The notes below the pieces were generated by a model, which saw only the letters and a program-made list of their open reading frames with translations, made no database searches and was not told the DNA's origin. A DNA stretch of 64,000 nucleotides. Origin: Halosolutus halophilus (GTDB taxonomy: Archaea > Halobacteriota > Halobacteria > Halobacteriales > Natrialbaceae). Positions 1 through 64,000 of the stretch are shown here, piece after piece; the first letter of the stretch is position 1, and each line of letters starts with the position of its first letter. The DNA is taken from assembly GCF_022869805.1 (NCBI RefSeq), contig NZ_CP094974.1, positions 1,798,001 to 1,862,000 of the forward strand, given 5' to 3'. A program made the translations under genes and the position numbers.

Positions 1-1067
1 GTCTGGTACTTCTCGGCGAGGTTGAACGCCTCGACGGTCTTCCAGAAACATTCGGTAATCGACGTGGGAGCGACGATGAACCGCGGGACCTCGCCGTGGC
101 CGCCGTACAGCGCCATGTTGAGGTCGCCCTGTTCCTGTTTCGTCGGCATCCCGGTCGACGGACCGGAACGCTGGACGTCGGTGATGACCAGCGGCGTCTC
201 GCTGGTCGCGACCAGGCCGAAGGTTTCGGTCATGAGGTCGATCCCGGCTCCCGACGTCGCGGTCATCGCTCGAGCGCCGCCGCGGGCGGCACCGAGAGCC
301 ATGTTGATCGCCGATAACTCGTCTTCGGCCTGGACGACGTGCCCGCCGTAGTCTTCGATCCGTCCCGTCAGGTACTCCATGATCGTCGTCGCGGGCGTGA
401 TCGGGTAGCCGGCGTAGAACCGGCACCCCGCGGCGAGTGCGCCCATCCCGATCGCCTCGTTGCCGTTCAGGAGGACGTAGTCCTCGTCGGTCGTCTCGAG
501 GTTGTACCCGAGGTGGTCCAGGTCGTAGTTCTCCTCGACGTGCTCCTGGCCGAGGCGGGCCGCTTCCTTGTTGTTCTCGACGATTTTCGAGCCCTTGCCG
601 CCGAAGCGCTTCTCGAGGGCCTCGTCCAAGTACTCGACGTCGAAGCCCGTGATCTCGCACGCGGCACCGAGCGCGACGATGTTGCGCATGATCGCACCGC
701 CCGCGTCCTCGGCGAGCGACTTCAGCGGGACGTCGACGGCCGTCATCTCGTCGGGGATCTCGGCCTCCCACGAGCGTTCGCCGTCGTAGATGATGGCACT
801 CCCCTCGTGGAGTTCGTCCAAGTTCTCGTCGATCGTTCGCTGTGTCAGCGCGACGAGAATGTCCAGCCGATCGACGACGCTCTGCACGTCCTCGACCGAG
901 GTCCGAATCTTGTAGGCCGTGTACCCACCGCGGATTCGCGACGCGAAGTCTTTCGACGTGAATACGTGCCGTCCGGCTCTGGAAAGTGCCTGGGCGAAGA
1001 TTTTCCCAGTGGAGTCGATACCGTCGCCGGCCTCGCCTCCGATCGCCCAGTTGAGATCCTCAGCCAT
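1..1067 (-). CDS. korA: 2-oxoacid:ferredoxin oxidoreductase, alpha subunit (5' part; 3' end outside window)
   Basis: Catalytic alpha subunit of a CoA-dependent 2-oxoacid:ferredoxin oxidoreductase, which decarboxylates a 2-oxoacid such as 2-oxoglutarate or pyruvate to the acyl-CoA and reduces ferredoxin. The first 355 residues are present. The N-terminal part is the gamma-type domain (AIGGEAGDGIDSTGKIFAQA near residues 8-27, then RIRGGYTAYKIRTS). The alpha/TPP-pyrimidine-binding domain follows, with the conserved YAGYPITPAT and GAARGGARAMTATSGAG stretches. This gamma-alpha fusion is the usual haloarchaeal form. The beta subunit would be expected just left of the window. The ATG at 1067 fits the family N-terminus. 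Substrate (pyruvate or 2-oxoglutarate) cannot be fixed from this fragment, so the symbol is provisional. Confidence 0.88.
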   Translation of the reverse strand, partial: MAEDLNWAIGGEAGDGIDSTGKIFAQALSRAGRHVFTSKDFASRIRGGYTAYKIRTSVEDVQSVVDRLDILVALTQRTIDENLDELHEGSAIIYDGERSWEAEIPDEMTAVDVPLKSLAEDAGGAIMRNIVALGAACEITGFDVEYLDEALEKRFGGKGSKIVENNKEAARLGQEHVEENYDLDHLGYNLETTDEDYVLLNGNEAIGMGALAAGCRFYAGYPITPATTIMEYLTGRIEDYGGHVVQAEDELSAINMALGAARGGARAMTATSGAGIDLMTETFGLVATSETPLVITDVQRSGPSTGMPTKQEQGDLNMALYGGHGEVPRFIVAPTSITECFWKTVEAFNLAEKYQ

Positions 1068-1225
1068 GTTAGGGCGAAACTTGCCCGCCACCTATGAAAA
1101 GGCTTCTGAAACCCCAGCCGATACACCGCATCAGCGGCTTCCATCTTCACTCGTCGGCGAAAAACTTCGCTCGAATCGGACGGCGAACGGAACCTCTTTT
1201 CAATCTCCCACCGAACCGGTTCGAC

Positions 1226-1891
1226 ATGAAAGGGACGCCAGTTTCCGTCGAATCGGTCCGCGAGGTCGGCCCGGACACCGTCGCGATCGAACTCGAGGCG
1301 CCCGCCGAGTTCGACGCTGTGCCCGGGCAGTTCGTATTGCTCCGTGCGGTCCCTGAGAGCGACGATCAGCGGGACGTCGACGAGGACGACGTCGTCATGC
1401 GCCACTACACGCTCTCGTCGCCGTCGGTCGGGGAAACGTTCGAGATCACCGTCGGGATCGATCCGGACGGCGACCTCTCGCCGTGGCTCGCCGATCTGGA
1501 CGGCGGCGAAACCGTGCACATCGAGGGCCCGTTCGGGACGATCACTTACGAGCGCGACTGCGACGTCGTGGCGATCGCGGGCGGTCCGGGCGTGGGGCCC
1601 GCCGTCGCGATCGCCGAAGCGGCCCACGACGCGGGCCACGACGCGATCGTCATCTACCAGGACGACGAACCGGCCCACGTCGATCGGCTCGAAGCGATCG
1701 AAGACGAGGGCGTCGACGTCCGATTCGTCGACGAGGACGCCGACGACGAACTCGCGGACGCGATCGCAACCTACCACGACGACGGCCAGGTCTACGCCTT
1801 CGGTTTCGACGATTTCGTGACGGTCGTCGCGAGCGCGATCGACGACGCGGGTGGCGACCCGGACGAGGCGCTGATCGAGAACTTCGGCTGA
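1226..1891 (+). CDS. FAD-dependent ferredoxin/flavin reductase-type oxidoreductase (FNR family)
   Basis: A 221-residue FNR-superfamily protein. The N-terminal FAD-binding barrel carries the RHYTLSSPS motif near residue 58, which matches the RxY(S/T) FAD motif. The C-terminal half is a nucleotide-binding domain with AGGPGVGPA near residue 118. No iron-sulfur cysteine cluster is visible, so this is a stand-alone reductase module. It probably passes electrons between NAD(P)H and a small carrier such as ferredoxin. It is divergent from the ferredoxin-dependent oxidoreductase gene at 1-1067, which hints at shared redox chemistry, but that link is inference. The ATG at 1226 starts the conserved domain; an in-frame extension to 1094 is basic and atypical, so it was not used. 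Confidence 0.8.
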   Translation: MKGTPVSVESVREVGPDTVAIELEAPAEFDAVPGQFVLLRAVPESDDQRDVDEDDVVMRHYTLSSPSVGETFEITVGIDPDGDLSPWLADLDGGETVHIEGPFGTITYERDCDVVAIAGGPGVGPAVAIAEAAHDAGHDAIVIYQDDEPAHVDRLEAIEDEGVDVRFVDEDADDELADAIATYHDDGQVYAFGFDDFVTVVASAIDDAGGDPDEALIENFG

Positions 1892-1972
1892 GTCCTGTCG
1901 ACTCCGGACCGGGCCCGCCATCGTTTGCAACTCGTCGCACTGATAAGAGGGTCGAGTAGCGACGACTGGCGA

Positions 1973-2758
1973 TTATCCGGATTCTCTACGGGTTGGAACC
2001 GGCTCGGCAGCTACCTTCACTGATTCGTACTTCGTCACTGCTCGATCGACCGCTTCGTCAGTGTCGTTGACGAGGATCCCTGCGATACCAGTTTTCGTGT
2101 AGACGATGACGCCGACTTCCATCTCGTCAGAGATCCAGAACCCGAACGAAAACGGGATCCGTCCGTGATACAGTGAGACGTTGGAATCTTCCATCGCCTC
2201 CGTCCCGCGTTCGAACTCCAACTCGCGTAACTGCTCGAGAACGTGCGTTGCCGATAGGACTTCCAGTGCGTACGTCTCTCCGGTCGCCACGTTCCGATAG
2301 AACCGATCCGCCAATCCGATCATCACCTTCGGAACGACGACGCGGACTCGCGTCGCATCTCGAACGGACGCAAACATCGGATCCAAGGTCCCGTCCGGAA
2401 CGGACGGATTCGTCTCGTACACGGAAGATCCGATCACGAACACGTCCTCCATCGTCGTCTCGTCTGGAAGCGCCTCGAGAACCGGCGCTGCTTCGGCGAT
2501 ATCGCACAGCCGCCCGGAATAGGCTTCGTACTGCCGATATGTGCATGCACCGACGTACGTCGTCCGCCATTTTCCACCGGCGTACTCGACGAGTTGCGCA
2601 TCCGAAAGGTCCGTGATCGCTCGATCAACGGTCGACCGAGAGCAGGGCAGTTGATTAGTCAGTTCCTGTTTCGTTCGAGGCTTAGTTACCAATGCTGCGA
2701 GACAATCACGCCTGTCCGAGACAAGACGCCCGAGTATCTCTTCGCCAGGTGATTCCAT
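1973..2758 (-). CDS. helix-turn-helix transcriptional regulator (FilR1-middle-domain type)
   Basis: A 261-residue haloarchaeal regulator. Residues about 5-75 form a winged helix-turn-helix (ELTNQLPCSRSTVDRAITDL is the recognition region). The rest resembles the effector domain of the methanogen FilR1-type regulators (PF08350 type), which is common in single-gene regulators of Halobacteria. The ATG at 2758 is preferred over a GTG 12 nt upstream because the family starts at this point. The upstream region is strikingly AT-rich, as expected for its own promoter. The ligand and target genes are unknown; the nearest divergent gene is the small acidic protein at 3100. Confidence 0.75.
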   Translation of the reverse strand: MESPGEEILGRLVSDRRDCLAALVTKPRTKQELTNQLPCSRSTVDRAITDLSDAQLVEYAGGKWRTTYVGACTYRQYEAYSGRLCDIAEAAPVLEALPDETTMEDVFVIGSSVYETNPSVPDGTLDPMFASVRDATRVRVVVPKVMIGLADRFYRNVATGETYALEVLSATHVLEQLRELEFERGTEAMEDSNVSLYHGRIPFSFGFWISDEMEVGVIVYTKTGIAGILVNDTDEAVDRAVTKYESVKVAAEPVPTRRESG

Positions 2759-3099
2759 ACATACTAGCACTGAATAATGTATTAAATTTGTTATAGTTTA
2801 ACTACAATTTATTTTTGTAACGTATTTTACTGTCTGTAGCGTAGCACGTTTGCTATTCACCGGGCGGAGCGATCGGCAGCCGACGCTCTGCCGAGAGGTC
2901 CTCAGACTCGATCGGCCTGAGCGAGCGAGATGCTCCTCGCAATGACGTACAATAACACGTTAGCCCCACCGAGAACGAGAACAAAGTACCCGAAATATCG
3001 AGAGCCGACACCGATTACACTGTCCGAATCGATCAGCACGATCGGACGTAGATCGTCGCAAGCACAGTGCCTACGCTCATTCGTCCGATACCGATCAAT
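2759..3099. other. AT-rich intergenic region
   Basis: A 341-bp gap. Positions 2765-2830 are very AT-rich compared with the rest of the window and contain several TATA-like stretches (for example around 2775-2790 and 2805-2815) that could drive the minus-strand regulator. The remainder returns to normal GC and holds only a candidate 45-residue membrane peptide on the minus strand (2902-3039). No RNA gene or repeat was recognised. Confidence 0.5.
2902..3039 (-). CDS. candidate single-span small membrane protein
   Basis: A 45-residue reading frame from a GTG start. It has a short polar N-terminus (MLIDSDSVIGVG), then a continuous hydrophobic segment (YFGYFVLVLGGANVLLYVIA) and a short charged tail. 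Composition fits a one-helix membrane protein. The frame stays open upstream, but the upstream part is antisense to the gene at 3100. There is no family recognition and no clear ribosome-binding site, so this is only a candidate. Confidence 0.22.
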   Translation of the reverse strand: MLIDSDSVIGVGSRYFGYFVLVLGGANVLLYVIARSISLAQADRV

Positions 3100-3474
3100 A
3101 TGGTCGACGAAGACCTCGAACTCGAGCGCGATCTGGGCGAGGCGACGATCGTCTACGAGGAACCTGACGAGGGGACCGTCCGGAAGACGGTCCCGAACGA
3201 ACACATCGCCTACTTTCAGGACCACTGGATCATCAAGACCGACGAGGACGAGGAAGGCCACGATATCGTTCGACGGATCCCCTCGCGGCGGGTCCACTAC
3301 GTCGAGCGATCCGTCGAACAGTTCGAAGAGGAAGTCGAGACGCTGATCGATCGGGTTCAGTCGTTCGCCAGCGAACTCGGGACGAAGATCCCGGTCGGTG
3401 GCGGGGGCAAGGAGCGCGAACCCGTCGAACCGCACCGCATCGACGTCGAGCGGGAGGACGGCGACGAGCAATAA
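3100..3474 (+). CDS. conserved acidic haloarchaeal protein of unknown function
   Basis: A 124-residue, strongly acidic soluble protein (start MVDEDLELERDLGEA). The middle part (EHIAYFQDHWIIKTDEDEEG, then RRIPSRRVHYVERSVEQF) looks like a small beta-rich fold followed by a helix near residues 65-90. The tail is charged and low in complexity. I do not recognise a named family; the style is that of a conserved haloarchaeal hypothetical. The ATG at 3100 was chosen over an upstream ATG at 3067 because the extra 11 residues are hydrophobic and atypical. It converges on the epimerase gene at 3513. Confidence 0.7.
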   Translation: MVDEDLELERDLGEATIVYEEPDEGTVRKTVPNEHIAYFQDHWIIKTDEDEEGHDIVRRIPSRRVHYVERSVEQFEEEVETLIDRVQSFASELGTKIPVGGGGKEREPVEPHRIDVEREDGDEQ

Positions 3475-3512
3475 CTCCGTAACTCGTCGACCCTGGCCCG
3501 TCGACGAGGGGG

Positions 3513-3896
3513 TCAGTGTTCGACGAATTCGATCAGGATCCCGCCCGTGTCTTTGGGATGCAGGAACGCGACCTCGTGACCCCACGCGCCGGGGCGAGGT
3601 TCCTCGTCGATCACTCGCACGTCGTGCGCGCGCGCGGTCGTGAGCGCGCTCTCGATACCGTCGGTCGCGAGCGCGAGGTGGTGGATGCCCGGGCCGTTGT
3701 TCTCGAGGTAGTTGGAGATGGTCCCGTCCTCGATCGGTTCGAGCAGTTCGAGGTAGCCGCCGTCGCAGTCGAGGAAGACGACGTGCATGCCGTCGAACTC
3801 CTCCTCGTGGGCGATCTCGAGGCCGAAGAGGTCGGCGTACAGCCCGGCGAGTGCCTGTGCGTCGTCGGTCGCGATACCGGCGTGATCGAAGTGCAT
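3513..3896 (-). CDS. mce: methylmalonyl-CoA epimerase
   Basis: A 127-residue single-domain protein of the vicinal oxygen chelate superfamily. It interconverts the (R) and (S) forms of methylmalonyl-CoA in propionate and odd-chain metabolism. Family features are the opening MHFDHAGIATDDAQALAGLY, the metal-ligand glutamate in GGYLELLEP, the histidines of GPGIHHLALATDGI and the end GGILIEFVEH. Length is typical. It lies in the same direction as the methylmalonyl-CoA mutase large subunit (4939-6621), with an aldo/keto reductase gene between, so the three may be co-transcribed. Confidence 0.93.
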   Translation of the reverse strand: MHFDHAGIATDDAQALAGLYADLFGLEIAHEEEFDGMHVVFLDCDGGYLELLEPIEDGTISNYLENNGPGIHHLALATDGIESALTTARAHDVRVIDEEPRPGAWGHEVAFLHPKDTGGILIEFVEH

Positions 3897-3978
3897 CGTG
3901 TCGTACTCGACGCGGGGTGCGTGTTACTTTTGTGATTTTTCGTGAGATATCCGGTACCGGCGTCGAGACGGACCGCGC

Positions 3979-4818
3979 TCAGCGCAGTCCGAGTGTGGCG
4001 GCCAGCCGATCCCAGACGCCGTCACCCACGTCGGCGACCGCACGCATCTCCTCGGCCGTCAACTCGAAGTCGAAGACGGCCGCGTTCGCCGCGATGTGTT
4101 CGCGACTCGATGCTTTCGGAATCGCCGCCACGAACGGCTGCTGGACGAGCCACCGCAGGGCGACCTGTGCGGCGGATTTGCCGTACGCCTCGCCGATCGC
4201 CGCGAGCCGATCGTCGCCCGGAACCGTCCCCTCCGCGAGCGGACTGTACGCCGTCAGGCAGATTCCATGGTCGACGCAGTACTCGAGCAGGTCGTCCTGG
4301 TGTCGATACGGGTGGTACTTCACCTGATTCGTGACGATCGGCGTCTCCGAGAGCTGTCGGGCCGTCTCGAGTTGGTCCACGGAGAAGTTGCTCACCCCGA
4401 TATGCTCGACGAGGCCCTCGTCCTGTAACTCGTTCATCGCGCGGAGCGTCTCCTCGAGCGGCGTGTGGGATCGCGGCGCGTGAATCAACAGGAGATCGAT
4501 CGTCGCGAGGGAGAGCCGATCGAGGCTTTCCCTGGTCGACTCGAGGGTGGCTTCGTACGCGAGGTTGCCCGTGTTCAGTTTCGTCGTGACGAAAACGTCG
4601 TGGCGATCGACGTCGCTCGCCGCGACGGCAGCGCCGACGGCGTCCTCGTTGTCGTACATCTGGGCGGTGTCGACGTGCCGATACCCCATCTCGAGGGCGG
4701 TCTCGACGGCTCGCTGACACTCCTGGCCGGTCATCCGCGCGGTCCCGAACCCGAGCGCCGGGATCGTCGCACCTCCGGCCTCGATCGTGGCGGTCGAGAT
4801 GTCGGCGTCGGACTCCAT
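3979..4818 (-). CDS. aldo/keto reductase
   Basis: A 279-residue NAD(P)H-dependent reductase of the AKR barrel superfamily. Visible features are GTARMTGQECQRAVETALEM with the following GYRHVDTAQMYDNE (catalytic Asp and Tyr), the Lys of VTTKLNTGN, the His of LLIHAPRS, GVSNFSVDQL and the cofactor-binding AIPKASSREH near the C-terminus. Start ATG 4818 was preferred to a 24-residue upstream extension. It sits between mutase and epimerase genes, but AKR enzymes are not part of the methylmalonyl pathway, so a role there is doubtful. The substrate is unknown. Confidence 0.88.
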   Translation of the reverse strand: MESDADISTATIEAGGATIPALGFGTARMTGQECQRAVETALEMGYRHVDTAQMYDNEDAVGAAVAASDVDRHDVFVTTKLNTGNLAYEATLESTRESLDRLSLATIDLLLIHAPRSHTPLEETLRAMNELQDEGLVEHIGVSNFSVDQLETARQLSETPIVTNQVKYHPYRHQDDLLEYCVDHGICLTAYSPLAEGTVPGDDRLAAIGEAYGKSAAQVALRWLVQQPFVAAIPKASSREHIAANAAVFDFELTAEEMRAVADVGDGVWDRLAATLGLR

Positions 4819-4938
4819 ACCGGTCCGTTCGTCGGGACCGGTATTCAACGGCAGGCTCGCATTTCGAGGCCGGGTTCGAATCGTCGGCACCGTCGTGATC
4901 GATCGGCCGAGAGCGTCCGAGACGGAACTGGACCGACC

Positions 4939-6621
4939 CTACACCGCGCTGCCGGGCTGATACTCGCCGAACTCGTCGCGCAGGACGTTACAGATCTCGC
5001 CGACGGTGGCGTAGACCTTCACCGCGTCGATGATGTACGGCATCAGGTTCTCCTCGCCCCGTGCTGCCTCGCGCAAGGCCTCGAGGTTTGCGTCGACGGC
5101 CTCGTCGTCCCGATCGGCCCGGACCGACTCGAGACTGTCGATCTGACGCTGCTGGTCTTCCGCCGTCACTTCTTCGACGTCCATCTCGGGGTCTTCGTCG
5201 ACCTGGAACTCGTTGACGCCGACGATGATGCGTTCTTGCTCCTCGATCTCCCGCTGGCGATCGAACGCGGTGTCCTGAATCTGGCGCTGGACCCACTGCT
5301 GTTCGACCGCGTCGAGCATCCCGCCGCGCTCTTCGACCTCGTCGAGAATGTCGTAGGCGTCTTCTTCGACCTCGTCGGTGAGCGACTCGACGTAGTAGCT
5401 GCCGGCGAGGGGATCGATCGTGTCGGCCGCGCCGGATTCGTGGGCGAGGATCTGCTGGGTGCGGAGGGCGGTGCGGACGGACTCCTCGGTCGGGAGGGCG
5501 AGTGCCTCGTCCTTGCCGTTGGTGTGGAGGCTCTGGGTGCCGCCGAGGACCGCCGCGAGGGCCTGGTAGGCGACGCGGACGACGTTGTTCTCGATCTGCT
5601 GGGCGGTGAGCATCGAGCCCGCGGTCTGGGTGTGGAACTTGAGTTGCTTCGACTTGGGATCGTCGGCGTCGAAGCGCTCCTCCATGATGTCGTGCCACAT
5701 CCGCCGGGCGGCGCGGAACTTGGCGACCTCTTCGAAGATGTTGTTGTGGCCGTTGAAGAAGAAGGATAGCTGTGGCGCGAACTCGTCGACGTCGAGGCCG
5801 GCGTCGATCGCCGCCTCGACGTACTCGATGCCGTTGCCCAGTGTGAAGGCGAGTTCCTGGGCGGCCGTCGACCCGGCCTCGCGGATGTGATACCCGGAGA
5901 TCGAGATCGTGTTGAACTTCGGCGTCTCGTCGGCACAGAACTCGAAGATGTCCGTGATGATCCGCATCGAGGGCTCCGGCGGGTAGATGTAGGTGTTGCG
6001 GGCGATGTACTCCTTCAGGAGGTCGTTCTGAATCGTGCCGCGAAGTTCCTCGCGATCGACGCCCTGCTGGTCGCCCACCGCGATGTACATCGCCAGCAGC
6101 ACCGACGCCGGCGCGTTGATCGTCATCGAGGTCGAGACCTCGTCCAGCGGAATGCCGTCGAAGACGGTCTCCATGTCGGACAGCGAGTCGATCGCCACGC
6201 CGGCCTTCCCGATTTCGCCGGCGGCCATGTCGTCGTCGGAGTCGTAGCCCATCTGGGTCGGCAGGTCGAACGCCATCGAGAGCCCGGTCTGGCCCTGGTC
6301 GAGCAGGTAGTGATACCGCTCGTTGGTGTCCTCCGGCGTCGAGAACCCGGCGTACTGGCGCATCGTCCACAGTCGGCCGCGGTAGCCGGTCGAGTAGACC
6401 CCGCGCGTGTACGGTGGTTCGCCCGGATTTCCGAGGTCCTCTTCGTAGTCGAGGTCGGCGATATCGGCCGGCGTGTAGAGCCGATCGACCTCCTGGCCCC
6501 CCGTGTCCGTGGTGAACGTCTCCTGGCGCTCGCCGAACCGATCGAGCACCGGCTGGACCTCCTCCTCGTGCCACTCCGCCTTGCTGGCACGGATCTCCTC
6601 GAGTTCGTCGGAATCGAACAT
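4939..6621 (-). CDS. methylmalonyl-CoA mutase, large (substrate-binding) subunit
   Basis: A 560-residue subunit that binds the acyl-CoA in the B12-dependent isomerisation of methylmalonyl-CoA and succinyl-CoA. Conserved stretches include [16 protein letters not shown] (near residues 86-101), [29 protein letters not shown] and [20 protein letters not shown]. The protein stops after the barrel domain and has no cobalamin-binding domain. Archaeal mutases usually encode that domain as a separate small subunit, and that gene is not in this window. The start ATG at 6621 gives the family N-terminus. The gene leads a probable operon with the aldo/keto reductase and the epimerase. Confidence 0.92.
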
Positions 6622-6793
6622 TATCAATATCGAGGTTCGGATGGGGCTTCAAGCTTGATGAACTCGTGTCGGTCGGTCACGGAGTTGTCCGCCGTCGTCT
6701 CGTGACCGTCGTCAGCGGTCGAGACTCACTCGTCAGCGAGACTCGTCCCGATCGATACTGGCGTTTTTGTCCCGCCCCGTCGATGGTCGTCCC

Positions 6794-7033
6794 ATGGAAC
6801 CGTCGATGTCGACGAACGACGATGGCGAGCGACGGGGCGACCGCCGCCGCGCCGCGCTCTCCGTCGCCCCGTTTCTGGCGATCGGGGTGGCGTACGTCCT
6901 GTTGCTCCTGTGGTGGGGCCTCGATCCGCTCTGGGCGTTCGTGATCCTGCCCCCGATCCTCGCCGTCACGGCGATCGGCTGGGTCGCCGTCCGGTACGGC
7001 TTCCACGAGGGGCCACCCGGACCGAACGGCTGA
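6794..7033 (+). CDS. small two-helix membrane protein
   Basis: A 79-residue protein with a charged N-terminus (residues 1-24, Arg/Asp-rich) followed by two hydrophobic segments (about residues 25-44 and 49-67) and a short tail ending GPPGPNG. It looks like a conserved small haloarchaeal membrane protein of unknown function. The ATG at 6794 or the next one at 6806 could be the true start. It is divergent from the mutase gene. Confidence 0.62.
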   Translation: MEPSMSTNDDGERRGDRRRAALSVAPFLAIGVAYVLLLLWWGLDPLWAFVILPPILAVTAIGWVAVRYGFHEGPPGPNG

Positions 7034-7065
7034 GATAGCCGCCATTCACCGGCCCTCGCCGGCGA

Positions 7066-7680
7066 TCACCGACCCGTATCGTACTTGTACGTCGCACTGT
7101 CCGGATCGATCCCGAAGTCCTCGGCGGACTCCTCGTTCGACTCCCCGTCTCGCTGCTCGGGGGCTCGCTTGAACGCCTCGCGCAGCCGATCGGGCATCCG
7201 GAACCGATCGATCTCGATCACGAGCGGGACCGCGTCCGGATCCGTCCGGTCGCGTTTCGCCGACAGGCGATCCTCGAGGGGGGCGGGCAACCGCGACTCC
7301 TCGATCCGCCGGAAGCCGAACTGGGCGAGGTAGGCGCTCTCGCCGGTCAGCGCGTAGACGGTGGAAAACCCTTCGTCGCCGGCGTACTCGAGCAGACGTT
7401 CGACGACGTGGGCCCCGACGCCCTGGTTTCGCCAGCCCTCGAGGACGCCGATGCTGGTCAACTCGCAGACCGCGTCCTCGCGATCCCCTCGATCGTCGGT
7501 CTCCGACGAGTCGTCGACCTTGTGGATGCGAATGCGGCCGAAGCCGGCCTTCTCCCCGGAGTTTTCGTCGACGGCGACGACGTAGTCTCGCGAGCGGAAC
7601 GCCGTATCGTCGAGCCCCATCGACTCGATGTGATCGAGAAGCCAGACTTCTTCTCTGTTTTTCGCGTCCCGCACGTACAT
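7066..7680 (-). CDS. GNAT-family N-acetyltransferase
   Basis: A 204-residue acetyl-CoA-dependent acyltransferase. The GNAT core is seen as YVVAVDENSGEKAGFGRIRI (beta strands 2-3), then CELTSIGVLEGWRNQGVGAHVV, which carries the acetyl-CoA pyrophosphate loop (RNQGVGA), and YALTGESAYLAQFGFRRIEE as the final strands. An acidic C-terminal tail of about 50 residues follows and ends DSATYKYDTGR. The ATG at 7680 begins MYVRDAKNREEVW, and the upstream in-frame codons look non-coding. The acceptor substrate is unknown. Confidence 0.82.
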   Translation of the reverse strand: MYVRDAKNREEVWLLDHIESMGLDDTAFRSRDYVVAVDENSGEKAGFGRIRIHKVDDSSETDDRGDREDAVCELTSIGVLEGWRNQGVGAHVVERLLEYAGDEGFSTVYALTGESAYLAQFGFRRIEESRLPAPLEDRLSAKRDRTDPDAVPLVIEIDRFRMPDRLREAFKRAPEQRDGESNEESAEDFGIDPDSATYKYDTGR

Positions 7681-7885
7681 GATTCGACGTAGGGGACGTG
7701 TGGCCAAAAGCATTTGTGGGTCTTCGGCCGCTGCAACCGCCTCGGTCGTGAGGCGAGTGCGACACGATCGCGGGCGACAGTGCAGCGATCGAGTGCCGGG
7801 CCCGGGTTCACGAGGTCGGGGGGCCAGCCATCCGGTCGATTTCCGATGGTGGAAAACTTACATCTCTCTACACGAAGGGGACCGT

Positions 7886-9781
7886 ATGACCAGATCGGTC
7901 GACGATCCACTCGCGGCGCTGGCGAATCTCCCGACGATCGCGCATCCCACCGTCTCGCCGGACGGCGAGGAAGTCGCCTGCTACTACGACGTCAGCGGGC
8001 GCAACGAACTGCACGTGATCGACGTCGAGACCGGGGAGCGGACGCGGTGGTCGGACGGCGAGGTTCCGCGAAACGCCCGCTGGTTCGTCCAGTGGGGTGC
8101 CGACGGAGACCGCGTGTTCTTCCACCGCGACGAGGCCGGCGACGAACAGAACGATATCTACGCGCTCACCCGCGAGGGCGAGGTCGAACCGATCGTCGAG
8201 ATGGACGGACAGACCGTCATCTACGACGTCGGCACCGACGGCGAGACGCTCCTGTTCGGATCGAATCGCGACGGCCAGATGAACGTGTATCGCCACGCGT
8301 TCGACGGCGACACGACGAAACTCACCGACTACGATCGCGCCGTCCACGGGGCGATCGCCGCGCCGACCGGCGATCGAATCGCGTACGCGACCAACGAGAC
8401 CGACGACTTCGACAATCGGGACGTCTACGTCGCGAACGCCGACGGCTCCGAGCCACGGAACCTCGAGATCGGCGAAGTCGGCGCCGAGGCGATCCCCGTC
8501 GACTGGGGCCCCGACGGCTCGCGATTGCTGGTGGGCGACAACACCGACGACCTCGGACGTGTCGGCGTGTACGATACTGCGGCCGACGATTCCGAGCCGA
8601 TCACCTGGTACGGCGACGGCGAGTACGAGGAGGTGCCGGTTTCGTTCCTCTCCGGCGGCGAGAGGATCTTCGCGGAACGCACCCGCGGTCCCCTCGCGGT
8701 GCCGGTCGTCTACGACGCCGCGACCGGCGAGGGACGCGAACTGGACCTCCCCGAGGGGGTGACGACGCTTCCCCCGATGGGACCGTCCGAGTACGCCGTC
8801 GGCGACGATCGACTGCTCCTGCAGCACACGACGCCGACCCGGCGACCGGAACTGCTCGTGTACGACCTCGAAACGGACGAGTACGAGACGCTGCTGGAGG
8901 CCGAGTACGGCCCGTTCGATCCCGAGGACTTCGCCGACGCGGAGTACGTGACGTTCCGCTCCGACGGCGTTCCGGAGACGCCGGCCAGGGCCGTCGAACA
9001 CGCCCCCTCCGAGGAACTCGAAATCGGCGCGCTCCTGTACGATTCGGGCCAGCGACCGTCGCCGCTCGTCGTCAACCCGCACGGCGGTCCCCGAAGTCGG
9101 GACGACAAGTCGTTCGACCTCTACACGCAGGTACTCGTCTCGCAGGGATTCTCGGTCCTGCAGGTCAACTACCGCGGTTCGACCGGCCGCGGCCGCGAGT
9201 TCGTCGAGCGACTGATCGACGACTGGGGCGGTGCGGAACAGGGCGACGTCGCCACCGCCGTCGAACACGTCCTCGAGACGCGCGACTGGCTCGACGACGA
9301 TCGCGTGGTCGTCTTCGGCGGCTCCTACGGCGGCTACTCGACCTACTGGCAACTCGTGCAGTACCCGGACCTCTACGACGCGGGGATCGCCTGGATCGGC
9401 CTCACCGACCTCGAGGACATGTACGAGAACACGATGCCGCACTTCCGCACCGAACTCATGGAGAAGTACCTCGGGGCGCCCGACGAGAATCCCACCCTCT
9501 ACGAGGAGCGATCGCCGATCACGCACGTCGAGAACCTCTCGGCACCGCTGCTGATCGTCCACGGCGTCTCCGATCATCGCGTCCCCGTTTCGCAGGCCCG
9601 GCTCTTCCGCAACGCGCTCGAGGACGCGGGCTTCGAGGCGGGCGCGAACGGCGACTTCGAGTACCAGGAACTCGGCGAGGAAGGTCACGCCTCGACCGAT
9701 CGAAACCAGAAGCTCCGCATGTTCCGCCAGGTCGGGGAGTTCCTCGATCGACGCGTGCCGGATCGGAGCGACGGCGAGTGA
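7886..9781 (+). CDS. S9-family serine peptidase (acylaminoacyl/prolyl oligopeptidase type)
   Basis: A 631-residue cytoplasmic peptidase. The N-terminal two thirds are a beta-propeller-like region with repeated strands such as APTGDRIAYATNETDDFDNR. The C-terminal third is an alpha/beta hydrolase domain (starting near NPHGGPRSRDD). The nucleophile Ser480 lies in GGSYGGY, the acid is in HGVSDHRVPVSQ and the catalytic His is in EEGHAS. No signal peptide is present. The start at 7886 follows a GC-poor stretch and begins MTRSVDDPLAALANLP, the family start. It probably degrades short peptides. Confidence 0.9.
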   Translation: MTRSVDDPLAALANLPTIAHPTVSPDGEEVACYYDVSGRNELHVIDVETGERTRWSDGEVPRNARWFVQWGADGDRVFFHRDEAGDEQNDIYALTREGEVEPIVEMDGQTVIYDVGTDGETLLFGSNRDGQMNVYRHAFDGDTTKLTDYDRAVHGAIAAPTGDRIAYATNETDDFDNRDVYVANADGSEPRNLEIGEVGAEAIPVDWGPDGSRLLVGDNTDDLGRVGVYDTAADDSEPITWYGDGEYEEVPVSFLSGGERIFAERTRGPLAVPVVYDAATGEGRELDLPEGVTTLPPMGPSEYAVGDDRLLLQHTTPTRRPELLVYDLETDEYETLLEAEYGPFDPEDFADAEYVTFRSDGVPETPARAVEHAPSEELEIGALLYDSGQRPSPLVVNPHGGPRSRDDKSFDLYTQVLVSQGFSVLQVNYRGSTGRGREFVERLIDDWGGAEQGDVATAVEHVLETRDWLDDDRVVVFGGSYGGYSTYWQLVQYPDLYDAGIAWIGLTDLEDMYENTMPHFRTELMEKYLGAPDENPTLYEERSPITHVENLSAPLLIVHGVSDHRVPVSQARLFRNALEDAGFEAGANGDFEYQELGEEGHASTDRNQKLRMFRQVGEFLDRRVPDRSDGE

Positions 9782-9916
9782 GCGCAGGCGCGTCCGGGAT
9801 CCGATCGATCCCCGGACAACCGAACGGCGATCGGTTCGCGAGCCGAGTCGGGAACGGCCACGCCGCCGTCGCCAACGCACAGAGCTAAGAGATCGGAGGA
9901 CGATCTGGGGGACGAA

Positions 9917-11581
9917 ATGCGTCACGCGAAGGGACCACTGCTCACCGTCGACGTCGGTGAGCGGACCGCGACCGAGACGACGATCGACGAGTTACTCGAA
10001 ACCTACGTCGGCGGGCGAGCGGCCGCGACGGCGCTCGCGCACGAACGGATCCCGTTCGACGCGGACCCGTTCGGCCCAGAAAACCGGGCGTACCTGTCGA
10101 CGGGGCCGCTCCAGCAGTCGCAGATGTCCTTTACCGGTCGGATGAACATGACGGGACTGTCGCCGCTGACGGACGGCCTCGTCTCGACCAACGCCGGCGG
10201 CTACCTCTCGCGGAACTTCGTCGGCACCGGGATCAGCGTCCTCGAACTGGTCGGCGAGAGCGACGAGTTGCTCGCCGTCCACGTGCGGGAGGATGGGGTC
10301 ACGTTCGAGGAAATGCCGGACCTCGAGGGGGCGACGGTGCCGGAGACGTCAGACTACGTGCAAGCCCAGCACGACCTCGGGCCCGAACACTGCATCGCGA
10401 TCGGGCCTGCGGGGGAGAACCGCGTCCGCTTCGCCTCGGTGATGACGTTCGACTCGAGAGCATTCGGCCGCGGCGGCCTGGGGGCGGTGCTGGGGGCGAA
10501 GAACGTCAAGTGTGTCACGTTCGAGGGCGACGCGGCGCCGCCGATCGAGATCCCGGATCCGCCCGAGATGGACGTCCACCGCGAAGCGGCCCAGTCGGAC
10601 GACCTGATGCGCCGGCAGGGGACGACGGGCGGCACGGAGTTCATCAACGACAACTTCTCGCTGCCCACCCGCTACTTCCGGGAGTACGAGTTCGAGCACG
10701 CCGCGGACATCGGCGGCGACGCCGTCGAGGAGAAGAAGTACAAGAAGGGCGCGTGTTCGGCCTGCGCGTACGCCTGCAAACTGCCGACGCGGGACGAAGA
10801 GGCGGGCGTCGAGACCGAGGGCCCGGAGTTCGAGACCGTCTACTCCTTCGGCTCGTGCCAGGGGGTCGGCGATATCGTCGAGGTCATGAAAGCGAACGAA
10901 CTCTGCGATACCCTCGGGATGGACACGATCTCCGCCGGCGTCACCGTCGCCGCGTACCTCGACAGCGAGGACGAGTTCGGCAACGCGGCCCTCGCCCAGG
11001 AAGTGACCGAGAAGATCGCCTACCGTGAGGGGATCGGCGATCGGCTCGCGGAGGGGGTCGATCGGTGCCACGACGACCTCGGCGTCGACAACTACACCGT
11101 CAAGGGGATGGAGTTCGCGGCTCACGACGGACGCGTCCTCCACGGCCAGGGACTCTCCTACGCCGTCGCGAACCGCGGGGGCGATCACATGTACGCCGGA
11201 CTACTGAGCCTCGAGTACAGCGGCGAACTCGACCCGGAGGGGACTCTCGGGAAGGCCGAAACCCTCGTCGAAGAGGAGAACGCGTCCGCGTTCCGGGACA
11301 CCGGAATCGTCTGTGCGTTCGGGAGCGACTACGTCACCGACGAGCGCCTCGAGATGCTCTTCGACGCCGACTACGACGATCTGATGGCCGTCGGCGCGGC
11401 GACCGTCCGACTCGAACGCCACTTCAACAACCAGCGCGGGTTCGATCGGGGCGACGATCGACTCCCCTACGAGATCCCGGATCTCGCGGACGCGATCGAG
11501 GAGTACTACGCGGCCAGGGGCTGGGACGACGGGATCGTGCCCGAGGGGACGGTCGAGGCCTCCGTGCCGTCGGCCGACTAA
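9917..11581 (+). CDS. aldehyde ferredoxin oxidoreductase family protein
   Basis: A 554-residue tungsten/molybdenum-bis-pterin enzyme of the AOR family, which oxidises aldehydes to acids with ferredoxin. The [4Fe-4S] ligands are visible as Cys280-x2-Cys283-x3-Cys287 (CSACAYACK), with the distant fourth cysteine Cys466 in GIVCAFGSD. N-terminal pterin-binding features include YVGGRAAATALAHE and FTGRMNMTGLSPLTDG, and MTFDSRAFGRGGLGAVLGAK is the conserved middle segment. It is a little shorter than the roughly 605-residue Pyrococcus enzyme. Substrate and metal are not determinable here. Confidence 0.9.
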   Translation: MRHAKGPLLTVDVGERTATETTIDELLETYVGGRAAATALAHERIPFDADPFGPENRAYLSTGPLQQSQMSFTGRMNMTGLSPLTDGLVSTNAGGYLSRNFVGTGISVLELVGESDELLAVHVREDGVTFEEMPDLEGATVPETSDYVQAQHDLGPEHCIAIGPAGENRVRFASVMTFDSRAFGRGGLGAVLGAKNVKCVTFEGDAAPPIEIPDPPEMDVHREAAQSDDLMRRQGTTGGTEFINDNFSLPTRYFREYEFEHAADIGGDAVEEKKYKKGACSACAYACKLPTRDEEAGVETEGPEFETVYSFGSCQGVGDIVEVMKANELCDTLGMDTISAGVTVAAYLDSEDEFGNAALAQEVTEKIAYREGIGDRLAEGVDRCHDDLGVDNYTVKGMEFAAHDGRVLHGQGLSYAVANRGGDHMYAGLLSLEYSGELDPEGTLGKAETLVEEENASAFRDTGIVCAFGSDYVTDERLEMLFDADYDDLMAVGAATVRLERHFNNQRGFDRGDDRLPYEIPDLADAIEEYYAARGWDDGIVPEGTVEASVPSAD

Positions 11582-11611
11582 ACCGAGTGACGGCTCGACA
11601 GCGGCCCGCCA

Positions 11612-12580
11612 TCACCGCGGCGGCGTTCGTTCCCGTCCTCGAGTGCGGCCGCGGCGCTCGCGTTCGCGGTCGACGAGCCGTCTGATCCGATCGTCCGTCG
11701 GTGGATGGGTCTCGAAGAGCCGGGTCCGGACCTCTTCGTCGTCAGTGTGGACGTACAACGGCGAGAGCAGTCCGTGGCGAGGCTCGGCGGCGCGCTGAAC
11801 CGTCCGGAGCGCGCTGGCGAGCGCGAGGGGGTTCCCGGTGACGACTGCAGCCCGATCGTCCGCGGCGTACTCGCGACGTCGAGAGTGGGCCCGGACGACG
11901 GCGGTTACGAGGAGGAAACAGACGGCGACGGCCCGATCGATCCACCGGAGCGACCGCGCGACGCTCGTGTCGGCCCACGAACCCGGCTGGCCCCGCGCCC
12001 AGGAAACCGCTCGTGCGACGCCCGTAACCGAGAGGGTGATCGGCAGGAGCACCAGGAAGACGACGCCGGCGACCGTCCGGAACAGACTGTACGCGAACGT
12101 CTGGACGAACGCGTCGTGGCTCTCGAGGTGGGCGAGTTCGTGGGCGACCAGCGCCTCGAGTTCGTCGACGGAACACAGGTGACAGAGCGATCGATCGAGG
12201 ACGACGACGCCGGTCCGTGCGGACCCGAGTGCGAACGCGTTCGGGGTCGGCAACGTCGCGACGAGGATCCGCGGGCGGTCGACGTTCAGCAGACCGTCGA
12301 GCCGATCGAGTCGTCGGTAGAACTCTGGGGCGCTGGATCGCGGGAGTTCGGCCGCATCGAGACGTGACAGTAGCTGACGGGTCCCGAACCGATAACCCAG
12401 ATAACCGGCCAACAGGGCGGCGACGACCACGAGGACGAGCGTCGTCAGCGCGTCCGGTGTGGAACGCCAGAGGACGGCCAGACCGAGCGCAGTGAGCGCC
12501 GCGAGACCGAGATACGCGACCAGTACGGAACCCCCGACGAGTGCCAGCAGCACCCGACGTCCGGCTCCTCGAGACGACAT
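11612..12580 (-). CDS. M48-family membrane zinc metalloprotease (HtpX-like)
   Basis: A 322-residue membrane protease. Two hydrophobic segments occupy residues about 10-38 and 43-62. The zinc motif HELAH is at residues 147-151, and the third ligand is probably Glu237 in REYAADDRAA. Two more hydrophobic segments (about 168-190 and 216-230) lie between them. The tail is rich in Arg. This matches HtpX/Ste24-type proteases that degrade damaged membrane proteins. Convergent with the AOR gene. Confidence 0.88.
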   Translation of the reverse strand: MSSRGAGRRVLLALVGGSVLVAYLGLAALTALGLAVLWRSTPDALTTLVLVVVAALLAGYLGYRFGTRQLLSRLDAAELPRSSAPEFYRRLDRLDGLLNVDRPRILVATLPTPNAFALGSARTGVVVLDRSLCHLCSVDELEALVAHELAHLESHDAFVQTFAYSLFRTVAGVVFLVLLPITLSVTGVARAVSWARGQPGSWADTSVARSLRWIDRAVAVCFLLVTAVVRAHSRRREYAADDRAAVVTGNPLALASALRTVQRAAEPRHGLLSPLYVHTDDEEVRTRLFETHPPTDDRIRRLVDRERERRGRTRGRERTPPR

Positions 12581-12652
12581 ACGCTCGCTACGAACGGCTG
12601 GCGGAAACGGGTTTCGACCCGCCGCACTGGGACTGGTGTCGCCGTTCGGGAA

Positions 12653-13585
12653 CTAGTCGGCTGACAGCGCCTCCTCGAGCCGATCTTCGATCGCCGCCAG
12701 TTCCGCGTACAGTTCGTCACCGGCCTCGTCCTGGAGTTCGTCGATCCGCGTCGCGAGCCCCTCGAGTCGGGTCCCCTTCTCGGTCTCGTCGCTTTCGATC
12801 TTCTGGACGTAGACGTCCTCCTCGACGTCGTACACCGCCGACTTCGAGAGGTCGGTGACGGCCAGGACGACGTCGAGTTTGTCCCGATCGACGCCCGTGA
12901 CCCACTCGCGGGGGATACCGTGCTCGTCGAGCGCGTCGAACACGGTCTCCTCGTCCTTCGGTCGGCGGCGTTCGCGAGTGGTCCGGCGAACTGCGCCGAA
13001 CCGGCCGGACAGGCGCTGGTCGAGGCCGAGTCGTTCGAGCAGCGGGTCGCGTACCGTCGTTCGCAGACGATCCGCACCCCGCTGAACGTCCGACAGCAAC
13101 ACGTAGAGATCGGTCAGCGACCCGGTATCGAGCGTTTTCGGCTCCTCCACGTCGCCCTCGAGGCGTTCGACGAAGTCGGCCAGCAGCAGGGCATCGTCGT
13201 GGATCCGCTCGGGCGTAGTTCGCGCCTCGATCGCCGAGATCAGGTACGGGCTCTCGCCCCCGACGGCTCGCTCCGGGTCGTGGGTAATCGCGTCGTCTGT
13301 GACGGTGTACTCCCCCGAGAGTGTCAGGACGGCCGCGTACGGCTCGACCCGCGGCGGCAGATCGTCCACGGGAATCGCCTCGTCGGGGAGCCGATCGACG
13401 AAAACCTCGAACTGCTCCCGCCAGAGGGGCTGTTGCTCGCCGCTGTCGGTGAAGCGAACGGCGATCCGATCCGGGTCGATCGCGTCGATCTCGAACCGGC
13501 GCTCGGAGACCGGTGTGACCAGTTCCGTCCCGGGATCGAGGTCCGCGCAGGCCGCTCGCAGGTCGATCCAGAGATCCTCGTCCAT
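12653..13585 (-). CDS. conserved haloarchaeal protein of unknown function
   Basis: A 310-residue soluble acidic protein beginning MDEDLWIDLRAACADLDPGT. The N-terminal half is predicted beta-rich (FEIDAIDPDRIAVRFTDSGE). The middle (TTVRDPLLERLGLDQRLSGR, then RTTRERRRPKDEETVFDALD) looks like a helical region that could include a helix-turn-helix (DLSKSAVYDVEEDVY). The C-terminal 50 residues are an amphipathic helix or coiled coil. I recognise no named family. The start at 13585 was preferred to an extension of 13 basic residues. It lies 67 nt downstream of the M48 gene start on the same strand and may follow its own promoter. Confidence 0.65.
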   Translation of the reverse strand: MDEDLWIDLRAACADLDPGTELVTPVSERRFEIDAIDPDRIAVRFTDSGEQQPLWREQFEVFVDRLPDEAIPVDDLPPRVEPYAAVLTLSGEYTVTDDAITHDPERAVGGESPYLISAIEARTTPERIHDDALLLADFVERLEGDVEEPKTLDTGSLTDLYVLLSDVQRGADRLRTTVRDPLLERLGLDQRLSGRFGAVRRTTRERRRPKDEETVFDALDEHGIPREWVTGVDRDKLDVVLAVTDLSKSAVYDVEEDVYVQKIESDETEKGTRLEGLATRIDELQDEAGDELYAELAAIEDRLEEALSAD

Positions 13586-13665
13586 ACCGGTCCTACATCG
13601 AGCGCGGCCAAAAAGCGCCCCCACGAACCTGCCGCGCTGTCAGCGGCTACTCGGCCGACGCGACA

Positions 13666-14325
13666 CTACTCTCCGGACGCGACGATCGGTGGCAACTCGG
13701 CGAGCGAGTCCAGCCGGTACGTGGCCTCCGTGTCGCGCTCGCCGCCTTCGTCCTCTCGCAGGAGCAGTGCCGAATCGATGCCGGCGTTGCGGGCCGCCCG
13801 CACGTCGACGGCCCGATCGCCGACGTAGAGTGCAGCGTCGGCGTCCAGCGAGTCCATCGCGGCGTGAACGTTCCGGGGGTCGGGTTTGCGCCGGGCGAGG
13901 CCGTCGGGCGTCAGGGGACACCCGTGGACGGTCTCGAACAGCGATCGCAGTCCGAACCGATCGAGGACTGTCGAGACGACGCCCGGGTGGTTGTCGCTGA
14001 CGATCCCGAGCGGACGATCGAGCGATCGGACGGCGGTGACGTCGTCGTAGACCGAGCGCAGGCCGCGCTCGATCGCCTCCCGCTGCGTTCGGACGAGTTC
14101 CCGCGCCGCCTGCGCACAGAACGCATCGGCGTCGATCCCGAGGCTGCGACACCGCTCGGCGAGCGAGTCGAAGTCGCCGGCGACGAGCGCGAGCAGGGTC
14201 TCGTGGGACGGTCCCGACGCGCCGAGCGCGTCGTAGGTGCGTCCGACGGCGTCGGAGAGCCGATCCCGCGAGGGGGTCTCGACGACGACCCCATCGAAGT
14301 CGAACAGGACCGCGTCGTACTGCAT
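13666..14325 (-). CDS. HAD-superfamily hydrolase (phosphatase)
   Basis: A 219-residue haloacid dehalogenase-type phosphatase. Motif I is VLFDFDGVVVETPS near the N-terminus, with nucleophile Asp9 and acid/base Asp11. Motif II is GIVSDNHPGV. Motif III is the Lys of RRKPDPRNVH, and motif IV is LYVGDRAVDVRAARNAGID. The helical cap lies between motifs I and II. It resembles small-molecule phosphatases of the phosphoglycolate/beta-phosphoglucomutase branch. The physiological substrate is unknown. Confidence 0.88.
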   Translation of the reverse strand: MQYDAVLFDFDGVVVETPSRDRLSDAVGRTYDALGASGPSHETLLALVAGDFDSLAERCRSLGIDADAFCAQAARELVRTQREAIERGLRSVYDDVTAVRSLDRPLGIVSDNHPGVVSTVLDRFGLRSLFETVHGCPLTPDGLARRKPDPRNVHAAMDSLDADAALYVGDRAVDVRAARNAGIDSALLLREDEGGERDTEATYRLDSLAELPPIVASGE

Positions 14326-14394
14326 ACCGGACCGTGCTATTCACTGCGCCGACTTAAGAGTCGGCGGTCCGCATCGATCCCGTCACGACGTCGT

Positions 14395-14676
14395 CTAGCC
14401 GCCGTATACCGACGGAACCAGCCGGATTACGGAATCGGTCTCGACGATCGTCTCGAGCCCGTCCAGGTGCGTGACGTTCTTCCTGTCCCTGGTCACGACG
14501 GTCTCCCCGGCCAGCCCCCCGCCGTCGGCTGCCACGAGACGCCCGTCGAGCGCCGGATACGCCGTCTCGAGGTCGGACAACAGTTCCCCGACGGTCTCGG
14601 CGTCGGTCTCGAACTGGACCGTCTTCTCGCCGACGGCCTCGCGGAACGGGCCGAAGAAGACGCATTCGATTTGCAC
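14395..14676 (-). CDS. ubiquitin-like small archaeal modifier protein (SAMP/MoaD family)
   Basis: A 93-residue beta-grasp protein. The start is typical (MQIECVFFGPFREAVGEKTV), the middle carries the conserved hydrophobic strands (ALDGRLVAADGGG, NVTHLDGLETIVETDSV) and it ends in the diglycine IRLVPSVYGG. That free C-terminal Gly-Gly is adenylated by an E1-like protein for isopeptide conjugation to proteins or for sulfur transfer. The start is a GTG at 14676, because upstream codons are antisense to a neighbouring fossil gene. Similarity in the first strand and loop is closer to the SAMP3 type than SAMP1, but this is by eye. The upstream neighbour on the opposite strand is a degraded hydrolase, so the promoter may lie inside it. 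Confidence 0.8.
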   Translation of the reverse strand: MQIECVFFGPFREAVGEKTVQFETDAETVGELLSDLETAYPALDGRLVAADGGGLAGETVVTRDRKNVTHLDGLETIVETDSVIRLVPSVYGG

Positions 14677-14691
14677 GTGCTGGAATAGTGC

Positions 14692-15398
14692 GTGCCACGT
14701 CTTGTAGCCGATGGTTCGCGCTCGATCGACCGGTCGATCCGGCTGGGAGGTTACGTCGATCGATACCTTCGCAACTGCGTCGACGTCGCCCGCGAGACAG
14801 CGGGAACGGACGCCGTCCACCTCCTCGGCTACTCGGTGAGTGCGCCGCTGGTGGCCGGCTACGCCGCGCTCGCTCCCGACACTGTTCGCACGCTGATCCT
14901 TCAGGGCCTTCAGGGGCCGCCGATCGCGTTCGACGCCGCTGCTCGAGGCCGGATGCTGCTCCGCAAACCCGTCGAATTTCCGGTCACGACCCCGCTCCGG
15001 CTCTGGGACTGGCTCGACGAACTCGTCGTCGAGCCGTCCGGTCGAAAACTCGCCTGGATGGTGGGCGGACCCGACATCCCCGGAGCGGTGTACCGCGAGT
15101 TCGTCGAGGAACTGCTCCTCGGGGATCGTCTGCTTGCCGGTGACTGCGAACTGAACGGCCAGACGATCGACCTCGGACGAATCGACGTTCCCGTGTTACT
15201 CGTGCTCGGCCGCAAGGAGGAGTTCGTCCCGTGCGAGGCGAGCGTACCGCTCTTCGACGCGATCGCCGGTGACGACACTACCACCATCGAGCTACCAGTC
15301 GGCCACTGGGACTCTCGACGGCGGTCGAGCCTCACGAGTCGGGGTGGCCTCGGGTCTGTGACCGGTTCGAACACCGGAGCGACGACTCGGTCGCGTGA
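14692..15398 (+). pseudogene. decayed PhaC-like alpha/beta hydrolase (5'-truncated, 3'-frameshifted)
   Basis: A remnant of a class III poly(3-hydroxyalkanoate) synthase-like alpha/beta hydrolase. The reading begins inside the domain (RSIRLGGYVDRYLRNCVDVA), then LGYSVSAPLVAGYAAL with the nucleophile elbow, and continues through VPVLLVLGRKEEFVPCEASV. The first half of the protein is missing. After PVGH (near 15306) the frame is lost: the original frame runs on as an unlikely Arg/Ser-rich tail. The -1 frame instead gives LGLSTAVEPHESGWPRVCDR and stops at 15396-15398, which is the expected family C-terminus. The elbow residue here is Ser rather than the Cys of true PHA synthases. Confidence 0.7.
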
Positions 15399-15514
15399 TC
15401 GAGCGATCCGGAACTCCCGTCGGCGATCGGAACTGTAGCGCATTCTGTCGGTTTCGTCCAGGAACGGGGACCATCAGTGTGATTCGGTTACTCGAGTCAC
15501 CTGAGTTGAATTAT

Positions 15515-15535
15515 AGAAATGATTATTAACCATAC
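15515..15535 (+). promoter_or_regulatory. putative basal promoter of the subtilase gene
   Basis: An AT-rich block (GATTATTAACC and flanking bases) about 30 nt before the ATG at 15559. This is the spacing of an archaeal BRE/TATA element with a very short leader. Confidence 0.45.
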
Positions 15536-15558
15536 TTCCCTTGGCTTCTGTGTAATTC

Positions 15559-16917
15559 ATGATGGACGACATGCTCGATCGACGGACGGTACTGAAGGGG
15601 ATCGGTGCGGGCGGAATCACGCTCTCGTTTGCGGGACTGGCGTCCGCGGACGGCGAACAGCGGTATCTCGTCCGTGGAAGTACCGGCATCGAGCGACAGG
15701 TTCGTCGCCGGGGGTTTTCCGTCGAACACAGCCTCGCCGACGGGTCGGTGCTCGTCGTCACCGGTGACCAGGAAGCCAGTGACGACCTCGAAGGGATCGA
15801 CGACGTTTCGATCGCAGTCCCGGACTTCGAGTTCGAGTTAGAGGGTCCGGAACTATCCGCGTCGGCCGACGTCGACGTGGGTGACGACGACAGCGGTTCG
15901 GGGAACGGCAAGGCGAAGGGTCAGGACGACGGCTCGGACGCCGAGACTGACGAGGACGGCTGGCCGGCGCTGTTCGATTACCAGTGGGACAAACGCGTCA
16001 CGGCTGCCGACGAGGCCCATGGATGGGCGAGCGGAGACGGCCGTCGACTGGCGATCATCGACACCGGCATCGACCACACCCACCAGGATCTCGGGAACGT
16101 GAACACGGACGCGAGCGCCTCCATCATCGACGGCGAAATCGGTGCCCACACCGGGGACGCGAGCTACCATGGGACCCACGTCGCCGGAATCACGGCGGCG
16201 ACCGGTGCGGTCGGCGTAATCGGCACGGCACCGGACGCCGAACTCGTCTCTGTGCGCGTGTTCGGAGAAGAGGGCGGCGCCACCTTTACCGATATCCTCC
16301 TCGCGATGGAGTACGCCGCCGACGTCGGTGCGGACGCGGCGAACATGAGTATCGGGACGCCACCGATCCCGCCGCAGGGCAACGCCGAGCAGTACCGGGG
16401 CGTGATGGAACCGATCGCACAATACGTCACCTCGCAGGGGACGCTCCTCGTCGGCAGCGCCGGGAACAGCGATGCGAACCTCCAGCAGGGCGGCTTCTTC
16501 ACGCTCCCGAACAGCCTCTCCGGCGTGACGAGCATCAGCGCGACCGGCCCGAACGACGAGCGAACGTTCTACTCCAACTACGGGACCAACGAGATCGACG
16601 TCGGTGCGCCCGGCGGTGGCTACGAAACCCTCGAGAAGAGCCTCTCGGAGGACGAAAACGCGGTCGAGTGGCCCTACCCGACGAACCTCGTGCTCTCGAC
16701 GATTCCCGGAGATAGCTATGACTGGCTCGCCGGGACGTCGATGGCGGCCCCACAGGTCACCGGGACTGCGGGCCTCGTCCGGGATCGGTACCCAGATACA
16801 ACCGCGAAACAGGTGGAGAAGTACATCAAACAGGGTGCCGACCTCGTGAGCGGTGACAGCGATCCCGACCTGGGTGCCGGCCGTCTCAACGCGAAAGACG
16901 CCCTGGACGTCGAGTAG
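15559..16917 (+). CDS. secreted subtilisin-like serine protease (S8, halolysin type)
   Basis: A 452-residue exported protease. Residues 1-30 are a Tat signal (DRRTVLKGIGAGG, cleavage likely after ASA at 30). Residues about 31-98 form an inhibitor-like propeptide, and an acidic Asp/Gly/Ser linker lies at about 100-135. The catalytic triad is Asp168 (IIDTGID), His207 (HGTHVAG) and Ser394 (GTSMAAPQ), with the oxyanion Asn in VGSAGNSD. No C-terminal PKD-type extension is present. The Tat route means export of the folded enzyme, as known for halolysins. It probably supports extracellular protein degradation. Confidence 0.93.
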   Translation: MMDDMLDRRTVLKGIGAGGITLSFAGLASADGEQRYLVRGSTGIERQVRRRGFSVEHSLADGSVLVVTGDQEASDDLEGIDDVSIAVPDFEFELEGPELSASADVDVGDDDSGSGNGKAKGQDDGSDAETDEDGWPALFDYQWDKRVTAADEAHGWASGDGRRLAIIDTGIDHTHQDLGNVNTDASASIIDGEIGAHTGDASYHGTHVAGITAATGAVGVIGTAPDAELVSVRVFGEEGGATFTDILLAMEYAADVGADAANMSIGTPPIPPQGNAEQYRGVMEPIAQYVTSQGTLLVGSAGNSDANLQQGGFFTLPNSLSGVTSISATGPNDERTFYSNYGTNEIDVGAPGGGYETLEKSLSEDENAVEWPYPTNLVLSTIPGDSYDWLAGTSMAAPQVTGTAGLVRDRYPDTTAKQVEKYIKQGADLVSGDSDPDLGAGRLNAKDALDVE

Positions 16918-16921
16918 GGAC

Positions 16922-17755
16922 TCACCGATCGAGAAACGATCGCACCGTCGCGTCGAACGTTCTTTTGCGCTCGTGGAACGCGCCGTGTTTCGCCCCGGGG
17001 ACGAGTTCGAGGTCCCCGTTCGGCAATTCGGCGGCGGTTTCGCGCGCGAGTCTGGCCGTGAAGTAGGGGTCGCGTTCGCCGCCGAACACGAGCGCGGGCT
17101 GGTCGATGTCGTCGAGTCGATCGCAGCCGTCGTAGCCGAGAATCATCTCGAGCGATCGCCACACGTCGGCGGGTTCGGCGGGCCGGGGGAGCAGGGCCCG
17201 GCCGATCGTCCGGATCATCGGCGGGTACGTTATCGCGCGCCCGTCCGAGAACATGTCGACGGCGAGCTTTGACCGGATCGACGCCCAATCGTGCTCGCGG
17301 GCGTACCGCTCGAGTTCACGGGCGTCCGACCGCGCGTCTTCGTCGAGTCGGCACGCGCTGTTCGCGAGGACGAGCCGATCGACCAGGTCCGGACGGCGCC
17401 GGGCGAGCGACTGACCGATCAGTCCACCCATCGAGACGCCGATCACGTCTACCGCCTCGCTCGACTCGGCGACCGCCTCGATCGATCGCGCGTGATCGTC
17501 GGCTGCCCGGGTGGCATCGTATCCCGACGGAAGCCCGCGGGGACGACTACAAAGGTATACCCTGTACTCGTCGAGGTATCGGGCGAAGTACGGAGCGAGC
17601 GCCCAGCCGGCGAACGGTGGATAAACGCCGGTGAACATCGCGTCGCCCAGTCCGGGCAGGACGACGAGCGCTCGCGGGCCGTTCCCGACGGCCGCGTAGG
17701 GGTGCCCGCCGGTGAGGTCACCGGTCTCGCTTCGGACCGGGATCGATCGGTGCAT
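16922..17755 (-). CDS. alpha/beta-fold hydrolase
   Basis: A 277-residue esterase/lyase-like hydrolase. The oxyanion-side motif is LVVLPGLGDAMFTG. The nucleophile elbow is GVSMGGLIGQSLA, with the catalytic Ser in G-V-S-M-G. The acid is in VFGGERDPYF and the final His in GAKHGAFHE. The start at 17755 (MHRSIPVRSETGDL) was preferred to a 14-residue upstream extension. The gene ends 5 bp from the stop of the convergent subtilase gene. The substrate is unknown. Confidence 0.85.
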   Translation of the reverse strand: MHRSIPVRSETGDLTGGHPYAAVGNGPRALVVLPGLGDAMFTGVYPPFAGWALAPYFARYLDEYRVYLCSRPRGLPSGYDATRAADDHARSIEAVAESSEAVDVIGVSMGGLIGQSLARRRPDLVDRLVLANSACRLDEDARSDARELERYAREHDWASIRSKLAVDMFSDGRAITYPPMIRTIGRALLPRPAEPADVWRSLEMILGYDGCDRLDDIDQPALVFGGERDPYFTARLARETAAELPNGDLELVPGAKHGAFHERKRTFDATVRSFLDR

Positions 17756-17772
17756 CGGACCTCTCGGCCGCC

Positions 17773-18315
17773 TCAGGAGGGCGTCAGCCGATCCCACAGC
17801 GACTTCATCTCCGAGGCCGTCGACAGCGTGTCGAGTTCGCGGTACGCCGACTTCTCCTCGTCGTAGTTCGCCTCTAGCGGCGTCTGCACGTCGTTGCCGA
17901 GTTCGAGTTCGGTCGCAAGCATCGACAGTCCCTCGTAGGCCGTCATCTCGACCCGCTCGGTCATCATGCCGGCGTTCAGGTAGACCATATCGAGCAGGTC
18001 GTCGTCCGTGATCTGGTCCTCGAGGGTCCGCCGCTCCGTTTCGAGGGCGTCGAGTACCGGATCCTCTCGCGCCTCCGGACGTTCACCGAGCGCGTCGAAG
18101 GCGTCCTCGATGCGCTCGACCTGCGTGCGCGTCTCGTCGCGGTGGTCGGCGAATCCCCGGCTCATTCGATCGTTACTCGCGTTGAGCGCCATCTCGTCGA
18201 GCGTGTCGATCAGTTCCCGTTCGACGTAGTACTGCTGGCCGAGCTTGTGGACGAACAGCTGGTGGACGGTATCGATCGCCATGAGAATGGCGTGACCGAC
18301 CGGTCGGTTAATCAT
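17773..18315 (-). CDS. DUF892 / YciE-type ferritin-like protein
   Basis: A 180-residue all-helical protein of the YciE/YciF (DUF892) ferritin-like family. It opens with LFVHKLGQQYYVERELIDTL, in which the Tyr/Glu pair marks the first di-metal helix. The next helices carry HRDETRTQVERIEDAFDALG with its His and Glu ligands, and MTERVEMTAYEGLSMLATEL matches the second ligand pair. Members are linked to stress responses and putative iron or oxygen chemistry, but the biochemical role is unproven. The neighbour upstream is a small FAD protein on the same strand. Confidence 0.85.
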   Translation of the reverse strand: MINRPVGHAILMAIDTVHQLFVHKLGQQYYVERELIDTLDEMALNASNDRMSRGFADHRDETRTQVERIEDAFDALGERPEAREDPVLDALETERRTLEDQITDDDLLDMVYLNAGMMTERVEMTAYEGLSMLATELELGNDVQTPLEANYDEEKSAYRELDTLSTASEMKSLWDRLTPS

Positions 18316-18346
18316 CGGCCCCGAACTCGCAGGGTCCGACGGCCCG

Positions 18347-18919
18347 TCACTCGGACTCGAGTCGGGCGACGTCGTCGGGAACGTCGAAGTCGTGGTAGTG
18401 TTCGCCCTTCTCCGAACTGAGGATGTCGAGTGCCGCCGCCCCGCCGTCACCGGCGGCGATCACGGCCTGCCACTCCTCGGCCCGGACCATCGCGCCCGTC
18501 GCGTACAGGCCGTCGATGCTGGTTTCCATGCTGAGATTCACGTCGACGGTGTCCTCGTCGTCGAACTCGCAGCCGACGTCCTCGGCGATCGATCGGTCCG
18601 CGCCCGTGGCGAGTACGACGTAGTCGGCCTCGTACGCGTCGTCGTCGGTCGCGACCCGGAAGCCGCCGTCCGTCCGTTCGACGTCGGTCACGTGCTCGTC
18701 GGTGTGCAGGTCGGCACCGCGGTCCCGTACCTGTCCGCGGGTGAGTTTCAGAAACTCGTCGCCGCTGATGCTCCGGATTCCCGGATAGTTGAACAGATGC
18801 GCCTTGTGCACCCACGTCTCGTCGGTGTCGAACACGATCGTCTCGAGGCCGTTCTTCGCGGTAAACAGGGCTGCACTCAGTCCGGCGGGGCCGCCGCCGA
18901 CGATGGCAACGTCTGGCAT
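18347..18919 (-). CDS. small NAD(P)/FAD-dependent oxidoreductase (thioredoxin-reductase-like)
   Basis: A 190-residue single FAD-binding domain protein. The dinucleotide fold is DVAIVGGGPAGLSAALFTAK at the N-terminus, YVVLATGADRS is the conserved ATG motif, and GLYATGAMVRAEEWQAVIAA binds FAD near the C-terminus. It lacks the inserted NADPH domain and the CxxC pair of true thioredoxin reductases, so it cannot act as a classical one. The ATG at 18919 starts the fold directly. It lies 31 nt upstream of the DUF892 gene and may be co-transcribed with it. Confidence 0.83.
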   Translation of the reverse strand: MPDVAIVGGGPAGLSAALFTAKNGLETIVFDTDETWVHKAHLFNYPGIRSISGDEFLKLTRGQVRDRGADLHTDEHVTDVERTDGGFRVATDDDAYEADYVVLATGADRSIAEDVGCEFDDEDTVDVNLSMETSIDGLYATGAMVRAEEWQAVIAAGDGGAAALDILSSEKGEHYHDFDVPDDVARLESE

Positions 18920-19000
18920 AGCCGGAGGAACGACGAACAGCGGAATAAACGATTTCATCAATCAAACTCAATTTCCGTCGCTCCGGACGGTCGACACCGC

Positions 19001-19738
19001 TCAGGAGAGTGCCACCGAGTCGGGATCGATCCGCCGTGGCTCCGGTACCGAATCGCTCGAGACGGCGTGGCTGCCTCGATCGGTCGTCACCTCCGCGGGT
19101 TCGTCCCCGGTCAGGACGACCACGCCCTCGGTAAGCAGCGGCGCGATCACGCCCGCGACCACCGTCCGCGGATCGGACAGCGACGCCCGGACGACCACGC
19201 GATCGCCGGTTTCGAGGCCGTACTCGTCGATCACGTCTCCCGCCGCGGCGAGGACGTCCTCGTGGGTGTAGGTCCGGTCCTCGTCGGTCAGGATGTCGGT
19301 GTCCGGGGCGACGGAAAGCGGCGGAAACGCCGGATTCTCGCTCCAGATGCCGGCGTCGAAGTGGTGGACGTCAGGCTGCCCGGGCTTGTCGCCGTAGCCG
19401 ACCCGCTGGGCGCCCCGCGGTAACTCGTACCGATCGAGGGCGTCGACCGGGGCGACCAGCGCCCGGAGGTCGTCCGCGGCGGTCAGGTCCGTCGGCGGCT
19501 CGAACTGCGTCCGCCCCTCGAGCAGCGTCGTGCCGAAGAACGCTTCCAGCGCGAGCGGCCCCGCGCCGACGACGCCGACGGTGACTCCCTCGCGAACCCC
19601 CGCGTGGCGCAGGAAGTTGCCCGACTTCCAGGCGGTCGTACACAGCCAGTGGTAGTCGAACTCGCGTCCGGTCGCGTCGACGAGCGCCGGCCGATCGTCG
19701 CGCCGGTCACGCGTGAGCAGGGCGTCGACGGTTTCCAT
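19001..19738 (-). CDS. short AMP-binding-enzyme-like protein
   Basis: A 245-residue protein that resembles the N-terminal part of acyl-/acetyl-CoA synthetases (RRDDRPALVDATGREFDYHW, then GVREGVTVGVVGAGPLALEA). It repeats a similar substructure at TYTHEDVLAAAGDVIDEYGL and LETGDRVVVRASLSDPR. The core adenylate-forming motifs (the P-loop-like STG and the YGxTE region) are not visible. It is therefore probably not a full synthetase. Comparable short forms are seen in other Halobacteria as synthetase-like proteins of unknown function. Confidence 0.65.
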   Translation of the reverse strand: METVDALLTRDRRDDRPALVDATGREFDYHWLCTTAWKSGNFLRHAGVREGVTVGVVGAGPLALEAFFGTTLLEGRTQFEPPTDLTAADDLRALVAPVDALDRYELPRGAQRVGYGDKPGQPDVHHFDAGIWSENPAFPPLSVAPDTDILTDEDRTYTHEDVLAAAGDVIDEYGLETGDRVVVRASLSDPRTVVAGVIAPLLTEGVVVLTGDEPAEVTTDRGSHAVSSDSVPEPRRIDPDSVALS

Positions 19739-19824
19739 ACACGACGTTTCGGGTACTGGATGAAAAGTCCGCCGTGTTCGGCGTCATCCGCCGGTCGCCC
19801 CCGCTCATCGGCTCGCTCCGCTCC

Positions 19825-21003
19825 TCAAATGACCCCGTGGTACCGGTAGAACCGCCGGGTCCGTTCCTCGGCGAGCAACGGTCGATGAACCTGCAGCGAC
19901 GCCACGCCGGGGTAGCTGTTGGCTTCGATGATCGAGAACTCGCCCTCTCCGGTGACGACGAGGTCCCAGCCGACGTACGGCACGTGCGAGAGCGTCTCCG
20001 CGATCTCGAGCAGTCGATCGCGCACGGATGCCCAGCCGGGTACGTCGGTTCCCTCGATCCGTGTTCCGGTGTCGGGGTGCGTCTCGTGCCACTCGACGCT
20101 CCCCTCGGTCGGATACGCCGCGGCCGCACTGAGGCGGCCCCTTTCTCGATCGATCTCGGCGCTCAACCCGCCGTTCGAGAAGTTGTCCACGGGCACGGAC
20201 GCCCGCGTTCCCAGCCGGTGGATCGCGATCGGAACGAACGCCTCCCGGTCGCGCTCGTCGAACATCGTGAGAACGCGGATCGTGTTCGTCGTGCCGGGAA
20301 ACAGTTCGTTCGCGTAGTCGGCCTGTTCGACGAATTCGCAGACGAGGTAGTTCTCGAGGGAGGCGAGTGTCTCGTCGAGTTCGGCTTCGCTCGTCGGGCT
20401 GCCGTCGTAGTAGTACGTGTCGTCCCGTCGCTCGAGGAAGGAGACGTTGTTCCCGCCGCCCCCGCTGAACCACTTCAGGACGAGTCGGTCACCGTTGGAG
20501 AGGCGCTCGTCGACCCAGTCGATGGGGGCTGCAGTTGGCCTCGTCGACGGGGACGACTGCTCGGGTTCGACTCCGCCGTCGTTCAGCACCGTCCCGCGGC
20601 CGTCGGTTTCGTCTTCGAGCGCCTCGTCTGCAGCCCTCTCGTTGCGAAACGCCCCATCGGGATCGAACGCGTGAAATCGGCCGTCGGCGAGCAGCCCGTA
20701 CACGATCGGCCTGTGCGTGGGGAACTCTCCGAGGACCCGGTGAAAGGCGAGTTTGTTGTCGATCAGGGCGTTCCAGTGGCCGTTGATCCGCTTCGTCCCG
20801 AGGAACCGCTGGTAGTCGGTGAGGTACGCCTCGTGATCGTGTGCCTCGAAGTCGTAGATAACCCTGGACTTGCTCAGAAAGCCGCGCCGGTAGCCCCGGA
20901 ACCGCTGTCGGAGTGACAAGTCGAACGACGACCCGGAGCGACGCTCCGCCCTGGCGAGTTTCCGCGCTTGCGCGATCGTCCGATACGCTCGTTTGACGCC
21001 CAT
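19825..21003 (-). CDS. sugar-transfer-associated ATP-grasp protein
   Basis: A 392-residue ATP-grasp enzyme of the type often found in polysaccharide or glycan loci (PF14397-like). The N-terminal 120 residues are basic and helical (Arg-rich). ATP-binding features are RLVLKWFSGGGGNNVSFLER, then YLVCEFVEQADYANELFPGT and the metal-binding end EFSIIEANSYPGVASLQVHR. These enzymes ligate an amino group to a carboxylate or modify surface sugars. The substrate here is unknown. An AT-rich element at about 21028-21040 lies at promoter distance. Confidence 0.78.
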   Translation of the reverse strand: MGVKRAYRTIAQARKLARAERRSGSSFDLSLRQRFRGYRRGFLSKSRVIYDFEAHDHEAYLTDYQRFLGTKRINGHWNALIDNKLAFHRVLGEFPTHRPIVYGLLADGRFHAFDPDGAFRNERAADEALEDETDGRGTVLNDGGVEPEQSSPSTRPTAAPIDWVDERLSNGDRLVLKWFSGGGGNNVSFLERRDDTYYYDGSPTSEAELDETLASLENYLVCEFVEQADYANELFPGTTNTIRVLTMFDERDREAFVPIAIHRLGTRASVPVDNFSNGGLSAEIDRERGRLSAAAAYPTEGSVEWHETHPDTGTRIEGTDVPGWASVRDRLLEIAETLSHVPYVGWDLVVTGEGEFSIIEANSYPGVASLQVHRPLLAEERTRRFYRYHGVI

Positions 21004-21292
21004 CGAGGGTCTCTGCCAGTCTCGTCCCCATACTTATTCCCGGTGTAACGATCGTGGCTACACGCACAATCGTCTACGTAACCCGTGTGCGGAATTATCG
21101 CAGCTATCGAAACTCGGTGCGCATCCGAACGGACGACGGCCGTACGATCGGTATGTACACGGGCACAGTTGCTAGTATAGAATCGTCCTCGCGGCGAGCG
21201 TGTCGGCTCACGATCGTCCCGATACCGATCGATGAAGCCGCTGAGGGAGAGTTGCGTCGCGAGGCGGGATTTCAACGACACAGGAACCGCGG

Positions 21293-22462
21293 TCAGAACG
21301 CGCGCTTGATCTTCTCGAAGAAGCCTTCGGTGACCTCGATCTCGTCGCCGCCGGCCTCGGCGAACGCTTCGAGGGCCTCTCGCTGGTCCTCGTTGAGGGA
21401 CTCCGGCGTGACGACCTGTACCTTGACGTAGAGGTCGCCGTGGCCACGACCGCGCAGTCGGGGCATCCCTTTCCCCTCGAGGCGGAAGGTTTCCCCGCTC
21501 TGGGTTCCCTTCGGAATCTCGAACTCGGCGGCTCCGGACAGCGTCGGCACTTCGACGGTGTCGCCGAACGTGGCTTGCGGGAACGAGATCGGCAGGCGGT
21601 AGCGGAGGTCGTCGCCCTCGCGCTCGAACTCCTCGTGGTCGGCGATCGTCACGTCGATCAGGAGGTCACCGTGCGGCCCGCCTTCGGGACTCGGCGCCCC
21701 TTCCCGCTCCATCCGGAGGGTCTGTCCGTCCTGGATACCCGCGGGCACCTCGACGGTCAGCGTGGCCTCGTTGCGGACGTAGCCCTCGCCGCGACACTCG
21801 CTGCAGGTCTCGGAGTAGAGGGTCCCCTCGCCCTCACAGCGGGGACAGGTCGTCGTCTGCTGGACGCGCCCGAGCGGCGTCTGCTGGACCTGGGTCACCT
21901 GCCCGCGACCCTGACACTCGGGACAGGTCCGGGCGTCCGCGTCCGGCGGGTGCCCCTCGCCGCCGCAGACGTCGCAGGCTTCCGGCCGCTCGACGGTGAA
22001 CTGCTTCTCGACGCCCTCGTAGGCCTCCTCGAGGTCGATCTCGAGTTCCGTGCGGAGGTCGCGCCCCTTCCGCGGGCGGCTGCGACCGCGGCCGCGGCCG
22101 CCGCCGAAGACCTGCTCGAAGATGTCGCCGAGACCGCCGCCCATGCCGCCACCGCCCATGCCGCCACCCATCCCGCCGAACGGGCCGCCGCCCATACCGC
22201 CGGGGCCGTCCTCGCTGGCGTCGAATCCGTGCTTCTCGGCCTGTTCGTACCGATCGTGCCCCATTCGGTCGTAGGCCTGGCGTTTCTCCTCGTCGGTCAG
22301 GACCTGCTTCGCCTTCTGTATCTTCTTGAACTTCTTCTCGGCGTCCGGATCGTCGCTGACGTCCGGATGGTACTCGGTGGCCTTCTTTCGATAGGCCTGT
22401 TTGATTTCCTCGGTCGAGGCGTCGGGACTCACGCCGAGAACGTCGTAGAAATCCTCGCTCAT
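21293..22462 (-). CDS. dnaJ: molecular chaperone DnaJ (Hsp40)
   Basis: A 389-residue type I Hsp40 that delivers clients to DnaK and stimulates its ATPase. The J-domain (residues 1-70) has HPD at 32-34. A Gly/Phe/Met-rich linker follows (about 85-120), then four CxxCxGxG zinc repeats (CDVCGGEG, CPECQGRG, CPRCEGEG, CSECRGEG) and the C-terminal substrate domain ending EGFFEKIKRAF. Start MSEDFYDVLG at 22462 matches the haloarchaeal consensus; an in-frame ATG at 22474 would add four residues. It is the last gene of the grpE-dnaK-dnaJ cluster, with a 76-residue membrane protein between it and dnaK. Confidence 0.95.
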   Translation of the reverse strand: MSEDFYDVLGVSPDASTEEIKQAYRKKATEYHPDVSDDPDAEKKFKKIQKAKQVLTDEEKRQAYDRMGHDRYEQAEKHGFDASEDGPGGMGGGPFGGMGGGMGGGGMGGGLGDIFEQVFGGGRGRGRSRPRKGRDLRTELEIDLEEAYEGVEKQFTVERPEACDVCGGEGHPPDADARTCPECQGRGQVTQVQQTPLGRVQQTTTCPRCEGEGTLYSETCSECRGEGYVRNEATLTVEVPAGIQDGQTLRMEREGAPSPEGGPHGDLLIDVTIADHEEFEREGDDLRYRLPISFPQATFGDTVEVPTLSGAAEFEIPKGTQSGETFRLEGKGMPRLRGRGHGDLYVKVQVVTPESLNEDQREALEAFAEAGGDEIEVTEGFFEKIKRAF

Positions 22463-22613
22463 TCGTTGCGCCATGGTACTCGGTTGAGCCACTTGAAACG
22501 AACGTTCCCCTGCGAGCACCAGTTCCACGGCTCAGACCGGCTCCGATCGGTGACACGAAGCGACGAATCACGATTGACCGCCTCGTGGTGACGAAGACTC
22601 CCGAGTCGGCGAC

Positions 22614-22844
22614 TCACCGAAGTGCGTCGAGCAATCCCGGGACAACCAGCACCGGGTAGAGGACCACCGCGGAGTGAAAGCCAGTGTCGCGGACGAACGG
22701 TGCGCCGAAATAGAATCCACCCGCCAGTGCTGCCGCGTACAGGCCGAATCGAATCGCGCGATCGCCGATCGTTCCCTCGCTCCCGCCGGTGGTGCGACGA
22801 AGCCGACGATGTTCGCTGCCGTGAGAGTCGGGAGGCGACGTCAT
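22614..22844 (-). CDS. small membrane protein between dnaK and dnaJ
   Basis: A 76-residue protein with a polar N-terminus (residues 1-28, Arg/His-rich) and two hydrophobic segments (IRFGLYAAALAGGFYFGAPF and FHSAVVLYPVLVVPGLLDAL). I know no family. It is plausible as a small inner membrane protein, and its position inside the Hsp70 cluster may be incidental. Confidence 0.55.
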   Translation of the reverse strand: MTSPPDSHGSEHRRLRRTTGGSEGTIGDRAIRFGLYAAALAGGFYFGAPFVRDTGFHSAVVLYPVLVVPGLLDALR

Positions 22845-22974
22845 CGAAAACGAGTACGCGGATCGGCCACTAAAGTGTTCGGAGAACTACCATTCTGGTC
22901 CGGAACCAGCAGACGTCGCGTCGCCCGTCACCGGCGCAAATCGGAGATTCGCCGGTAGGCGAGGGCTCGTCCGT

Positions 22975-24924
22975 TCAGTCTTCGTCCTCGTCGTCGACGT
23001 CTTCGAAGTCCGCGTCGACGAACTCCTCGTCCTCGTCGCCGGTCGCGCCGGCAGCACCAGCGCCGGGGCCGGGGTTCGGACCGCCGCCCATGCCACCGGG
23101 GCCCGCGCCTGCAGCGCCGCCCGCGGCACCGCCTGCTGCGCCACCTGCGCCACCGCCGGCAGCACCGCCAGCACCGGCGCCGGCCTGCTGGTAGACCTGC
23201 TTGCCGATTTCCTGGAGTTCCTTGCTCAGGTCCTCGGTCGCGGATTCGATGTCGTCGGCCTCCGCCTCGTCGTCGTCGATCGTCTCCTCGACGTCCTCGA
23301 TGGCCGCCTCGATGTCGGCACGCAGGTCGTCGTCGACCTGCTCGTTCTCCTCGAGGAGCGTCTCGGCCCGCTGGATCGTCGCCTCGGCGGTGTTGCGGGC
23401 CTCGATCCGCTTGCGCTTTTGCTCGTCTTCCTCTGCGTGTTTCTCGGCCTCGCGCTGCATGCGCTCGATCTCGGAGTCGGAGAGACCGGCACCGCCCTCG
23501 ATGGTGATTTCTTCGCTGGTGCCGGTACCCTTGTCCTCCGCCGAGACGTTGACGATGCCGTTCTCGTCGATCGAGAACGTGACCTCGATCTGCGGCGTTC
23601 CGGCGGGTGCCGGCGGGATGCCGGTCAGGTGGAACTCGCCGAGCAGTTCGTTCTTCTCGGCGAGTTCGCGCTCGCCCTGGAAGACTCGCACCTGCACGGA
23701 GGTCTGGTTGTCCGCCGCGGTGGTGAAGATCTTCGACTCCTCGGTCGGGATCGTGGTGTTCTTCTCGATGAGTCGCTCGAAGAGGCCGCCCTTGACCTCG
23801 ATACCGAGCGAGAGCGGGGTGACGTCCAGCAGGACGATGTCGTCCACCTCGCCGCCGAGGACGCCGCCCTGGATCGCCGCGCCGAGCGCGACGGCCTCGT
23901 CGGGGTTGACGTTCTTCTGGGGCTCCTTGCCGGTGAGTTCCTCGACCTTCTCGGCGACCTGCGGCATCCGGGTCGAACCACCGACGAGCAGCACCTCGTC
24001 GATGTCGTCCTTCTCGTAGCCGGCGTCCGCGAGCGCCTGCTCGGTCGGTTCGACGGTGCGCTCGATGAGGTCCGTTGTGAGCGACTCGAACTTCGCACGG
24101 GTCAGCGACTCCTCCAGGTGGATCGGGCCGTCGTCCGTGGCGGTGATGAAGGGCAGGTTGATCTCGGTCTCCTTGCGCGAGGAGAGTTCGATCTTGGCTT
24201 CCTCCGCGGCGTCTTTGAGCCGCTGGAGCGCCTGCCGGTCCTCGCGGAGGTCGATGCCGTGGTCCTCCTCGAAGTTGTCCGCGAGCCAGTCGATGATCGC
24301 CTGGTCCCAGTCGTCGCCACCGAGGTCGTTGTCACCGTTGGTCGCGACGACCTCGTAGACGCCGCCGCCGAGGTCGAGGATCGAGACGTCGAACGTCCCG
24401 CCACCGAGGTCGTAGACGAGCACGGTCTGGTCCTCGTCGTCGTCGAGGCCGTAGGCCATCGACGCGGCCGTCGGTTCGTTGATGATGCGCTCGACCTCGA
24501 AGCCTGCGATCTCGCCGGCGTCCTTGGTCGCCTGACGCTGTCGGTCCGAGAAGTACGCCGGGACCGTAATGACGGCCTTCTCGACCTCGTCGCCGAGGTA
24601 GTCCTCGGCGTCGCGCTTGATCTTCTGGAGGATCATCGCCGAGATCTGTTCGGGCGTATACTCCTCGTTCTCGATCTCGACGGTGTAGTCCTCCTCGCCG
24701 ATGTGACGCTTGATCGACTGGATCGTCTTTTCGGGGTTCTGAACAGCCTGGTTCTTCGCCGGTTTCCCGACGAGTCGTTCCTCCTCGTCGGTAAAGGCGA
24801 CGACGGACGGTGTCGTCCGCTCACCTTCCGCGTTGACGATGATCTCCGGATCTCCGCCTTCCATCACCGCGAACGCGCTGTTCGTCGTCCCGAGGTCGAT
24901 TCCGAGAATCTTGTTGCTCGCCAT
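22975..24924 (-). CDS. dnaK: molecular chaperone DnaK (Hsp70)
   Basis: A 649-residue Hsp70. The ATPase domain begins [17 protein letters not shown] and includes [37 protein letters not shown] and [20 protein letters not shown]. The substrate domain carries [20 protein letters not shown] and the [17 protein letters not shown] region. The last 75 residues are a long Gly/Ala/Pro/Met-rich tail followed by an acidic [16 protein letters not shown] end. ATG 24924 is chosen because [12 protein letters not shown] is the standard start. It follows grpE on the same strand after a 350-bp gap with its own TATA-like element. Confidence 0.97.
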
Positions 24925-25274
24925 CATGAAATTCCTTGCGGTCACTTTGGTTTAAAGCTTACCACCGATGACCGATCGCACTTGGTATTATAGTATGGGC
25001 CGGGGTATCGCGGGCCGTACCACCACGCGCCGCTGACCGCGTTCGTTCCACAGCCCGCCCAGACACCCGTAACTCTCCGATCGGGTCGACCGACAGCTGC
25101 CCTCGCTGGCCGACCGGTGTTCGCGGGAACACCGCAGACGGCCCTGACGACGTCTGGCGGCGTGTGACGATGCCGTGGCGGAAAATGGACTCGCAGACGG
25201 AGACTGAGAAACGACCCGCGTCACCCGTTCGGGCGAGATGGCGATCGCCCGACAGAGCCAGTGATCGAACGCGG
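24925..25274 (-). promoter_or_regulatory. dnaK upstream region with TATA-like element
   Basis: A 350-bp gap between grpE and dnaK. Reading the minus strand, AAGCTTTAAACC at about 24948-24960 lies some 30 nt before the dnaK ATG and is a good archaeal TATA/BRE candidate. Another AT-rich patch (TATTATAG) is at 24986-24996. The rest is ordinary GC-rich DNA without a gene or clear RNA. Separate control of dnaK is suggested but not shown. Confidence 0.5.
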
Positions 25275-26342
25275 TTACTGCTCCCGATCGGCCGATTCGT
25301 CGTTTTCGTCACCGGCGTCGGCCGCGATCCCGCCGCCGAGCTCGATCGTCTCGTCGGTCTCGTCTCCTTCGGTCGCCGCGTCGTCGGCAGCCGAATCCCC
25401 GTCGTCGGAGTCGTCCGTCCGGTCCGCCCCTTCGGTCGGCTCGTCGAGGTTGCCGTTCGAGACCGTCACCTGCGCGTTCTGGATGACCTTCTCGCCCATC
25501 TCGTAGCCGGGCGTGTACACGTCGGCGATCGTACCTTCCGGCTCGGCGCTGTCGACGCGCATCATGACCTCGTGGCGCTGCGGATCCGTCTCGCTGCCGG
25601 GTTCGGGATCGATCTCGGAGACGTTCTCGTCTTCGAGGATCCGATCGAACTCCCGGAGGGTCATCTCGATGCCGTCCCGGAGGCCGTCGACGTCACCGCT
25701 CTCTTCTTCCAGAGCGCGTTTCAGGTTGTCGCGCACGCCGATGAGCCGCTCGACGAGGTCCTCGGTAGCACGATCCTTGATCTGCTGTTGGCGCTTTTTC
25801 GCGCGCTTCTTGTAGTTCTGGAAGTCGGCCTGCTTGCGTTTGAGCCGGCTCTTCAGGTCCTCCAGTTCTTCCTCGTACTCCTCGATCTGTTCGTCGCGCT
25901 CGGCGAGGGCTTCCCGGTGTGCCTCGAGTTCGTCCTGTAACTCGCCGATCGTCTCGGCCTGTGCCTCGACGCGTTCGGTGAGGTCCTCGAGTTCCTCGCG
26001 CTGGTGTTTGACGGTCCCGTTGAGGTCCCGCGCTTCCTCGACGATGGAGTTGACCCGGTGGGCGAGCTGGTCGTCGTACTCGGTCACGCGGTTCAGGATC
26101 TGCTGGACGTCCTCGCTCGTCTCGGGTGCGGCGGAACTCTCCGCGGACGATTCGGATCCCGAATCCGGTTCCGGTTTCGGTTTCGCGTTCGAGCCGTTCG
26201 ACGCGCTCCCGTCGGCGTTCACCTCCGCGTCCGATTCACTCGCCGCCCCCTCCGTCTCGGCGACGTGCGTCTCGCCGTCGTCGGATTGCTCCTCGGACGG
26301 GACACCCTGGGCGGAAGCGTTCGTGCCCTCGTCTTCGCTCAT
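25275..26342 (-). CDS. grpE: nucleotide exchange factor GrpE (extended)
   Basis: A 355-residue GrpE, about twice the bacterial length. Residues 1-75 are an acidic Ser/Glu/Asp-rich tail. A long coiled coil runs from about 80 to 185 (RVTEYDDQLAHRVNSIVEEA through ELEDLKSRLKRKQADFQNYK). The GrpE core follows (DLVERLIGVRDNLKRALEEE, GIEMTLREFDRILED, the beta-wing VYTPGYEMGEKVIQNAQVTV). A second acidic tail ends the protein. It releases ADP from DnaK. A TATA-like CTTTTATTACC on the minus strand at about 26361-26371 suggests a leaderless message starting near the ATG. Confidence 0.93.
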   Translation of the reverse strand: MSEDEGTNASAQGVPSEEQSDDGETHVAETEGAASESDAEVNADGSASNGSNAKPKPEPDSGSESSAESSAAPETSEDVQQILNRVTEYDDQLAHRVNSIVEEARDLNGTVKHQREELEDLTERVEAQAETIGELQDELEAHREALAERDEQIEEYEEELEDLKSRLKRKQADFQNYKKRAKKRQQQIKDRATEDLVERLIGVRDNLKRALEEESGDVDGLRDGIEMTLREFDRILEDENVSEIDPEPGSETDPQRHEVMMRVDSAEPEGTIADVYTPGYEMGEKVIQNAQVTVSNGNLDEPTEGADRTDDSDDGDSAADDAATEGDETDETIELGGGIAADAGDENDESADREQ

Positions 26343-26540
26343 GTGCCAGTCAAGGAACAGCGGTAATAAAAGGATTGAGGTACGCCCGTTCGTGGCCGGC
26401 CACCGATCGAGCGTGCGACCGACTCCGGGCGCCGATCGCCGACCGAGTCGGGCGAGAGAACAGCCGCTCTCGGCGGCACCGCCCGCGCTCTCCGGCACCC
26501 GACCGACACTATTTGGGCGTCCGGTCCCCAAGTCCCGGCC

Positions 26541-28058
26541 GTGACGACGGGACGAGACGACGAACCGGCGATCGTGCTCCGGTACGAGGACGGAACGGTC
26601 CGGATCGACGGGTTCGACCCGGCGCTCGAGTCGGCGATTCGCGAGCGCGTTCCTGACCTCGAGACGGATCCGCGAACGGACGGGTGGCGAGTGCCCGCCT
26701 TCCGGTACGCCGCCCTTCGATCGGCACTGGACGAGGTCGACGCCGCGGTCGCGGATCGCGTGCTCGACCTCGCATCCCTTCCGGACCTCCAGTCGGCGTA
26801 CGAACTCCGGACGTACCAGGAGACGGCACTGTCCGCGTGGTTCGAGACCGATCGGTGGGCTGACGACGCGCTCACGGCCGGTAGCGGTGACACCGCAGCG
26901 AAGGCCGGTAGCGAACCGACCCGTGCCCCCGCGGGCGTGCTCGAGTTACCGACGGGCAGCGGCAAAACCGTGATCGCGATCGGGGCCATCGAACGGCTCT
27001 CCGTCCCGACGCTCGTCGTCGTGCCGACGATCGACCTCCTCGAGCAGTGGGCGCGCGAACTCGACCGGGAGTTCGGCGTTCCCGAATCGAACGCCGATTC
27101 GGGAGTTCGTCGGACGGCTCCGTCGCCCGACGGTGTCGAGGTCGGTCGCTTCGGCGGCGGCGAACAGCGACTCGGCCCCATCACCGTCTCGACGTACGAT
27201 TCGGCCTACCTGAAAGCCGATTCGGTCGGCGATCGGTTCGGCCTCGTCGTCTTCGACGAGGTCCACCACCTCGGCGGCGAAGGCTACCGCGAGATCGCCC
27301 GCCTGCTCGCGGCCCCCGCCCGACTCGGTCTCACCGCCACGTTCGAGCGGCCCGACGGTGCTCACGACGTTATCGAGGATATCGTCGGCCCTCTCATCCA
27401 CCGGGTCGATCCCGACGAACTGGCCGGCACGCACCTGGCACCGTACGACATCAAGCGACTCGAGGTGTCGCTCACACCCTCGGAGCGCGACGAATACGAG
27501 CGAAAGCAGGAGGTCTTTACGGACTATCTCGCCCGCTCGAACATCGACATGCGAAGCGGCTCGGACTACCGGGAACTCGTGAAGCGATCGGGTTCGGACC
27601 CGGCCGCGCGCGAGGCCTTGCTCGCCCGCCAGCGCGCCCGCGAGATCGTGTACGGCAGCGAAGCCAAGATCGACGCCCTCGAGGAGATCCTCGCGGACCA
27701 TCGCGACGATCGCACGATCGTCTTCACTGCGCACAACGACCTCGCGTACGACGTCAGCGAGCGGTTCCTGATCCCGACGATCACCCATCAGACCGGGGCC
27801 GCGGAACGGCGGGAGGTCCTCGAGCGCTTCCGCGAGGGGACCTACACCCGAATCGCGACCTCGAACGTGCTCGACGAGGGGGTCGACGTGCCCGACGCGT
27901 CCGTTGCAGTCGTCCTCTCCGGCAGCGGGAGCGAGCGGGAGTTCACCCAGCGACTCGGCCGGATTCTGCGGCCCACGGACGACGGTCGCCGGGCGCTGCT
28001 GTACGAGGTCGTCACCGCCGACACGTCCGAGGAACGCGTCGCAAAGCGGCGTCGCTGA
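26541..28058 (+). CDS. rad25: XPB/Rad25-type DNA helicase (superfamily 2)
   Basis: A 505-residue archaeal XPB homologue. Motif I is PTGSGKT at residues 137-143, motif II is the DExH box DEVHH at 239-243, motif III is LTATF near 264-268, and motif VI is QRLGRILRP at 470-478. An N-terminal damage-recognition-like domain of about 85 residues precedes the helicase. The start is a GTG at 26541, preceded by a TATA-like ACTATTTGG about 30 nt upstream. It is followed after 152 nt by bax1, its known nuclease partner in archaea. The pair is proposed to act in nucleotide excision repair. Confidence 0.92.
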   Translation: MTTGRDDEPAIVLRYEDGTVRIDGFDPALESAIRERVPDLETDPRTDGWRVPAFRYAALRSALDEVDAAVADRVLDLASLPDLQSAYELRTYQETALSAWFETDRWADDALTAGSGDTAAKAGSEPTRAPAGVLELPTGSGKTVIAIGAIERLSVPTLVVVPTIDLLEQWARELDREFGVPESNADSGVRRTAPSPDGVEVGRFGGGEQRLGPITVSTYDSAYLKADSVGDRFGLVVFDEVHHLGGEGYREIARLLAAPARLGLTATFERPDGAHDVIEDIVGPLIHRVDPDELAGTHLAPYDIKRLEVSLTPSERDEYERKQEVFTDYLARSNIDMRSGSDYRELVKRSGSDPAAREALLARQRAREIVYGSEAKIDALEEILADHRDDRTIVFTAHNDLAYDVSERFLIPTITHQTGAAERREVLERFREGTYTRIATSNVLDEGVDVPDASVAVVLSGSGSEREFTQRLGRILRPTDDGRRALLYEVVTADTSEERVAKRRR

Positions 28059-28210
28059 GCGACCATCGGGACCGATCGGCGGCGGTTCCCCCCGGTGCGA
28101 ATTTATCCGGCCCGATCGCGCGCCCGGGTTCCGCGCCCGTCGGCGACGGTGCCACGCGAGACACCGTTGTGGCGGGGCACTTTTGCCCTCGCGGCCGGAA
28201 GCCGACGTAG

Positions 28211-29791
28211 ATGCTGACGAAGGACCTGCTCCGCGTCTCGCGGGCCGGTGGCGGCTACCGTCCCCAGTTCGCGTCGCGCGAGCACCGCCCGCTCGCCGCC
28301 CGCGTCATCGGTACCTACCAGGGTCACGTCGGCGAGGCGCGAGGGGACCTCGAAACGGCTCTGACCGATCTCGAGCGGGAAGCCGACGACTTCAAACTCG
28401 TCCGCGGGTTCGCTGCCCTCGTCGATCGGGACGCGACGTTCGAGACTGAGTCCCCGATCGACCCCGAGCGCGCTCGGCGGGCCGCCTTCGAAGCCGGCGA
28501 GGCCGTGGGCGTCGTCACCGAGGACGAGCGATCGGCGGCGCTCGCCCGGGCGGGCGCCGCCCTCGATTCCAGCGCAGACGCCGTCGAGCGATCGCTGTAC
28601 GCCGACCTCGAGGAGCGACAGGTGCTCGCCGCCGTTGCGCCACGCTGGGATCCCGACGGGCTGCTCGCCCAGTACAACCTCTCGCTCGCGCAGACGGCCC
28701 TGTTCGACGCGACCGAACTGCGGGTCCGATCGAGCGATCCGAAGGCGCTCGTCTCGGCGATCAAGCGGCTGCGACTGATGTACGAGATCCACAGGCCGGC
28801 CGCCGAGGGGACGGAACCGATCGAACGCGAGGTCGTCGTCACGGGGCCGACCCACCTCTTCCGGGCCACGCGGCGGTACGGCACCCGGTTCGCGCGACTC
28901 CTGCGAACGATCGCGAAGAGCGAGACGTGGCGACTCACGGCGACGATCGACGATCGGGGTACCGAGCGGAGGCTCGAACTGTCCGACGAGGACCCGGTCC
29001 GGGTCCCCGACGCCGAGCCGGTCGCCGACGTCTCGTTCGATAGCAGCGTCGAAGCCGACTTCGCCGCCCGTGTCTCGAACCTGGATCTCGACTGGGAACT
29101 GGTCCGGGAACCCGAACCGCTCGCGACGGGCACGCGCGTGATGATCCCCGACTTCGCGTTCGACTACCGTCCTGCGGGCAGCGCTCGCACGGAGTCGTCG
29201 GTCTCCTCCGAGGGCGGGGACGGGGCCGGGGCCAGCGACTTCCGGGTGTACCTCGAGATCATGGGCTTCTGGACCCCAGAGTACGTCGACAAGAAGCTCT
29301 CTCAGCTCGACGACCTCGAGGACGTCGAACTGCTCGTCGCCGTCGACGAGTCGCTCGGCGTCGGCGAGGAAATCGCCGCCCGCGACTTCCGGGCAATTCC
29401 GTACTCCGGTACCGTCCGGGTGAAAGACGTCGTCGACGTGCTCCAGGAGTACGAGCGCCAGCTGGTCGCCGAGAGTGCCGCCGACCTGCCGGCCGAACTC
29501 CGCCCGGACGCCGACGTCGTCGCGATCGAGTCGCTGGCCGCGAGCCACGGCGTGAGCGAGGACGCGCTCGCGGACGTCGCGTTTCCCGACCACGAGCGGG
29601 TGGGCCGGACGCTCGTTCGTCCCGCAGTACTCGAGGCGCTCGCCGACGAGATCGAAACTGGCCTGTCCCTCGACGAGGCAGAAGAAATCCTCGATCGCTA
29701 CGGTCTCGAGGACGCGAGCGCGGTGCTCTCGCGACTCGGCTACCGCGTCGAGTGGGAGGGCCTCGCCGGCGGAACGATCGTCGAGCGGTGA
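28211..29791 (+). CDS. bax1: Bax1 nuclease (DUF790), partner of XPB
   Basis: A 526-residue DUF790 protein, the family of Bax1 (binds archaeal XPB), a structure-specific endonuclease that cuts DNA opened by XPB. The opening is MLTKDLLRVSRAGGGYRPQF. The nuclease core is visible as the PD...E-x-K arrangement: Asp314 in MIPDFAFDYR, Glu349 in VYLEIMGFW and Lys361/362 in YVDKKLSQL. A low-complexity Ser/Gly insert sits between them. It is next to the XPB gene in the same direction, as in other archaea, which supports a common repair function. Confidence 0.92.
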   Translation: MLTKDLLRVSRAGGGYRPQFASREHRPLAARVIGTYQGHVGEARGDLETALTDLEREADDFKLVRGFAALVDRDATFETESPIDPERARRAAFEAGEAVGVVTEDERSAALARAGAALDSSADAVERSLYADLEERQVLAAVAPRWDPDGLLAQYNLSLAQTALFDATELRVRSSDPKALVSAIKRLRLMYEIHRPAAEGTEPIEREVVVTGPTHLFRATRRYGTRFARLLRTIAKSETWRLTATIDDRGTERRLELSDEDPVRVPDAEPVADVSFDSSVEADFAARVSNLDLDWELVREPEPLATGTRVMIPDFAFDYRPAGSARTESSVSSEGGDGAGASDFRVYLEIMGFWTPEYVDKKLSQLDDLEDVELLVAVDESLGVGEEIAARDFRAIPYSGTVRVKDVVDVLQEYERQLVAESAADLPAELRPDADVVAIESLAASHGVSEDALADVAFPDHERVGRTLVRPAVLEALADEIETGLSLDEAEEILDRYGLEDASAVLSRLGYRVEWEGLAGGTIVER

Positions 29792-29901
29792 TCGAGGCGT
29801 AGACGGGCGTCCGCCGGTTCGGTGCGGTACAGCCCCGCCGTTCGACGGGCGCGGTCAGTGGGAGGGCCTGGAACGATGGTTGATTCGGAGTCTTTCGGCC
29901 G

Positions 29902-30441
29902 TTATAACTCCCGCTGGCGCCCTTTCGGCACCATCGATCGGAGTTCGCCGTGAACGTAGAGGCCGACCCCGAGCGGTTCGCGTTCGCCCGCGACCTCGTG
30001 GGCGGCGATCAGGTAACCCCAGTCGCCGTCCCAGTCGCGTTCCTGGTCCTCGCCGGCCGCGAAGCGCCGTGCCGCGTCCCGATCGAGGTCGATCACGCAG
30101 TCGGTCGCGTGCCGACCGAACCGCTGGGCGAAGTCCGTCGTCGGCTTCCAGTGTTCCTGTCTCGTGCGGAGACAGGTCATCCCGATCGCCTCGATCTCGA
30201 TCGGCGTCGGGGCCGCGCCGCCGTAGATCCAGATCTTGCCCGCACCCTTCTCCCAGAAGGAGTGGTCGTCGAAGGTCTCGGGCGGGATCCCGAACCGATC
30301 GGCGAAGTAGTCGAGGACGGCCTCGCGGCTGACCCGCCCCTCGACGGTTCGGTCCGCGTCCGTGGCGGGGAGGCGATCGAACCGCTGGCCGTCGTTCTGT
30401 GCGAGTTCACGGTCCTCGCCCGGCGTGGCGTCGTCCGTCAT
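29902..30441 (-). CDS. PUA-like protein associated with the RNA methyltransferase
   Basis: A 179-residue protein whose centre (SFWEKGAGKIWIYGGAAPTP, then IEAIGMTCLRTRQEHWKPTT and DFAQRFGRHATDCVIDLDRD) resembles the C-terminal PUA-like RNA-binding domain fused to bacterial RsmF-type m5C methyltransferases. The N-terminal 60 residues are an acidic extension with a helix (REAVLDYFADRFGIPPETFD). Its ATG overlaps the last 4 nt of the methyltransferase gene at 30438-31349, so the two are translationally coupled. It probably helps target that enzyme to RNA. The family call is by pattern and should be confirmed. Confidence 0.72.
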   Translation of the reverse strand: MTDDATPGEDRELAQNDGQRFDRLPATDADRTVEGRVSREAVLDYFADRFGIPPETFDDHSFWEKGAGKIWIYGGAAPTPIEIEAIGMTCLRTRQEHWKPTTDFAQRFGRHATDCVIDLDRDAARRFAAGEDQERDWDGDWGYLIAAHEVAGEREPLGVGLYVHGELRSMVPKGRQREL

Positions 30442-31349
30442 GGAGCGGTCACCTCCAGTTTCGCGACGAAGAATCCGCCGGTGTCGTTCTGGTGCGGGTA
30501 GATCCGGGCGGCCCGTTCGAGGCTCTCGTCGTACGTGTCTTCGTCCCACTCTGTGAGCCCCGGCGAGTACTCTAGTCCGAGGTCGAAGTCGACGACCCGA
30601 CAGGACTCCTCGTCGAGCGCGTGCTGGACGACGGCCTCGTTCTCCTCGGGGGCGAAAGTACAGGTCGAGTAGACGACCGTGCCGCCCTCGCGCGTGGCCT
30701 GAATCGCCCGGCGGATGATGCCCTTTTGAATACCCGCGACGGAAGAGACGTGACCCTCGGACCAGTTGTCGAGCGCGTCCGGGTTCTTCCGGATCGTCCC
30801 CTCGCAGGAACAGGGCGCGTCGACGAGCGTCCGATCGAACGCGTCGAATCCGAACCGATCGAGCGAGTAGTTCCGGGCGTCCGCGTTCGTCACGGCGAGG
30901 CTCGTCGCGCCGAGCCGTTCGGCGTTGAACCGGAGCGCCGAGATGCGCCCGAGATTGTTGTCGTTCGCGACGACCGTCCCGCGGTCGTCCATCAGCGCCG
31001 CCATCTGGGTCGCCTTCCCGCCGGGGGCCGCACAGCAGTCCCAGACTCGTTCGCCGGGCTGGGGGTCGAGGACGACTGGCGGCACGGCCGACACCTCCTC
31101 CTGCCCGTGGGTAAAGCCGTGGAACGAACTCCACGTCGATCCCGGCGAATCGGTCTCGAGTCGCAACACGCGCGGGTTCCAGTCGGCCTGCTCGTAGGCG
31201 ACGCCGTCCTCCGCGAGCGCGTCGAGCGTGCGATCGACCGGGGCCTTGATCGTGTTCGCGCGAACGGCGTTGCCGAGCGGCCGCCGACAGGCCGCGAGAA
31301 ACGCCTCGAAGTCGTCGACGATCGGTCGATACCGCTCGAGTGGCTCCAT
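30438..31349 (-). CDS. RsmB/NOP2/Sun-family RNA m5C methyltransferase
   Basis: A 303-residue SAM-dependent RNA (cytosine-C5) methyltransferase. SAM motif I is VWDCCAAPGGKATQMAALM. Motif IV carries a catalytic cysteine in LVDAPCSCEGTIRKN, and motif VI carries the second cysteine in VVYSTCTFAPEENEAVVQ. The N-terminal RNA-binding part is short, and the usual C-terminal PUA-like domain is absent. That domain appears to be encoded by the overlapping gene at 29902-30441. The start at 31349 was preferred to an upstream basic extension. Targets could be tRNA or rRNA. Confidence 0.9.
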   Translation of the reverse strand: MEPLERYRPIVDDFEAFLAACRRPLGNAVRANTIKAPVDRTLDALAEDGVAYEQADWNPRVLRLETDSPGSTWSSFHGFTHGQEEVSAVPPVVLDPQPGERVWDCCAAPGGKATQMAALMDDRGTVVANDNNLGRISALRFNAERLGATSLAVTNADARNYSLDRFGFDAFDRTLVDAPCSCEGTIRKNPDALDNWSEGHVSSVAGIQKGIIRRAIQATREGGTVVYSTCTFAPEENEAVVQHALDEESCRVVDFDLGLEYSPGLTEWDEDTYDESLERAARIYPHQNDTGGFFVAKLEVTAP

Positions 31350-31471
31350 TACAGTCGGGTTCGAACGGCCGGCGTTTGTGGGTTTCGAAGCACGGCCGGC
31401 TGGCGAATACCCTCGGCTGTCACGAATGCGCCGCCTCAGCATTTATTGCACTGTCCACCGATCGTGTCGAT

Positions 31472-32212
31472 ATGACGGGCATCCAGCTACAGGGACCCGA
31501 GGTGGGCCTCGACGACCCGATCCTGGTCGAGGGCTTTCCGGGCCTCGGACTCGTCGGCAAGATCGCGACCGATCACCTCGTCAGCGAACTCGACATGCGC
31601 CACTACGCGAACGTCGACTGCGAGGGACTGCCACAGGTCGGCGTCTACCGCGGCGGCGATCGAACGGTCCGTCCGCCGGTCCGGATCTACGTCAGCGAGG
31701 AGCACGACCTGCTCGCACTCCAGAGCGACACGCCGATCAGGGCCCAGGCCATCGAGACGGTCGCGGACTGTGTGACGGGGTGGATCGGCTCCCTGGATGC
31801 GACGCCGGTCTACCTCAGCGGCCTGCCCGCGGAGCGAGACGATCGACCCGACGTGTACGGCATCGCGACCGGCGACGCCGGCGACAGGCTCGATCGTCTG
31901 GACATCGACGCCCCGCCGGAAGACGGCGTCGTCACCGGCCCGACGGGAGCACTCATCAATCGTACTGCACAGCGAGGCCACGACAGCGTCGGCCTCGTCG
32001 TCCAGTCGAACCCGCAGTTCCCCGATCCGGAAGCCGCGAGCGTCCTGCTCGAGGACGGCGTCGCCCCGATCGCCGACCTCTCGATCGACGTGGACGCGCT
32101 GATCGATCGGGCCGAGGAAATTAGACAGAAACGGGAGCAACTCGCCCGGCAGATGCAACAGATCGGCCAGGACGAGAGTTCACAGGCCCAGCCGTTGCGA
32201 ATGTACCAGTAA
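31472..32212 (+). CDS. PAC2-family protein (proteasome assembly chaperone-like)
   Basis: A 246-residue protein of the PAC2 family. The opening DDPILVEGFPGLGLVGKIAT is the conserved signature, followed by YANVDCEGLPQVGVYRGG and GVVTGPTGALINRTAQRGHD. The C-terminal 30 residues are a charged helix. Archaeal members are annotated as proteasome-assembly chaperone family (PbaA/PbaB-like), but function in haloarchaea is unproven. A TATA-like ATTTATTGC at 31440-31448 lies about 28 nt before the ATG, suggesting a leaderless message. It is divergent from the methyltransferase gene. Confidence 0.88.
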   Translation: MTGIQLQGPEVGLDDPILVEGFPGLGLVGKIATDHLVSELDMRHYANVDCEGLPQVGVYRGGDRTVRPPVRIYVSEEHDLLALQSDTPIRAQAIETVADCVTGWIGSLDATPVYLSGLPAERDDRPDVYGIATGDAGDRLDRLDIDAPPEDGVVTGPTGALINRTAQRGHDSVGLVVQSNPQFPDPEAASVLLEDGVAPIADLSIDVDALIDRAEEIRQKREQLARQMQQIGQDESSQAQPLRMYQ

Positions 32213-32414
32213 GCGCGACCGTCTTCTGTCGTCGACTGCGTCGACTCGACGAACGGGCGGCGGGTTCACCGTGTCCGTGCGTTCCCGTCGGGCGCCGACG
32301 CCCTCTGGCCGGGACGACCGGGCAAACGGGGCCACCGCGTTCGACCGATCGCAGTTCCACGCGCTGATCCCGAGCGTGTGCGTTTATGGTTGCCTTGGTG
32401 GAACATGACACGCT

Positions 32415-33947
32415 ATGTCGGAGTCACCGCCAACCGTCCGACCGCCGACGCCGGAGGAGATCCGCGAGCTGGCGGCCCACCACCACATCCAGCTCTCGGA
32501 CGCCGAAGTCGACGAATTCGCCGCGGCGATCGAGGAGACGCTCGTCGGGTACGAACGACTCGACGAGCTTTCGGAACCGAAACCGGACGTAACGTACCAC
32601 GATCGAGACCCCGGGTACAGACCGGATCGAGAGGAGGACCCGCTCAACGCGTTCGTCACGAAGTGCGAAGTGGTCGGCGCGGACTCGGGACCCCTCGCGG
32701 GCTACGAGGTCGGACTCAAGGACAGCGTCTCGCTGGCCGGCGTCGAGATGACGCTCGGCTCGAAGCTGTTCGACGGCTACGTCCCGCAGACGGACGCGAC
32801 GATCGTCACCCGACTCCTCGACGCCGGCGCGACGATCACCGGGAAGCTCAACATGGAGGACATGGCGTTCTCGGGGAGCGGCGAACTTTCGGCGACGGGT
32901 CCGGTGCTCAATCCGCGCGACGAGAACCACATCGCCGGAGGCTCCTCGAGCGGGAGCGGTGCAGCCGTCGCCGCCGGTGACGTCGACGTCGCGATCGGCG
33001 GCGACCAGGGAGGCTCGATCCGCATTCCCGCATCCTGGAGCGGCATCGTCGGCCACAAGCCGACGCACGGTCTCGTCCCGTACACGGGCATCGCCGGCCT
33101 GGGTCGCTCGTTCGATCACGCCGGTCCGATGGCGAAGACGGTCGAGGACTGCGCTCGAGTTCTCGAGGTGATCGCCGGAAGAGACGGTCTGGATCCGCGA
33201 CAGGGAGCGGTGGAGACGCAGCCCTACACCGATCGCGTCGGGAGCGCCCCCGATCCCGCCGACGTGACCGTCGGCGTTCTCGAGGAAGGGTTCGGTCGCG
33301 AAGAGAGCGACGACGGCGTCGACGAGACGGTCGGAGAGGCCCTCGACGCGTTCGCAGACGAAGGCGCCGACGTCCGGGAGGTTTCGATCCCGCTGCACCT
33401 CGACGGTCTCGTCATCTGGAACGCGATCGCCGTCGAGGGGACGACCGCGACGATCGAGTCGGAGTGCGTCGGTCACTTCGGAAACGGGTTCTACGACACG
33501 CAACTGGCCGATGCCTTCGGCCGCGCCCGCCGATCGCAGGGATCGGACTACCTCACGACGCTCAAACTGACGCTCGTGCTCGGCCAGTACCTCTCGGAGC
33601 AGTACCGGGGCCGGTATTACGCGAAGGGACAGAACCTGAGCCGCAAACTCGCCGCAGAGTACGACGACGCCCTCGAGGACGTCGACGTGCTCGCTCTGCC
33701 GACGACGCCGCAGACGGCCCACGAAGTGACGCCGGATCTGACCCGCCTCGAGGCGATCGATCGCGCGCTCAATATGCTCGAGAACACGGCGCCGTTCGAC
33801 GTCACCGGCCACCCGGCGCTCTCGATTCCCGCCGGAACCGCCGACGGACTCCCCGTCGGATTGATGCTGGTCGGCGAGCGGTTCGACGACGCGACGGTCC
33901 TGGAGAGCGCGCGAGCGTTCGAACGGAGCGTCGCGCCCGAACTGTGA
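32415..33947 (+). CDS. amidase (amidase-signature family)
   Basis: A 510-residue amidohydrolase with the Ser-cisSer-Lys triad. The Lys is in YEVGLKDSVSLAGVEM, the cis-Ser is in GGSSSGSGAAVAAGDVDVAI, and the nucleophile Ser is in GGDQGGSIRIPASWSGIVGH. It carries an N-terminal 60-residue helical extension (PPTPEEIRELAAHHHIQLSD) like that of enantioselective nitrile-pathway amidases from Rhodococcus. It does not look like GatA, because no GatB/C neighbours exist. Substrate unknown. It is preceded by a 202-bp gap with no other feature. Confidence 0.9.
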   Translation: MSESPPTVRPPTPEEIRELAAHHHIQLSDAEVDEFAAAIEETLVGYERLDELSEPKPDVTYHDRDPGYRPDREEDPLNAFVTKCEVVGADSGPLAGYEVGLKDSVSLAGVEMTLGSKLFDGYVPQTDATIVTRLLDAGATITGKLNMEDMAFSGSGELSATGPVLNPRDENHIAGGSSSGSGAAVAAGDVDVAIGGDQGGSIRIPASWSGIVGHKPTHGLVPYTGIAGLGRSFDHAGPMAKTVEDCARVLEVIAGRDGLDPRQGAVETQPYTDRVGSAPDPADVTVGVLEEGFGREESDDGVDETVGEALDAFADEGADVREVSIPLHLDGLVIWNAIAVEGTTATIESECVGHFGNGFYDTQLADAFGRARRSQGSDYLTTLKLTLVLGQYLSEQYRGRYYAKGQNLSRKLAAEYDDALEDVDVLALPTTPQTAHEVTPDLTRLEAIDRALNMLENTAPFDVTGHPALSIPAGTADGLPVGLMLVGERFDDATVLESARAFERSVAPEL

Positions 33948-34115
33948 GCCGATCGGCTGAAAGTCACTGCACCGCCGATCGCGGGATGGAACCGCGATCG
34001 ATCGGAGAATCGCTCTGGCAGTCCGGACGAGTCGTCCGGTTCCCGGTCCGGGAACCGGCCACCGTCAGCTTCCGCTTTCGCAACCCCTTTTCGCGTCGTG
34101 GCCCACCCTCTGGAC

Positions 34116-34946
34116 ATGAGCCAAGAGATTTCTCCGGCGACCTGTCCAACCGCGAACGGAATTCCGATGCTCGGTCTCGGCACGTGGCAAAACACCGACC
34201 CCGACGAGTGCGCCGAGAGCGTCCGGACGGCCCTCGAGATGGGGTATCGACACGTCGACACCGCACAGGCCTACGAGAACGAGGCCGAGGTCGGTGCGGG
34301 CCTCGCACGGGCCGACGTCGATCGGGAGGACGTCTTCCTCGCCACGAAAATCTGGATCTCGAACCTCGCGCACGACGACGTCCTCGAGACGGCTCGGGAG
34401 AGCCTCGATCGGCTCGGCGTCGACTACTTCGACCTGCTGTACGTCCACTGGCCCGCCCGGACGTACGAGCCCGAAGAAACCCTCTCGGCCTTCTCGAAAC
34501 TGTACGACGAGGGGCTGATCCGGAACGTCGGGGTCAGTAACTTCCTGCCCGAGCAACTCGAAGAGGCGATCGACGTCTGTGACGCACCGATTCTGGCGAA
34601 CCAGGTCGAACTCCACCCGATGCTTCCCCAGCCCGATCTCCGGGAGGCCTGCGAGCGTCACGACGTCGAGGTCGTCGCCTACTCTCCGCTCGCCCGCGGC
34701 GCGGTCTTCGACCGGCCGGAGATTCAGGCGATCGCCGACAAACACGACGCCAGCGAGGCGCAGGTCAGTCTCGCCTGGCTCCGCGAGAAGGGCGTCACCG
34801 CGATCCCGAAGGCGACCGGCGAGGCACACATTCGTGACAACTGGGAGTCACTCGCCGTCGAGCTAGATGAAGCGGATATCGACGCGATCGACGCGATCGA
34901 GGAGACGAATCGCGAGGTCGATCCGGGCTTCGCGCCGTGGAACTGA
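34116..34946 (+). CDS. aldo/keto reductase
   Basis: A 276-residue AKR-superfamily enzyme. Features are GLGTWQNTDPDECAESVRTA, GYRHVDTAQAYENEAEVGAG (catalytic Asp, Tyr), the Lys of FLATKIWISN, the His of YVHWPARTYEPEETLSAFSK, GVSNFLPEQLEEAI and AIPKATGEAH. It is more similar to the 3979-4818 protein than to other proteins in the window, suggesting paralogues. The ATG at 34116 is preferred to one 18 nt upstream. Confidence 0.9.
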   Translation: MSQEISPATCPTANGIPMLGLGTWQNTDPDECAESVRTALEMGYRHVDTAQAYENEAEVGAGLARADVDREDVFLATKIWISNLAHDDVLETARESLDRLGVDYFDLLYVHWPARTYEPEETLSAFSKLYDEGLIRNVGVSNFLPEQLEEAIDVCDAPILANQVELHPMLPQPDLREACERHDVEVVAYSPLARGAVFDRPEIQAIADKHDASEAQVSLAWLREKGVTAIPKATGEAHIRDNWESLAVELDEADIDAIDAIEETNREVDPGFAPWN

Positions 34947-35017
34947 CGGCCCCGTAACCTATCGCTCGGGAAGAAAAATCAGGAACGTTTACGGTACATC
35001 GGCTTTTTGGCTCGCGT

Positions 35018-35788
35018 ATGTCCACCCGTTCACGACGCGGTGGCGGTGGTGGCATGGTCGGCGCGATCAGGGCCGACCTCCAGCGGTTACACGGTGCCTG
35101 GATGGAACTCGTCTTTCCACGCCAGCGTGGCCGCGGCCACTCCGTCATGGGGAAGTGGAAGCCCGAGACGGTCCCGCAGAAAGTCGGCTATCACGGTTGG
35201 AGCGCGCTCGGGAAGATCGGCCTGGTGCTTCTCTACCCGCTCACCGTCATCGGACTCGCGACCCGCTACTACGCGGCGAAACTCGACTCGACCAGGACCA
35301 GACTGGGCATCGTCGGCGTCACGGGCGTCGCGCTGCTCGGCTGGGGACTGCTGACGATCGCCTGGGGTGCGATGTCGTACATGGAACAGGTCGACATCCC
35401 CCTGGACGCGGTTCTCGCAGTTGCGGCGGCGAGCGTCGTCGCGACGGTTTCGACGGCGATCGCCGCGACGTTCTCGAAGGTCGGCGGTCGTGGCGTGACG
35501 GTCGCCCTCGCGTACCCATTCGCGATGACGGCGCTATTTCTCCCGCCGGTCGTCGCCGCCCTCGTGACGCCGTCGCTGCATCCCTACGTCCTCGATCCCA
35601 GCTACGAGTTCGCCGTCTGGGTGCTCGACAACGTCCTGTTCGTCGGTAACATAAACGGGTACCTCCGGGCGAATTTCCAGCTCGAGGGCGCCGCCTACGC
35701 GGGAATGTGGCTCGGCATCTCGATCCCGCTGGGCTGGTTCCTCGGGAGCGTCGTCGCGCTGGCGAACCTGGCTCGCCCGTCCGAATAA
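35018..35788 (+). CDS. conserved haloarchaeal multi-pass membrane protein
   Basis: A 256-residue protein with an Arg/Gly-rich N-terminus and a conserved-looking soluble segment (residues 15-70, with RGHSVMGKWKPETVPQKVGY). Five or so hydrophobic segments follow between residues 65 and 250. No enzymatic motif or named family is recognised. A TATA-like AGAAAAATC lies in the AT-richer stretch near 34972. Confidence 0.68.
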   Translation: MSTRSRRGGGGGMVGAIRADLQRLHGAWMELVFPRQRGRGHSVMGKWKPETVPQKVGYHGWSALGKIGLVLLYPLTVIGLATRYYAAKLDSTRTRLGIVGVTGVALLGWGLLTIAWGAMSYMEQVDIPLDAVLAVAAASVVATVSTAIAATFSKVGGRGVTVALAYPFAMTALFLPPVVAALVTPSLHPYVLDPSYEFAVWVLDNVLFVGNINGYLRANFQLEGAAYAGMWLGISIPLGWFLGSVVALANLARPSE

Positions 35789-35892
35789 GCGATCCACGGC
35801 GGGCAGCCGCCGAATTTTCGCGTTCGATCGCCCGACGCGAGCGGACTGCCGATTCCCGGGACCATTAGGTACCCGCATCCCAACGGACACGC

Positions 35893-36084
35893 ATGGAATT
35901 CGACCTTCCGAAGACTGCGATCGCGTTCATCGTCGTGATCGGCCTCGGGATCGGCGGCTTGCTCGCCGCACCCGTGATGAGTATGGAGACCGTGCTGACG
36001 ATGGTCGCACCGTCGATGATCGCGTTCGGGTTGATCATGCTGGTCATCGGTGTCAAGCACGGCGAGTACCGCGCGCTGCACTGA
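35893..36084 (+). CDS. small two-helix membrane protein
   Basis: A 63-residue protein with two hydrophobic segments (IAFIVVIGLGIGGLLAAPVM and MVAPSMIAFGLIMLVIGVKH) and a short charged tail (GEYRALH). Composition and length match a family of conserved small haloarchaeal membrane proteins of unknown function. Confidence 0.65.
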   Translation: MEFDLPKTAIAFIVVIGLGIGGLLAAPVMSMETVLTMVAPSMIAFGLIMLVIGVKHGEYRALH

Positions 36085-36143
36085 GCGGGCCTCCGATACT
36101 GCCGTGCGACGAACAGCCGTCGATGGACCGGCGGCGCCAGGAG

Positions 36144-37289
36144 TTAGATGTGGGACTCGAGCAACTCGGCTTCCTCGTCGATTTCGCGGTTGTGAAGCGC
36201 CACCCCCGTCTGTCGATCGAAGACGTGGATCGCGGATTCGGGGACGCGCGCGACGTAGTGTGAGTCCCGTTCGATTCGTCTCATTCCCTCGACAGTCACG
36301 TTGAACCTCGCGTCGTTCCCCTCGGCGTCGAACCCGACGAGGAGGTTGTTCTCGTTCCCCATCGGTTCGACGACGGTCACGTGGACGGGGAAGTCGTGGT
36401 CGGTCTCGCGGGCGTCGCGGATTTCGACATCCTCCGGTCGGATCCCGAGAACCAGTTCGCGATGGTCCCCGAGTTCGTCCCGGATCGACGCCGACAGCGG
36501 ATACTCGAACCCGTTCCCGACGAGCCGATCGTCTTCGAGGGTCACGTCGAAGAAGTTCATCGATGGCTCGCCGATGAAGCCGGCGACGAACAGGTTCTTC
36601 GGCCGGTGGTAACACTCGAGCGGCGTCGCGACCTGTTGTAACTGGCCGTCGTCGAGAATCGCGATTCGATCGCCCATCGTCATCGCCTCGGTCTGATCGT
36701 GGGTGACGTAGACCGTCGTGACCCCGAGGTCGTCCTGCAGCCGCTGGAGTTCCATCCGCATCCCCGATCGGAGCTTCGCGTCGAGGTTCGAGAGCGGTTC
36801 GTCCATGAGGAACACCGACGGATCGCGAACGATCGCCCGTCCGAGCGCGACGCGCTGTTGTTGCCCGCCGGAGAGTTCGCTCGGTTTGCGGTCGAGGAGG
36901 TCGTCGATCTCGAGCAACGTCGCGGTTTCCGTGACGCGCTCGTCGATGACCTCGTCCCGGAGGTCGGTCGACTCCTCGAGGCCGAATCGCATGTTTTCGC
37001 GGACGGTCATGTGCGGATACAGCGCGTAACTCTGGAACACCATCGCGATGTCCCGTTGCTGGGCCGGCTGGTCGTTGACGACCTCGTCCTCGATCGAGAT
37101 CGTCCCCTCGGTAACCGTTTCGAGGCCGGCGATCATCCTGAGGGTCGTCGACTTTCCACAGCCGGACGGGCCGACCAGCACGAGGAACTCGCTGTCCTCG
37201 ATGTCGATCGATACGTCCTCCACGGCGACGATCTCGTCGCCACCGTCGTCGAACCGTTTCGTGACGCTCTCGAGCGTGAGTTCAGCCAT
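36144..37289 (-). CDS. sugar ABC transporter ATP-binding protein (MalK/UgpC type)
   Basis: A 381-residue ATPase that drives carbohydrate import. Walker A is GPSGCGKST at residues 40-48, the Q-loop is in MVFQSYALYPHMTVRENM, the signature is LSGGQQQRVALGRAIVRDPS, and Walker B is FLMDEPLSNLDAKLRSGMRM. The C-terminal 140 residues form the MalK-type OB-fold regulatory domain (LVLGIRPEDVEIRD). It ends a minus-strand operon after the binding protein and two permeases. Its ATG overlaps the end of a 39-codon ORF that follows the second permease. Confidence 0.93.
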   Translation of the reverse strand: MAELTLESVTKRFDDGGDEIVAVEDVSIDIEDSEFLVLVGPSGCGKSTTLRMIAGLETVTEGTISIEDEVVNDQPAQQRDIAMVFQSYALYPHMTVRENMRFGLEESTDLRDEVIDERVTETATLLEIDDLLDRKPSELSGGQQQRVALGRAIVRDPSVFLMDEPLSNLDAKLRSGMRMELQRLQDDLGVTTVYVTHDQTEAMTMGDRIAILDDGQLQQVATPLECYHRPKNLFVAGFIGEPSMNFFDVTLEDDRLVGNGFEYPLSASIRDELGDHRELVLGIRPEDVEIRDARETDHDFPVHVTVVEPMGNENNLLVGFDAEGNDARFNVTVEGMRRIERDSHYVARVPESAIHVFDRQTGVALHNREIDEEAELLESHI

Positions 37290-37401
37290 CGGTTGACACC
37301 GTCCTGGTCGTGGTTGCGTACGTAGTCATCGGTTCGTCCGTGCCGTTCGTGATCGCGTCCGTGTTCACAGTCGTGGGTTCGATCGTCATGGTCCTGTTCA
37401 T
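37282..37401 (-). other. tiny ORF bridging permease and ATPase genes
   Basis: A 39-codon Thr-rich frame (MNRTMTIEPTTVNTDAITNG and onward). Its ATG overlaps the permease stop (ATGA at 37398-37401), and its stop lies within the first codons of the ATPase gene. It may be a real peptide, a coupling ORF that keeps ribosomes on the message, or chance. No family. Confidence 0.25.
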
Positions 37402-38312
37402 GATGCCCCGGTGATCCCTTTCGCGAACTGCCGTCCGAAGACGACGTATATGAGGATCGTCGGTAGCGCGGCGATGAACGCGCCTGCCATCTGGATGTTG
37501 TACTGCTGTGCCATCGATCCCTGGAGTTCGTTCAGTGACTGCGTGACGACGTAGTTCGATCGCGCGGTGACGAGCACCAGCGCGAACAGCAGATCGTTCC
37601 AGATCTGGGTGAACTGGTAGATCAGCGTCACCGCGAACATCGGCATCGACAGCGGGAGGACGATCCGTTTGTAGATGCCGACGGCACTTGCGCCGTCGAT
37701 CTTGGCCGCCTCGATCATCGCGTCGTCCATCGTCTTGTAGTACGATCGGAAGAGGACCGTACAGATGGGGATGCCGTAGGCGGTGTGGGTGATCGTCAGT
37801 TCGATCAGGTCCGCCCGGTTCGCGAGGAACGGGGCGAACGCGAGCAGTGACGCGAGGTCGACCATCGACCAGAACTGTCGCAGCGGCACCAGCACCGACT
37901 GGTACGGCAGGAACACGCCCGCGAGGAAAATCACGAGGATTCCGACCTGTCCCCGCCAGGACAGCTTCGTCAGGCCGTAGGCGGCGAAACTGCCGAGAAT
38001 CGCCGACAGGAGCGTCGCCGGGATGACGAACACGACGCTGTTCAGCAATCCGCCCTGCAGGGTTGCAAACGCCAGTTCCCACGGTTCGACGGTGAACCAC
38101 TCCGGCTTTGGCGGTTCGAGTGGCGTCGTCCGAAGGAAGCCCGCCCGGTTCTTGAACGCCGTCGTCAGCCCGCCCCACAGCGGTGAGAGGTAGAACCCGA
38201 TCAACCCGAGCAGGGCGACATAGAGTGCCACCCGCTGCATGTCGACCGTCTCGGCTGATTCCGCGAGCCGATCGCCGGGCGTCTCCGGTTCTGTCCGCTC
38301 GGCCGCCGTCAC
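37398..38312 (-). CDS. sugar ABC transporter permease (MalG/UgpE type)
   Basis: A 304-residue membrane protein with about six transmembrane helices. The first is YVALLGLIGFYLSPLWGGLT, and a cytoplasmic EAA loop (EAAKIDGASAVGIYKRIVLP) contacts the ATPase. It starts with GTG at 38312, which overlaps the stop of an 18-codon linker ORF. It pairs with the permease at 38365-39399 to form the translocation pore of the importer. Confidence 0.92.
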   Translation of the reverse strand: MTAAERTEPETPGDRLAESAETVDMQRVALYVALLGLIGFYLSPLWGGLTTAFKNRAGFLRTTPLEPPKPEWFTVEPWELAFATLQGGLLNSVVFVIPATLLSAILGSFAAYGLTKLSWRGQVGILVIFLAGVFLPYQSVLVPLRQFWSMVDLASLLAFAPFLANRADLIELTITHTAYGIPICTVLFRSYYKTMDDAMIEAAKIDGASAVGIYKRIVLPLSMPMFAVTLIYQFTQIWNDLLFALVLVTARSNYVVTQSLNELQGSMAQQYNIQMAGAFIAALPTILIYVVFGRQFAKGITGAS

Positions 38313-38365
38313 GCGCCGTCACCTCGGCGCCGTTCGATGCCGCTCGGTCGAGTCAGGAATCCCAT
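38309..38365 (-). other. 18-codon linker ORF between the two permease genes
   Basis: A frame of 18 residues (MGFLTRPSGIERRRGDGA). Its ATG shares a base with the upstream permease stop (TGATG at 38363-38367), and its TGA overlaps the GTG start of the next permease (GTGA at 38309-38312). It gives an unbroken chain of reinitiation from gene to gene. Product function is doubtful. Confidence 0.25.
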
Positions 38366-39399
38366 CAGAGATCACCTCGCTTGTACTGCACGTACAGGTA
38401 CGGGCCGACGACCGCGAGCGCCATCAGGAAGAGGACGGTCGCCACTGCCGCACCGTAAGCCCACTGGGTCCGCGAGAACGCCACGCGGAACATCATCACC
38501 GCGAGGATGTCCGCGGACCGACCGGGGTTGTCGCCGAACATTACGAAGATGAAGTCGAACGCCTTCAGCGCGAACACCATCAACACGACCGCCGCGGACG
38601 TCGTCGACGCGCTGAGCTGTGGCACGATCACGCGCCAGTACATGCGGATCGTGCTCGCTCCGTCGACTTTCGCCGCCTCGTAGTGAGCGTCCGGAATCGC
38701 GCGTAACCCGGCCAGGTAGACGACCATCGCGTAGCCGCTGAACTGCCAGGTGAGCGCGAAGATGATCGCCGCGAGCCTCGTCCGGGGGTCGCCGATCCAG
38801 TTCATCGCGAGGAAGTCCAACCTGAGCCACCGAAGCACGACGTTTATGATCCCGGTGCTCGGGTTGTACATCCACGACCAGAAGATGGCCGTGACGACGA
38901 ACGACAGCGCCATCGGCAACAGGTAGATCGTCCGGAACGTGTTCTCGAAGCGGATGTTCTGGTCGACGAGGATCGCGAGCACGAGGCCGATAGCGAGCGA
39001 GACGACGGTGAACGCGACGAGCAGGATTACCGTGTTGCGAAATGCAGCGATGAACGACGGATCCGACGGCATCTGCGCGTACATCTCGAGCGACAGGTCG
39101 GTGTACTCCGGTTGCTGGAGGCCGCTCCAGTCGGTCAACGAGATGAGCAGGTTCCAGCCGATCGCGCCGTAGACGAACCACCCCATCAGGATCGCCGGCG
39201 GGAGCCAGAACGGGAGCGCCTCGACGGCGTCGCTGTGGCGCAGTTGCGCGAGTCGGCTGCCGTCTTCGGTTGTCGGTCCTCCGTCGGTTCGGACATCTCG
39301 CTGATCGGACCCGCTCACGTGCTCGCCCGACGCGTCGTCGCGCCTCCGGCGGAGTGATCGACGGAGACGATCGAGTACTCGTCGTATATCAAAGCCCAT
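38365..39399 (-). CDS. sugar ABC transporter permease (MalF/UgpA type)
   Basis: A 344-residue membrane protein. An unusual 60-residue charged N-terminal extension (Arg- and Asp-rich) precedes the first helix (PFWLPPAILMGWFVYGAIGW). The EAA loop is YEAAKVDGASTIRMYWRVIV. It is encoded 22 nt downstream of the binding-protein gene and upstream of the second permease, consistent with one operon. Confidence 0.92.
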   Translation of the reverse strand: MGFDIRRVLDRLRRSLRRRRDDASGEHVSGSDQRDVRTDGGPTTEDGSRLAQLRHSDAVEALPFWLPPAILMGWFVYGAIGWNLLISLTDWSGLQQPEYTDLSLEMYAQMPSDPSFIAAFRNTVILLVAFTVVSLAIGLVLAILVDQNIRFENTFRTIYLLPMALSFVVTAIFWSWMYNPSTGIINVVLRWLRLDFLAMNWIGDPRTRLAAIIFALTWQFSGYAMVVYLAGLRAIPDAHYEAAKVDGASTIRMYWRVIVPQLSASTTSAAVVLMVFALKAFDFIFVMFGDNPGRSADILAVMMFRVAFSRTQWAYGAAVATVLFLMALAVVGPYLYVQYKRGDL

Positions 39400-39420
39400 G
39401 AAATACCGGTTCGAGATACG

Positions 39421-40689
39421 TTAGAAGATTTCGACAAGTTCCTGGGTCGTCTCGTCGGGATTCCAGTTGTCCGTGAACACGGCGAACGCCTCCTCGACCT
39501 GGCTGGCCAGGTCGGGCTTGAGACCGCTGCCGTGAGCGATCGACGTGATCTGGGTGTCGGACCCTTTGAAGTCGTCCATCTGGGTCTGCAGGAACGGCGG
39601 GAATTCGTCGGTCGGCACGTCGGTTCGCGGCGGAATCGATCCCTTGCGGGGGTTGAACCGTTCCTGGGCGTCGATCGTCGAACAGTAACTGATGAAGGCC
39701 TCGGTCGCGTCGGGCGAGGGGTTGTTCGTCGGCATGACGAACGAGTCCATCACCAGCGTGTAGACGCCCTCGGTTCCGGGGAACGGGGCGTAGTCCCACT
39801 GCTCACCGTACTCGAAGTCGTCGGCGCCCTGGTACTCGCCGGCGGCCCAGTCACCGTTGTGGTGGAACGCCGCGTCACCCGTAATCACGTCCGCGTTAGC
39901 TTCGTCCCACGCGACCGTGCCGGCGTCTTCGTTGAAGTACTCGCTGTAGTCCGCGACGAGCGACAGCGACTCGTTGATCTCGTCTTCGAGATCTGCCGCC
40001 TCGCCGTCGAGGAATTGCTGGAAGGCGTCGACGCCGTGCTGGCCGGTGAAGACGACCTCCCAGAGCTGGAGCGTTCCCCACGGTTGCTGGGTCTGCTGGG
40101 CGAGGCCGACGTAGCCGGCTTCGTCGGCGGTCTCGAACGCGTCGAGGAGGTCCCCGGGTGATTCGATCGCGTCGACGTCGATCCCCGCGTCGTCGAGAAC
40201 CTCGACGTTGTAGAACACGTTGTTCAGTCGGTGGATGTTGATCGGCACCGAGACGATGTCCCCCTCGGGGCTGGCCGCATCGACGACGCCGTCGAGATAG
40301 GCGTCGTGTGCCTCGTCCTCCCACAGGTCGTCGACGGGTTCCAGCGCGTCGGCGTCGGTATACGGCCGGAGTGCCTCGCCTGGCCAGATCTGGAACGTAC
40401 TCGGCGGGTCCTGATCGAGGACGCGGGTCTGGATCTCGGCGTCGATCGCGGCGCCGGCCCCACCGGGAGCCGGATTGTTGTTGATCTCGACGTCCGAATG
40501 TTCCTCCTGGAAGCCATCGAGCAACGCGTTGAGCGCCTCTTCTTCCCCTCCGGCGGTCCACCAGTGAACGATCTCGAGTTCGCCGCCGTCGGCTGTCTCG
40601 TCCTCTGCACAGCCGGCAAGGGTCACTGCACCGATCGCACCGCTTGCTTGAAGGTATCGTCGTCGCGTTATCGTGTTGTCCTCAGTCAT
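39421..40689 (-). CDS. extracellular solute-binding lipoprotein of the sugar ABC importer
   Basis: A 422-residue family 1-type binding protein. The signal is a Tat lipoprotein signal: TRRRYLQASGAIGAVTLAGC, with the lipobox cysteine at the end. The mature protein has typical features EIVHWWTAGGEEEALNALLD and QIWPGEALRPYTDADALEPV, consistent with ugp- or glucose/mannose-like binding proteins. It captures a sugar outside the membrane for the two permeases. It is the first gene of the operon. The sugar bound is unknown. Confidence 0.93.
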   Translation of the reverse strand: MTEDNTITRRRYLQASGAIGAVTLAGCAEDETADGGELEIVHWWTAGGEEEALNALLDGFQEEHSDVEINNNPAPGGAGAAIDAEIQTRVLDQDPPSTFQIWPGEALRPYTDADALEPVDDLWEDEAHDAYLDGVVDAASPEGDIVSVPINIHRLNNVFYNVEVLDDAGIDVDAIESPGDLLDAFETADEAGYVGLAQQTQQPWGTLQLWEVVFTGQHGVDAFQQFLDGEAADLEDEINESLSLVADYSEYFNEDAGTVAWDEANADVITGDAAFHHNGDWAAGEYQGADDFEYGEQWDYAPFPGTEGVYTLVMDSFVMPTNNPSPDATEAFISYCSTIDAQERFNPRKGSIPPRTDVPTDEFPPFLQTQMDDFKGSDTQITSIAHGSGLKPDLASQVEEAFAVFTDNWNPDETTQELVEIF

Positions 40690-40699
40690 TGACCGAAAC

Positions 40700-40740
40700 T
40701 ACAGCGACCTAAGAAGCGATATTACATAATAGTATGCTAT
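40700..40740 (-). promoter_or_regulatory. putative promoter of the sugar ABC operon
   Basis: Reading the minus strand, ATAGCATACTATTATGTAATA lies about 25-45 nt before the operon ATG at 40689. This AT-rich block stands out from GC-rich surroundings and has TATA-like spacing for a short leader. Confidence 0.45.
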
Positions 40741-40979
40741 TCACTCACGTTCGAGTAGTATTAGAAATTACACTATTTCGAGCCTGACTGTCGGATCCGA
40801 TTCGATAGCCTGGCTCGAGACGGGCGGGTCAGCCGAACCCGGTGACTCCACGAGTACCTGAGCAACTCTCGAGTTGCAGCCGGTTTCGTCACTCGGATGC
40901 CGCTCCCCGGGGCGTCCCGCTCCCCGAATGGCCGATCAATCGCGCAAGGGGTAAGACAGCGGCGTGTGGACGCAACCGT

Positions 40980-41627
40980 ATGCGGGAGGCACTGGCGTAT
41001 CCGATTCGGGGCGATCACGGGGAGAAGGCGCTGCTCTCGGCGTGGCTCTGCGTCTTCGTCCACGCGATCGCTCTCCCCGTGATCGCGCTCGTTCCGCTCG
41101 TCGGGTACGCCACGACGGTCCTTTCGCGGGGCCACGTCGGCGACCCGCCGCCGTTTCTCGAGCGGGCGCTGGTCACGCGAAGTCTCGGTGCGACTCTGCT
41201 GGCGGTCGGCTACGGCATCGTGCCGATCGGGACCGCTCTCGTAACCGTTCGGCTGCTTACCGGGGCAGACCAGCCACCCACGGACGCCAACGCGATCTTC
41301 GTTCTCGCCGGTTCGACGACGATTCTGGTCGTCCTCGCGGGCTACGCGTACGTCCTGCCGATCGCACTCGCAAACTACGCCCGAGCGGGTTCGCTTCGAG
41401 CTGGCGTTTCCGGTCTCGTCGGGGTCGCGAGCCACGCCGCCTACTTCGTCGGCTGGGCTTCCGGCATCGTGCTGTTTCTCGCCGGTCTCGCCGTCTCGAG
41501 TGCGTTCGCCGATCTGGGCGGACTTTATACCGTCGCCGGATCGCTCGTCGGCGCGTACGCCGTCCTCGCTTCGAGTCGTCGGATCGCACGTGGATACGCA
41601 GAGGCAGCCGACTATCGTCGCCACTAA
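40980..41627 (+). CDS. DUF4013-family membrane protein
   Basis: A 215-residue membrane protein. The opening REALAYPIRGDHGEKALLSA is the DUF4013 signature. Helices follow at about 20-45, 65-90, 98-125, 140-165 and 175-195, with the PPPFLERALVTRSLGATLLA interhelical motif. Function unknown. The ATG at 40980 was chosen because the in-frame region upstream is not conserved in style. It is divergent from the ABC operon. Confidence 0.8.
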   Translation: MREALAYPIRGDHGEKALLSAWLCVFVHAIALPVIALVPLVGYATTVLSRGHVGDPPPFLERALVTRSLGATLLAVGYGIVPIGTALVTVRLLTGADQPPTDANAIFVLAGSTTILVVLAGYAYVLPIALANYARAGSLRAGVSGLVGVASHAAYFVGWASGIVLFLAGLAVSSAFADLGGLYTVAGSLVGAYAVLASSRRIARGYAEAADYRRH

Positions 41628-41702
41628 CCGTCACTGCACACCCGATCGTACCGGGATTGTGCGATCCGCGTGTGAATCGACTCAATCAGATCTCCCTTGA
41701 CA

Positions 41703-41727
41703 TCCTCCCCGCGCTGAAGCGCGAGGA
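41703..41727 (-). repeat. right-end-like hairpin of the TnpB element
   Basis: An inverted repeat: CGCGCT (41710-41715) pairs with AGCGCG (41718-41723), and an outer CCTC pairs with GAGG. In active elements this hairpin ends the TnpB guide RNA scaffold. Confidence 0.6.
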
Positions 41728-42041
41728 TTCCTTCGTGGGACAGCAAGCTGTTCCTGCGTCCTCGAAGGCACCCTGACCGAGACCACTGGGACCTCGGCTG
41801 TGGTTTGTGAGTAGTGCGTCGGGCCTCGAAAGAGGCGTGTGTGCTTGGGTATCCGCTTGCATCTCACAGGCCGTGTCATCGACCCGACTCGGCCCGAAGG
41901 CCGAGTAGCCATCCGACGCAGGGTTGCTTTTTGTTAACGGAGACCCCAAGCCAACTCCAGTTTTCGTCAGATGTGCTTGCCTCACGATATGCTGTCGGAC
42001 TACTTACTTATCGTGGTTGGCGTCCCTGTTGTCAGATTCAT

Positions 42042-42061
42042 CCCCGCGCTAACGCACGGGG
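42042..42061 (-). repeat. second end-type hairpin
   Basis: CCCCGCGCTAACGCACGGGG on the plus strand folds into an 8-step stem with one C-A mismatch and a TAAC loop. It resembles the first hairpin in form and lies 330 bp away in the same presumed orientation. Confidence 0.55.
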
Positions 42062-42183
42062 CTTTCTCCTTGAATTCCGGTAATTCCCTACAAGTGATGG
42101 GGCTCTCGCCGGTCAATACGCACCGGTAGTGACGCTGTTTCACGCCGAACGATGACTGCGGGATCCGTTTTCGACAGAGCCGT

Positions 42184-43401
42184 TCAGTTGGGCCGCTCCT
42201 GATCGGCCTCGAACAGATCGGGTTCGGCCTCGAGTGCCCGTAACGCGAGCCAGCAGTTCGTCAGCGGGTGATAGCCGGGTTCCACCTCCGGCCCGTGGTT
42301 TGGGCCGTCCCGATCGTGGTCCCGGCCCAGTCGTTCGTACCAGTTTCCGTAGCGAGGGTTGATCAGGTGGGCCCGCGAGTACTCCCAGAGTCGATCGTAC
42401 CAGTCGACGTACTCGTCGTCGTCCCGACTCAACAGCGCGCTCGCCCCGATGGCCTCCGTGTGAACCCAGCCGTACTTGTCGGGGACGATCGGCTGGCCGT
42501 CGGCGTCGACCGTGTAGTAGAGACCGCCGTACTCGTCGTCCCAGCCGAGGTCGACCGCGGCGTCGAAGAGTTCGCGGGCCCGCTCGCGGAGCCACCCCTC
42601 CGATCGGTGATCGGCGAGCAGCGCGAGCAGTTTCGCCCACTCGGCGTGGTGGCCCGGCTGGTACCCCGGGGGCCGAAACTGGTGTCGAGGACTGTCCTCG
42701 TTGTACGAGAGATCGGGACCCCACTCCTCGGTGTAGTGTTCCCACAGCAGGCCGTCGGTCGCACTCGTGATCTCGCGGGTAAACCGATCGGCGACGGTGT
42801 AGGCGCGGTCGAGGTACCGCGTCTCACCAGTGGCCTCGTAGGCCGCGAGTAACGCCTCGCAGGCGTGCATGTTCGCGTTCTGGCCGCGGTACGACGAGAC
42901 CGTCCCCCAGTCCGGCGTGGCCCGATCGGCGTACAGTTCGTGCTCGGGCTCCCAGAACTGCGCTTCGAGAACGTCGAACGCCCGCTCGAGTTCCGCTCGA
43001 GCACCGGGGATATCGGCCTGGTGTGCTCGCGCGCCTGCGAGGAGGACGAAGGCGTGACCGTAGCAGTACCGCGTCCGATCGGTCGCGGTCCGACCGTCGA
43101 GGAGCCAGTCGTATCCCTCCTGCCGGTCGTCCCAGTGAACCGTCGAGAGGAATCCCAGGCCGTGCTCGGCGGCGAACCGACACCAGTCCGGCCCGTCGGC
43201 GAGGACGCCGAGGCTGAAGTTGTGGACTCCCCGGGCCGTCGCGACGAGGTGTCTGGTCCGCGCGTCGTAGACGTGGCCGTCCCGTTCGTCGAGCTGTGCG
43301 ACGTAGCCGCCGATCGCGGTATCGAGACAGTCCGGATAGTAGAAGTTCAGTACGTCCCTGAACTGGTGACGGAGACCGTCCCTGGTTCGATAGATGGTCA
43401 C
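42184..43401 (-). CDS. N-acylglucosamine 2-epimerase (AGE) family protein
   Basis: A 405-residue (alpha/alpha)6-barrel protein that isomerises or epimerises sugars such as N-acetylglucosamine/N-acetylmannosamine or aldose/ketose pairs. Matching segments include FWEPEHELYADRATPDWGTV, YRGQNANMHACEALLAAYEA, PGYQPGHHAEWAKLLALLAD and KYGWVHTEAIGASALLSRDD with the conserved active-site His residues. The start is GTG at 43401. With the nearby ABC importer and WecB it gives this region a sugar-metabolism theme, but they are not in one operon. Confidence 0.85.
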   Translation of the reverse strand: MTIYRTRDGLRHQFRDVLNFYYPDCLDTAIGGYVAQLDERDGHVYDARTRHLVATARGVHNFSLGVLADGPDWCRFAAEHGLGFLSTVHWDDRQEGYDWLLDGRTATDRTRYCYGHAFVLLAGARAHQADIPGARAELERAFDVLEAQFWEPEHELYADRATPDWGTVSSYRGQNANMHACEALLAAYEATGETRYLDRAYTVADRFTREITSATDGLLWEHYTEEWGPDLSYNEDSPRHQFRPPGYQPGHHAEWAKLLALLADHRSEGWLRERARELFDAAVDLGWDDEYGGLYYTVDADGQPIVPDKYGWVHTEAIGASALLSRDDDEYVDWYDRLWEYSRAHLINPRYGNWYERLGRDHDRDGPNHGPEVEPGYHPLTNCWLALRALEAEPDLFEADQERPN

Positions 43402-43545
43402 GGATACTTCGGTCGTTCACTCGCATCGATATAGTGATTCGGGACGCAATTCCGTCGGATCGAGCGATTCGTTGGCGGGAGCTACGGGGACGATTCGGAA
43501 CGAAAACCGATACGGAAGGACGATCGATCGCTCTCGAGTCCCGCG

Positions 43546-44517
43546 CTACATGTAGCCGAGGTCGCGCAGACGCTCCATCAGGTCCTCCTTGTCCTGGGCG
43601 CGGCCCGCGCGCTCGGTGGTCCCCTCGAGGTCCTGTAGCCAGGCGGGTTCCTGGTCGCTCTTCTCGGTACTGACTTCGCTGCCGAGCGATCGGAAGCCGG
43701 CGAAGTACTTCGGTGAGATCGGGACGTCGTTCTGCTCGACGCCCTCCGGGAGGTCGTCGTCGGCCTCGGGGACGTAGCCCTCCTCGGGGAACTCGTCGAC
43801 GGTGTCCGGAACCACGAAGTTCCAGAACGCCTCCCAGACGGCCGCCTCGTCGAACTGCAGGATGGGCTGGATGCGGTCGTGGGGCGGGTAGATGTCCGGA
43901 TCGTGGCGCGGCGAGAAGAACGTCTCATCGGCGCGGGCCTCCTGCTCGTCCCAGCGGACGCCGGAGATGACGCCGTCGATGTGGTACTCCTCGAGCGCGT
44001 CGTTGAGCGCGACCGTCTTCAGCAGGTGGTTGCCGACGTAGGTGTCCAGCAGGAACGGGAACGTGTCCTCCTCGTACTCGAGGATGTTCCGGACGTGGTG
44101 CTGATTGTGCTCGGAGAGTTCGGAAATCTCGATGTCGTCGCCCGGTTCGAGGTCGTGTTCGTCGACGTACTCGCCGACGTCCTCGTTGCGCGCGTAGATG
44201 ACCTCCAGGTCCCACTCGTCGGCCCAGCGGTCGACGAAGTCGTGGATCTCGTCGAAGTGCTGGTAGTGGTCGATGAACACCGCCGGGGGAACCTCGAGGT
44301 CGAAGCGGTCGGCGACCTCCTTGATGAAGTAGAGGGTCAGCGTCGAGTCCTTGCCGCCGGTCCACATGACCGCCGGGTTCTCGTAGGACTCGAGGCCCTC
44401 GCGCGTGACCTCGATCGCCTTCTCGATCTTGTCCTGAATGTGTGGATACTCTTCGGGGTCCTCACCGTCGCCATCGTCGTAGTCGACGTCGACGTACTCG
44501 GGGAAGTTCTCTGTCAT
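43546..44517 (-). CDS. PP-loop ATP pyrophosphatase, PAPS reductase/CysD-like
   Basis: A 323-residue protein of the phosphoadenylylsulfate reductase/ATP sulfurylase small-subunit superfamily. The PP-loop is AVMWTGGKDSTLTLYFIKEV. The C-terminus carries the CysD-type signature (FRSLGSEVSTEKSDQEPAWL, then TERAGRAQDKEDLMERLRDL). It uses ATP to activate an adenylate intermediate, probably in sulfate or sulfur metabolism, or to modify a substrate in an unknown way. No CysN or reductase neighbour is present. An 18-bp palindrome lies only 5 bp upstream of the ATG. Confidence 0.82.
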   Translation of the reverse strand: MTENFPEYVDVDYDDGDGEDPEEYPHIQDKIEKAIEVTREGLESYENPAVMWTGGKDSTLTLYFIKEVADRFDLEVPPAVFIDHYQHFDEIHDFVDRWADEWDLEVIYARNEDVGEYVDEHDLEPGDDIEISELSEHNQHHVRNILEYEEDTFPFLLDTYVGNHLLKTVALNDALEEYHIDGVISGVRWDEQEARADETFFSPRHDPDIYPPHDRIQPILQFDEAAVWEAFWNFVVPDTVDEFPEEGYVPEADDDLPEGVEQNDVPISPKYFAGFRSLGSEVSTEKSDQEPAWLQDLEGTTERAGRAQDKEDLMERLRDLGYM

Positions 44518-44522
44518 GGGGT

Positions 44523-44553
44523 GTAATTAGATATAATTACCTCGGTTAAACCG
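44523..44553. promoter_or_regulatory. two adjacent palindromes upstream of the PP-loop gene
   Basis: GTAATTAGATATAATTAC at 44523-44540 has perfect 7-bp arms (GTAATTA/TAATTAC) around GATA. CGGTTAAACCG at 44543-44553 is a second inverted repeat (CGGTT/AACCG). Their position right before the ATG at 44517 suggests a promoter with an operator for a dimeric regulator. Confidence 0.5.
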
Positions 44554-44605
44554 TTTTTGGGAGCGGAAACCTCTGACGGGAGCCCGGATCGGTCCAGCCG
44601 GACTA

Positions 44606-45721
44606 TCACGTCACCGGAGACAGTTCCGGTTCGACGTCCGTCTCCTGATCGACGTCGTCGAGTTGCTGTGCGAGCGCGCTGACGATGCGAGGGCTGGCAA
44701 GCCCGTCGCCGTAGGGCTGGACGTTCGATTCGGGATCACGATCGGCCCGCAGCGCCGCGCGGATTCGATCGGTATCCGGACCCACGAGAACGTTCCAGCC
44801 ACTGTCGACCGTCTCGGTCCACTCGGTTTCGTTCCGGAGGGTGATACAGGGCGTCTCGACGAAGAACGCTTCCTTCTGGACGCCGCCGGAATCCGTCGCG
44901 ACGCGTTCGGCCGCGTCCAGCAGCCGGACGAAATCGAGGTAGCCGAGCGGCTCGATCAGTTTGAACTCCCGCGTGGCGTGGTCCCGGAGGCCGTACTCCT
45001 CGAGACGGTCCACCGTTCGCGGGTGCGCGGGAAAAACCACGGGGCGAGGCGCGTCGGCGAGGCCGTCGAGGATCGCCGCGAGGTTCGACCGAACGTCGGT
45101 GTTGCTCTCGCGGTGAACGGTCGCGAGGACGAACTCGCCCGCGTCGAGTCCGAGGTCCTCGAGGATGGTCGACCCCTCGATCGACCGATCTCGGGCCTCG
45201 AGGATCGCGTCATACATCACGTCGCCGGTCCAGTAGACGTTCTTCGTGATTCCCTCGGCGGCGAGGTTCTCGACGGCGCGTTTGCTCGGTGCGAAACAGC
45301 AATCGGCGGCGTGATCGGTGAGGATTCGGTTGATCTCTTCGGGCATGTCCCGGTTGTCGCTTCGAAGCCCGGCCTCGACGTGGGCCACGGTGACGTCGCA
45401 CTTCGACCCGACGATCGCCCCCGCGAGGGTCGAGTTCGTGTCGCCGTACAGCAACAGGACGTCGGGATCGTGGTCCTCGATGACGGGCTCGAGCGCCGCG
45501 ATCATGTTCGCCGTCTGTTCCCCGTGTGGACCCGATCGCACGCCGAGATTGTAGTCCGGTTCCGGAATGGCGAGTTCCTCGAAGAAGACGTCCGACAGCT
45601 CTTCGTCGTAGTGCTGGCCGGTGTGGACGAGTATCTCCTCCCCGATCGTTCGGAGTTTCCGCGAGACGACTGCAGCCTTGACGAACTGCGGGCGCGCACC
45701 GACGATCGAACAGACCTGCAT
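44606..45721 (-). CDS. wecB: UDP-N-acetylglucosamine 2-epimerase (non-hydrolysing)
   Basis: A 371-residue GT-B-fold epimerase that converts UDP-GlcNAc to UDP-ManNAc for surface glycans. Typical features are SIVGARPQFVKAAVVSRKLR at the N-terminus, VHTGQHYDEELSDVFFEELA, YGDTNSTLAGAI, VAHVEAGLRSDNRDMPEEIN and ATDSGGVQKEAFFVETPCIT. The Gly-Val-Gln-Lys-Glu segment binds the UDP moiety. Length is normal. No dehydrogenase partner (WecC) is in the window. Confidence 0.93.
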   Translation of the reverse strand: MQVCSIVGARPQFVKAAVVSRKLRTIGEEILVHTGQHYDEELSDVFFEELAIPEPDYNLGVRSGPHGEQTANMIAALEPVIEDHDPDVLLLYGDTNSTLAGAIVGSKCDVTVAHVEAGLRSDNRDMPEEINRILTDHAADCCFAPSKRAVENLAAEGITKNVYWTGDVMYDAILEARDRSIEGSTILEDLGLDAGEFVLATVHRESNTDVRSNLAAILDGLADAPRPVVFPAHPRTVDRLEEYGLRDHATREFKLIEPLGYLDFVRLLDAAERVATDSGGVQKEAFFVETPCITLRNETEWTETVDSGWNVLVGPDTDRIRAALRADRDPESNVQPYGDGLASPRIVSALAQQLDDVDQETDVEPELSPVT

Positions 45722-46036
45722 TACTGCACCTCCTCGATGGAGGGGGTATCGCAGTCGTGGTTCGCCCCCGCGCTAGCCCCGATGGAGGGTCGTGTCCGTC
45801 CGTGACCTGCCACGATCCCGTCCGGGGCGACAGTGCGAGTATCACCGTGATCGTGGGCCGATCGCGGAGCGGAGAAGCGATGTTTCATTGGAACACCTCG
45901 TGGCCCTCCCTTCGGGTACACTCAGTATTGTTAGTAGTCCAGTAATCGTGAGTAGCGGGGAACTGACCGTCCCGGCCGGCGGCTCGCGGGTCGGGAGCCT
46001 ATCGATTCTGGCCACCGTATTCGCCGTTCGGTCCGA
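45722..46036. other. intergenic region, no gene seen
   Basis: A 315-bp gap upstream of wecB. It holds two short related GATGGAGGG strings (45734 and 45781 areas) and a moderately AT-rich patch at about 45925-45950 that could carry a wecB promoter with a long leader. No convincing coding frame was found. Confidence 0.4.
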
Positions 46037-46282
46037 TTACGTGAGGGTTTCGGCGTGCGTTTCGACGTCGTACAGCCGCTCGGCCCGATCCCGCGGCCGG
46101 TTTCGGTCGACGAGGATCGACACCAACTCCTCCTCGCCCGGATCGGCGACAGCAAACAGGACGAGGATCGCACCGGCTCCGAGGGTACCGAGGACGAGGC
46201 GATCGGCGAGGACGCCGTATCCGGCGACGAAGGCCACGAGGCCGACGGCCAGAAGTCGTCGCATCAATTGTCGTTTCCGCAC
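46037..46282 (-). CDS. small membrane protein with unclear 5' end
   Basis: From the GTG at 46282 this is an 81-residue protein with hydrophobic segments at residues 8-25 (LLAVGLVAFVAGYGVLADRL) and 29-46, then a charged tail. The coding signal seems to continue about 290 nt upstream in the same frame (acidic, GC3-rich, TVPAGKGQPLVDAHVEEVRK just before this start), but no ATG, GTG or TTG is available there. The gene may therefore have lost its start or use an unusual one. No family is known. Confidence 0.5.
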   Translation of the reverse strand: MRKRQLMRRLLAVGLVAFVAGYGVLADRLVLGTLGAGAILVLFAVADPGEEELVSILVDRNRPRDRAERLYDVETHAETLT

Positions 46283-46574
46283 CTCTTCGACGTGGGCGTC
46301 GACGAGTGGTTGTCCCTTTCCGGCCGGGACCGTCCGGTACTGTCGGTCGTCGGTCGATTCGTATCGGAGGACGTCGACAGTGCTCGTCTCCGCGTTCTCC
46401 GTTTCCGTCTCCGTCTCGGTTTCGGTTGCCAGCGAGACGACCGTTCTCTCTGTATTGACAAAACGATCGGTGGTCCGCCGACTCCGATGGAACGGCCGGC
46501 TCAGGTACTCTTCGAAGGGGTCGCCGTCCGCTGGCGAGTGATGATCCGAGAAACCGTTTCGGAAACGTGACAGT

Positions 46575-46619
46575 CATCGATCCAATTATTTATGGGGATC
46601 TGATACCTACTTCGAGACC
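46575..46619. promoter_or_regulatory. divergent promoter region
   Basis: AATTATTTAT at 46584-46593 is the only AT-rich block here. It lies about 30 nt before the plus-strand ATG at 46620, so the message would be nearly leaderless. It can also serve the minus-strand reading frame that starts somewhere below 46575. Confidence 0.5.
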
Positions 46620-47279
46620 ATGATCGATCTCACAAGTTTCGGACTCGTACTCGGCGGCACCGTCCTCCTGTTCGCCGGTGCCGCGCTCTCGGTGTACGGC
46701 GTCGTACTCCTCGGGACCGTTCTCGGTGGCTGTGGCGGATATCTCGTCGGACCGACCATCGCCGCCGCCGCTGGCGTCGATGGAATCGCTGCTCTCGTCG
46801 TCCCGGTCGTCATCGGGGCCATCGCCGGCAGTCTCGCCGGCTACCTCCTCCTCTCGGTCGCGGTAGCCGTGTTGAGTTTCGTCGTCGGCACCTTCGTCGG
46901 GGCGACCGCGCTGGCTCCGCTCCTCGTCGACGGTCAGTGGTACCTCGAGTGGGGGGCCGCGATCGCGATCGGCGTCGCCGCGGCCGTCCTCGGGATGTTC
47001 CTGACGAAGTGGATGCTGGGAGCCATCACGGCGTTCGTCGGGGCCGCCTTCGCCTCCCGATCGCTCACCATCGACCAGTTCGCCGCCGCGCAGGAGGCAC
47101 TACATCCCGATCCCCTGTTGTTCGACGTCACCTCGCCGCTGTTTCTGGCGCTCGTCACGCTGGGGATCCTCTCGCAGGTCGGCCTGTTCAAGTTCGGCTA
47201 CGTGACGCGGATCGCCCGGCTGTTACCCGGATTCAAGGCGCTGCCCGGCCGACGGCGGGACGAGTCCGAACCGACGTAG
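46620..47279 (+). CDS. TM198-like multi-pass membrane protein
   Basis: A 219-residue protein with about seven hydrophobic segments that cover residues 5-165 and 175-195. They are rich in Gly and Ala (GTVLLFAGAALSVYGVVLLG, GGCGGYLVGPTIAAAAGV) and resemble the TM7S3/TM198-like (DUF4203) fold. It ends in a basic and then acidic tail (RRRDESEPT). Function unknown. Confidence 0.72.
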   Translation: MIDLTSFGLVLGGTVLLFAGAALSVYGVVLLGTVLGGCGGYLVGPTIAAAAGVDGIAALVVPVVIGAIAGSLAGYLLLSVAVAVLSFVVGTFVGATALAPLLVDGQWYLEWGAAIAIGVAAAVLGMFLTKWMLGAITAFVGAAFASRSLTIDQFAAAQEALHPDPLLFDVTSPLFLALVTLGILSQVGLFKFGYVTRIARLLPGFKALPGRRRDESEPT

Positions 47280-47323
47280 TCGAGTTTCGGTCCCCGGACC
47301 GTCCCCCAGGATACCCGATCTTC

Positions 47324-47737
47324 TCACTCCGGGCCGACGACTTCGACCTTCATCCCCTCGGGACTTTCGCAGTACAGCGCGTAGTACCCGCCGGCGAAGG
47401 GGTGGCGATCCTCGTAGAGGACGCTCGCGTCTTCGCGTTCGCGGATCCCTGCGGTGAGTTCGTCGACCTGCTCACGGGAGCCAGCGTGGAACGCGAGGTG
47501 ATTCAGTCCGGCGGTTCGTCGATCGTAGGCGGCGTCGGGGTCGTCGGCCCGTACGAGGACGACGTACGTCGGCCCGTTGCGCCACGACCGACCGCCGTCC
47601 CACTCGTTTTTGCGTTCGTACCCGAGTTCGCCGAGCAACCAGTTCCAGAAATCGACCGACGCAGCGAGATCGGAGGCGTACAGTTCGACGTGGTGAAGCT
47701 GGCCGGCCCGCTCGGGGTCCGCGTGATCCGGTTCCAT
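47324..47737 (-). CDS. VOC-family protein (glyoxalase/dioxygenase-like)
   Basis: A 137-residue vicinal oxygen chelate protein. The metal-site His is in GQLHHVELYASDLAASVDFW, the paired motif is in GLNHLAFHAGSREQVDEL, and the last strand is GYYALYCESPEGMKVEVVGP with its Glu. This pattern fits small glyoxalase-like lyases or fosfomycin-resistance-like proteins. The substrate is unknown. Confidence 0.85.
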   Translation of the reverse strand: MEPDHADPERAGQLHHVELYASDLAASVDFWNWLLGELGYERKNEWDGGRSWRNGPTYVVLVRADDPDAAYDRRTAGLNHLAFHAGSREQVDELTAGIREREDASVLYEDRHPFAGGYYALYCESPEGMKVEVVGPE

Positions 47738-47907
47738 ACTCGTGATTGAAATTCTCGTTTCAAAAACGTACGGTCGAGCGTGGACTCTGCGATCGTCGTG
47801 ACTCCCGTATCCAGTTCGATATTCGACACTCGTCTCGGTTTCGTCCGCGCCTAACCCGATCGGAGAGAGCCGACAGTATATCAGTCGGGCCGTCGAACTG
47901 AACGCGT

Positions 47908-48237
47908 ATGTCCCTCGATCGATACCCCGACGTCGTCGCGGACCTCGATCCCGCCGACGGCGCAGTCGAGACCGCCGAACTGGTCGTCACCGACGACGTG
48001 CTCGTGAAGGCGTTCGCACTCGGTCCGGGTGCCGAACTCGATCCACACGAACACGCCGATAGTACGAACGTCTTCCACGTGCTCGAGGGAACGGTCACCG
48101 TGGTGCAGGACGGGGACAGCGACCAGGTGGCTGCGCCCGGCGTCGTGCTCCACGAACGGGGGGTCGTCCACGGCGCGCGGAACGAGACCGACGGGACGGT
48201 GATCTTCACCGCCAGTCTGTGTCCGTTGCCGTCGTAG
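47908..48237 (+). CDS. cupin-domain protein
   Basis: A 109-residue single-domain beta-barrel. Metal-binding histidines are seen in ELDPHEHADSTNVFHVLEGT, and the second cupin motif is PGVVLHERGVVHGARNETDG. Small stand-alone cupins serve as enzymes or sensors. The role is unknown. It is divergent from the VOC gene at 47324. Confidence 0.88.
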   Translation: MSLDRYPDVVADLDPADGAVETAELVVTDDVLVKAFALGPGAELDPHEHADSTNVFHVLEGTVTVVQDGDSDQVAAPGVVLHERGVVHGARNETDGTVIFTASLCPLPS

Positions 48238-48306
48238 GATCTGCCCGCGCGGTGACCTGACCGAATCCCGCGGAAAAAACGTCGTCTCCTGTCCCTCGGC
48301 CGTCCC

Positions 48307-49476
48307 TCAGCGCTGGTCCGATCCGTCGTCCCCGTCGTCCCCACCGTCCGTCTCCTGATCCGGCCGGGAACCGGGCGACGTCTCCGACACGCTGTCGATC
48401 TCGTCGGGCTGGCGCGATACGTCGCCCTCCTTGATCGCCTGGGCCTCCTGTTCCATCGCCTCGACGTCGACGGTCGACTCCGCTTCGATCTCGCCGATGA
48501 TCTCGGCGATGTCGTCGAGCCCGATCAGTTCGCGGGTCTCCTCGTCGAACTCGAGGCTCTCGAGTTGGCCGTCCCGTTCCTGGACGTCGCTGCCGGTGAG
48601 GTGTTTCCCGTAGCGGCCGATCATCGAGGACAGTTCCTGGGGCAGGACGAACGTCGTCGACTCGCTCCCACCGATCTCGGTCAGGGCGTCCATCCCCTTG
48701 TCGATCACCGCCCGCTCGCCCATCGACTCGGCCGATCGGGCCCTGAGGACGGTCGAAATCGCGTCACCCTGCGCTTCGAGGATTTCGCTTTGCTTCTCTC
48801 CCTGTGCGCGAATGATGTTCGACTGTTTGTCGCCCTCGGCTTTCTCGATCGCGCTCCGGCGTTCACCCTGCGCCTCGAGGATCATCGCCCGGCGTCGGCG
48901 TTCCGCGGAGGTCTGCTGTTCCATCGCCCCCTTGACGTCCCGGGACGGCGTCACCTCGCGGACCTCGACCGATTCGACGCGGATTCCCCACTCGTCGGTT
49001 GGCTCGTCCAGTTCCGTCCGAATGCGCTCGTTAATCATCTCGCGCCGGCTCAGGGTATCGTCGAGTTCCATATCGCCGATCACGGCACGGAGGGTCGTCT
49101 GGGCGAGGTTCGACACTGCGCGCTCGTAGTCGTCGACCTCGAGAAACGCCCGTTTGGCGTTCATGACCCTGATGTAGACGACCGCGTCCGCGGTGACGGG
49201 CGAGTTGTCCCGCGTGATCGCCTCCTGAGAGGGGACGTCGATCGTCTGGGTTCGCATGTCGAACGTATAGACGCGCGAGACGAACGGCGGGACGATGTTG
49301 AGTCCCGGTTCGAGCAACTTTCGGTACTCCCCGAAGACCGTGAGCGCGCCCCTGTCGTACGCGTCGACGATCTCGACCATCGACCAGACGGTGATGATCG
49401 CGACGACCAGCACGAGTCCGCCGACGGCCAGTGTTGGATCGCCGACTTGCAGCGGGATCGAAATCAGCGGGTGCAT
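48307..49476 (-). CDS. SPFH/stomatin-like membrane protein
   Basis: A 389-residue protein with one N-terminal membrane segment (AVGGLVLVVAIITVWSMVEI). The SPFH/Band 7 domain follows (YRKLLEPGLNIVPPFVSRVY, VDVP-type SQEAITRDNSPVTADAVVYI, TTLRAVIGDMELDDTLSRRE). A long charged coiled-coil (MEQQTSAERRRRAMILEAQG onward) comes next, and the C-terminus is an acidic disordered tail. Stomatins organise membrane microdomains and often pair with NfeD proteins. None is recognised beside it. ATG at 49476 chosen. Confidence 0.9.
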   Translation of the reverse strand: MHPLISIPLQVGDPTLAVGGLVLVVAIITVWSMVEIVDAYDRGALTVFGEYRKLLEPGLNIVPPFVSRVYTFDMRTQTIDVPSQEAITRDNSPVTADAVVYIRVMNAKRAFLEVDDYERAVSNLAQTTLRAVIGDMELDDTLSRREMINERIRTELDEPTDEWGIRVESVEVREVTPSRDVKGAMEQQTSAERRRRAMILEAQGERRSAIEKAEGDKQSNIIRAQGEKQSEILEAQGDAISTVLRARSAESMGERAVIDKGMDALTEIGGSESTTFVLPQELSSMIGRYGKHLTGSDVQERDGQLESLEFDEETRELIGLDDIAEIIGEIEAESTVDVEAMEQEAQAIKEGDVSRQPDEIDSVSETSPGSRPDQETDGGDDGDDGSDQR

Positions 49477-49693
49477 TACTGAACGGACGGTCCGAAGCGG
49501 AATAACGCTTGGCCCAACGTCGCCACGCCACCGTTCTCGTCGAGGGCCGCTCGGATCGGTCGTAAAGTGACGGTCCACCGTCGAGAACCCCCGTTCTCGG
49601 CCCCGATAGTGTCGTCCCGACCTGCGCGACGGCCGTCACAGCGCGCGGAAAGGGGTGGCTTACTATGTGTCGCGATGGACTACTCGTTCGGTG

Positions 49694-50449
49694 ATGATGC
49701 CCGCCGAAGAGCGGCTCTCGGATCATCTGGTCGAGGACGAATCAGTGCAGCGTCTCACGTCGGGGCGCTTTCTCGAGAACCCGACCCGGGAGCGGCTGGC
49801 CGTGGGCCTCACCGATCGGCGCTTGCTGTGCGTCTCGAACGGCGGCTCGTTCACGGATATCCGGTACGACTACGTCAGTTCGATCGAGAGCCGGCAGCGA
49901 ACCAGGTTGCGCTTCAGCAGCGGGCCCGAGGGGCAACGCGTGCTGGGGCTCGTCGGTGGTATCCTGGCGATCGGAGTCCTGCTCGTCGGTTTCGGACGGC
50001 TCTCGACCGGCGGTGTCGTCCGAGACGCGGTGACGGTGGGACTCGCCATCGCGACCGTCGCGATTACGACCGCGATCGTTCACGCGGGCCGGCGAGACGG
50101 TCAAGATACGTCGCGCGAGCAACTGTTCGTCGGTACCGGGGTGGTCTCCGTCCTCGTCCTCGTCAGCGTCGGGCTCTTCTCTTCGACCCTCGTGGCCCCG
50201 CTGTTCGTCGTCACGACGCTCGGTGGGCTGGCACTCGTCTGGTACGGACAGCGACACCGGGACCGGTTCGACGAGATCGGTCTCGACCGCCAGCGGGAGA
50301 CACACCTCAGTATCACCACCGTCGACGGCCGAACCATCGACATCGCGGTCGAGGCCGATACCGACGTCGACCGGATGCTCAGCGCGGCCGTCTACCGCGA
50401 CGCGTCCCCGGCAGCCGTTCACCTGGACGCCGATTCGCAGTCGGGATGA
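49694..50449 (+). CDS. PH-domain-like membrane protein
   Basis: A 251-residue protein. The N-terminal part (ESVQRLTSGRFLENPTRERL, then GLTDRRLLCVSNGGSFTDIR) resembles the bacterial PH-like domain. Four hydrophobic segments fill residues about 80-190, and a second PH-like segment (ETHLSITTVDGRTIDIAVEA) ends the protein. Function unknown. The double ATG at 49694/49697 marks the start. Confidence 0.65.
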   Translation: MMPAEERLSDHLVEDESVQRLTSGRFLENPTRERLAVGLTDRRLLCVSNGGSFTDIRYDYVSSIESRQRTRLRFSSGPEGQRVLGLVGGILAIGVLLVGFGRLSTGGVVRDAVTVGLAIATVAITTAIVHAGRRDGQDTSREQLFVGTGVVSVLVLVSVGLFSSTLVAPLFVVTTLGGLALVWYGQRHRDRFDEIGLDRQRETHLSITTVDGRTIDIAVEADTDVDRMLSAAVYRDASPAAVHLDADSQSG

Positions 50450-50506
50450 CCCGACTGTGGCGGCTCTCCACCCCGCGATCGACGATCGGCAGCCACCGGT
50501 TCGACG

Positions 50507-50821
50507 TCACGACAGGCGAGCGAGACACTCCCGACAGTACGTCACGTCCGATCGATTCGCGCTGCCACAGGCGGGACAGAACCCCGTCTTCGACTCGTCT
50601 ACCTCGATCCCGGCGCCGCGTGCGAGCACGGTCAGCACGTCGTCGTTCGCGAAGTCGTCGGGATCCTGGCCCTGTTTGCGTGCCCACTCGGCGAGGAAGG
50701 CGTCGTCCCGTAACCGCTCCAGTCCGCGAACCAGGCCCAGAAAGAGTATCGTCGGCGCGACCGCCACGAACGCAGCCACGGTGAGTCGGCCCGCGATCGA
50801 GTAGGTTCCCGGGTCATCCAT
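50507..50821 (-). CDS. zinc-ribbon membrane protein
   Basis: A 104-residue protein with one N-terminal hydrophobic segment (LTVAAFVAVAPTILFLGLVR), a polar stretch, and a C-terminal zinc ribbon (CPACGSANRSDVTYCRECLA) with two CxxC pairs. This layout occurs in small archaeal membrane proteins of unknown function. It is convergent with the gene at 49694 and divergent from the repeat protein at 51162. Confidence 0.72.
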   Translation of the reverse strand: MDDPGTYSIAGRLTVAAFVAVAPTILFLGLVRGLERLRDDAFLAEWARKQGQDPDDFANDDVLTVLARGAGIEVDESKTGFCPACGSANRSDVTYCRECLARLS

Positions 50822-51161
50822 GGGTTCGTTACTTCGCCGAGCCAGATACGTCTCTCGCCGGTCGGCCTGTTGATAGCTGTCTCGAGGTGGCTGGATCGGT
50901 ACCCGCGTCAGTGCCGTCTTCGGCGGGGTCTGCGGCGTCACCGCCGATCGATCGTCTGCCCGGCGTCACGGCGCTGGTCCCGCCGTTGGCGATCGGTGAC
51001 CGGGCGGTCGCGATCGGGGACTCGAGTCCGATCGCGAACGCGAACAGTTCCGTCTCGGTGACTGTCCGGCCGTTGATGAACGACTATTCCCGTCTCGAGT
51101 TCAAATAGTCGGCCATGGACCCGAAGACCGCACATATCGTTCGAATAGAGCGTGAGCGACG
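50822..51161. other. intergenic region between divergent genes
   Basis: A 340-bp gap with normal GC and no convincing gene. A 73-codon plus-strand frame (50887-51108, GTG start) is rejected because it is low in acidic residues and has no recognisable domain. A TATA-like TTCGAATAGAG lies at about 51140-51150, close to the repeat-protein ATG. Confidence 0.4.
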
Positions 51162-51818
51162 ATGAACCCGAATCGAGTCGACTTCGTCGTCGATCTCTTG
51201 TACGGCGTGATGATCTTCGTCGCAGTCGTACTCATCCTCGTGGTCGGGACTGGCATCGGCATCGCGTTCGGACTGGGCGTGCTGGTTTCCTACATGATCC
51301 ACGTCGGGTGGAAGATGGCTCGGTTCGATCCCGACTGGATGACCAGCGAGGTCGTCGAACGGGTCGAGGAGACGGTCAGCGAAGAGGTCGAGAAGACGGT
51401 CGGTGACACGGTCAGCGAGGAAGTCGAGAAGTCCGTCGGAGACACTGTCAGCGAAGAGGTCGAGAAGACGGTCAGCGACACGGTGAGTCAGGAGGTCGAT
51501 AATGTGGCCGAGAAGGTCGAGGAGACGGTCAGCAAGGAGGTCAGCGAAACGGTGGAGGAGACGGTCAGCGAAGAGGTCGAGAAGACGGTCAGCGAGGAAG
51601 TCGAGAAGTCCGTCGGAGATACTGTCAGCGAAGAGGTCGAGAAGTCGGTCAGCGACACGGTGAGCCAGGAGGTCGACGAAGTGATCGAGACCGTCGAGGA
51701 AATCAGCGAGCGCGCCGAGCAGGAATCGCGGCCGGACGACTCCGACGCGGACCCGGAGGAGTCGATCGACGACGATTCGGACGAAGTGGAGGGAAGATCG
51801 TCGCGCGATCGGACGTGA
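51162..51818 (+). CDS. membrane-anchored coiled-coil repeat protein
   Basis: A 218-residue protein of unusual design. Residues 8-45 are one or two membrane segments (VVDLLYGVMIFVAVVLILVV, GLGVLVSYMIHVGW). Residues about 62-178 are a charged repeat built from a 12-residue unit ETVSEEVEKTVG / DTVSEEVEKSVG with Val at nearly every fourth position. The C-terminus is acidic and disordered. I do not recognise a family. A role as a membrane-tethered filament, spacer or scaffold is inferred only from shape. Confidence 0.75.
   Translation: MNPNRVDFVVDLLYGVMIFVAVVLILVVGTGIGIAFGLGVLVSYMIHVGWKMARFDPDWMTSEVVERVEETVSEEVEKTVGDTVSEEVEKSVGDTVSEEVEKTVSDTVSQEVDNVAEKVEETVSKEVSETVEETVSEEVEKTVSEEVEKSVGDTVSEEVEKSVSDTVSQEVDEVIETVEEISERAEQESRPDDSDADPEESIDDDSDEVEGRSSRDRT
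51369..51686 (+). repeat. tandem 36-bp / 12-residue repeat array
   Basis: The array encodes residues about 70-175 of the protein at 51162. Units read (D/E)TVSEEVEK(T/S)V(G/S), and a larger duplication of about 59 residues is visible (residues 85-113 match 144-172). At the DNA level the units read GAGACGGTCAGCGAAGAGG with variations. Confidence 0.8.
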
Positions 51819-52054
51819 GAGCCGCGTCTCCGTTCCCCTCGTCTCCGTTCCCCTCGTCTCGGTTGCGGTGCCCGATCGCGGTCGTCGAGAGGACCAGTTG
51901 GTAGCGCCTACCCGGTCGGCTGCGACTCGTCGGCGATCGGTCGGTCGCGGTCGGATCGGAACGATCGACCAGAACCTCGTGGACGAACACGATGCCGAGG
52001 CCCAGCACGTGGCCGGAAACCGCCGCATCGGCGGACGAATCGGTGTCGATCCGA

Positions 52055-53335
52055 TCACGCGGCTGGAACGATGCGATAGAGACCGCCGCCGTCAGCGCCG
52101 GTTCCGAGTACGTACAGCTCCCCGTTTGCGTCCCGGCCAAACGAGAGTATCTGCTCGAGTTTCGCTTCGTCGTCGATCTCGATGACGCCGGTCGGCCACT
52201 GCTCGTCGCTGTCGGCGGGTCGAACGGCAGCGAACAACCGTCCGTCCGACGCGAGATCACCGAAGACGTAGACGCTCTCTAACGCCGGCAGTGCCGAGCC
52301 GCGGTAGACGTATCCGCCAATGACCGACACGCCGCTAACGCCTGCTCCTTCCGCCGCGTGTGGATACTCGACGATCGGATCGAGAAGCGGTTCGCCGCCC
52401 CGGACGTCCGCGGCCGTCTCGTCCGGACAGTCCTCGTCCCTGTAGCAGTGGGTTCCCTCCTTGACGTTCCAGCCGTAATTGCCGCCCTTCTGGACGAGAT
52501 TCACTTCCTCGTAGTCGTTCTCGCCGACGTCGGCGACGAAGAAGTCGCCGTCGTCGAACGACATCCGCCACGGGTTCCGGAACCCCCACGCGTAGTACTC
52601 GTCGAGTCCCGGTCGACCGACCAGCGGGTTGTCGTCGGGCACGGTGTACTCCTGTTCGCTCGTCCGCTCGTCGACGTCGAGACGCAGAATACTGCCCAGG
52701 AAGTCTTCGGTCACGTCCTGTCCACCGCCGCCGCCACCGCCGCCCGCACCGACGGTGACGTAGAGGTAGCCGTCCGGTCCGAACGCGATATCGCCGCCGT
52801 TGTGGAAGTCCTGTGGCTGCGGAATTTCGAGGACGATGCGTTCGGAATCACGCTTCGCTCGCCTGCCGTCGTCGGTCGCCTCGAACGCCGCGACCACTCC
52901 CGTGTGATCGTAGTCGTCCGGCGTCCCCGGCCGGCGCGGGGCGCTGTAGTGGACGAACAGACGTCGGTTCTCGTCGAATTCGGGATGAAGCGCCATGCCC
53001 AGCAAGCCTCGCTCACCTCCGGTCTCGATCGCCTCGCGCAGATCGAGTATCGGGTCGTCGAGACGGCCGTCCGACTCGTGGACGACGACGCGGCCGTCCC
53101 GCTCTGCGACGTACCGTCGATCCACGCCGGGTGCGAATTCCACGGCCAGTGGAAACGCCAATCCGTCGATCAGCGTCTCGAGTCCGAGCGTCTCCGGTAG
53201 TCGCTCGATCGCATCCTGCGCTTCGTTCGACCTGGATTCGTCGGCGGACGATCGCAGCGCACATCCGGCGAACCCCGTCATCGTGCTGACGGCCGCCATC
53301 GTCAGAAATCGCCGTCGGCCCTGCGGAGGTCCCAT
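52055..53335 (-). CDS. PQQ-dependent sugar dehydrogenase-like Tat lipoprotein
   Basis: A 426-residue exported protein. GRRRFLTMAAVSTMTGFAGC is a Tat signal with a lipobox cysteine. The mature part is a soluble-glucose-dehydrogenase beta-propeller (RGLLGMALHPEFDENRRLFV, then FHNGGDIAFGPDGYLYVTVG with an active-site His, and YYAWGFRNPWRMSFD). These enzymes oxidise sugars with PQQ or similar quinones outside the cell. A Gly-run (GGGGGGGG) lies in the propeller loop. A second paralogue is at 57178. Confidence 0.87.
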   Translation of the reverse strand: MGPPQGRRRFLTMAAVSTMTGFAGCALRSSADESRSNEAQDAIERLPETLGLETLIDGLAFPLAVEFAPGVDRRYVAERDGRVVVHESDGRLDDPILDLREAIETGGERGLLGMALHPEFDENRRLFVHYSAPRRPGTPDDYDHTGVVAAFEATDDGRRAKRDSERIVLEIPQPQDFHNGGDIAFGPDGYLYVTVGAGGGGGGGGQDVTEDFLGSILRLDVDERTSEQEYTVPDDNPLVGRPGLDEYYAWGFRNPWRMSFDDGDFFVADVGENDYEEVNLVQKGGNYGWNVKEGTHCYRDEDCPDETAADVRGGEPLLDPIVEYPHAAEGAGVSGVSVIGGYVYRGSALPALESVYVFGDLASDGRLFAAVRPADSDEQWPTGVIEIDDEAKLEQILSFGRDANGELYVLGTGADGGGLYRIVPAA

Positions 53336-53937
53336 AGGGTTCGGACGACCCCGAGACGGAAATACACCTCTTCGATCGATGATGAACTATACGCGTCGTC
53401 GACTGATCGCAACTCCGACAGGTGGCCCGAAATCGTATGCAACGAGCAGGTCATCGTGGACGTGGCCGAAGACAAAAAATACGCCGGCAAGAGCACGTAG
53501 AGGAAAACGAAGCCGAGTTCCAGAACTTGTCACATCTCAGTAGGCGGTCAGTTGAGAGAGGTGAGCGGTGGTAGAGAGCCGGAACAAACCTCGTCAGCAC
53601 CACTACGTGACAACAACGAGACGTCTTGGGCGATCGGAAGGCGACGTCACACTGGTCTCCTGTTAGCCAAGCTGTAGTTTATGCGATTGTATTTTTCATA
53701 ACATATGGATTCAAACAATACCTGCAACATCACTGTTATGAGTTTGTACATTGCGACAGCATACAACCTGATGCTCGAACAAGATGCTTCGGAAATACAT
53801 CCGATACCCAATCTCCAGACGACACCGAGGACGCTCGTATTACGTCACGTGAATTCTTCGTTGGGAATGAGGCCGGTGATAAATAGTGGTCGTTTACCGG
53901 ACGGTTTCGGGAAGAGATATGCTTGGGGTGTGCGTCG
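53336..53937. other. long AT-richer intergenic region
   Basis: A 602-bp gap that becomes clearly AT-richer from about 53660 to 53930. Several short frames exist, but none has haloarchaeal protein composition. Best of these is 53626-53886, with one hydrophobic stretch (AVVYAIVFFITYGFKQYL). GATAAATAG at 53877-53886 may be the TATA box of the MCP gene. A fragment of unknown coding origin may lie at 53390-53500 (WPEIVCNEQVIVDVAEDKKY), ending in a stop. Confidence 0.4.
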
Positions 53938-55770
53938 ATGAACGTATCGACAGTAGTACAGTTTCTCATCGTCTTCGGGACGGTCGTGATGTTCAGTTCG
54001 ACCATCTATACGAGGACACTGTTGCAGCGACTCGATGAAAACGCCTATCGGCGACGGTGGCGCGGACTGCTCGTACTGATGGCGTTTTTTCTGGTCGGAT
54101 ACGTCGCTGCCCTCTGGGTTACGATCAGTGGATTCGAGGAGATATTCCAGCTACTCACAGGATTCGTCTTCCTGTTCGGTGCGGTGTTCGTCTTTCTGGT
54201 GGTCAATACCGGGCTCGTGACCATCGACGAACTACAGCACAAGAGCGAGGCACTCCAGACCAAGATCGAGGAGGCGGAGAATGCCCGTCGTGAGGCTGTT
54301 CGTCTCCGGGAGAACGCGGAAGAGGTCAACCGGCATCTGGAGCAGAAGGGCGACGAGTACTCCGACGTGATGCAGGCGTGTGCAGCTGGCGACTTGACAC
54401 GACGGATGGATCCCGAGAGCGAGAACGAAGCGATGCGTGAGATCGCGATCGAATTCAACGAGATGATCACCGAGATCGAGTCGACCACCGAGTACCTCAA
54501 GCAGTTCGCTGAGGACGTCGCGATCGCCTCCGATGAAGTAACGGCTAGCTCTGAGGAGGTCCGCTCGGCTTCCGAGCAGGTTACCTCGTCGATCCAGGAC
54601 ATCTCCGACGGTGCGAAGCGACAGAACGAGAGCCTCCAGTCGGTCGACGCCGAGATGAGTGGGCTCTCGAGGACTATCGAGGAGATTGCCTCCTCGTCAA
54701 ACCAGGTGGCGGACATCGCAGAACGAACCGCTCAGACGGGCGAAGAGGGTCGCGAAGCCGCTCAGGCCGCGATCGACGGGATGAACGAAATCGAATCCGA
54801 GTCCGATCGGGCTGTCGAGGAGATCGAGTCGCTCCGGTCCGAGATCGAGCAGATCGACGAACTGGTCGAGTTCATCACCGAGGTCGCAGATCAAACGAAT
54901 CTGCTGGCGCTGAACGCAGACATCGAGGCCACTCGCTCGACGGCCGAAGACGACGGCGGCTTCGACGTCGTCGCCACGGAGGTTAAAGAACTCGCAGCCG
55001 ACACCAAAGAGGCCGCAGCGGACATCGAGGACTCGATCGAGCAGATCAAGTCCCAGACCAACAGGACGGCCGCCGAGGTCCAGGAGACCAGCAACCGGGT
55101 CGCCGAACACAAGAGCGCGGTCGAGAACGCCGCACAGTCGCTCGATGATATTGCCACCTACGCCCAGCGGACCAACGAGGGCGTCCAGGAGATTTCCGCA
55201 GCCACCGAGCAGCAGGCCGCCTCGACCCAGGAGGTCGTCGCCATGGTCGACGATGCGGCGACGATCTCGCAGGAGACGGTTTCCGAAGCCGAAAACGTTG
55301 CCGCAGCCGCCGAAGAGCAGACGAGCGCACTCACCGAGGTCTCGCGAGCCATCACGAACCTCAGCCAACAGGCGTCGGTGCTCGCTACGGAACTCGATAC
55401 CTTCGTGACCGATGCGAACAGCAGCCCTGCATCGCTGTCGTCCGGCGATAACGCTGGCGGCGACGGGTCTCCTCCGGCGGTGGCCACTACGGACGCGGAG
55501 GAACCTGACCTCGCCGCCACTGCCGACGAGGACCTCGGACGGCCGGACGACGACTCCAACACAGAACTCGGCGAGAGCGGTCCGGTCAACGAGTTCGAAC
55601 ACGACGACGAATCCCGGCCGTCGATCGATGACCGTTCGGCCGAGCAAGCACGACCGCGCGAACGCGGTGACGCCGACCACGAGACCGTCGGCAACGAGGC
55701 GCCGGACGACGAGACGGAGCCGCCCGAATCCGAACCTGTTTGGTTCGTCGAAGCGGACGAAGACGAATAA
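53938..55770 (+). CDS. methyl-accepting chemotaxis-type transducer without extracellular sensor domain
   Basis: A 611-residue transducer. Three hydrophobic segments (about residues 5-28, 43-65 and 72-100) replace the usual two plus ligand domain. A HAMP-like region follows (residues about 135-190, QACAAGDLTRRMDPESENEA). A long coiled-coil signalling region follows, with the hairpin tip VADQTNLLALNADIEATRST that contacts CheA/CheW. The tip loop appears one residue longer than the canonical one and lacks the usual AGE. An acidic Asp/Glu-rich tail of about 110 residues ends the protein. Signals may arrive through the membrane helices, as in rhodopsin transducers. Confidence 0.88.
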   Translation: MNVSTVVQFLIVFGTVVMFSSTIYTRTLLQRLDENAYRRRWRGLLVLMAFFLVGYVAALWVTISGFEEIFQLLTGFVFLFGAVFVFLVVNTGLVTIDELQHKSEALQTKIEEAENARREAVRLRENAEEVNRHLEQKGDEYSDVMQACAAGDLTRRMDPESENEAMREIAIEFNEMITEIESTTEYLKQFAEDVAIASDEVTASSEEVRSASEQVTSSIQDISDGAKRQNESLQSVDAEMSGLSRTIEEIASSSNQVADIAERTAQTGEEGREAAQAAIDGMNEIESESDRAVEEIESLRSEIEQIDELVEFITEVADQTNLLALNADIEATRSTAEDDGGFDVVATEVKELAADTKEAAADIEDSIEQIKSQTNRTAAEVQETSNRVAEHKSAVENAAQSLDDIATYAQRTNEGVQEISAATEQQAASTQEVVAMVDDAATISQETVSEAENVAAAAEEQTSALTEVSRAITNLSQQASVLATELDTFVTDANSSPASLSSGDNAGGDGSPPAVATTDAEEPDLAATADEDLGRPDDDSNTELGESGPVNEFEHDDESRPSIDDRSAEQARPRERGDADHETVGNEAPDDETEPPESEPVWFVEADEDE

Positions 55771-55830
55771 GGGTCCTTCGAGAGCGTTCCCTCCTCCCGG
55801 AAGTCAGCTCCGATGGAGGACACAAGCGAG

Positions 55831-55927
55831 TCTTTGCTTGCTCGGTGTCGAACCCGTGTACGGCATGCTCTGGCAGTGGACACATCGACTTGATAGCAGC
55901 CAGCTACACCCACTGAAATCCGGTTAG
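55831..55927 (+). pseudogene. possible transposase fragment
   Basis: A short stop-terminated stretch reading SLCLLGVEPVYGMLWQWTHR, followed by LDSSQLHPLKSG. It resembles the HTH-proximal segment of haloarchaeal IS6-type transposases (LGVERSHxAVWxWTH). Only about 30 residues survive. It is a by-eye match and may be chance. Confidence 0.3.
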
Positions 55928-56021
55928 TCCGCGCCGTTGAATGCTCTGAGCGTCGAACCAACTTCACCGGCTCCACCGGCCGCTCCCGGCGGCGGAAAAT
56001 ATAGAACGCTGCTGTGTACTC

Positions 56022-56603
56022 TCAGTCGCTGATGAACTTGTTGTCCCGCCAGTTGACCCCGCCCTGCCCGGAACCCGAGTCTCGTGGGCCTTCCACGACC
56101 TCGATGTCCGCGGGGCGCGGTTCACCCTCGACGATCCGCGTCGCCTCCAGGTCACCGCCACGCTCCGAAATCGCCGTCAGCGTGCCTTTCTCTGCCGTCT
56201 CGGCGATCCCACAGAGGACGAGGAACATCTCGTACTGGAGCAGCGAGTTCTGCAGGACGGTCTCGCGATCGCCCTTGAACGCGGCGAATTCGACGAGCTC
56301 CGACTCGATCTCCTCTTCTTCCTCTTCGTCCCACCGGAAGGAGTTGCGGCGCTCTTCCGGATCTTCCTCGTAGACCCGGTTTTCGGTGACGCTCGCTTTG
56401 AGCTGGGCCGTCGGCGTGTACTTGCTGACGGAATCGTCTTCGGCGACGGCCTTGAGAATGAGGGTGTTGTTTCGCCGCGTGATCTCCACGTCAGCGATCC
56501 CGTTCGGGAACTGGGCGCCCTCGACGTGTTCGCGAAGGTCTTCGAGTGGCAGTTCGAGGGTCGAGTGCAGCCGATATACGTGTCTGGATTCCTCTGTTGA
56601 CAT
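56022..56603 (-). CDS. conserved haloarchaeal protein of unknown function
   Basis: A 193-residue acidic protein beginning MSTEESRHVYRLHSTLELPL. The first 75 residues look like a small alpha/beta domain (EGAQFPNGIADVEITRRNNT). A charged segment WDEEEEEEIESELVEFAAFK and a helical hydrophobic part (LLQYEMFLVLCGIAETAEKG) follow. No family is recognised, but codon use and composition are typical of real haloarchaeal genes. It has an AT-rich upstream region of its own near 56630-56670. Confidence 0.7.
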   Translation of the reverse strand: MSTEESRHVYRLHSTLELPLEDLREHVEGAQFPNGIADVEITRRNNTLILKAVAEDDSVSKYTPTAQLKASVTENRVYEEDPEERRNSFRWDEEEEEEIESELVEFAAFKGDRETVLQNSLLQYEMFLVLCGIAETAEKGTLTAISERGGDLEATRIVEGEPRPADIEVVEGPRDSGSGQGGVNWRDNKFISD

Positions 56604-56725
56604 AGTGGGAAGGTGTGCGGCGACAGTCGCTGAGTTTCTAGTACGGGAGGGTGACTTATATGATCTGCTATTAAATGCATCAGTCACGCGTCTGGATAAA
56701 TTTAACTCCGGTCTGGGAGGTGTTC

Positions 56726-57070
56726 TTATTCTACGTCGAGTGTCTCGGCCAGTTCACCGCGTTCCTCGAGTTCGGCCAGAACGTCCGAACCGCCCACGAA
56801 ATCGCCGTCGACGAACGTCTGCGGGATCGTCTCCCAGCCGCTGTGGGCCTCGAGCGCGGCGCGGTACTCGTCGAGCGATTCGAGGACGTCGACCGTCTCG
56901 TACTCGTCGCGGTACTGGTCGATCAGACCGAGTGCACGACGGGAGTACCCACACTGGGGCATGAGTTCGGTCCCCTTCATGAAGAGGACGACCTCGTTGT
57001 CGGCGATCGTCTCTTCGACGTGTTCGTCGACTTCGTCCTGATCGAGGCCCTGGTTCGGTGGGAAGTCCAT
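56726..57070 (-). CDS. monothiol glutaredoxin (Grx4-like)
   Basis: A 114-residue glutaredoxin. The active site is PQCGYSRRALGLI (CGYS, in place of the common CGFS). The GSH/cluster-binding motif WETIPQTFVDGDFVGGSDVL follows, and the N-terminal helix is VDEHVEETIADNEVVLFMKG. Monothiol glutaredoxins carry [2Fe-2S] clusters for assembly and iron sensing. Halobacteria lack glutathione, so another thiol must serve. Confidence 0.88.
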   Translation of the reverse strand: MDFPPNQGLDQDEVDEHVEETIADNEVVLFMKGTELMPQCGYSRRALGLIDQYRDEYETVDVLESLDEYRAALEAHSGWETIPQTFVDGDFVGGSDVLAELEERGELAETLDVE

Positions 57071-57177
57071 GTCGGGTCATATGAGGGTGAACGGCATAGG
57101 CCTTGCGTCATCGACCCCGTTCGACGTTGCCGGTACGCCGACTACCGGGCCGATCGATCGGGTGGCCCGACCGCGGG

Positions 57178-58479
57178 TCACGCCGGATCGAGTCTGACGA
57201 TCCGATCGTCGCGGTCACGCGGGAACTCGCCACTCGCCCGGCCGTCCCGGTTCGAGGTGAGCAGGTACAACGCCCCCGCTGGTCCCTGGTCGACGTGGCG
57301 CAGTCGTCCGTACGCGCCGTCGAATAGCGGGTGGGCGATGGCCGTGAACCGATCGTCGAGCCACGGTGCGTCGAACGCGACACCAGATTCGAACGTCGGA
57401 ACGCGCTCGGTGAACAGCGAGACGGCGTACAGCGTGTTCGAGACGAGTCCGGCGACGAGGAGTCTGTACTGCCAGTTCGCGATCGAGTCGCCGTCGTAGA
57501 ACGTCAGTCCCGACGGTGCCCACGTCGTCTCGCCGGTGTTGACGATCGGCGGTGTCGCGTCGTCGTACTCGGCGTAGTTGCCGTACTGCGGATCGTCCGG
57601 TCCACCGCGGGCGACGTTCCAGCCGTAGTTCCCGCCCGGCTGGATCACCGCGACCTCGTCGCGAGCCTGCGGGCCGTGTTCGGTCACGATCGGCCGTCCC
57701 TCGGGCGTGAAGTCGATCCCCTGCGGGTTTCGGTGGCCGAGCGTGTACGTCCGTGGATCGCCGTCCGCCCCCCAGTCGGGATTCGCCGCCACCGGATCGC
57801 CATCCGGCGTCGTGCGGAGCACGGCACCCGCGAGCGAGCCGGGATCCTGCGCTGACGCGGGAGCGCCCGCGTCGCCCGTGAGCACCCACAGGTCGTCGTT
57901 CGGTCCGAAGGCGATCCGCCCGCCGTTGTGGATCCGCGCCCCCGGAATCCCCTCGACGATCGGCTCGAGGTCGTCGCCGTCGCGATCGTACCGAACGACG
58001 CGGTTCGAGAGGTCCCCGTCGTCGACCGTGTAGTAGACGAACAGGCCGGACCGATCGGGAGAGTCGGGGTGCGCTGCGACGCCGAGCGTCCCGCCCTCGC
58101 CGGGCGCTGCCCGATCGGGGAGGTCGTCGCCGTCGAGAACCCGATCTCCGTCGGCCGGCGTGAGTCCCGCCTCGCTCGTCAGGGCGTCGGTCGCGAACCT
58201 GTACACGCCCCCGTCGCGCTCGGTGACGAATGCGTCGTCCCCGGCGAACGTGAGGTCCCACGGGATCTCGAGGTCGGTGACGACGGTCGTCGCCGAGACG
58301 TCGTCTTCGACCGGGGCGTCCGCCGCCGGCTCCCAGTCCGGCGGTTCCCAGTCGTCCTCGGGGACGCTCTCGGGCGTCGCCAGTTCGAGGTCGTCGTCCA
58401 GGAGGGGGCCGAGACAGCCGGCGAGGGTGGCGGCCGATCCCATCGCGAGGAGGTACTGTCGCCGGGTCGGCGGTGACAT
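57178..58479 (-). CDS. PQQ-dependent sugar dehydrogenase-like Tat lipoprotein
   Basis: A 433-residue paralogue of the 52055 gene. The Tat lipoprotein signal is TRRQYLLAMGSAATLAGCLG. The propeller begins EIPWDLTFAGDDAFVTERDG and includes GTLGVAAHPDSPDRSGLFVY, ARIHNGGRIAFGPNDDLWVL, GHRNPQGIDFTPEGRPIVTE and GGNYGWNVARGG. Location is the outer face of the membrane. The start at 58479 begins the signal directly; a longer in-frame form to 58542 adds an implausible extension. Confidence 0.88.
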   Translation of the reverse strand: MSPPTRRQYLLAMGSAATLAGCLGPLLDDDLELATPESVPEDDWEPPDWEPAADAPVEDDVSATTVVTDLEIPWDLTFAGDDAFVTERDGGVYRFATDALTSEAGLTPADGDRVLDGDDLPDRAAPGEGGTLGVAAHPDSPDRSGLFVYYTVDDGDLSNRVVRYDRDGDDLEPIVEGIPGARIHNGGRIAFGPNDDLWVLTGDAGAPASAQDPGSLAGAVLRTTPDGDPVAANPDWGADGDPRTYTLGHRNPQGIDFTPEGRPIVTEHGPQARDEVAVIQPGGNYGWNVARGGPDDPQYGNYAEYDDATPPIVNTGETTWAPSGLTFYDGDSIANWQYRLLVAGLVSNTLYAVSLFTERVPTFESGVAFDAPWLDDRFTAIAHPLFDGAYGRLRHVDQGPAGALYLLTSNRDGRASGEFPRDRDDRIVRLDPA

Positions 58480-58596
58480 GGGAGCCGCTACGGGATGCGG
58501 TTCGAAGAACGTTGTGCGAACCAGCGGTGGACGGGAACGCACCCCGCGACTCCCGTCAGTTCGTGATCCCGAGCAGGGTCCATCGAGAGAGCGGGA

Positions 58597-60177
58597 TCAC
58601 TCGAGCGGGAGTTCGACGAGAGCCAGGTCGTCCGACGGGACCGTCTCCGAGAGTACTCGATCGATCTCGGTCCACGTGTCGGGACGATACGCCTCGATCC
58701 CGAAGCTCTCGGCGAACGTCACGAGATCGGGATTGGTGAGCCCCGTCCCGAACTGTTCGTCGCGGTGTTCGAGCTGCTTCTCGGAGATGAGTCCGTAGTC
58801 GTCGTCGTTGAACACGATTACCGTGAACCCGCAATCGAGCCGCGTCGCCGTCTCGAGTTCCGCGGCGTTCATCAGGAATCCGCCGTCTCCGGTCCCCGCG
58901 ACGATGTTGGCGTCGACCGCGAGGTCCGCAGCGACCGCCCCCGGGACGGCGATCCCCATACTCGCCAGCCCGTTCGAGATGACGCAGGTATTCGGCTCGT
59001 ACACCGGGAACGATTGCGCGATCGCCATCTTGTGACTGCCGACGTCCGAGACCAAGACGTCCTCGTCGGCCATGGTCTCGCGCAGCAGCGGGAGGGCGCC
59101 TTCGACGGTGATCGGCTCATCCGACCCTGGAGGGTCCGTCACCGCTTCGAGGAGGCGGTCGTGGAGCTCCGGACACCAGAGCGAACACGCCCCGTCGGGG
59201 ACGCGATCGTCGATCGCCGTGACCGCCGCACCCACGTCCGCGACGATTTCGACGTCGGGATTGTAGTGGCGGTAGACTTCGGCCGGTTCGTGGTCGACGT
59301 GAACGATCGTTTTCTCGAGGTCGGGGTTCCAGCCGGCCGGGTCGTGTTCGGCGATGTCGTAGCCGACCGCGACGACGCAGTCGGCGCGCTCGATCGCCCT
59401 GGCACCCTCGTCGTTCGGCCCGGAGTCGAGCGTCATCAGCGAGGCCGGTTCCCGGTCGGAGATCGCACCCTTGCCCATGTAGGTCGCGACGACGGGCACG
59501 CCGAGTCGATCGACGAGGGCCTGAATGGTGTCTGCTGCGCGCGTTCGAACCGCGCCGTTGCCGGCGAGGATGATCGGTCGTTCGGCCGATTCGAGCAGCG
59601 TCGCGGCCCGATCGGCCGCATCGTCGTCCGGATCGGGGCGGCGCACCCGATCGCGGGTGGGGATCGGCGTGGCGTCGGTTTCTGCCCGGGCGACGTCCTC
59701 CGGAAATTCGAGGTGCGTCGCGCCCGGCTTCTCGTACTCGGCGAGTTTGAACGCCTTGCGAACCGATTCGGGGACGATCTCGGGTTCCGCGATCTGCGTG
59801 TTCCACTCGACGATCGGCTCGAAGACGTCGACCACGTCGAGCGCCTGGTGGCTCTCCTTGTGCAGTCGTTCCCGGCCGCCCTGGCCCGTGATCACGACTA
59901 CGGGGCTCTTGTCGAGGTGGGCGTCCGCGACGCCGGTGATGAGGTTCGTCGCGCCGGGGCCCAGCGTCGAGCAACAGACGCCCGCCTCGCCGGTGAGGCG
60001 ACCGTGTACGTCGGCCATGAACGACGCCCCCTGTTCGTGACGGGTCGGAACGAACGCGATCGAGGAATCCCGTAGCGAGAACAGCAGGTCCTCGATCTCT
60101 TCTCCCGGTACACCGAAGACGGACGCGACTCCTTCGGCCTCGAGACAGGCGACGAGCAGGTCGGATGCTGACTGCAT
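58597..60177 (-). CDS. acetolactate synthase-like thiamine-diphosphate enzyme
   Basis: A 526-residue ThDP-dependent enzyme of the acetohydroxyacid synthase large-subunit family. The activating Glu lies in FVPTRHEQGASFMADVHGRL. GPGATNLITGVADAHLDKSP and VVVITGQGG follow. The ThDP/Mg motif is GTGDGGFLMNAAELETATRL with the Asn-containing NDDDYGLI about 30 residues on. No regulatory small subunit (IlvN) is adjacent, so it may be a catabolic (AlsS-like) or other 2-oxoacid carboligase rather than the biosynthetic enzyme. The start at 60177 fits the family. Confidence 0.85.
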   Translation of the reverse strand: MQSASDLLVACLEAEGVASVFGVPGEEIEDLLFSLRDSSIAFVPTRHEQGASFMADVHGRLTGEAGVCCSTLGPGATNLITGVADAHLDKSPVVVITGQGGRERLHKESHQALDVVDVFEPIVEWNTQIAEPEIVPESVRKAFKLAEYEKPGATHLEFPEDVARAETDATPIPTRDRVRRPDPDDDAADRAATLLESAERPIILAGNGAVRTRAADTIQALVDRLGVPVVATYMGKGAISDREPASLMTLDSGPNDEGARAIERADCVVAVGYDIAEHDPAGWNPDLEKTIVHVDHEPAEVYRHYNPDVEIVADVGAAVTAIDDRVPDGACSLWCPELHDRLLEAVTDPPGSDEPITVEGALPLLRETMADEDVLVSDVGSHKMAIAQSFPVYEPNTCVISNGLASMGIAVPGAVAADLAVDANIVAGTGDGGFLMNAAELETATRLDCGFTVIVFNDDDYGLISEKQLEHRDEQFGTGLTNPDLVTFAESFGIEAYRPDTWTEIDRVLSETVPSDDLALVELPLE

Positions 60178-60292
60178 GGCTCTCCCTCCCATCCCACGGC
60201 CAATGATATCCCCGTACAGGGACCTTGATACGTCGGATCACCGGTCAGTCACGACGGCTAACCGGCCCGTCGCCGTCGTCTCCTGCAGGAAG

Positions 60293-60976
60293 CTACGCGT
60301 CGCTTGCGGGGACGGCCTGCGGGGACCGATCGGTTTCCCCGCTTTCGGCGTCGTCGGCTGGCCCGATCGCGACGCCGAGTGTCGCGATCGATCGGACTGC
60401 CGCTTCGACGGACACGTCGACGTCGTACACGCGGTCAGCGGGGACGTGGAGGACGAACCCGTTCGTCGTGGGGTTCGGTCCGAGCGGGATCATAATCGTC
60501 TGCAGATCGTCTCTGCCGAGACAGCGCTCGATCGACGCGGGCGTGTCCGCAGTGAGAAACCCGAGCATGTGCGCGTTCTCGTGGGGAAACTCGACGAGTT
60601 TGACGTCCTGGAACTGGTCGGTATCGTCGTCGAGGAGGAGGTCGCTCGCCCGCCGGACGCTCGCGTAGAGCGTGCTCACGCCGGGAATCGACTCGATCGT
60701 CGCGTGGACGTTCTGCGAGATCCGTTGGCCAGAGGTGTGATCGGCCACGAATCCGACAAGCAGTACCGTTCCGAACAGCGACAGGAGCGTCGTCAGCTGG
60801 ACGACGGGCGTCGGCGGATCGGTCGGCCAGACGTAGAGGATCGCGAGCACCACCGGCGAGAGGACGTTCAGTACGAAATTCAGCACGAAACTGAGGACGA
60901 TGAGCGTGACCGCGAGCGGGATCGTGATCGCGACCCCGTTAACCAGCCACCGTTTGACGGAAGACGTCGGCGACAT
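60293..60976 (-). CDS. DUF502-family membrane protein
   Basis: A 227-residue DUF502 protein. It opens with WLVNGVAITIPLAVTLIVLS and has hydrophobic segments at residues 12-50 and 62-80. The conserved soluble part carries SIPGVSTLYASVRRASDLLL, VKLVEFPHENAHMLGFLT and MIPLGPNPTTNGFVLHVPAD, which are hallmark strings of the family. Function is unknown; distribution in bacteria and archaea is wide. Confidence 0.9.
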   Translation of the reverse strand: MSPTSSVKRWLVNGVAITIPLAVTLIVLSFVLNFVLNVLSPVVLAILYVWPTDPPTPVVQLTTLLSLFGTVLLVGFVADHTSGQRISQNVHATIESIPGVSTLYASVRRASDLLLDDDTDQFQDVKLVEFPHENAHMLGFLTADTPASIERCLGRDDLQTIMIPLGPNPTTNGFVLHVPADRVYDVDVSVEAAVRSIATLGVAIGPADDAESGETDRSPQAVPASDA

Positions 60977-61154
60977 CACCGGAAGTTCGGCACCGTTCCA
61001 CGAACCCGTTGGGTTTGCGATGTAAAGCAACCGGACCGTCCGCCGCAGGATAACGTCGTCCCGGCGGCGGGACGACATCGTCGCCCCGGCGGGTGACGGC
61101 GTCGCCACTCGAGGACGCGTGTTTCGGCGAGAACGATCGGCCCGCGCGATCGGG

Positions 61155-61952
61155 TCAGTCGGCCGCGGTCGGCGTCTGCACGACGTCGACCTTCTCGGCG
61201 GCGTACCCGAAGACGTCGCGGTAGCCGTTGGGCGACATGAGAACCGGGTAGAACGGCTCCTCGGCGATCTGCGTCTCGCCGTCGGCGGCCGCGAACGGAT
61301 TCCCCGGCTCGACCTCCGTGAAGTTCTCGACGAATACCTCGTAGGTGTCCGCCTGCTCCTTGCGGATGACGTCGGTGAGCCGGAACACGGGGAGGTCGCG
61401 GTGAACGGTGTCCCCCGGCAACGCGTCGACGGCCGTCAGGAACGCACGCGTCAGCCGATCGGCGTTCTCCGCGGCCGTCTCGGATCCCTGCAGGCCACAC
61501 TCGACCTCGACGGTGTCGATCTCGGAGAAGAGCCGGCCCTCCGAGAAGTTACTCGTCTCGACCATCGCGGTGACCGGCAGCTGTGGACAGATCTCCGTCG
61601 CGGTCTCGCTGATCCCGTTGACGATCGCGAAGGGGTCGGCGTGGCTCTGCGTCGAGTGCATCGAGAATGCGAGACAGCCCTCCAGTTCCTCGACGAGTCG
61701 GTGGGCGAGTCGTCCTTCGTGGGTCTTCGCGTCCTGCTGGCCCGGGAACGCACGATTCAGATCTTCGTCGACGAAGCGAACCCGTCGCTCGAGGGCCGCC
61801 TCGTTGACGACGACGAGTTTGACGGGCCGTTCGACGGTCGGGCGCTCGTCGAGCAGTCGCTCGATCGCCCTGACGCCGCAGGGTTCGTCGCCGTGGACCC
61901 CGGCGACGACTGCGACCTCCGGCGTTCCCGACCCGAGCTGTGCAACTCTCAT
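61155..61952 (-). CDS. succinylglutamate desuccinylase/aspartoacylase-family zinc hydrolase
   Basis: A 265-residue M14-like enzyme. Zinc ligands are in VVAGVHGDEPCGVRAIERLL (His20, Glu23) and in AFSMHSTQSHADPFAIVNG (His). The active-site NRAFPGQQDAKTHEGRLAHR segment follows the second strand, and VEVECGLQG bears the catalytic Glu. Such enzymes release acyl groups from amino acids. The ATG at 61952 starts MRVAQLGSGTPEVAVVAGVH. The longer in-frame upstream region is not conserved. Confidence 0.87.
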   Translation of the reverse strand: MRVAQLGSGTPEVAVVAGVHGDEPCGVRAIERLLDERPTVERPVKLVVVNEAALERRVRFVDEDLNRAFPGQQDAKTHEGRLAHRLVEELEGCLAFSMHSTQSHADPFAIVNGISETATEICPQLPVTAMVETSNFSEGRLFSEIDTVEVECGLQGSETAAENADRLTRAFLTAVDALPGDTVHRDLPVFRLTDVIRKEQADTYEVFVENFTEVEPGNPFAAADGETQIAEEPFYPVLMSPNGYRDVFGYAAEKVDVVQTPTAAD

Positions 61953-62077
61953 TATCTGATAGTTGGTCCCCGGCTTCAAATGCGATTCGGTTGGTACGAG
62001 GGCGGCCTCCCGTCTTCCCGTGACGTGCGGTGACACTCGCCACTGTCGGGACGCGAGACACGTCCCCTCGATTCGGA

Positions 62078-62563
62078 TCACTCCTCGAGCGAGTCGGCGT
62101 ACGCGCGGTCCTCCGAACGGGCAGTCGGCTGCTCGCCGTCGAGGGTGATCAGCCAGCCGTCGATCCGCGACGGCTCTTCGAGGGCGTTCGTCAGCGTCGT
62201 GCGGACGTCGAGCACGTCGACGCCGTAGTAGTCGCGCGGGATGCCCCGGAAGTACTGGCGGGCGGTTCGAAAGAGCGATCGCATGCCGTCGTCGTTCTCG
62301 AAATCGACGTGCTTGTACGCGCCCGCCGCGACTTGCACCATTCCGTGAGCGAACGCGCTTTCGGTGGTTCCGCTCCCGTAGTTGTACCACTCCGACTCGA
62401 AACAGTCGTGTGAGTCGTGGAACGCGCCGGAATTGTACAGACGGACGCCGTGGACCACAGCCCGCCGGAGGGTCGCGTGTTCCCAGCGGCCTTCGGACGC
62501 GAGCCAGCCGGTCGGGTTCCCGGCCGGTGCGGCGACGGTCGGGTCACGGGTGTGGTCGTCCAT
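62078..62563 (-). CDS. DUF309-family protein
   Basis: A 161-residue protein. The conserved helical core is [20 protein letters not shown], followed by [20 protein letters not shown], which matches the DUF309 family signature (H-x3-E-W and the AAGAYK helix). Function unknown. The start at 62563 was preferred because 51 upstream in-frame residues are basic and atypical. Confidence 0.8.
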
Positions 62564-62664
62564 GGGCACTCTTGGGCCAGTCGACGGGTAACTCCGTTGG
62601 TCCCGTCGCGGGCGAACTGTGTGCCCCGTAGCCTTATTCTGATTCGGTGCCACGCTTCGACTAG

Positions 62665-62793
62665 ATGAAGTACCCGTACGGGCGCTGCCCGAACTGCGGG
62701 GAGCGGCTCTACGCACACGTCGACGGCGGCTACCAGTGTCACAACTGTCACCAGCGGTATTCGGACGACGAACTCGACGAACCGACGGCCTGA
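62665..62793 (+). CDS. small zinc-finger protein (42 residues)
   Basis: The 42-residue protein [20 protein letters not shown], then [20 protein letters not shown] and TA. Two CxxC knuckles (CPNC, CHNC) and an additional His make a zinc ribbon. Haloarchaea encode many such tiny zinc-finger proteins, several with stress or motility phenotypes. It is too short for ordinary gene finding but has normal codon use and a clear ATG. Confidence 0.78.
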
Positions 62794-62910
62794 TGATCGA
62801 TCGCCGAGCACGGCTTCCCGTGGTGATTCCGGATCGATCGGCACCGACCGATCGTCACGCCACAGAAATCGCAGAGTATTCATACGGTTCTACCCAACTG
62901 TCGATTGCGT

Positions 62911-62993
62911 GCGAGGGTAGCCAAGCGGTCAACGGCGGCGGACTCAAGATCCGCTCGTGTAGACGTTCGTGGGTTCGATTCCCTCCCCTCGCA
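62911..62993 (+). tRNA. tRNA-Leu (anticodon CAA)
   Basis: An 83-nt class II tRNA. The acceptor stem is GCGAGGG with CCCTCGC and discriminator A. The anticodon stem GCGGA/TCCGC encloses the loop CTCAAGA, whose CAA is at 62945-62947. The long variable arm (CGTGTAGACG region) and T-loop TTCGATT are present. It reads UUG codons. Confidence 0.96.
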
Positions 62994-63000
62994 TCGTACG

Positions 63001-63058
63001 CGGTGCGAAAGCACCGAACGAGATGCGGAAGATCAGCACGAAGCGATCTTCCCTCGCA
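63001..63058 (+). other. two hairpins and a tRNA 3'-end repeat after tRNA-Leu
   Basis: CGGTGC-GAAA-GCACCG at 63001-63016 is a perfect 6-bp stem with a GAAA tetraloop. GGAAGATC (63027-63034) pairs with GATCTTCC (63045-63052), an 8-bp stem. CCCTCGCA at 63051-63058 repeats the last 8 nt of the tRNA. It may be a processing/termination structure or a trace of an integration site. Confidence 0.5.
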
Positions 63059-63221
63059 ACTTCTGACGCGACCGGATCGAGACGACGAGTCACCGGTCTG
63101 TTCTGCGACGATTCGACGCGTCCAGTTTCGATCCCGCCGTCTCGCTCGACCGTGAGCCGGATCGCACACCGAAAGGGATCGAACCGTCACATCCTTTTCA
63201 CTGGTCCACCCACGGTGCACA

Positions 63222-64000
63222 ATGAGTGACGCCGACGACGCGCGCCGGCGGACAGAGGTCGCCGTCCGCGCAGCCAGTGCCGGTTCCGAGATCGCTGCGG
63301 ACGCCTTCCGATCGGGGATCGCCGTCGAGACGAAAGACGGGAAGACCGACGTCGTCACGCAGGCCGATCGGGACGCCCAGACGACCGTCGTCGAGGTCCT
63401 CCGAGAACGGTTCCCGGAGGATCCGATCGTCGGCGAAGAAGCGGACGCGCTGAAACAGGTGCCCGATACGGGACCGGCGTGGATCGTCGATCCGATCGAC
63501 GGGACGAACAACTACGTCGACGGCGTCCGGGTGTTCGGGACGGCGGTCGCGGCGGTCGTCGACGGCGAACCGGCCGCCGGGGCGTCCGTCTTCCCCGCGC
63601 TCGACGACGCGTATCGCGTCGGGCCAGACGGCGCGTTCCGCAACGACGACCCGCTCTCGGTCAGCGATCGCACCGATCCGGAGACCGCGACCGTCTGTCC
63701 GACGTTCTGGTGGGACTACGACGAGCGCGACCAGTACGCCGCCGCCACGCGGGCGATCGTCACCCGGTTCGCCGACATGCGCCGCTTCGGCTGTGCGCAA
63801 CTCGAACTCGCGATGGTCGCCGCCGGTGCGCTCGACGGGGCCGTCACGAACCTCGTGATGAACCCGTGGGACAGCGTCGCCGGCGTCCACATGATCCGGG
63901 AGGCGGGCGGCACCGTCACCGACCTCGCGGGCGATCGCTGGCGACACGACAGCACGGGGCTGGTGGCCTCGAACGGCGAGATCCACGACGAGTTGCTGGC
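63222..64000 (+). CDS. inositol monophosphatase-family protein (3' end outside window)
   Basis: The first 259 residues of a Mg-dependent sugar-phosphate phosphatase (IMPase/FBPase-like). Metal ligands are seen in PIVGEEADALKQ (Glu) and AWIVDPIDGTNNYVDGVRVF (Asp residues of the DPIDGT motif), with the C-terminal MNPWDSVAGVHMIREAGGTV motif. Archaeal members hydrolyse inositol-1-phosphate and often fructose-1,6-bisphosphate. Start ATG at 63222. Confidence 0.92.
   Translation, partial: MSDADDARRRTEVAVRAASAGSEIAADAFRSGIAVETKDGKTDVVTQADRDAQTTVVEVLRERFPEDPIVGEEADALKQVPDTGPAWIVDPIDGTNNYVDGVRVFGTAVAAVVDGEPAAGASVFPALDDAYRVGPDGAFRNDDPLSVSDRTDPETATVCPTFWWDYDERDQYAAATRAIVTRFADMRRFGCAQLELAMVAAGALDGAVTNLVMNPWDSVAGVHMIREAGGTVTDLAGDRWRHDSTGLVASNGEIHDELL

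Follow-up and report, generated by a model that had tools for sequence, protein, structure and literature searches.

What kind of helix, if any, is specified by a protein that places valine at nearly every fourth residue, and what would such a protein do at a membrane? The question is raised by a gene at positions 51162..51818 (forward strand) of the window, the 64,000-nucleotide stretch of the Halosolutus halophilus genome analyzed here, which encodes 218 amino acids from an ATG start (stop codon counted in the coordinates) and has homologs along its full length; relatives occur in 14 named genomes. A 324-amino-acid open reading frame on the reverse strand (51084-52058) was taken as a mirror of the repeat and rejected as a gene. 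The valine spacing pointed out in an earlier note on this DNA was borne out for residues 68 to 178, although the stripe is less strict than that note had it: from Val68 to Val178 the spacings run eleven 4s, one 3, fourteen 4s, one 3, and one 4, so that a spacing of 4 dominates but two 3-residue breaks bring the mean to 3.93. Val-Val pairs at distance 4 number 27, against 7.7 expected, a count reached in none of 2,000 residue shuffles. On the basis of the valine spacing and the predicted helix described below, we delimit the aliphatic tetrad array as residues 64 to 178 (51351..51695, forward strand), with the 3-residue steps at residues 112 to 115 and 171 to 174. The 12-residue unit proposed in the note, DTVSEEVEKSVG, does carry valine at positions 3, 7, and 11, but the invariant unit is the tetrad (xxxV); TRF finds overlapping periods of 12, 24, 36, and 60 nt in the repeat, and the 12-mer is therefore better called a tetrad unit. 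The internal duplication also held up, with 59 residues as the offset of its copies: those at 51408..51523 and 51585..51700 (repeat family D1, forward strand) lie 177 nt, or 59 codons, apart and share 91% identity over their best-matching 116 nt, the clearly matching stretch being about 39 to 42 codons.

An AlphaFold2 (AF2) model of the window protein, made with 45 sequences, contains helices at residues 3 to 28, 30 to 54, 57 to 72, and 84 to 188 (mean pLDDT, 67; pTM, 0.29). The first two lie in the conserved N-terminal domain that defines the family (residues 1 to 60, MNPNRVDF...ARFDPDWM; 51162..51341, forward strand), in which 18 positions of the first 64 residues are invariant among 24 relatives. 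Together with hydropathy, they predict membrane helices at about residues 8 to 28 (51183..51245) and 30 to 52 (51249..51317). The start of the protein, claimed earlier to be a membrane segment, is indeed hydrophobic, but it is predicted to form two helices with a tight turn at residue 29 instead of a single segment; the AF2 model of a short relative has the same hairpin (residues 3 to 28 and 30 to 55) at lower confidence. A hairpin plus a helix is predicted for both proteins. The suggestion of a tethered rod fits the predicted helix 84 to 188, at modest confidence, but the N-terminal part is more than an anchor: it forms the family's conserved core. Because Val, Thr, and Gly do not favor helices, the rod on its own could be disordered in part. 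Many family members end in a module like EVDEVIDRLEEVNERVDRRPRxEEVEE; in the window protein, a degenerate version of the family motif EVDEVIDRLEEVNERVDRRPR is present as VDEVIETVEEISERAEQE at residues 171 to 188 (51672..51725, forward strand; alignment with relatives). It is followed by the acidic tail that the note had described, at about residues 189 to 218 (51726..51815, forward strand), predicted from its sequence, low pLDDT, and lack of a helix to be unstructured. We infer that both ends of the protein are cytoplasmic, since conserved R5, K51, and R54 border the hydrophobic stretch and the tail is very acidic. A Foldseek comparison of the AF2 model with the PDB gave no match, and a profile of the N-terminal domain found no convincing relative among solved structures.

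With a profile built on the first 64 residues, the family is detected in 99 of 145 complete Halobacteria genomes. In a 197-genome sample of the phylum, the 25 genomes with a match all belong to the same order, the other genomes (about 164) giving no match, and a 106-residue query finds matches in 46 of 61 relatives. Protein length ranges from 113 to 311 amino acids in the first 56 members, and across the family the tail holds anywhere between a few and about 45 tetrads. The expectation that no database family already describes the repeat was confirmed: Pfam and NCBIfam matches stayed below the curated cut-offs, the N-terminal domain had no match in NCBIfam, and we found no curated family that covers these proteins. 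Open-licence papers yielded no description of the family, and plasmid-borne copies are, where annotated, called “hypothetical protein.” Judging by these profiles, the protein belongs to an undescribed family, found only in Halobacteria among the genomes sampled.

Several weak matches were considered and rejected as memberships. For 25 of 45 relatives, the DUF445 (PF04286) profile matches the tetrads weakly, but in the window protein it scores 26.6 bits where the cut-off is 33.8, and the repeat alone matches, not the membrane domain. CdrL_M (PF24252) matches weakly and below cut-off in 11 of the 45; the DNA-binding N terminus and zinc-ribbon C terminus of the CdrL architecture are not found here, and this genome's own CdrL (L121) is built differently, without tetrads. 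Matches to GvpQ, EcsC, SseC, and similar families are likewise under their cut-offs and confined to the low-complexity repeat.

The commonest recurrent neighbor of family genes is a PiT (PHO4, PF01384) phosphate transporter: a PiT gene lies within 1.5 kb at 49 of 76 loci, compared with about 0.5 expected if a 3.6-Mb genome holds about 4.6 PiT matches, these counts being nonindependent since many loci share ancestry. Among the 49 loci, 17 are codirectional with PiT downstream (gaps of 48 to 246 bp), 26 are divergent, and 6 are convergent, and these orientations sit in different parts of the family tree. For three plasmid-borne members, the public annotation has “inorganic phosphate transporter” as the first annotated gene downstream, on the same strand. 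The window copy itself has no PiT gene within 1 Mb, and none is near its nearest relatives (L058 and L098 to L102); by tree path it is closest to unlinked copies of another genus of the same taxonomic family (g9), a grouping with weak support. The paralog that this genome also encodes, at 4257834, is flanked by two PiT genes (4256554-4257423 and 4258882-4259955). Elsewhere in this genome (C1:751752-752432 and 752437-752802, forward strand), two consecutive PHO4 matches occupy different open frames, and this PiT gene may be split or frameshifted. PiT is present in all 145 Halobacteria sampled and the family in 99, and PiT therefore does not require the family.

A second subfamily was reached by searching for GT at every 12th nucleotide and through weak matches of the 106-residue query; genome-wide, the GT pattern also picks up antisense reads and many unrelated repeats of the Gly/Val or Ser/Pro/Thr type. 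Examples (L161:1780-2340 and L164:3484-3942 on the reverse strand; L166:3955-4497, L163:4109-4738, and L167:3767-4522 on the forward strand) share the plan of a membrane hairpin, a W-E-K-M motif, and aliphatic tetrads, the last spelled otherwise (e.g., QVESEVEAQ), and hhalign relates the profile of this subfamily to that of the first family with a probability of 95.8% (E value, 8e-9). About 17 of 141 genomes carry it, extra weak matches being members of the first family, and in about 10 of 17 nonredundant genomes it is adjacent to PiT, usually lying immediately upstream on the same strand and often in operon order. The window genome also holds an apparently truncated member of this subfamily without its N-terminal part (L169, about 3493-3789, forward strand; G000:C1:2420495 on).

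Proteins encoded beside PiT genes are not without precedent. PitR is PhoU-like and has neither a membrane hairpin nor a tetrad rod. The window family resembles this bacterial regulator (DUF47, PhoU_div, PF01865), whose gene lies beside pitA, in its predicted alpha-helical nature, its proposed accessory role, and its PiT adjacency, which was found for the family and the second subfamily but not for the window copy, and it differs in having the predicted hairpin and rod. Neither the window protein nor any of 45 relatives matches PF01865 in Pfam scans, and no match was found in the window genome. A simple replacement of PitR/DUF47 by this family is not supported, as 24 of the 28 PhoU_div-positive genomes among 145 Halobacteria carry both. 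Besides PitR, gene-linked PiT accessory proteins of bacteria include a small uncharacterized membrane protein, SCO1846, beside pitA (PMC13170248); as far as that source describes it, it resembles our family in being a small membrane protein with its gene next to pitA and differs in its bacterial origin and in that no tetrad array is reported there.

The tetrads themselves were analyzed in 76 family proteins with 2,198 tetrads. Valine fills 1,567 of 1,610 inner phase positions, and I, M, L, A, or F accounts for 40 of the 43 exceptions, which include only one Asp and no Gly, so that the aliphatic stripe is under selection. The other three tetrad positions have entropies of 2.0 to 2.6 bits, and the valine codons of the arrays vary synonymously (GTC, 1,705; GTG, 289; GTT, 145; GTA, 59). 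Growth of the repeat, another suggestion of the earlier note, is seen in the array lengths of close relatives: where the DNA around the gene is mostly about 85 to 94% identical, the proteins have 246, 234, 231, and 222 residues, indicating that the repeat turns over fast while its phase is kept.

Such a stripe is neither a heptad nor a hendecad, as had been noticed at the outset, with a power in the window array of 0.4 at a period of 3.5 and 3.1 at 3.667 versus 30 at 3.9. The aliphatic spectrum peaks at 3.94 residues with a power of 35, compared with at most 3.3 anywhere between 3.33 and 3.80. Across 69 family arrays, the hydrophobic period has a median of 3.96, the five second-subfamily arrays tested likewise peak at 4.0, and a chemotaxis-transducer coil from the same window, used as a control, peaks at 3.52. 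Hartmann et al. (2016) placed the lower limit of coiled-coil periods at 3.33 and expected the upper limit near 3.9 (PMC4786415), a range that both the window array and the family median exceed. On an ideal helix, the stripe would drift by +37 to +40 degrees per tetrad, or 829 degrees over the whole window array, and its valines would reach all azimuths, so that a single coiled-coil seam fails to explain it.

Taken together, we consider it probable that these are accessory membrane proteins of PiT (PHO4-type) transporters, in which the hairpin carries a cytoplasmic helical rod; that the window copy has a PiT partner is inferred from the family, as this copy is not beside a PiT gene. In this mechanism, the conserved two-helix hairpin would associate with the transporter, and an alpha-helical rod of adjustable length would project from it, in the window protein about 105 residues or, if fully helical, about 16 nm. 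Given the positive drift of the stripe on a normal alpha-helix, the valines would wind right-handed around all faces without a single seam, and the rod may act as a multivalent self-association arm whose i,i+4 ridges cross steeply with those of several neighbors. Geometry suggests that the rod would thereby cluster the transporter or couple it to its regulation. A more specific version, which we regard as unlikely, holds that this is a natural helix family selected for a period of 4.0, whose valine-spiral patches turn by about 110 to 120 degrees per 12 residues and whose rods mesh by i,i+4 ridge crossings, clustering phosphate transporters under the haloarchaeal membrane. If it were true, helices would be assembling in a way that no known coiled-coil periodicity covers, and PiT would have a regulator of a new kind. 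PiT occurs in every Halobacteria genome sampled and detectable PitR/DUF47 is absent from most, making the family a widely distributed candidate PiT partner; its 2,198 tetrads also make up an extensive natural collection of predicted helices with a hydrophobic period beyond the range of coiled-coil theory, and hence a direct test of that limit.

Alternatively, the tail could be a monomeric spacer, either a single alpha-helix (SAH) or a largely disordered acidic brush suited to high salt, with valines that stabilize the helix internally (i,i+4) and bind no partner while the hairpin alone works with PiT. The shortest members (113 to 130 residues) would be in keeping with this, as they retain the hairpin with most tetrads gone, and so would the rapid length change among close relatives, the modest pLDDT, and the 10 E-to-K pairs at i+4. 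The array does share with SAHs a long helix, many charged residues, and i,i+4 pairs, but SAHs are mostly charged according to the description in PMC5812594, whereas the window array has 49 charged residues (about 42%) and 31 valines (27%) among 116. Moreover, the near-absolute aliphatic phase exceeds what a spacer needs, and valine at a quarter of exposed positions should favor association in molar salt. We therefore hold a purely monomeric tail to be doubtful.

It is also conceivable that the protein is a structural rod only, i.e., a tethered stalk or cytoskeleton-like membrane element forming a conventional, if distorted, coiled coil, for which the PiT link is incidental genome architecture. 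Like canonical and noncanonical coiled coils (heptad, hendecad, 15/4, and the 19/5 of YadA), the array is predicted to be a long helix in which hydrophobic residues follow one another after 3 or 4 positions; phase exceptions are mainly 3-residue steps and 5-residue steps are almost absent, as befits a helix, the length varies freely, and 27 of the 76 members have no PiT link. Against it, the window array lacks power at coiled-coil periods, 59 of the 69 family arrays have a peak more than twice anything within 3.33 to 3.80, and the mean period of 3.93 to 4.0 lies past the 3.8 to 3.9 at which a single seam is still conceivable, a period of 4.0 being outside the accessible range and YadA at 3.8 the most extreme known case (PMC4786415). 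Linkage to PiT in three orientations and two subfamilies is, in addition, far beyond chance, and we judge a coil of this kind distinctly improbable. Finally, a mutational origin, in which a 12-nt unit slips within a permissive tail and yields the tetrads with no selection on the protein, would account for tandem repeats with fast-changing copy number, but it is already largely refuted, and very unlikely, given the conservative exceptions at the valine phase beside synonymous codon variation and variable other positions, and given a remote subfamily that retains the period in a different spelling.

In the vicinity of the window copy, none of the neighbors recurs at other family loci except for one weak transducer match. 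They include two small unassigned proteins: one, a membrane protein, weakly matches a bacterial PH domain (49655-50449, forward strand), and the other has a DUF7577 zinc ribbon at its end (50507-50941, reverse strand). An Rfam search of positions 50000-53500 gave no match, and a viral origin of the gene was rejected because the viral contigs searched for the protein hold just an 11-residue fragment. Directly 3′ of the stop codon, at 51822-51866, lies a short 15-bp tandem repeat of approximately CGTCTCCGTTCCCCT, and TRF reports further short tandem repeats, their periods all divisible by three, at 22126-22202, 23106-23173, and 23230-23316.
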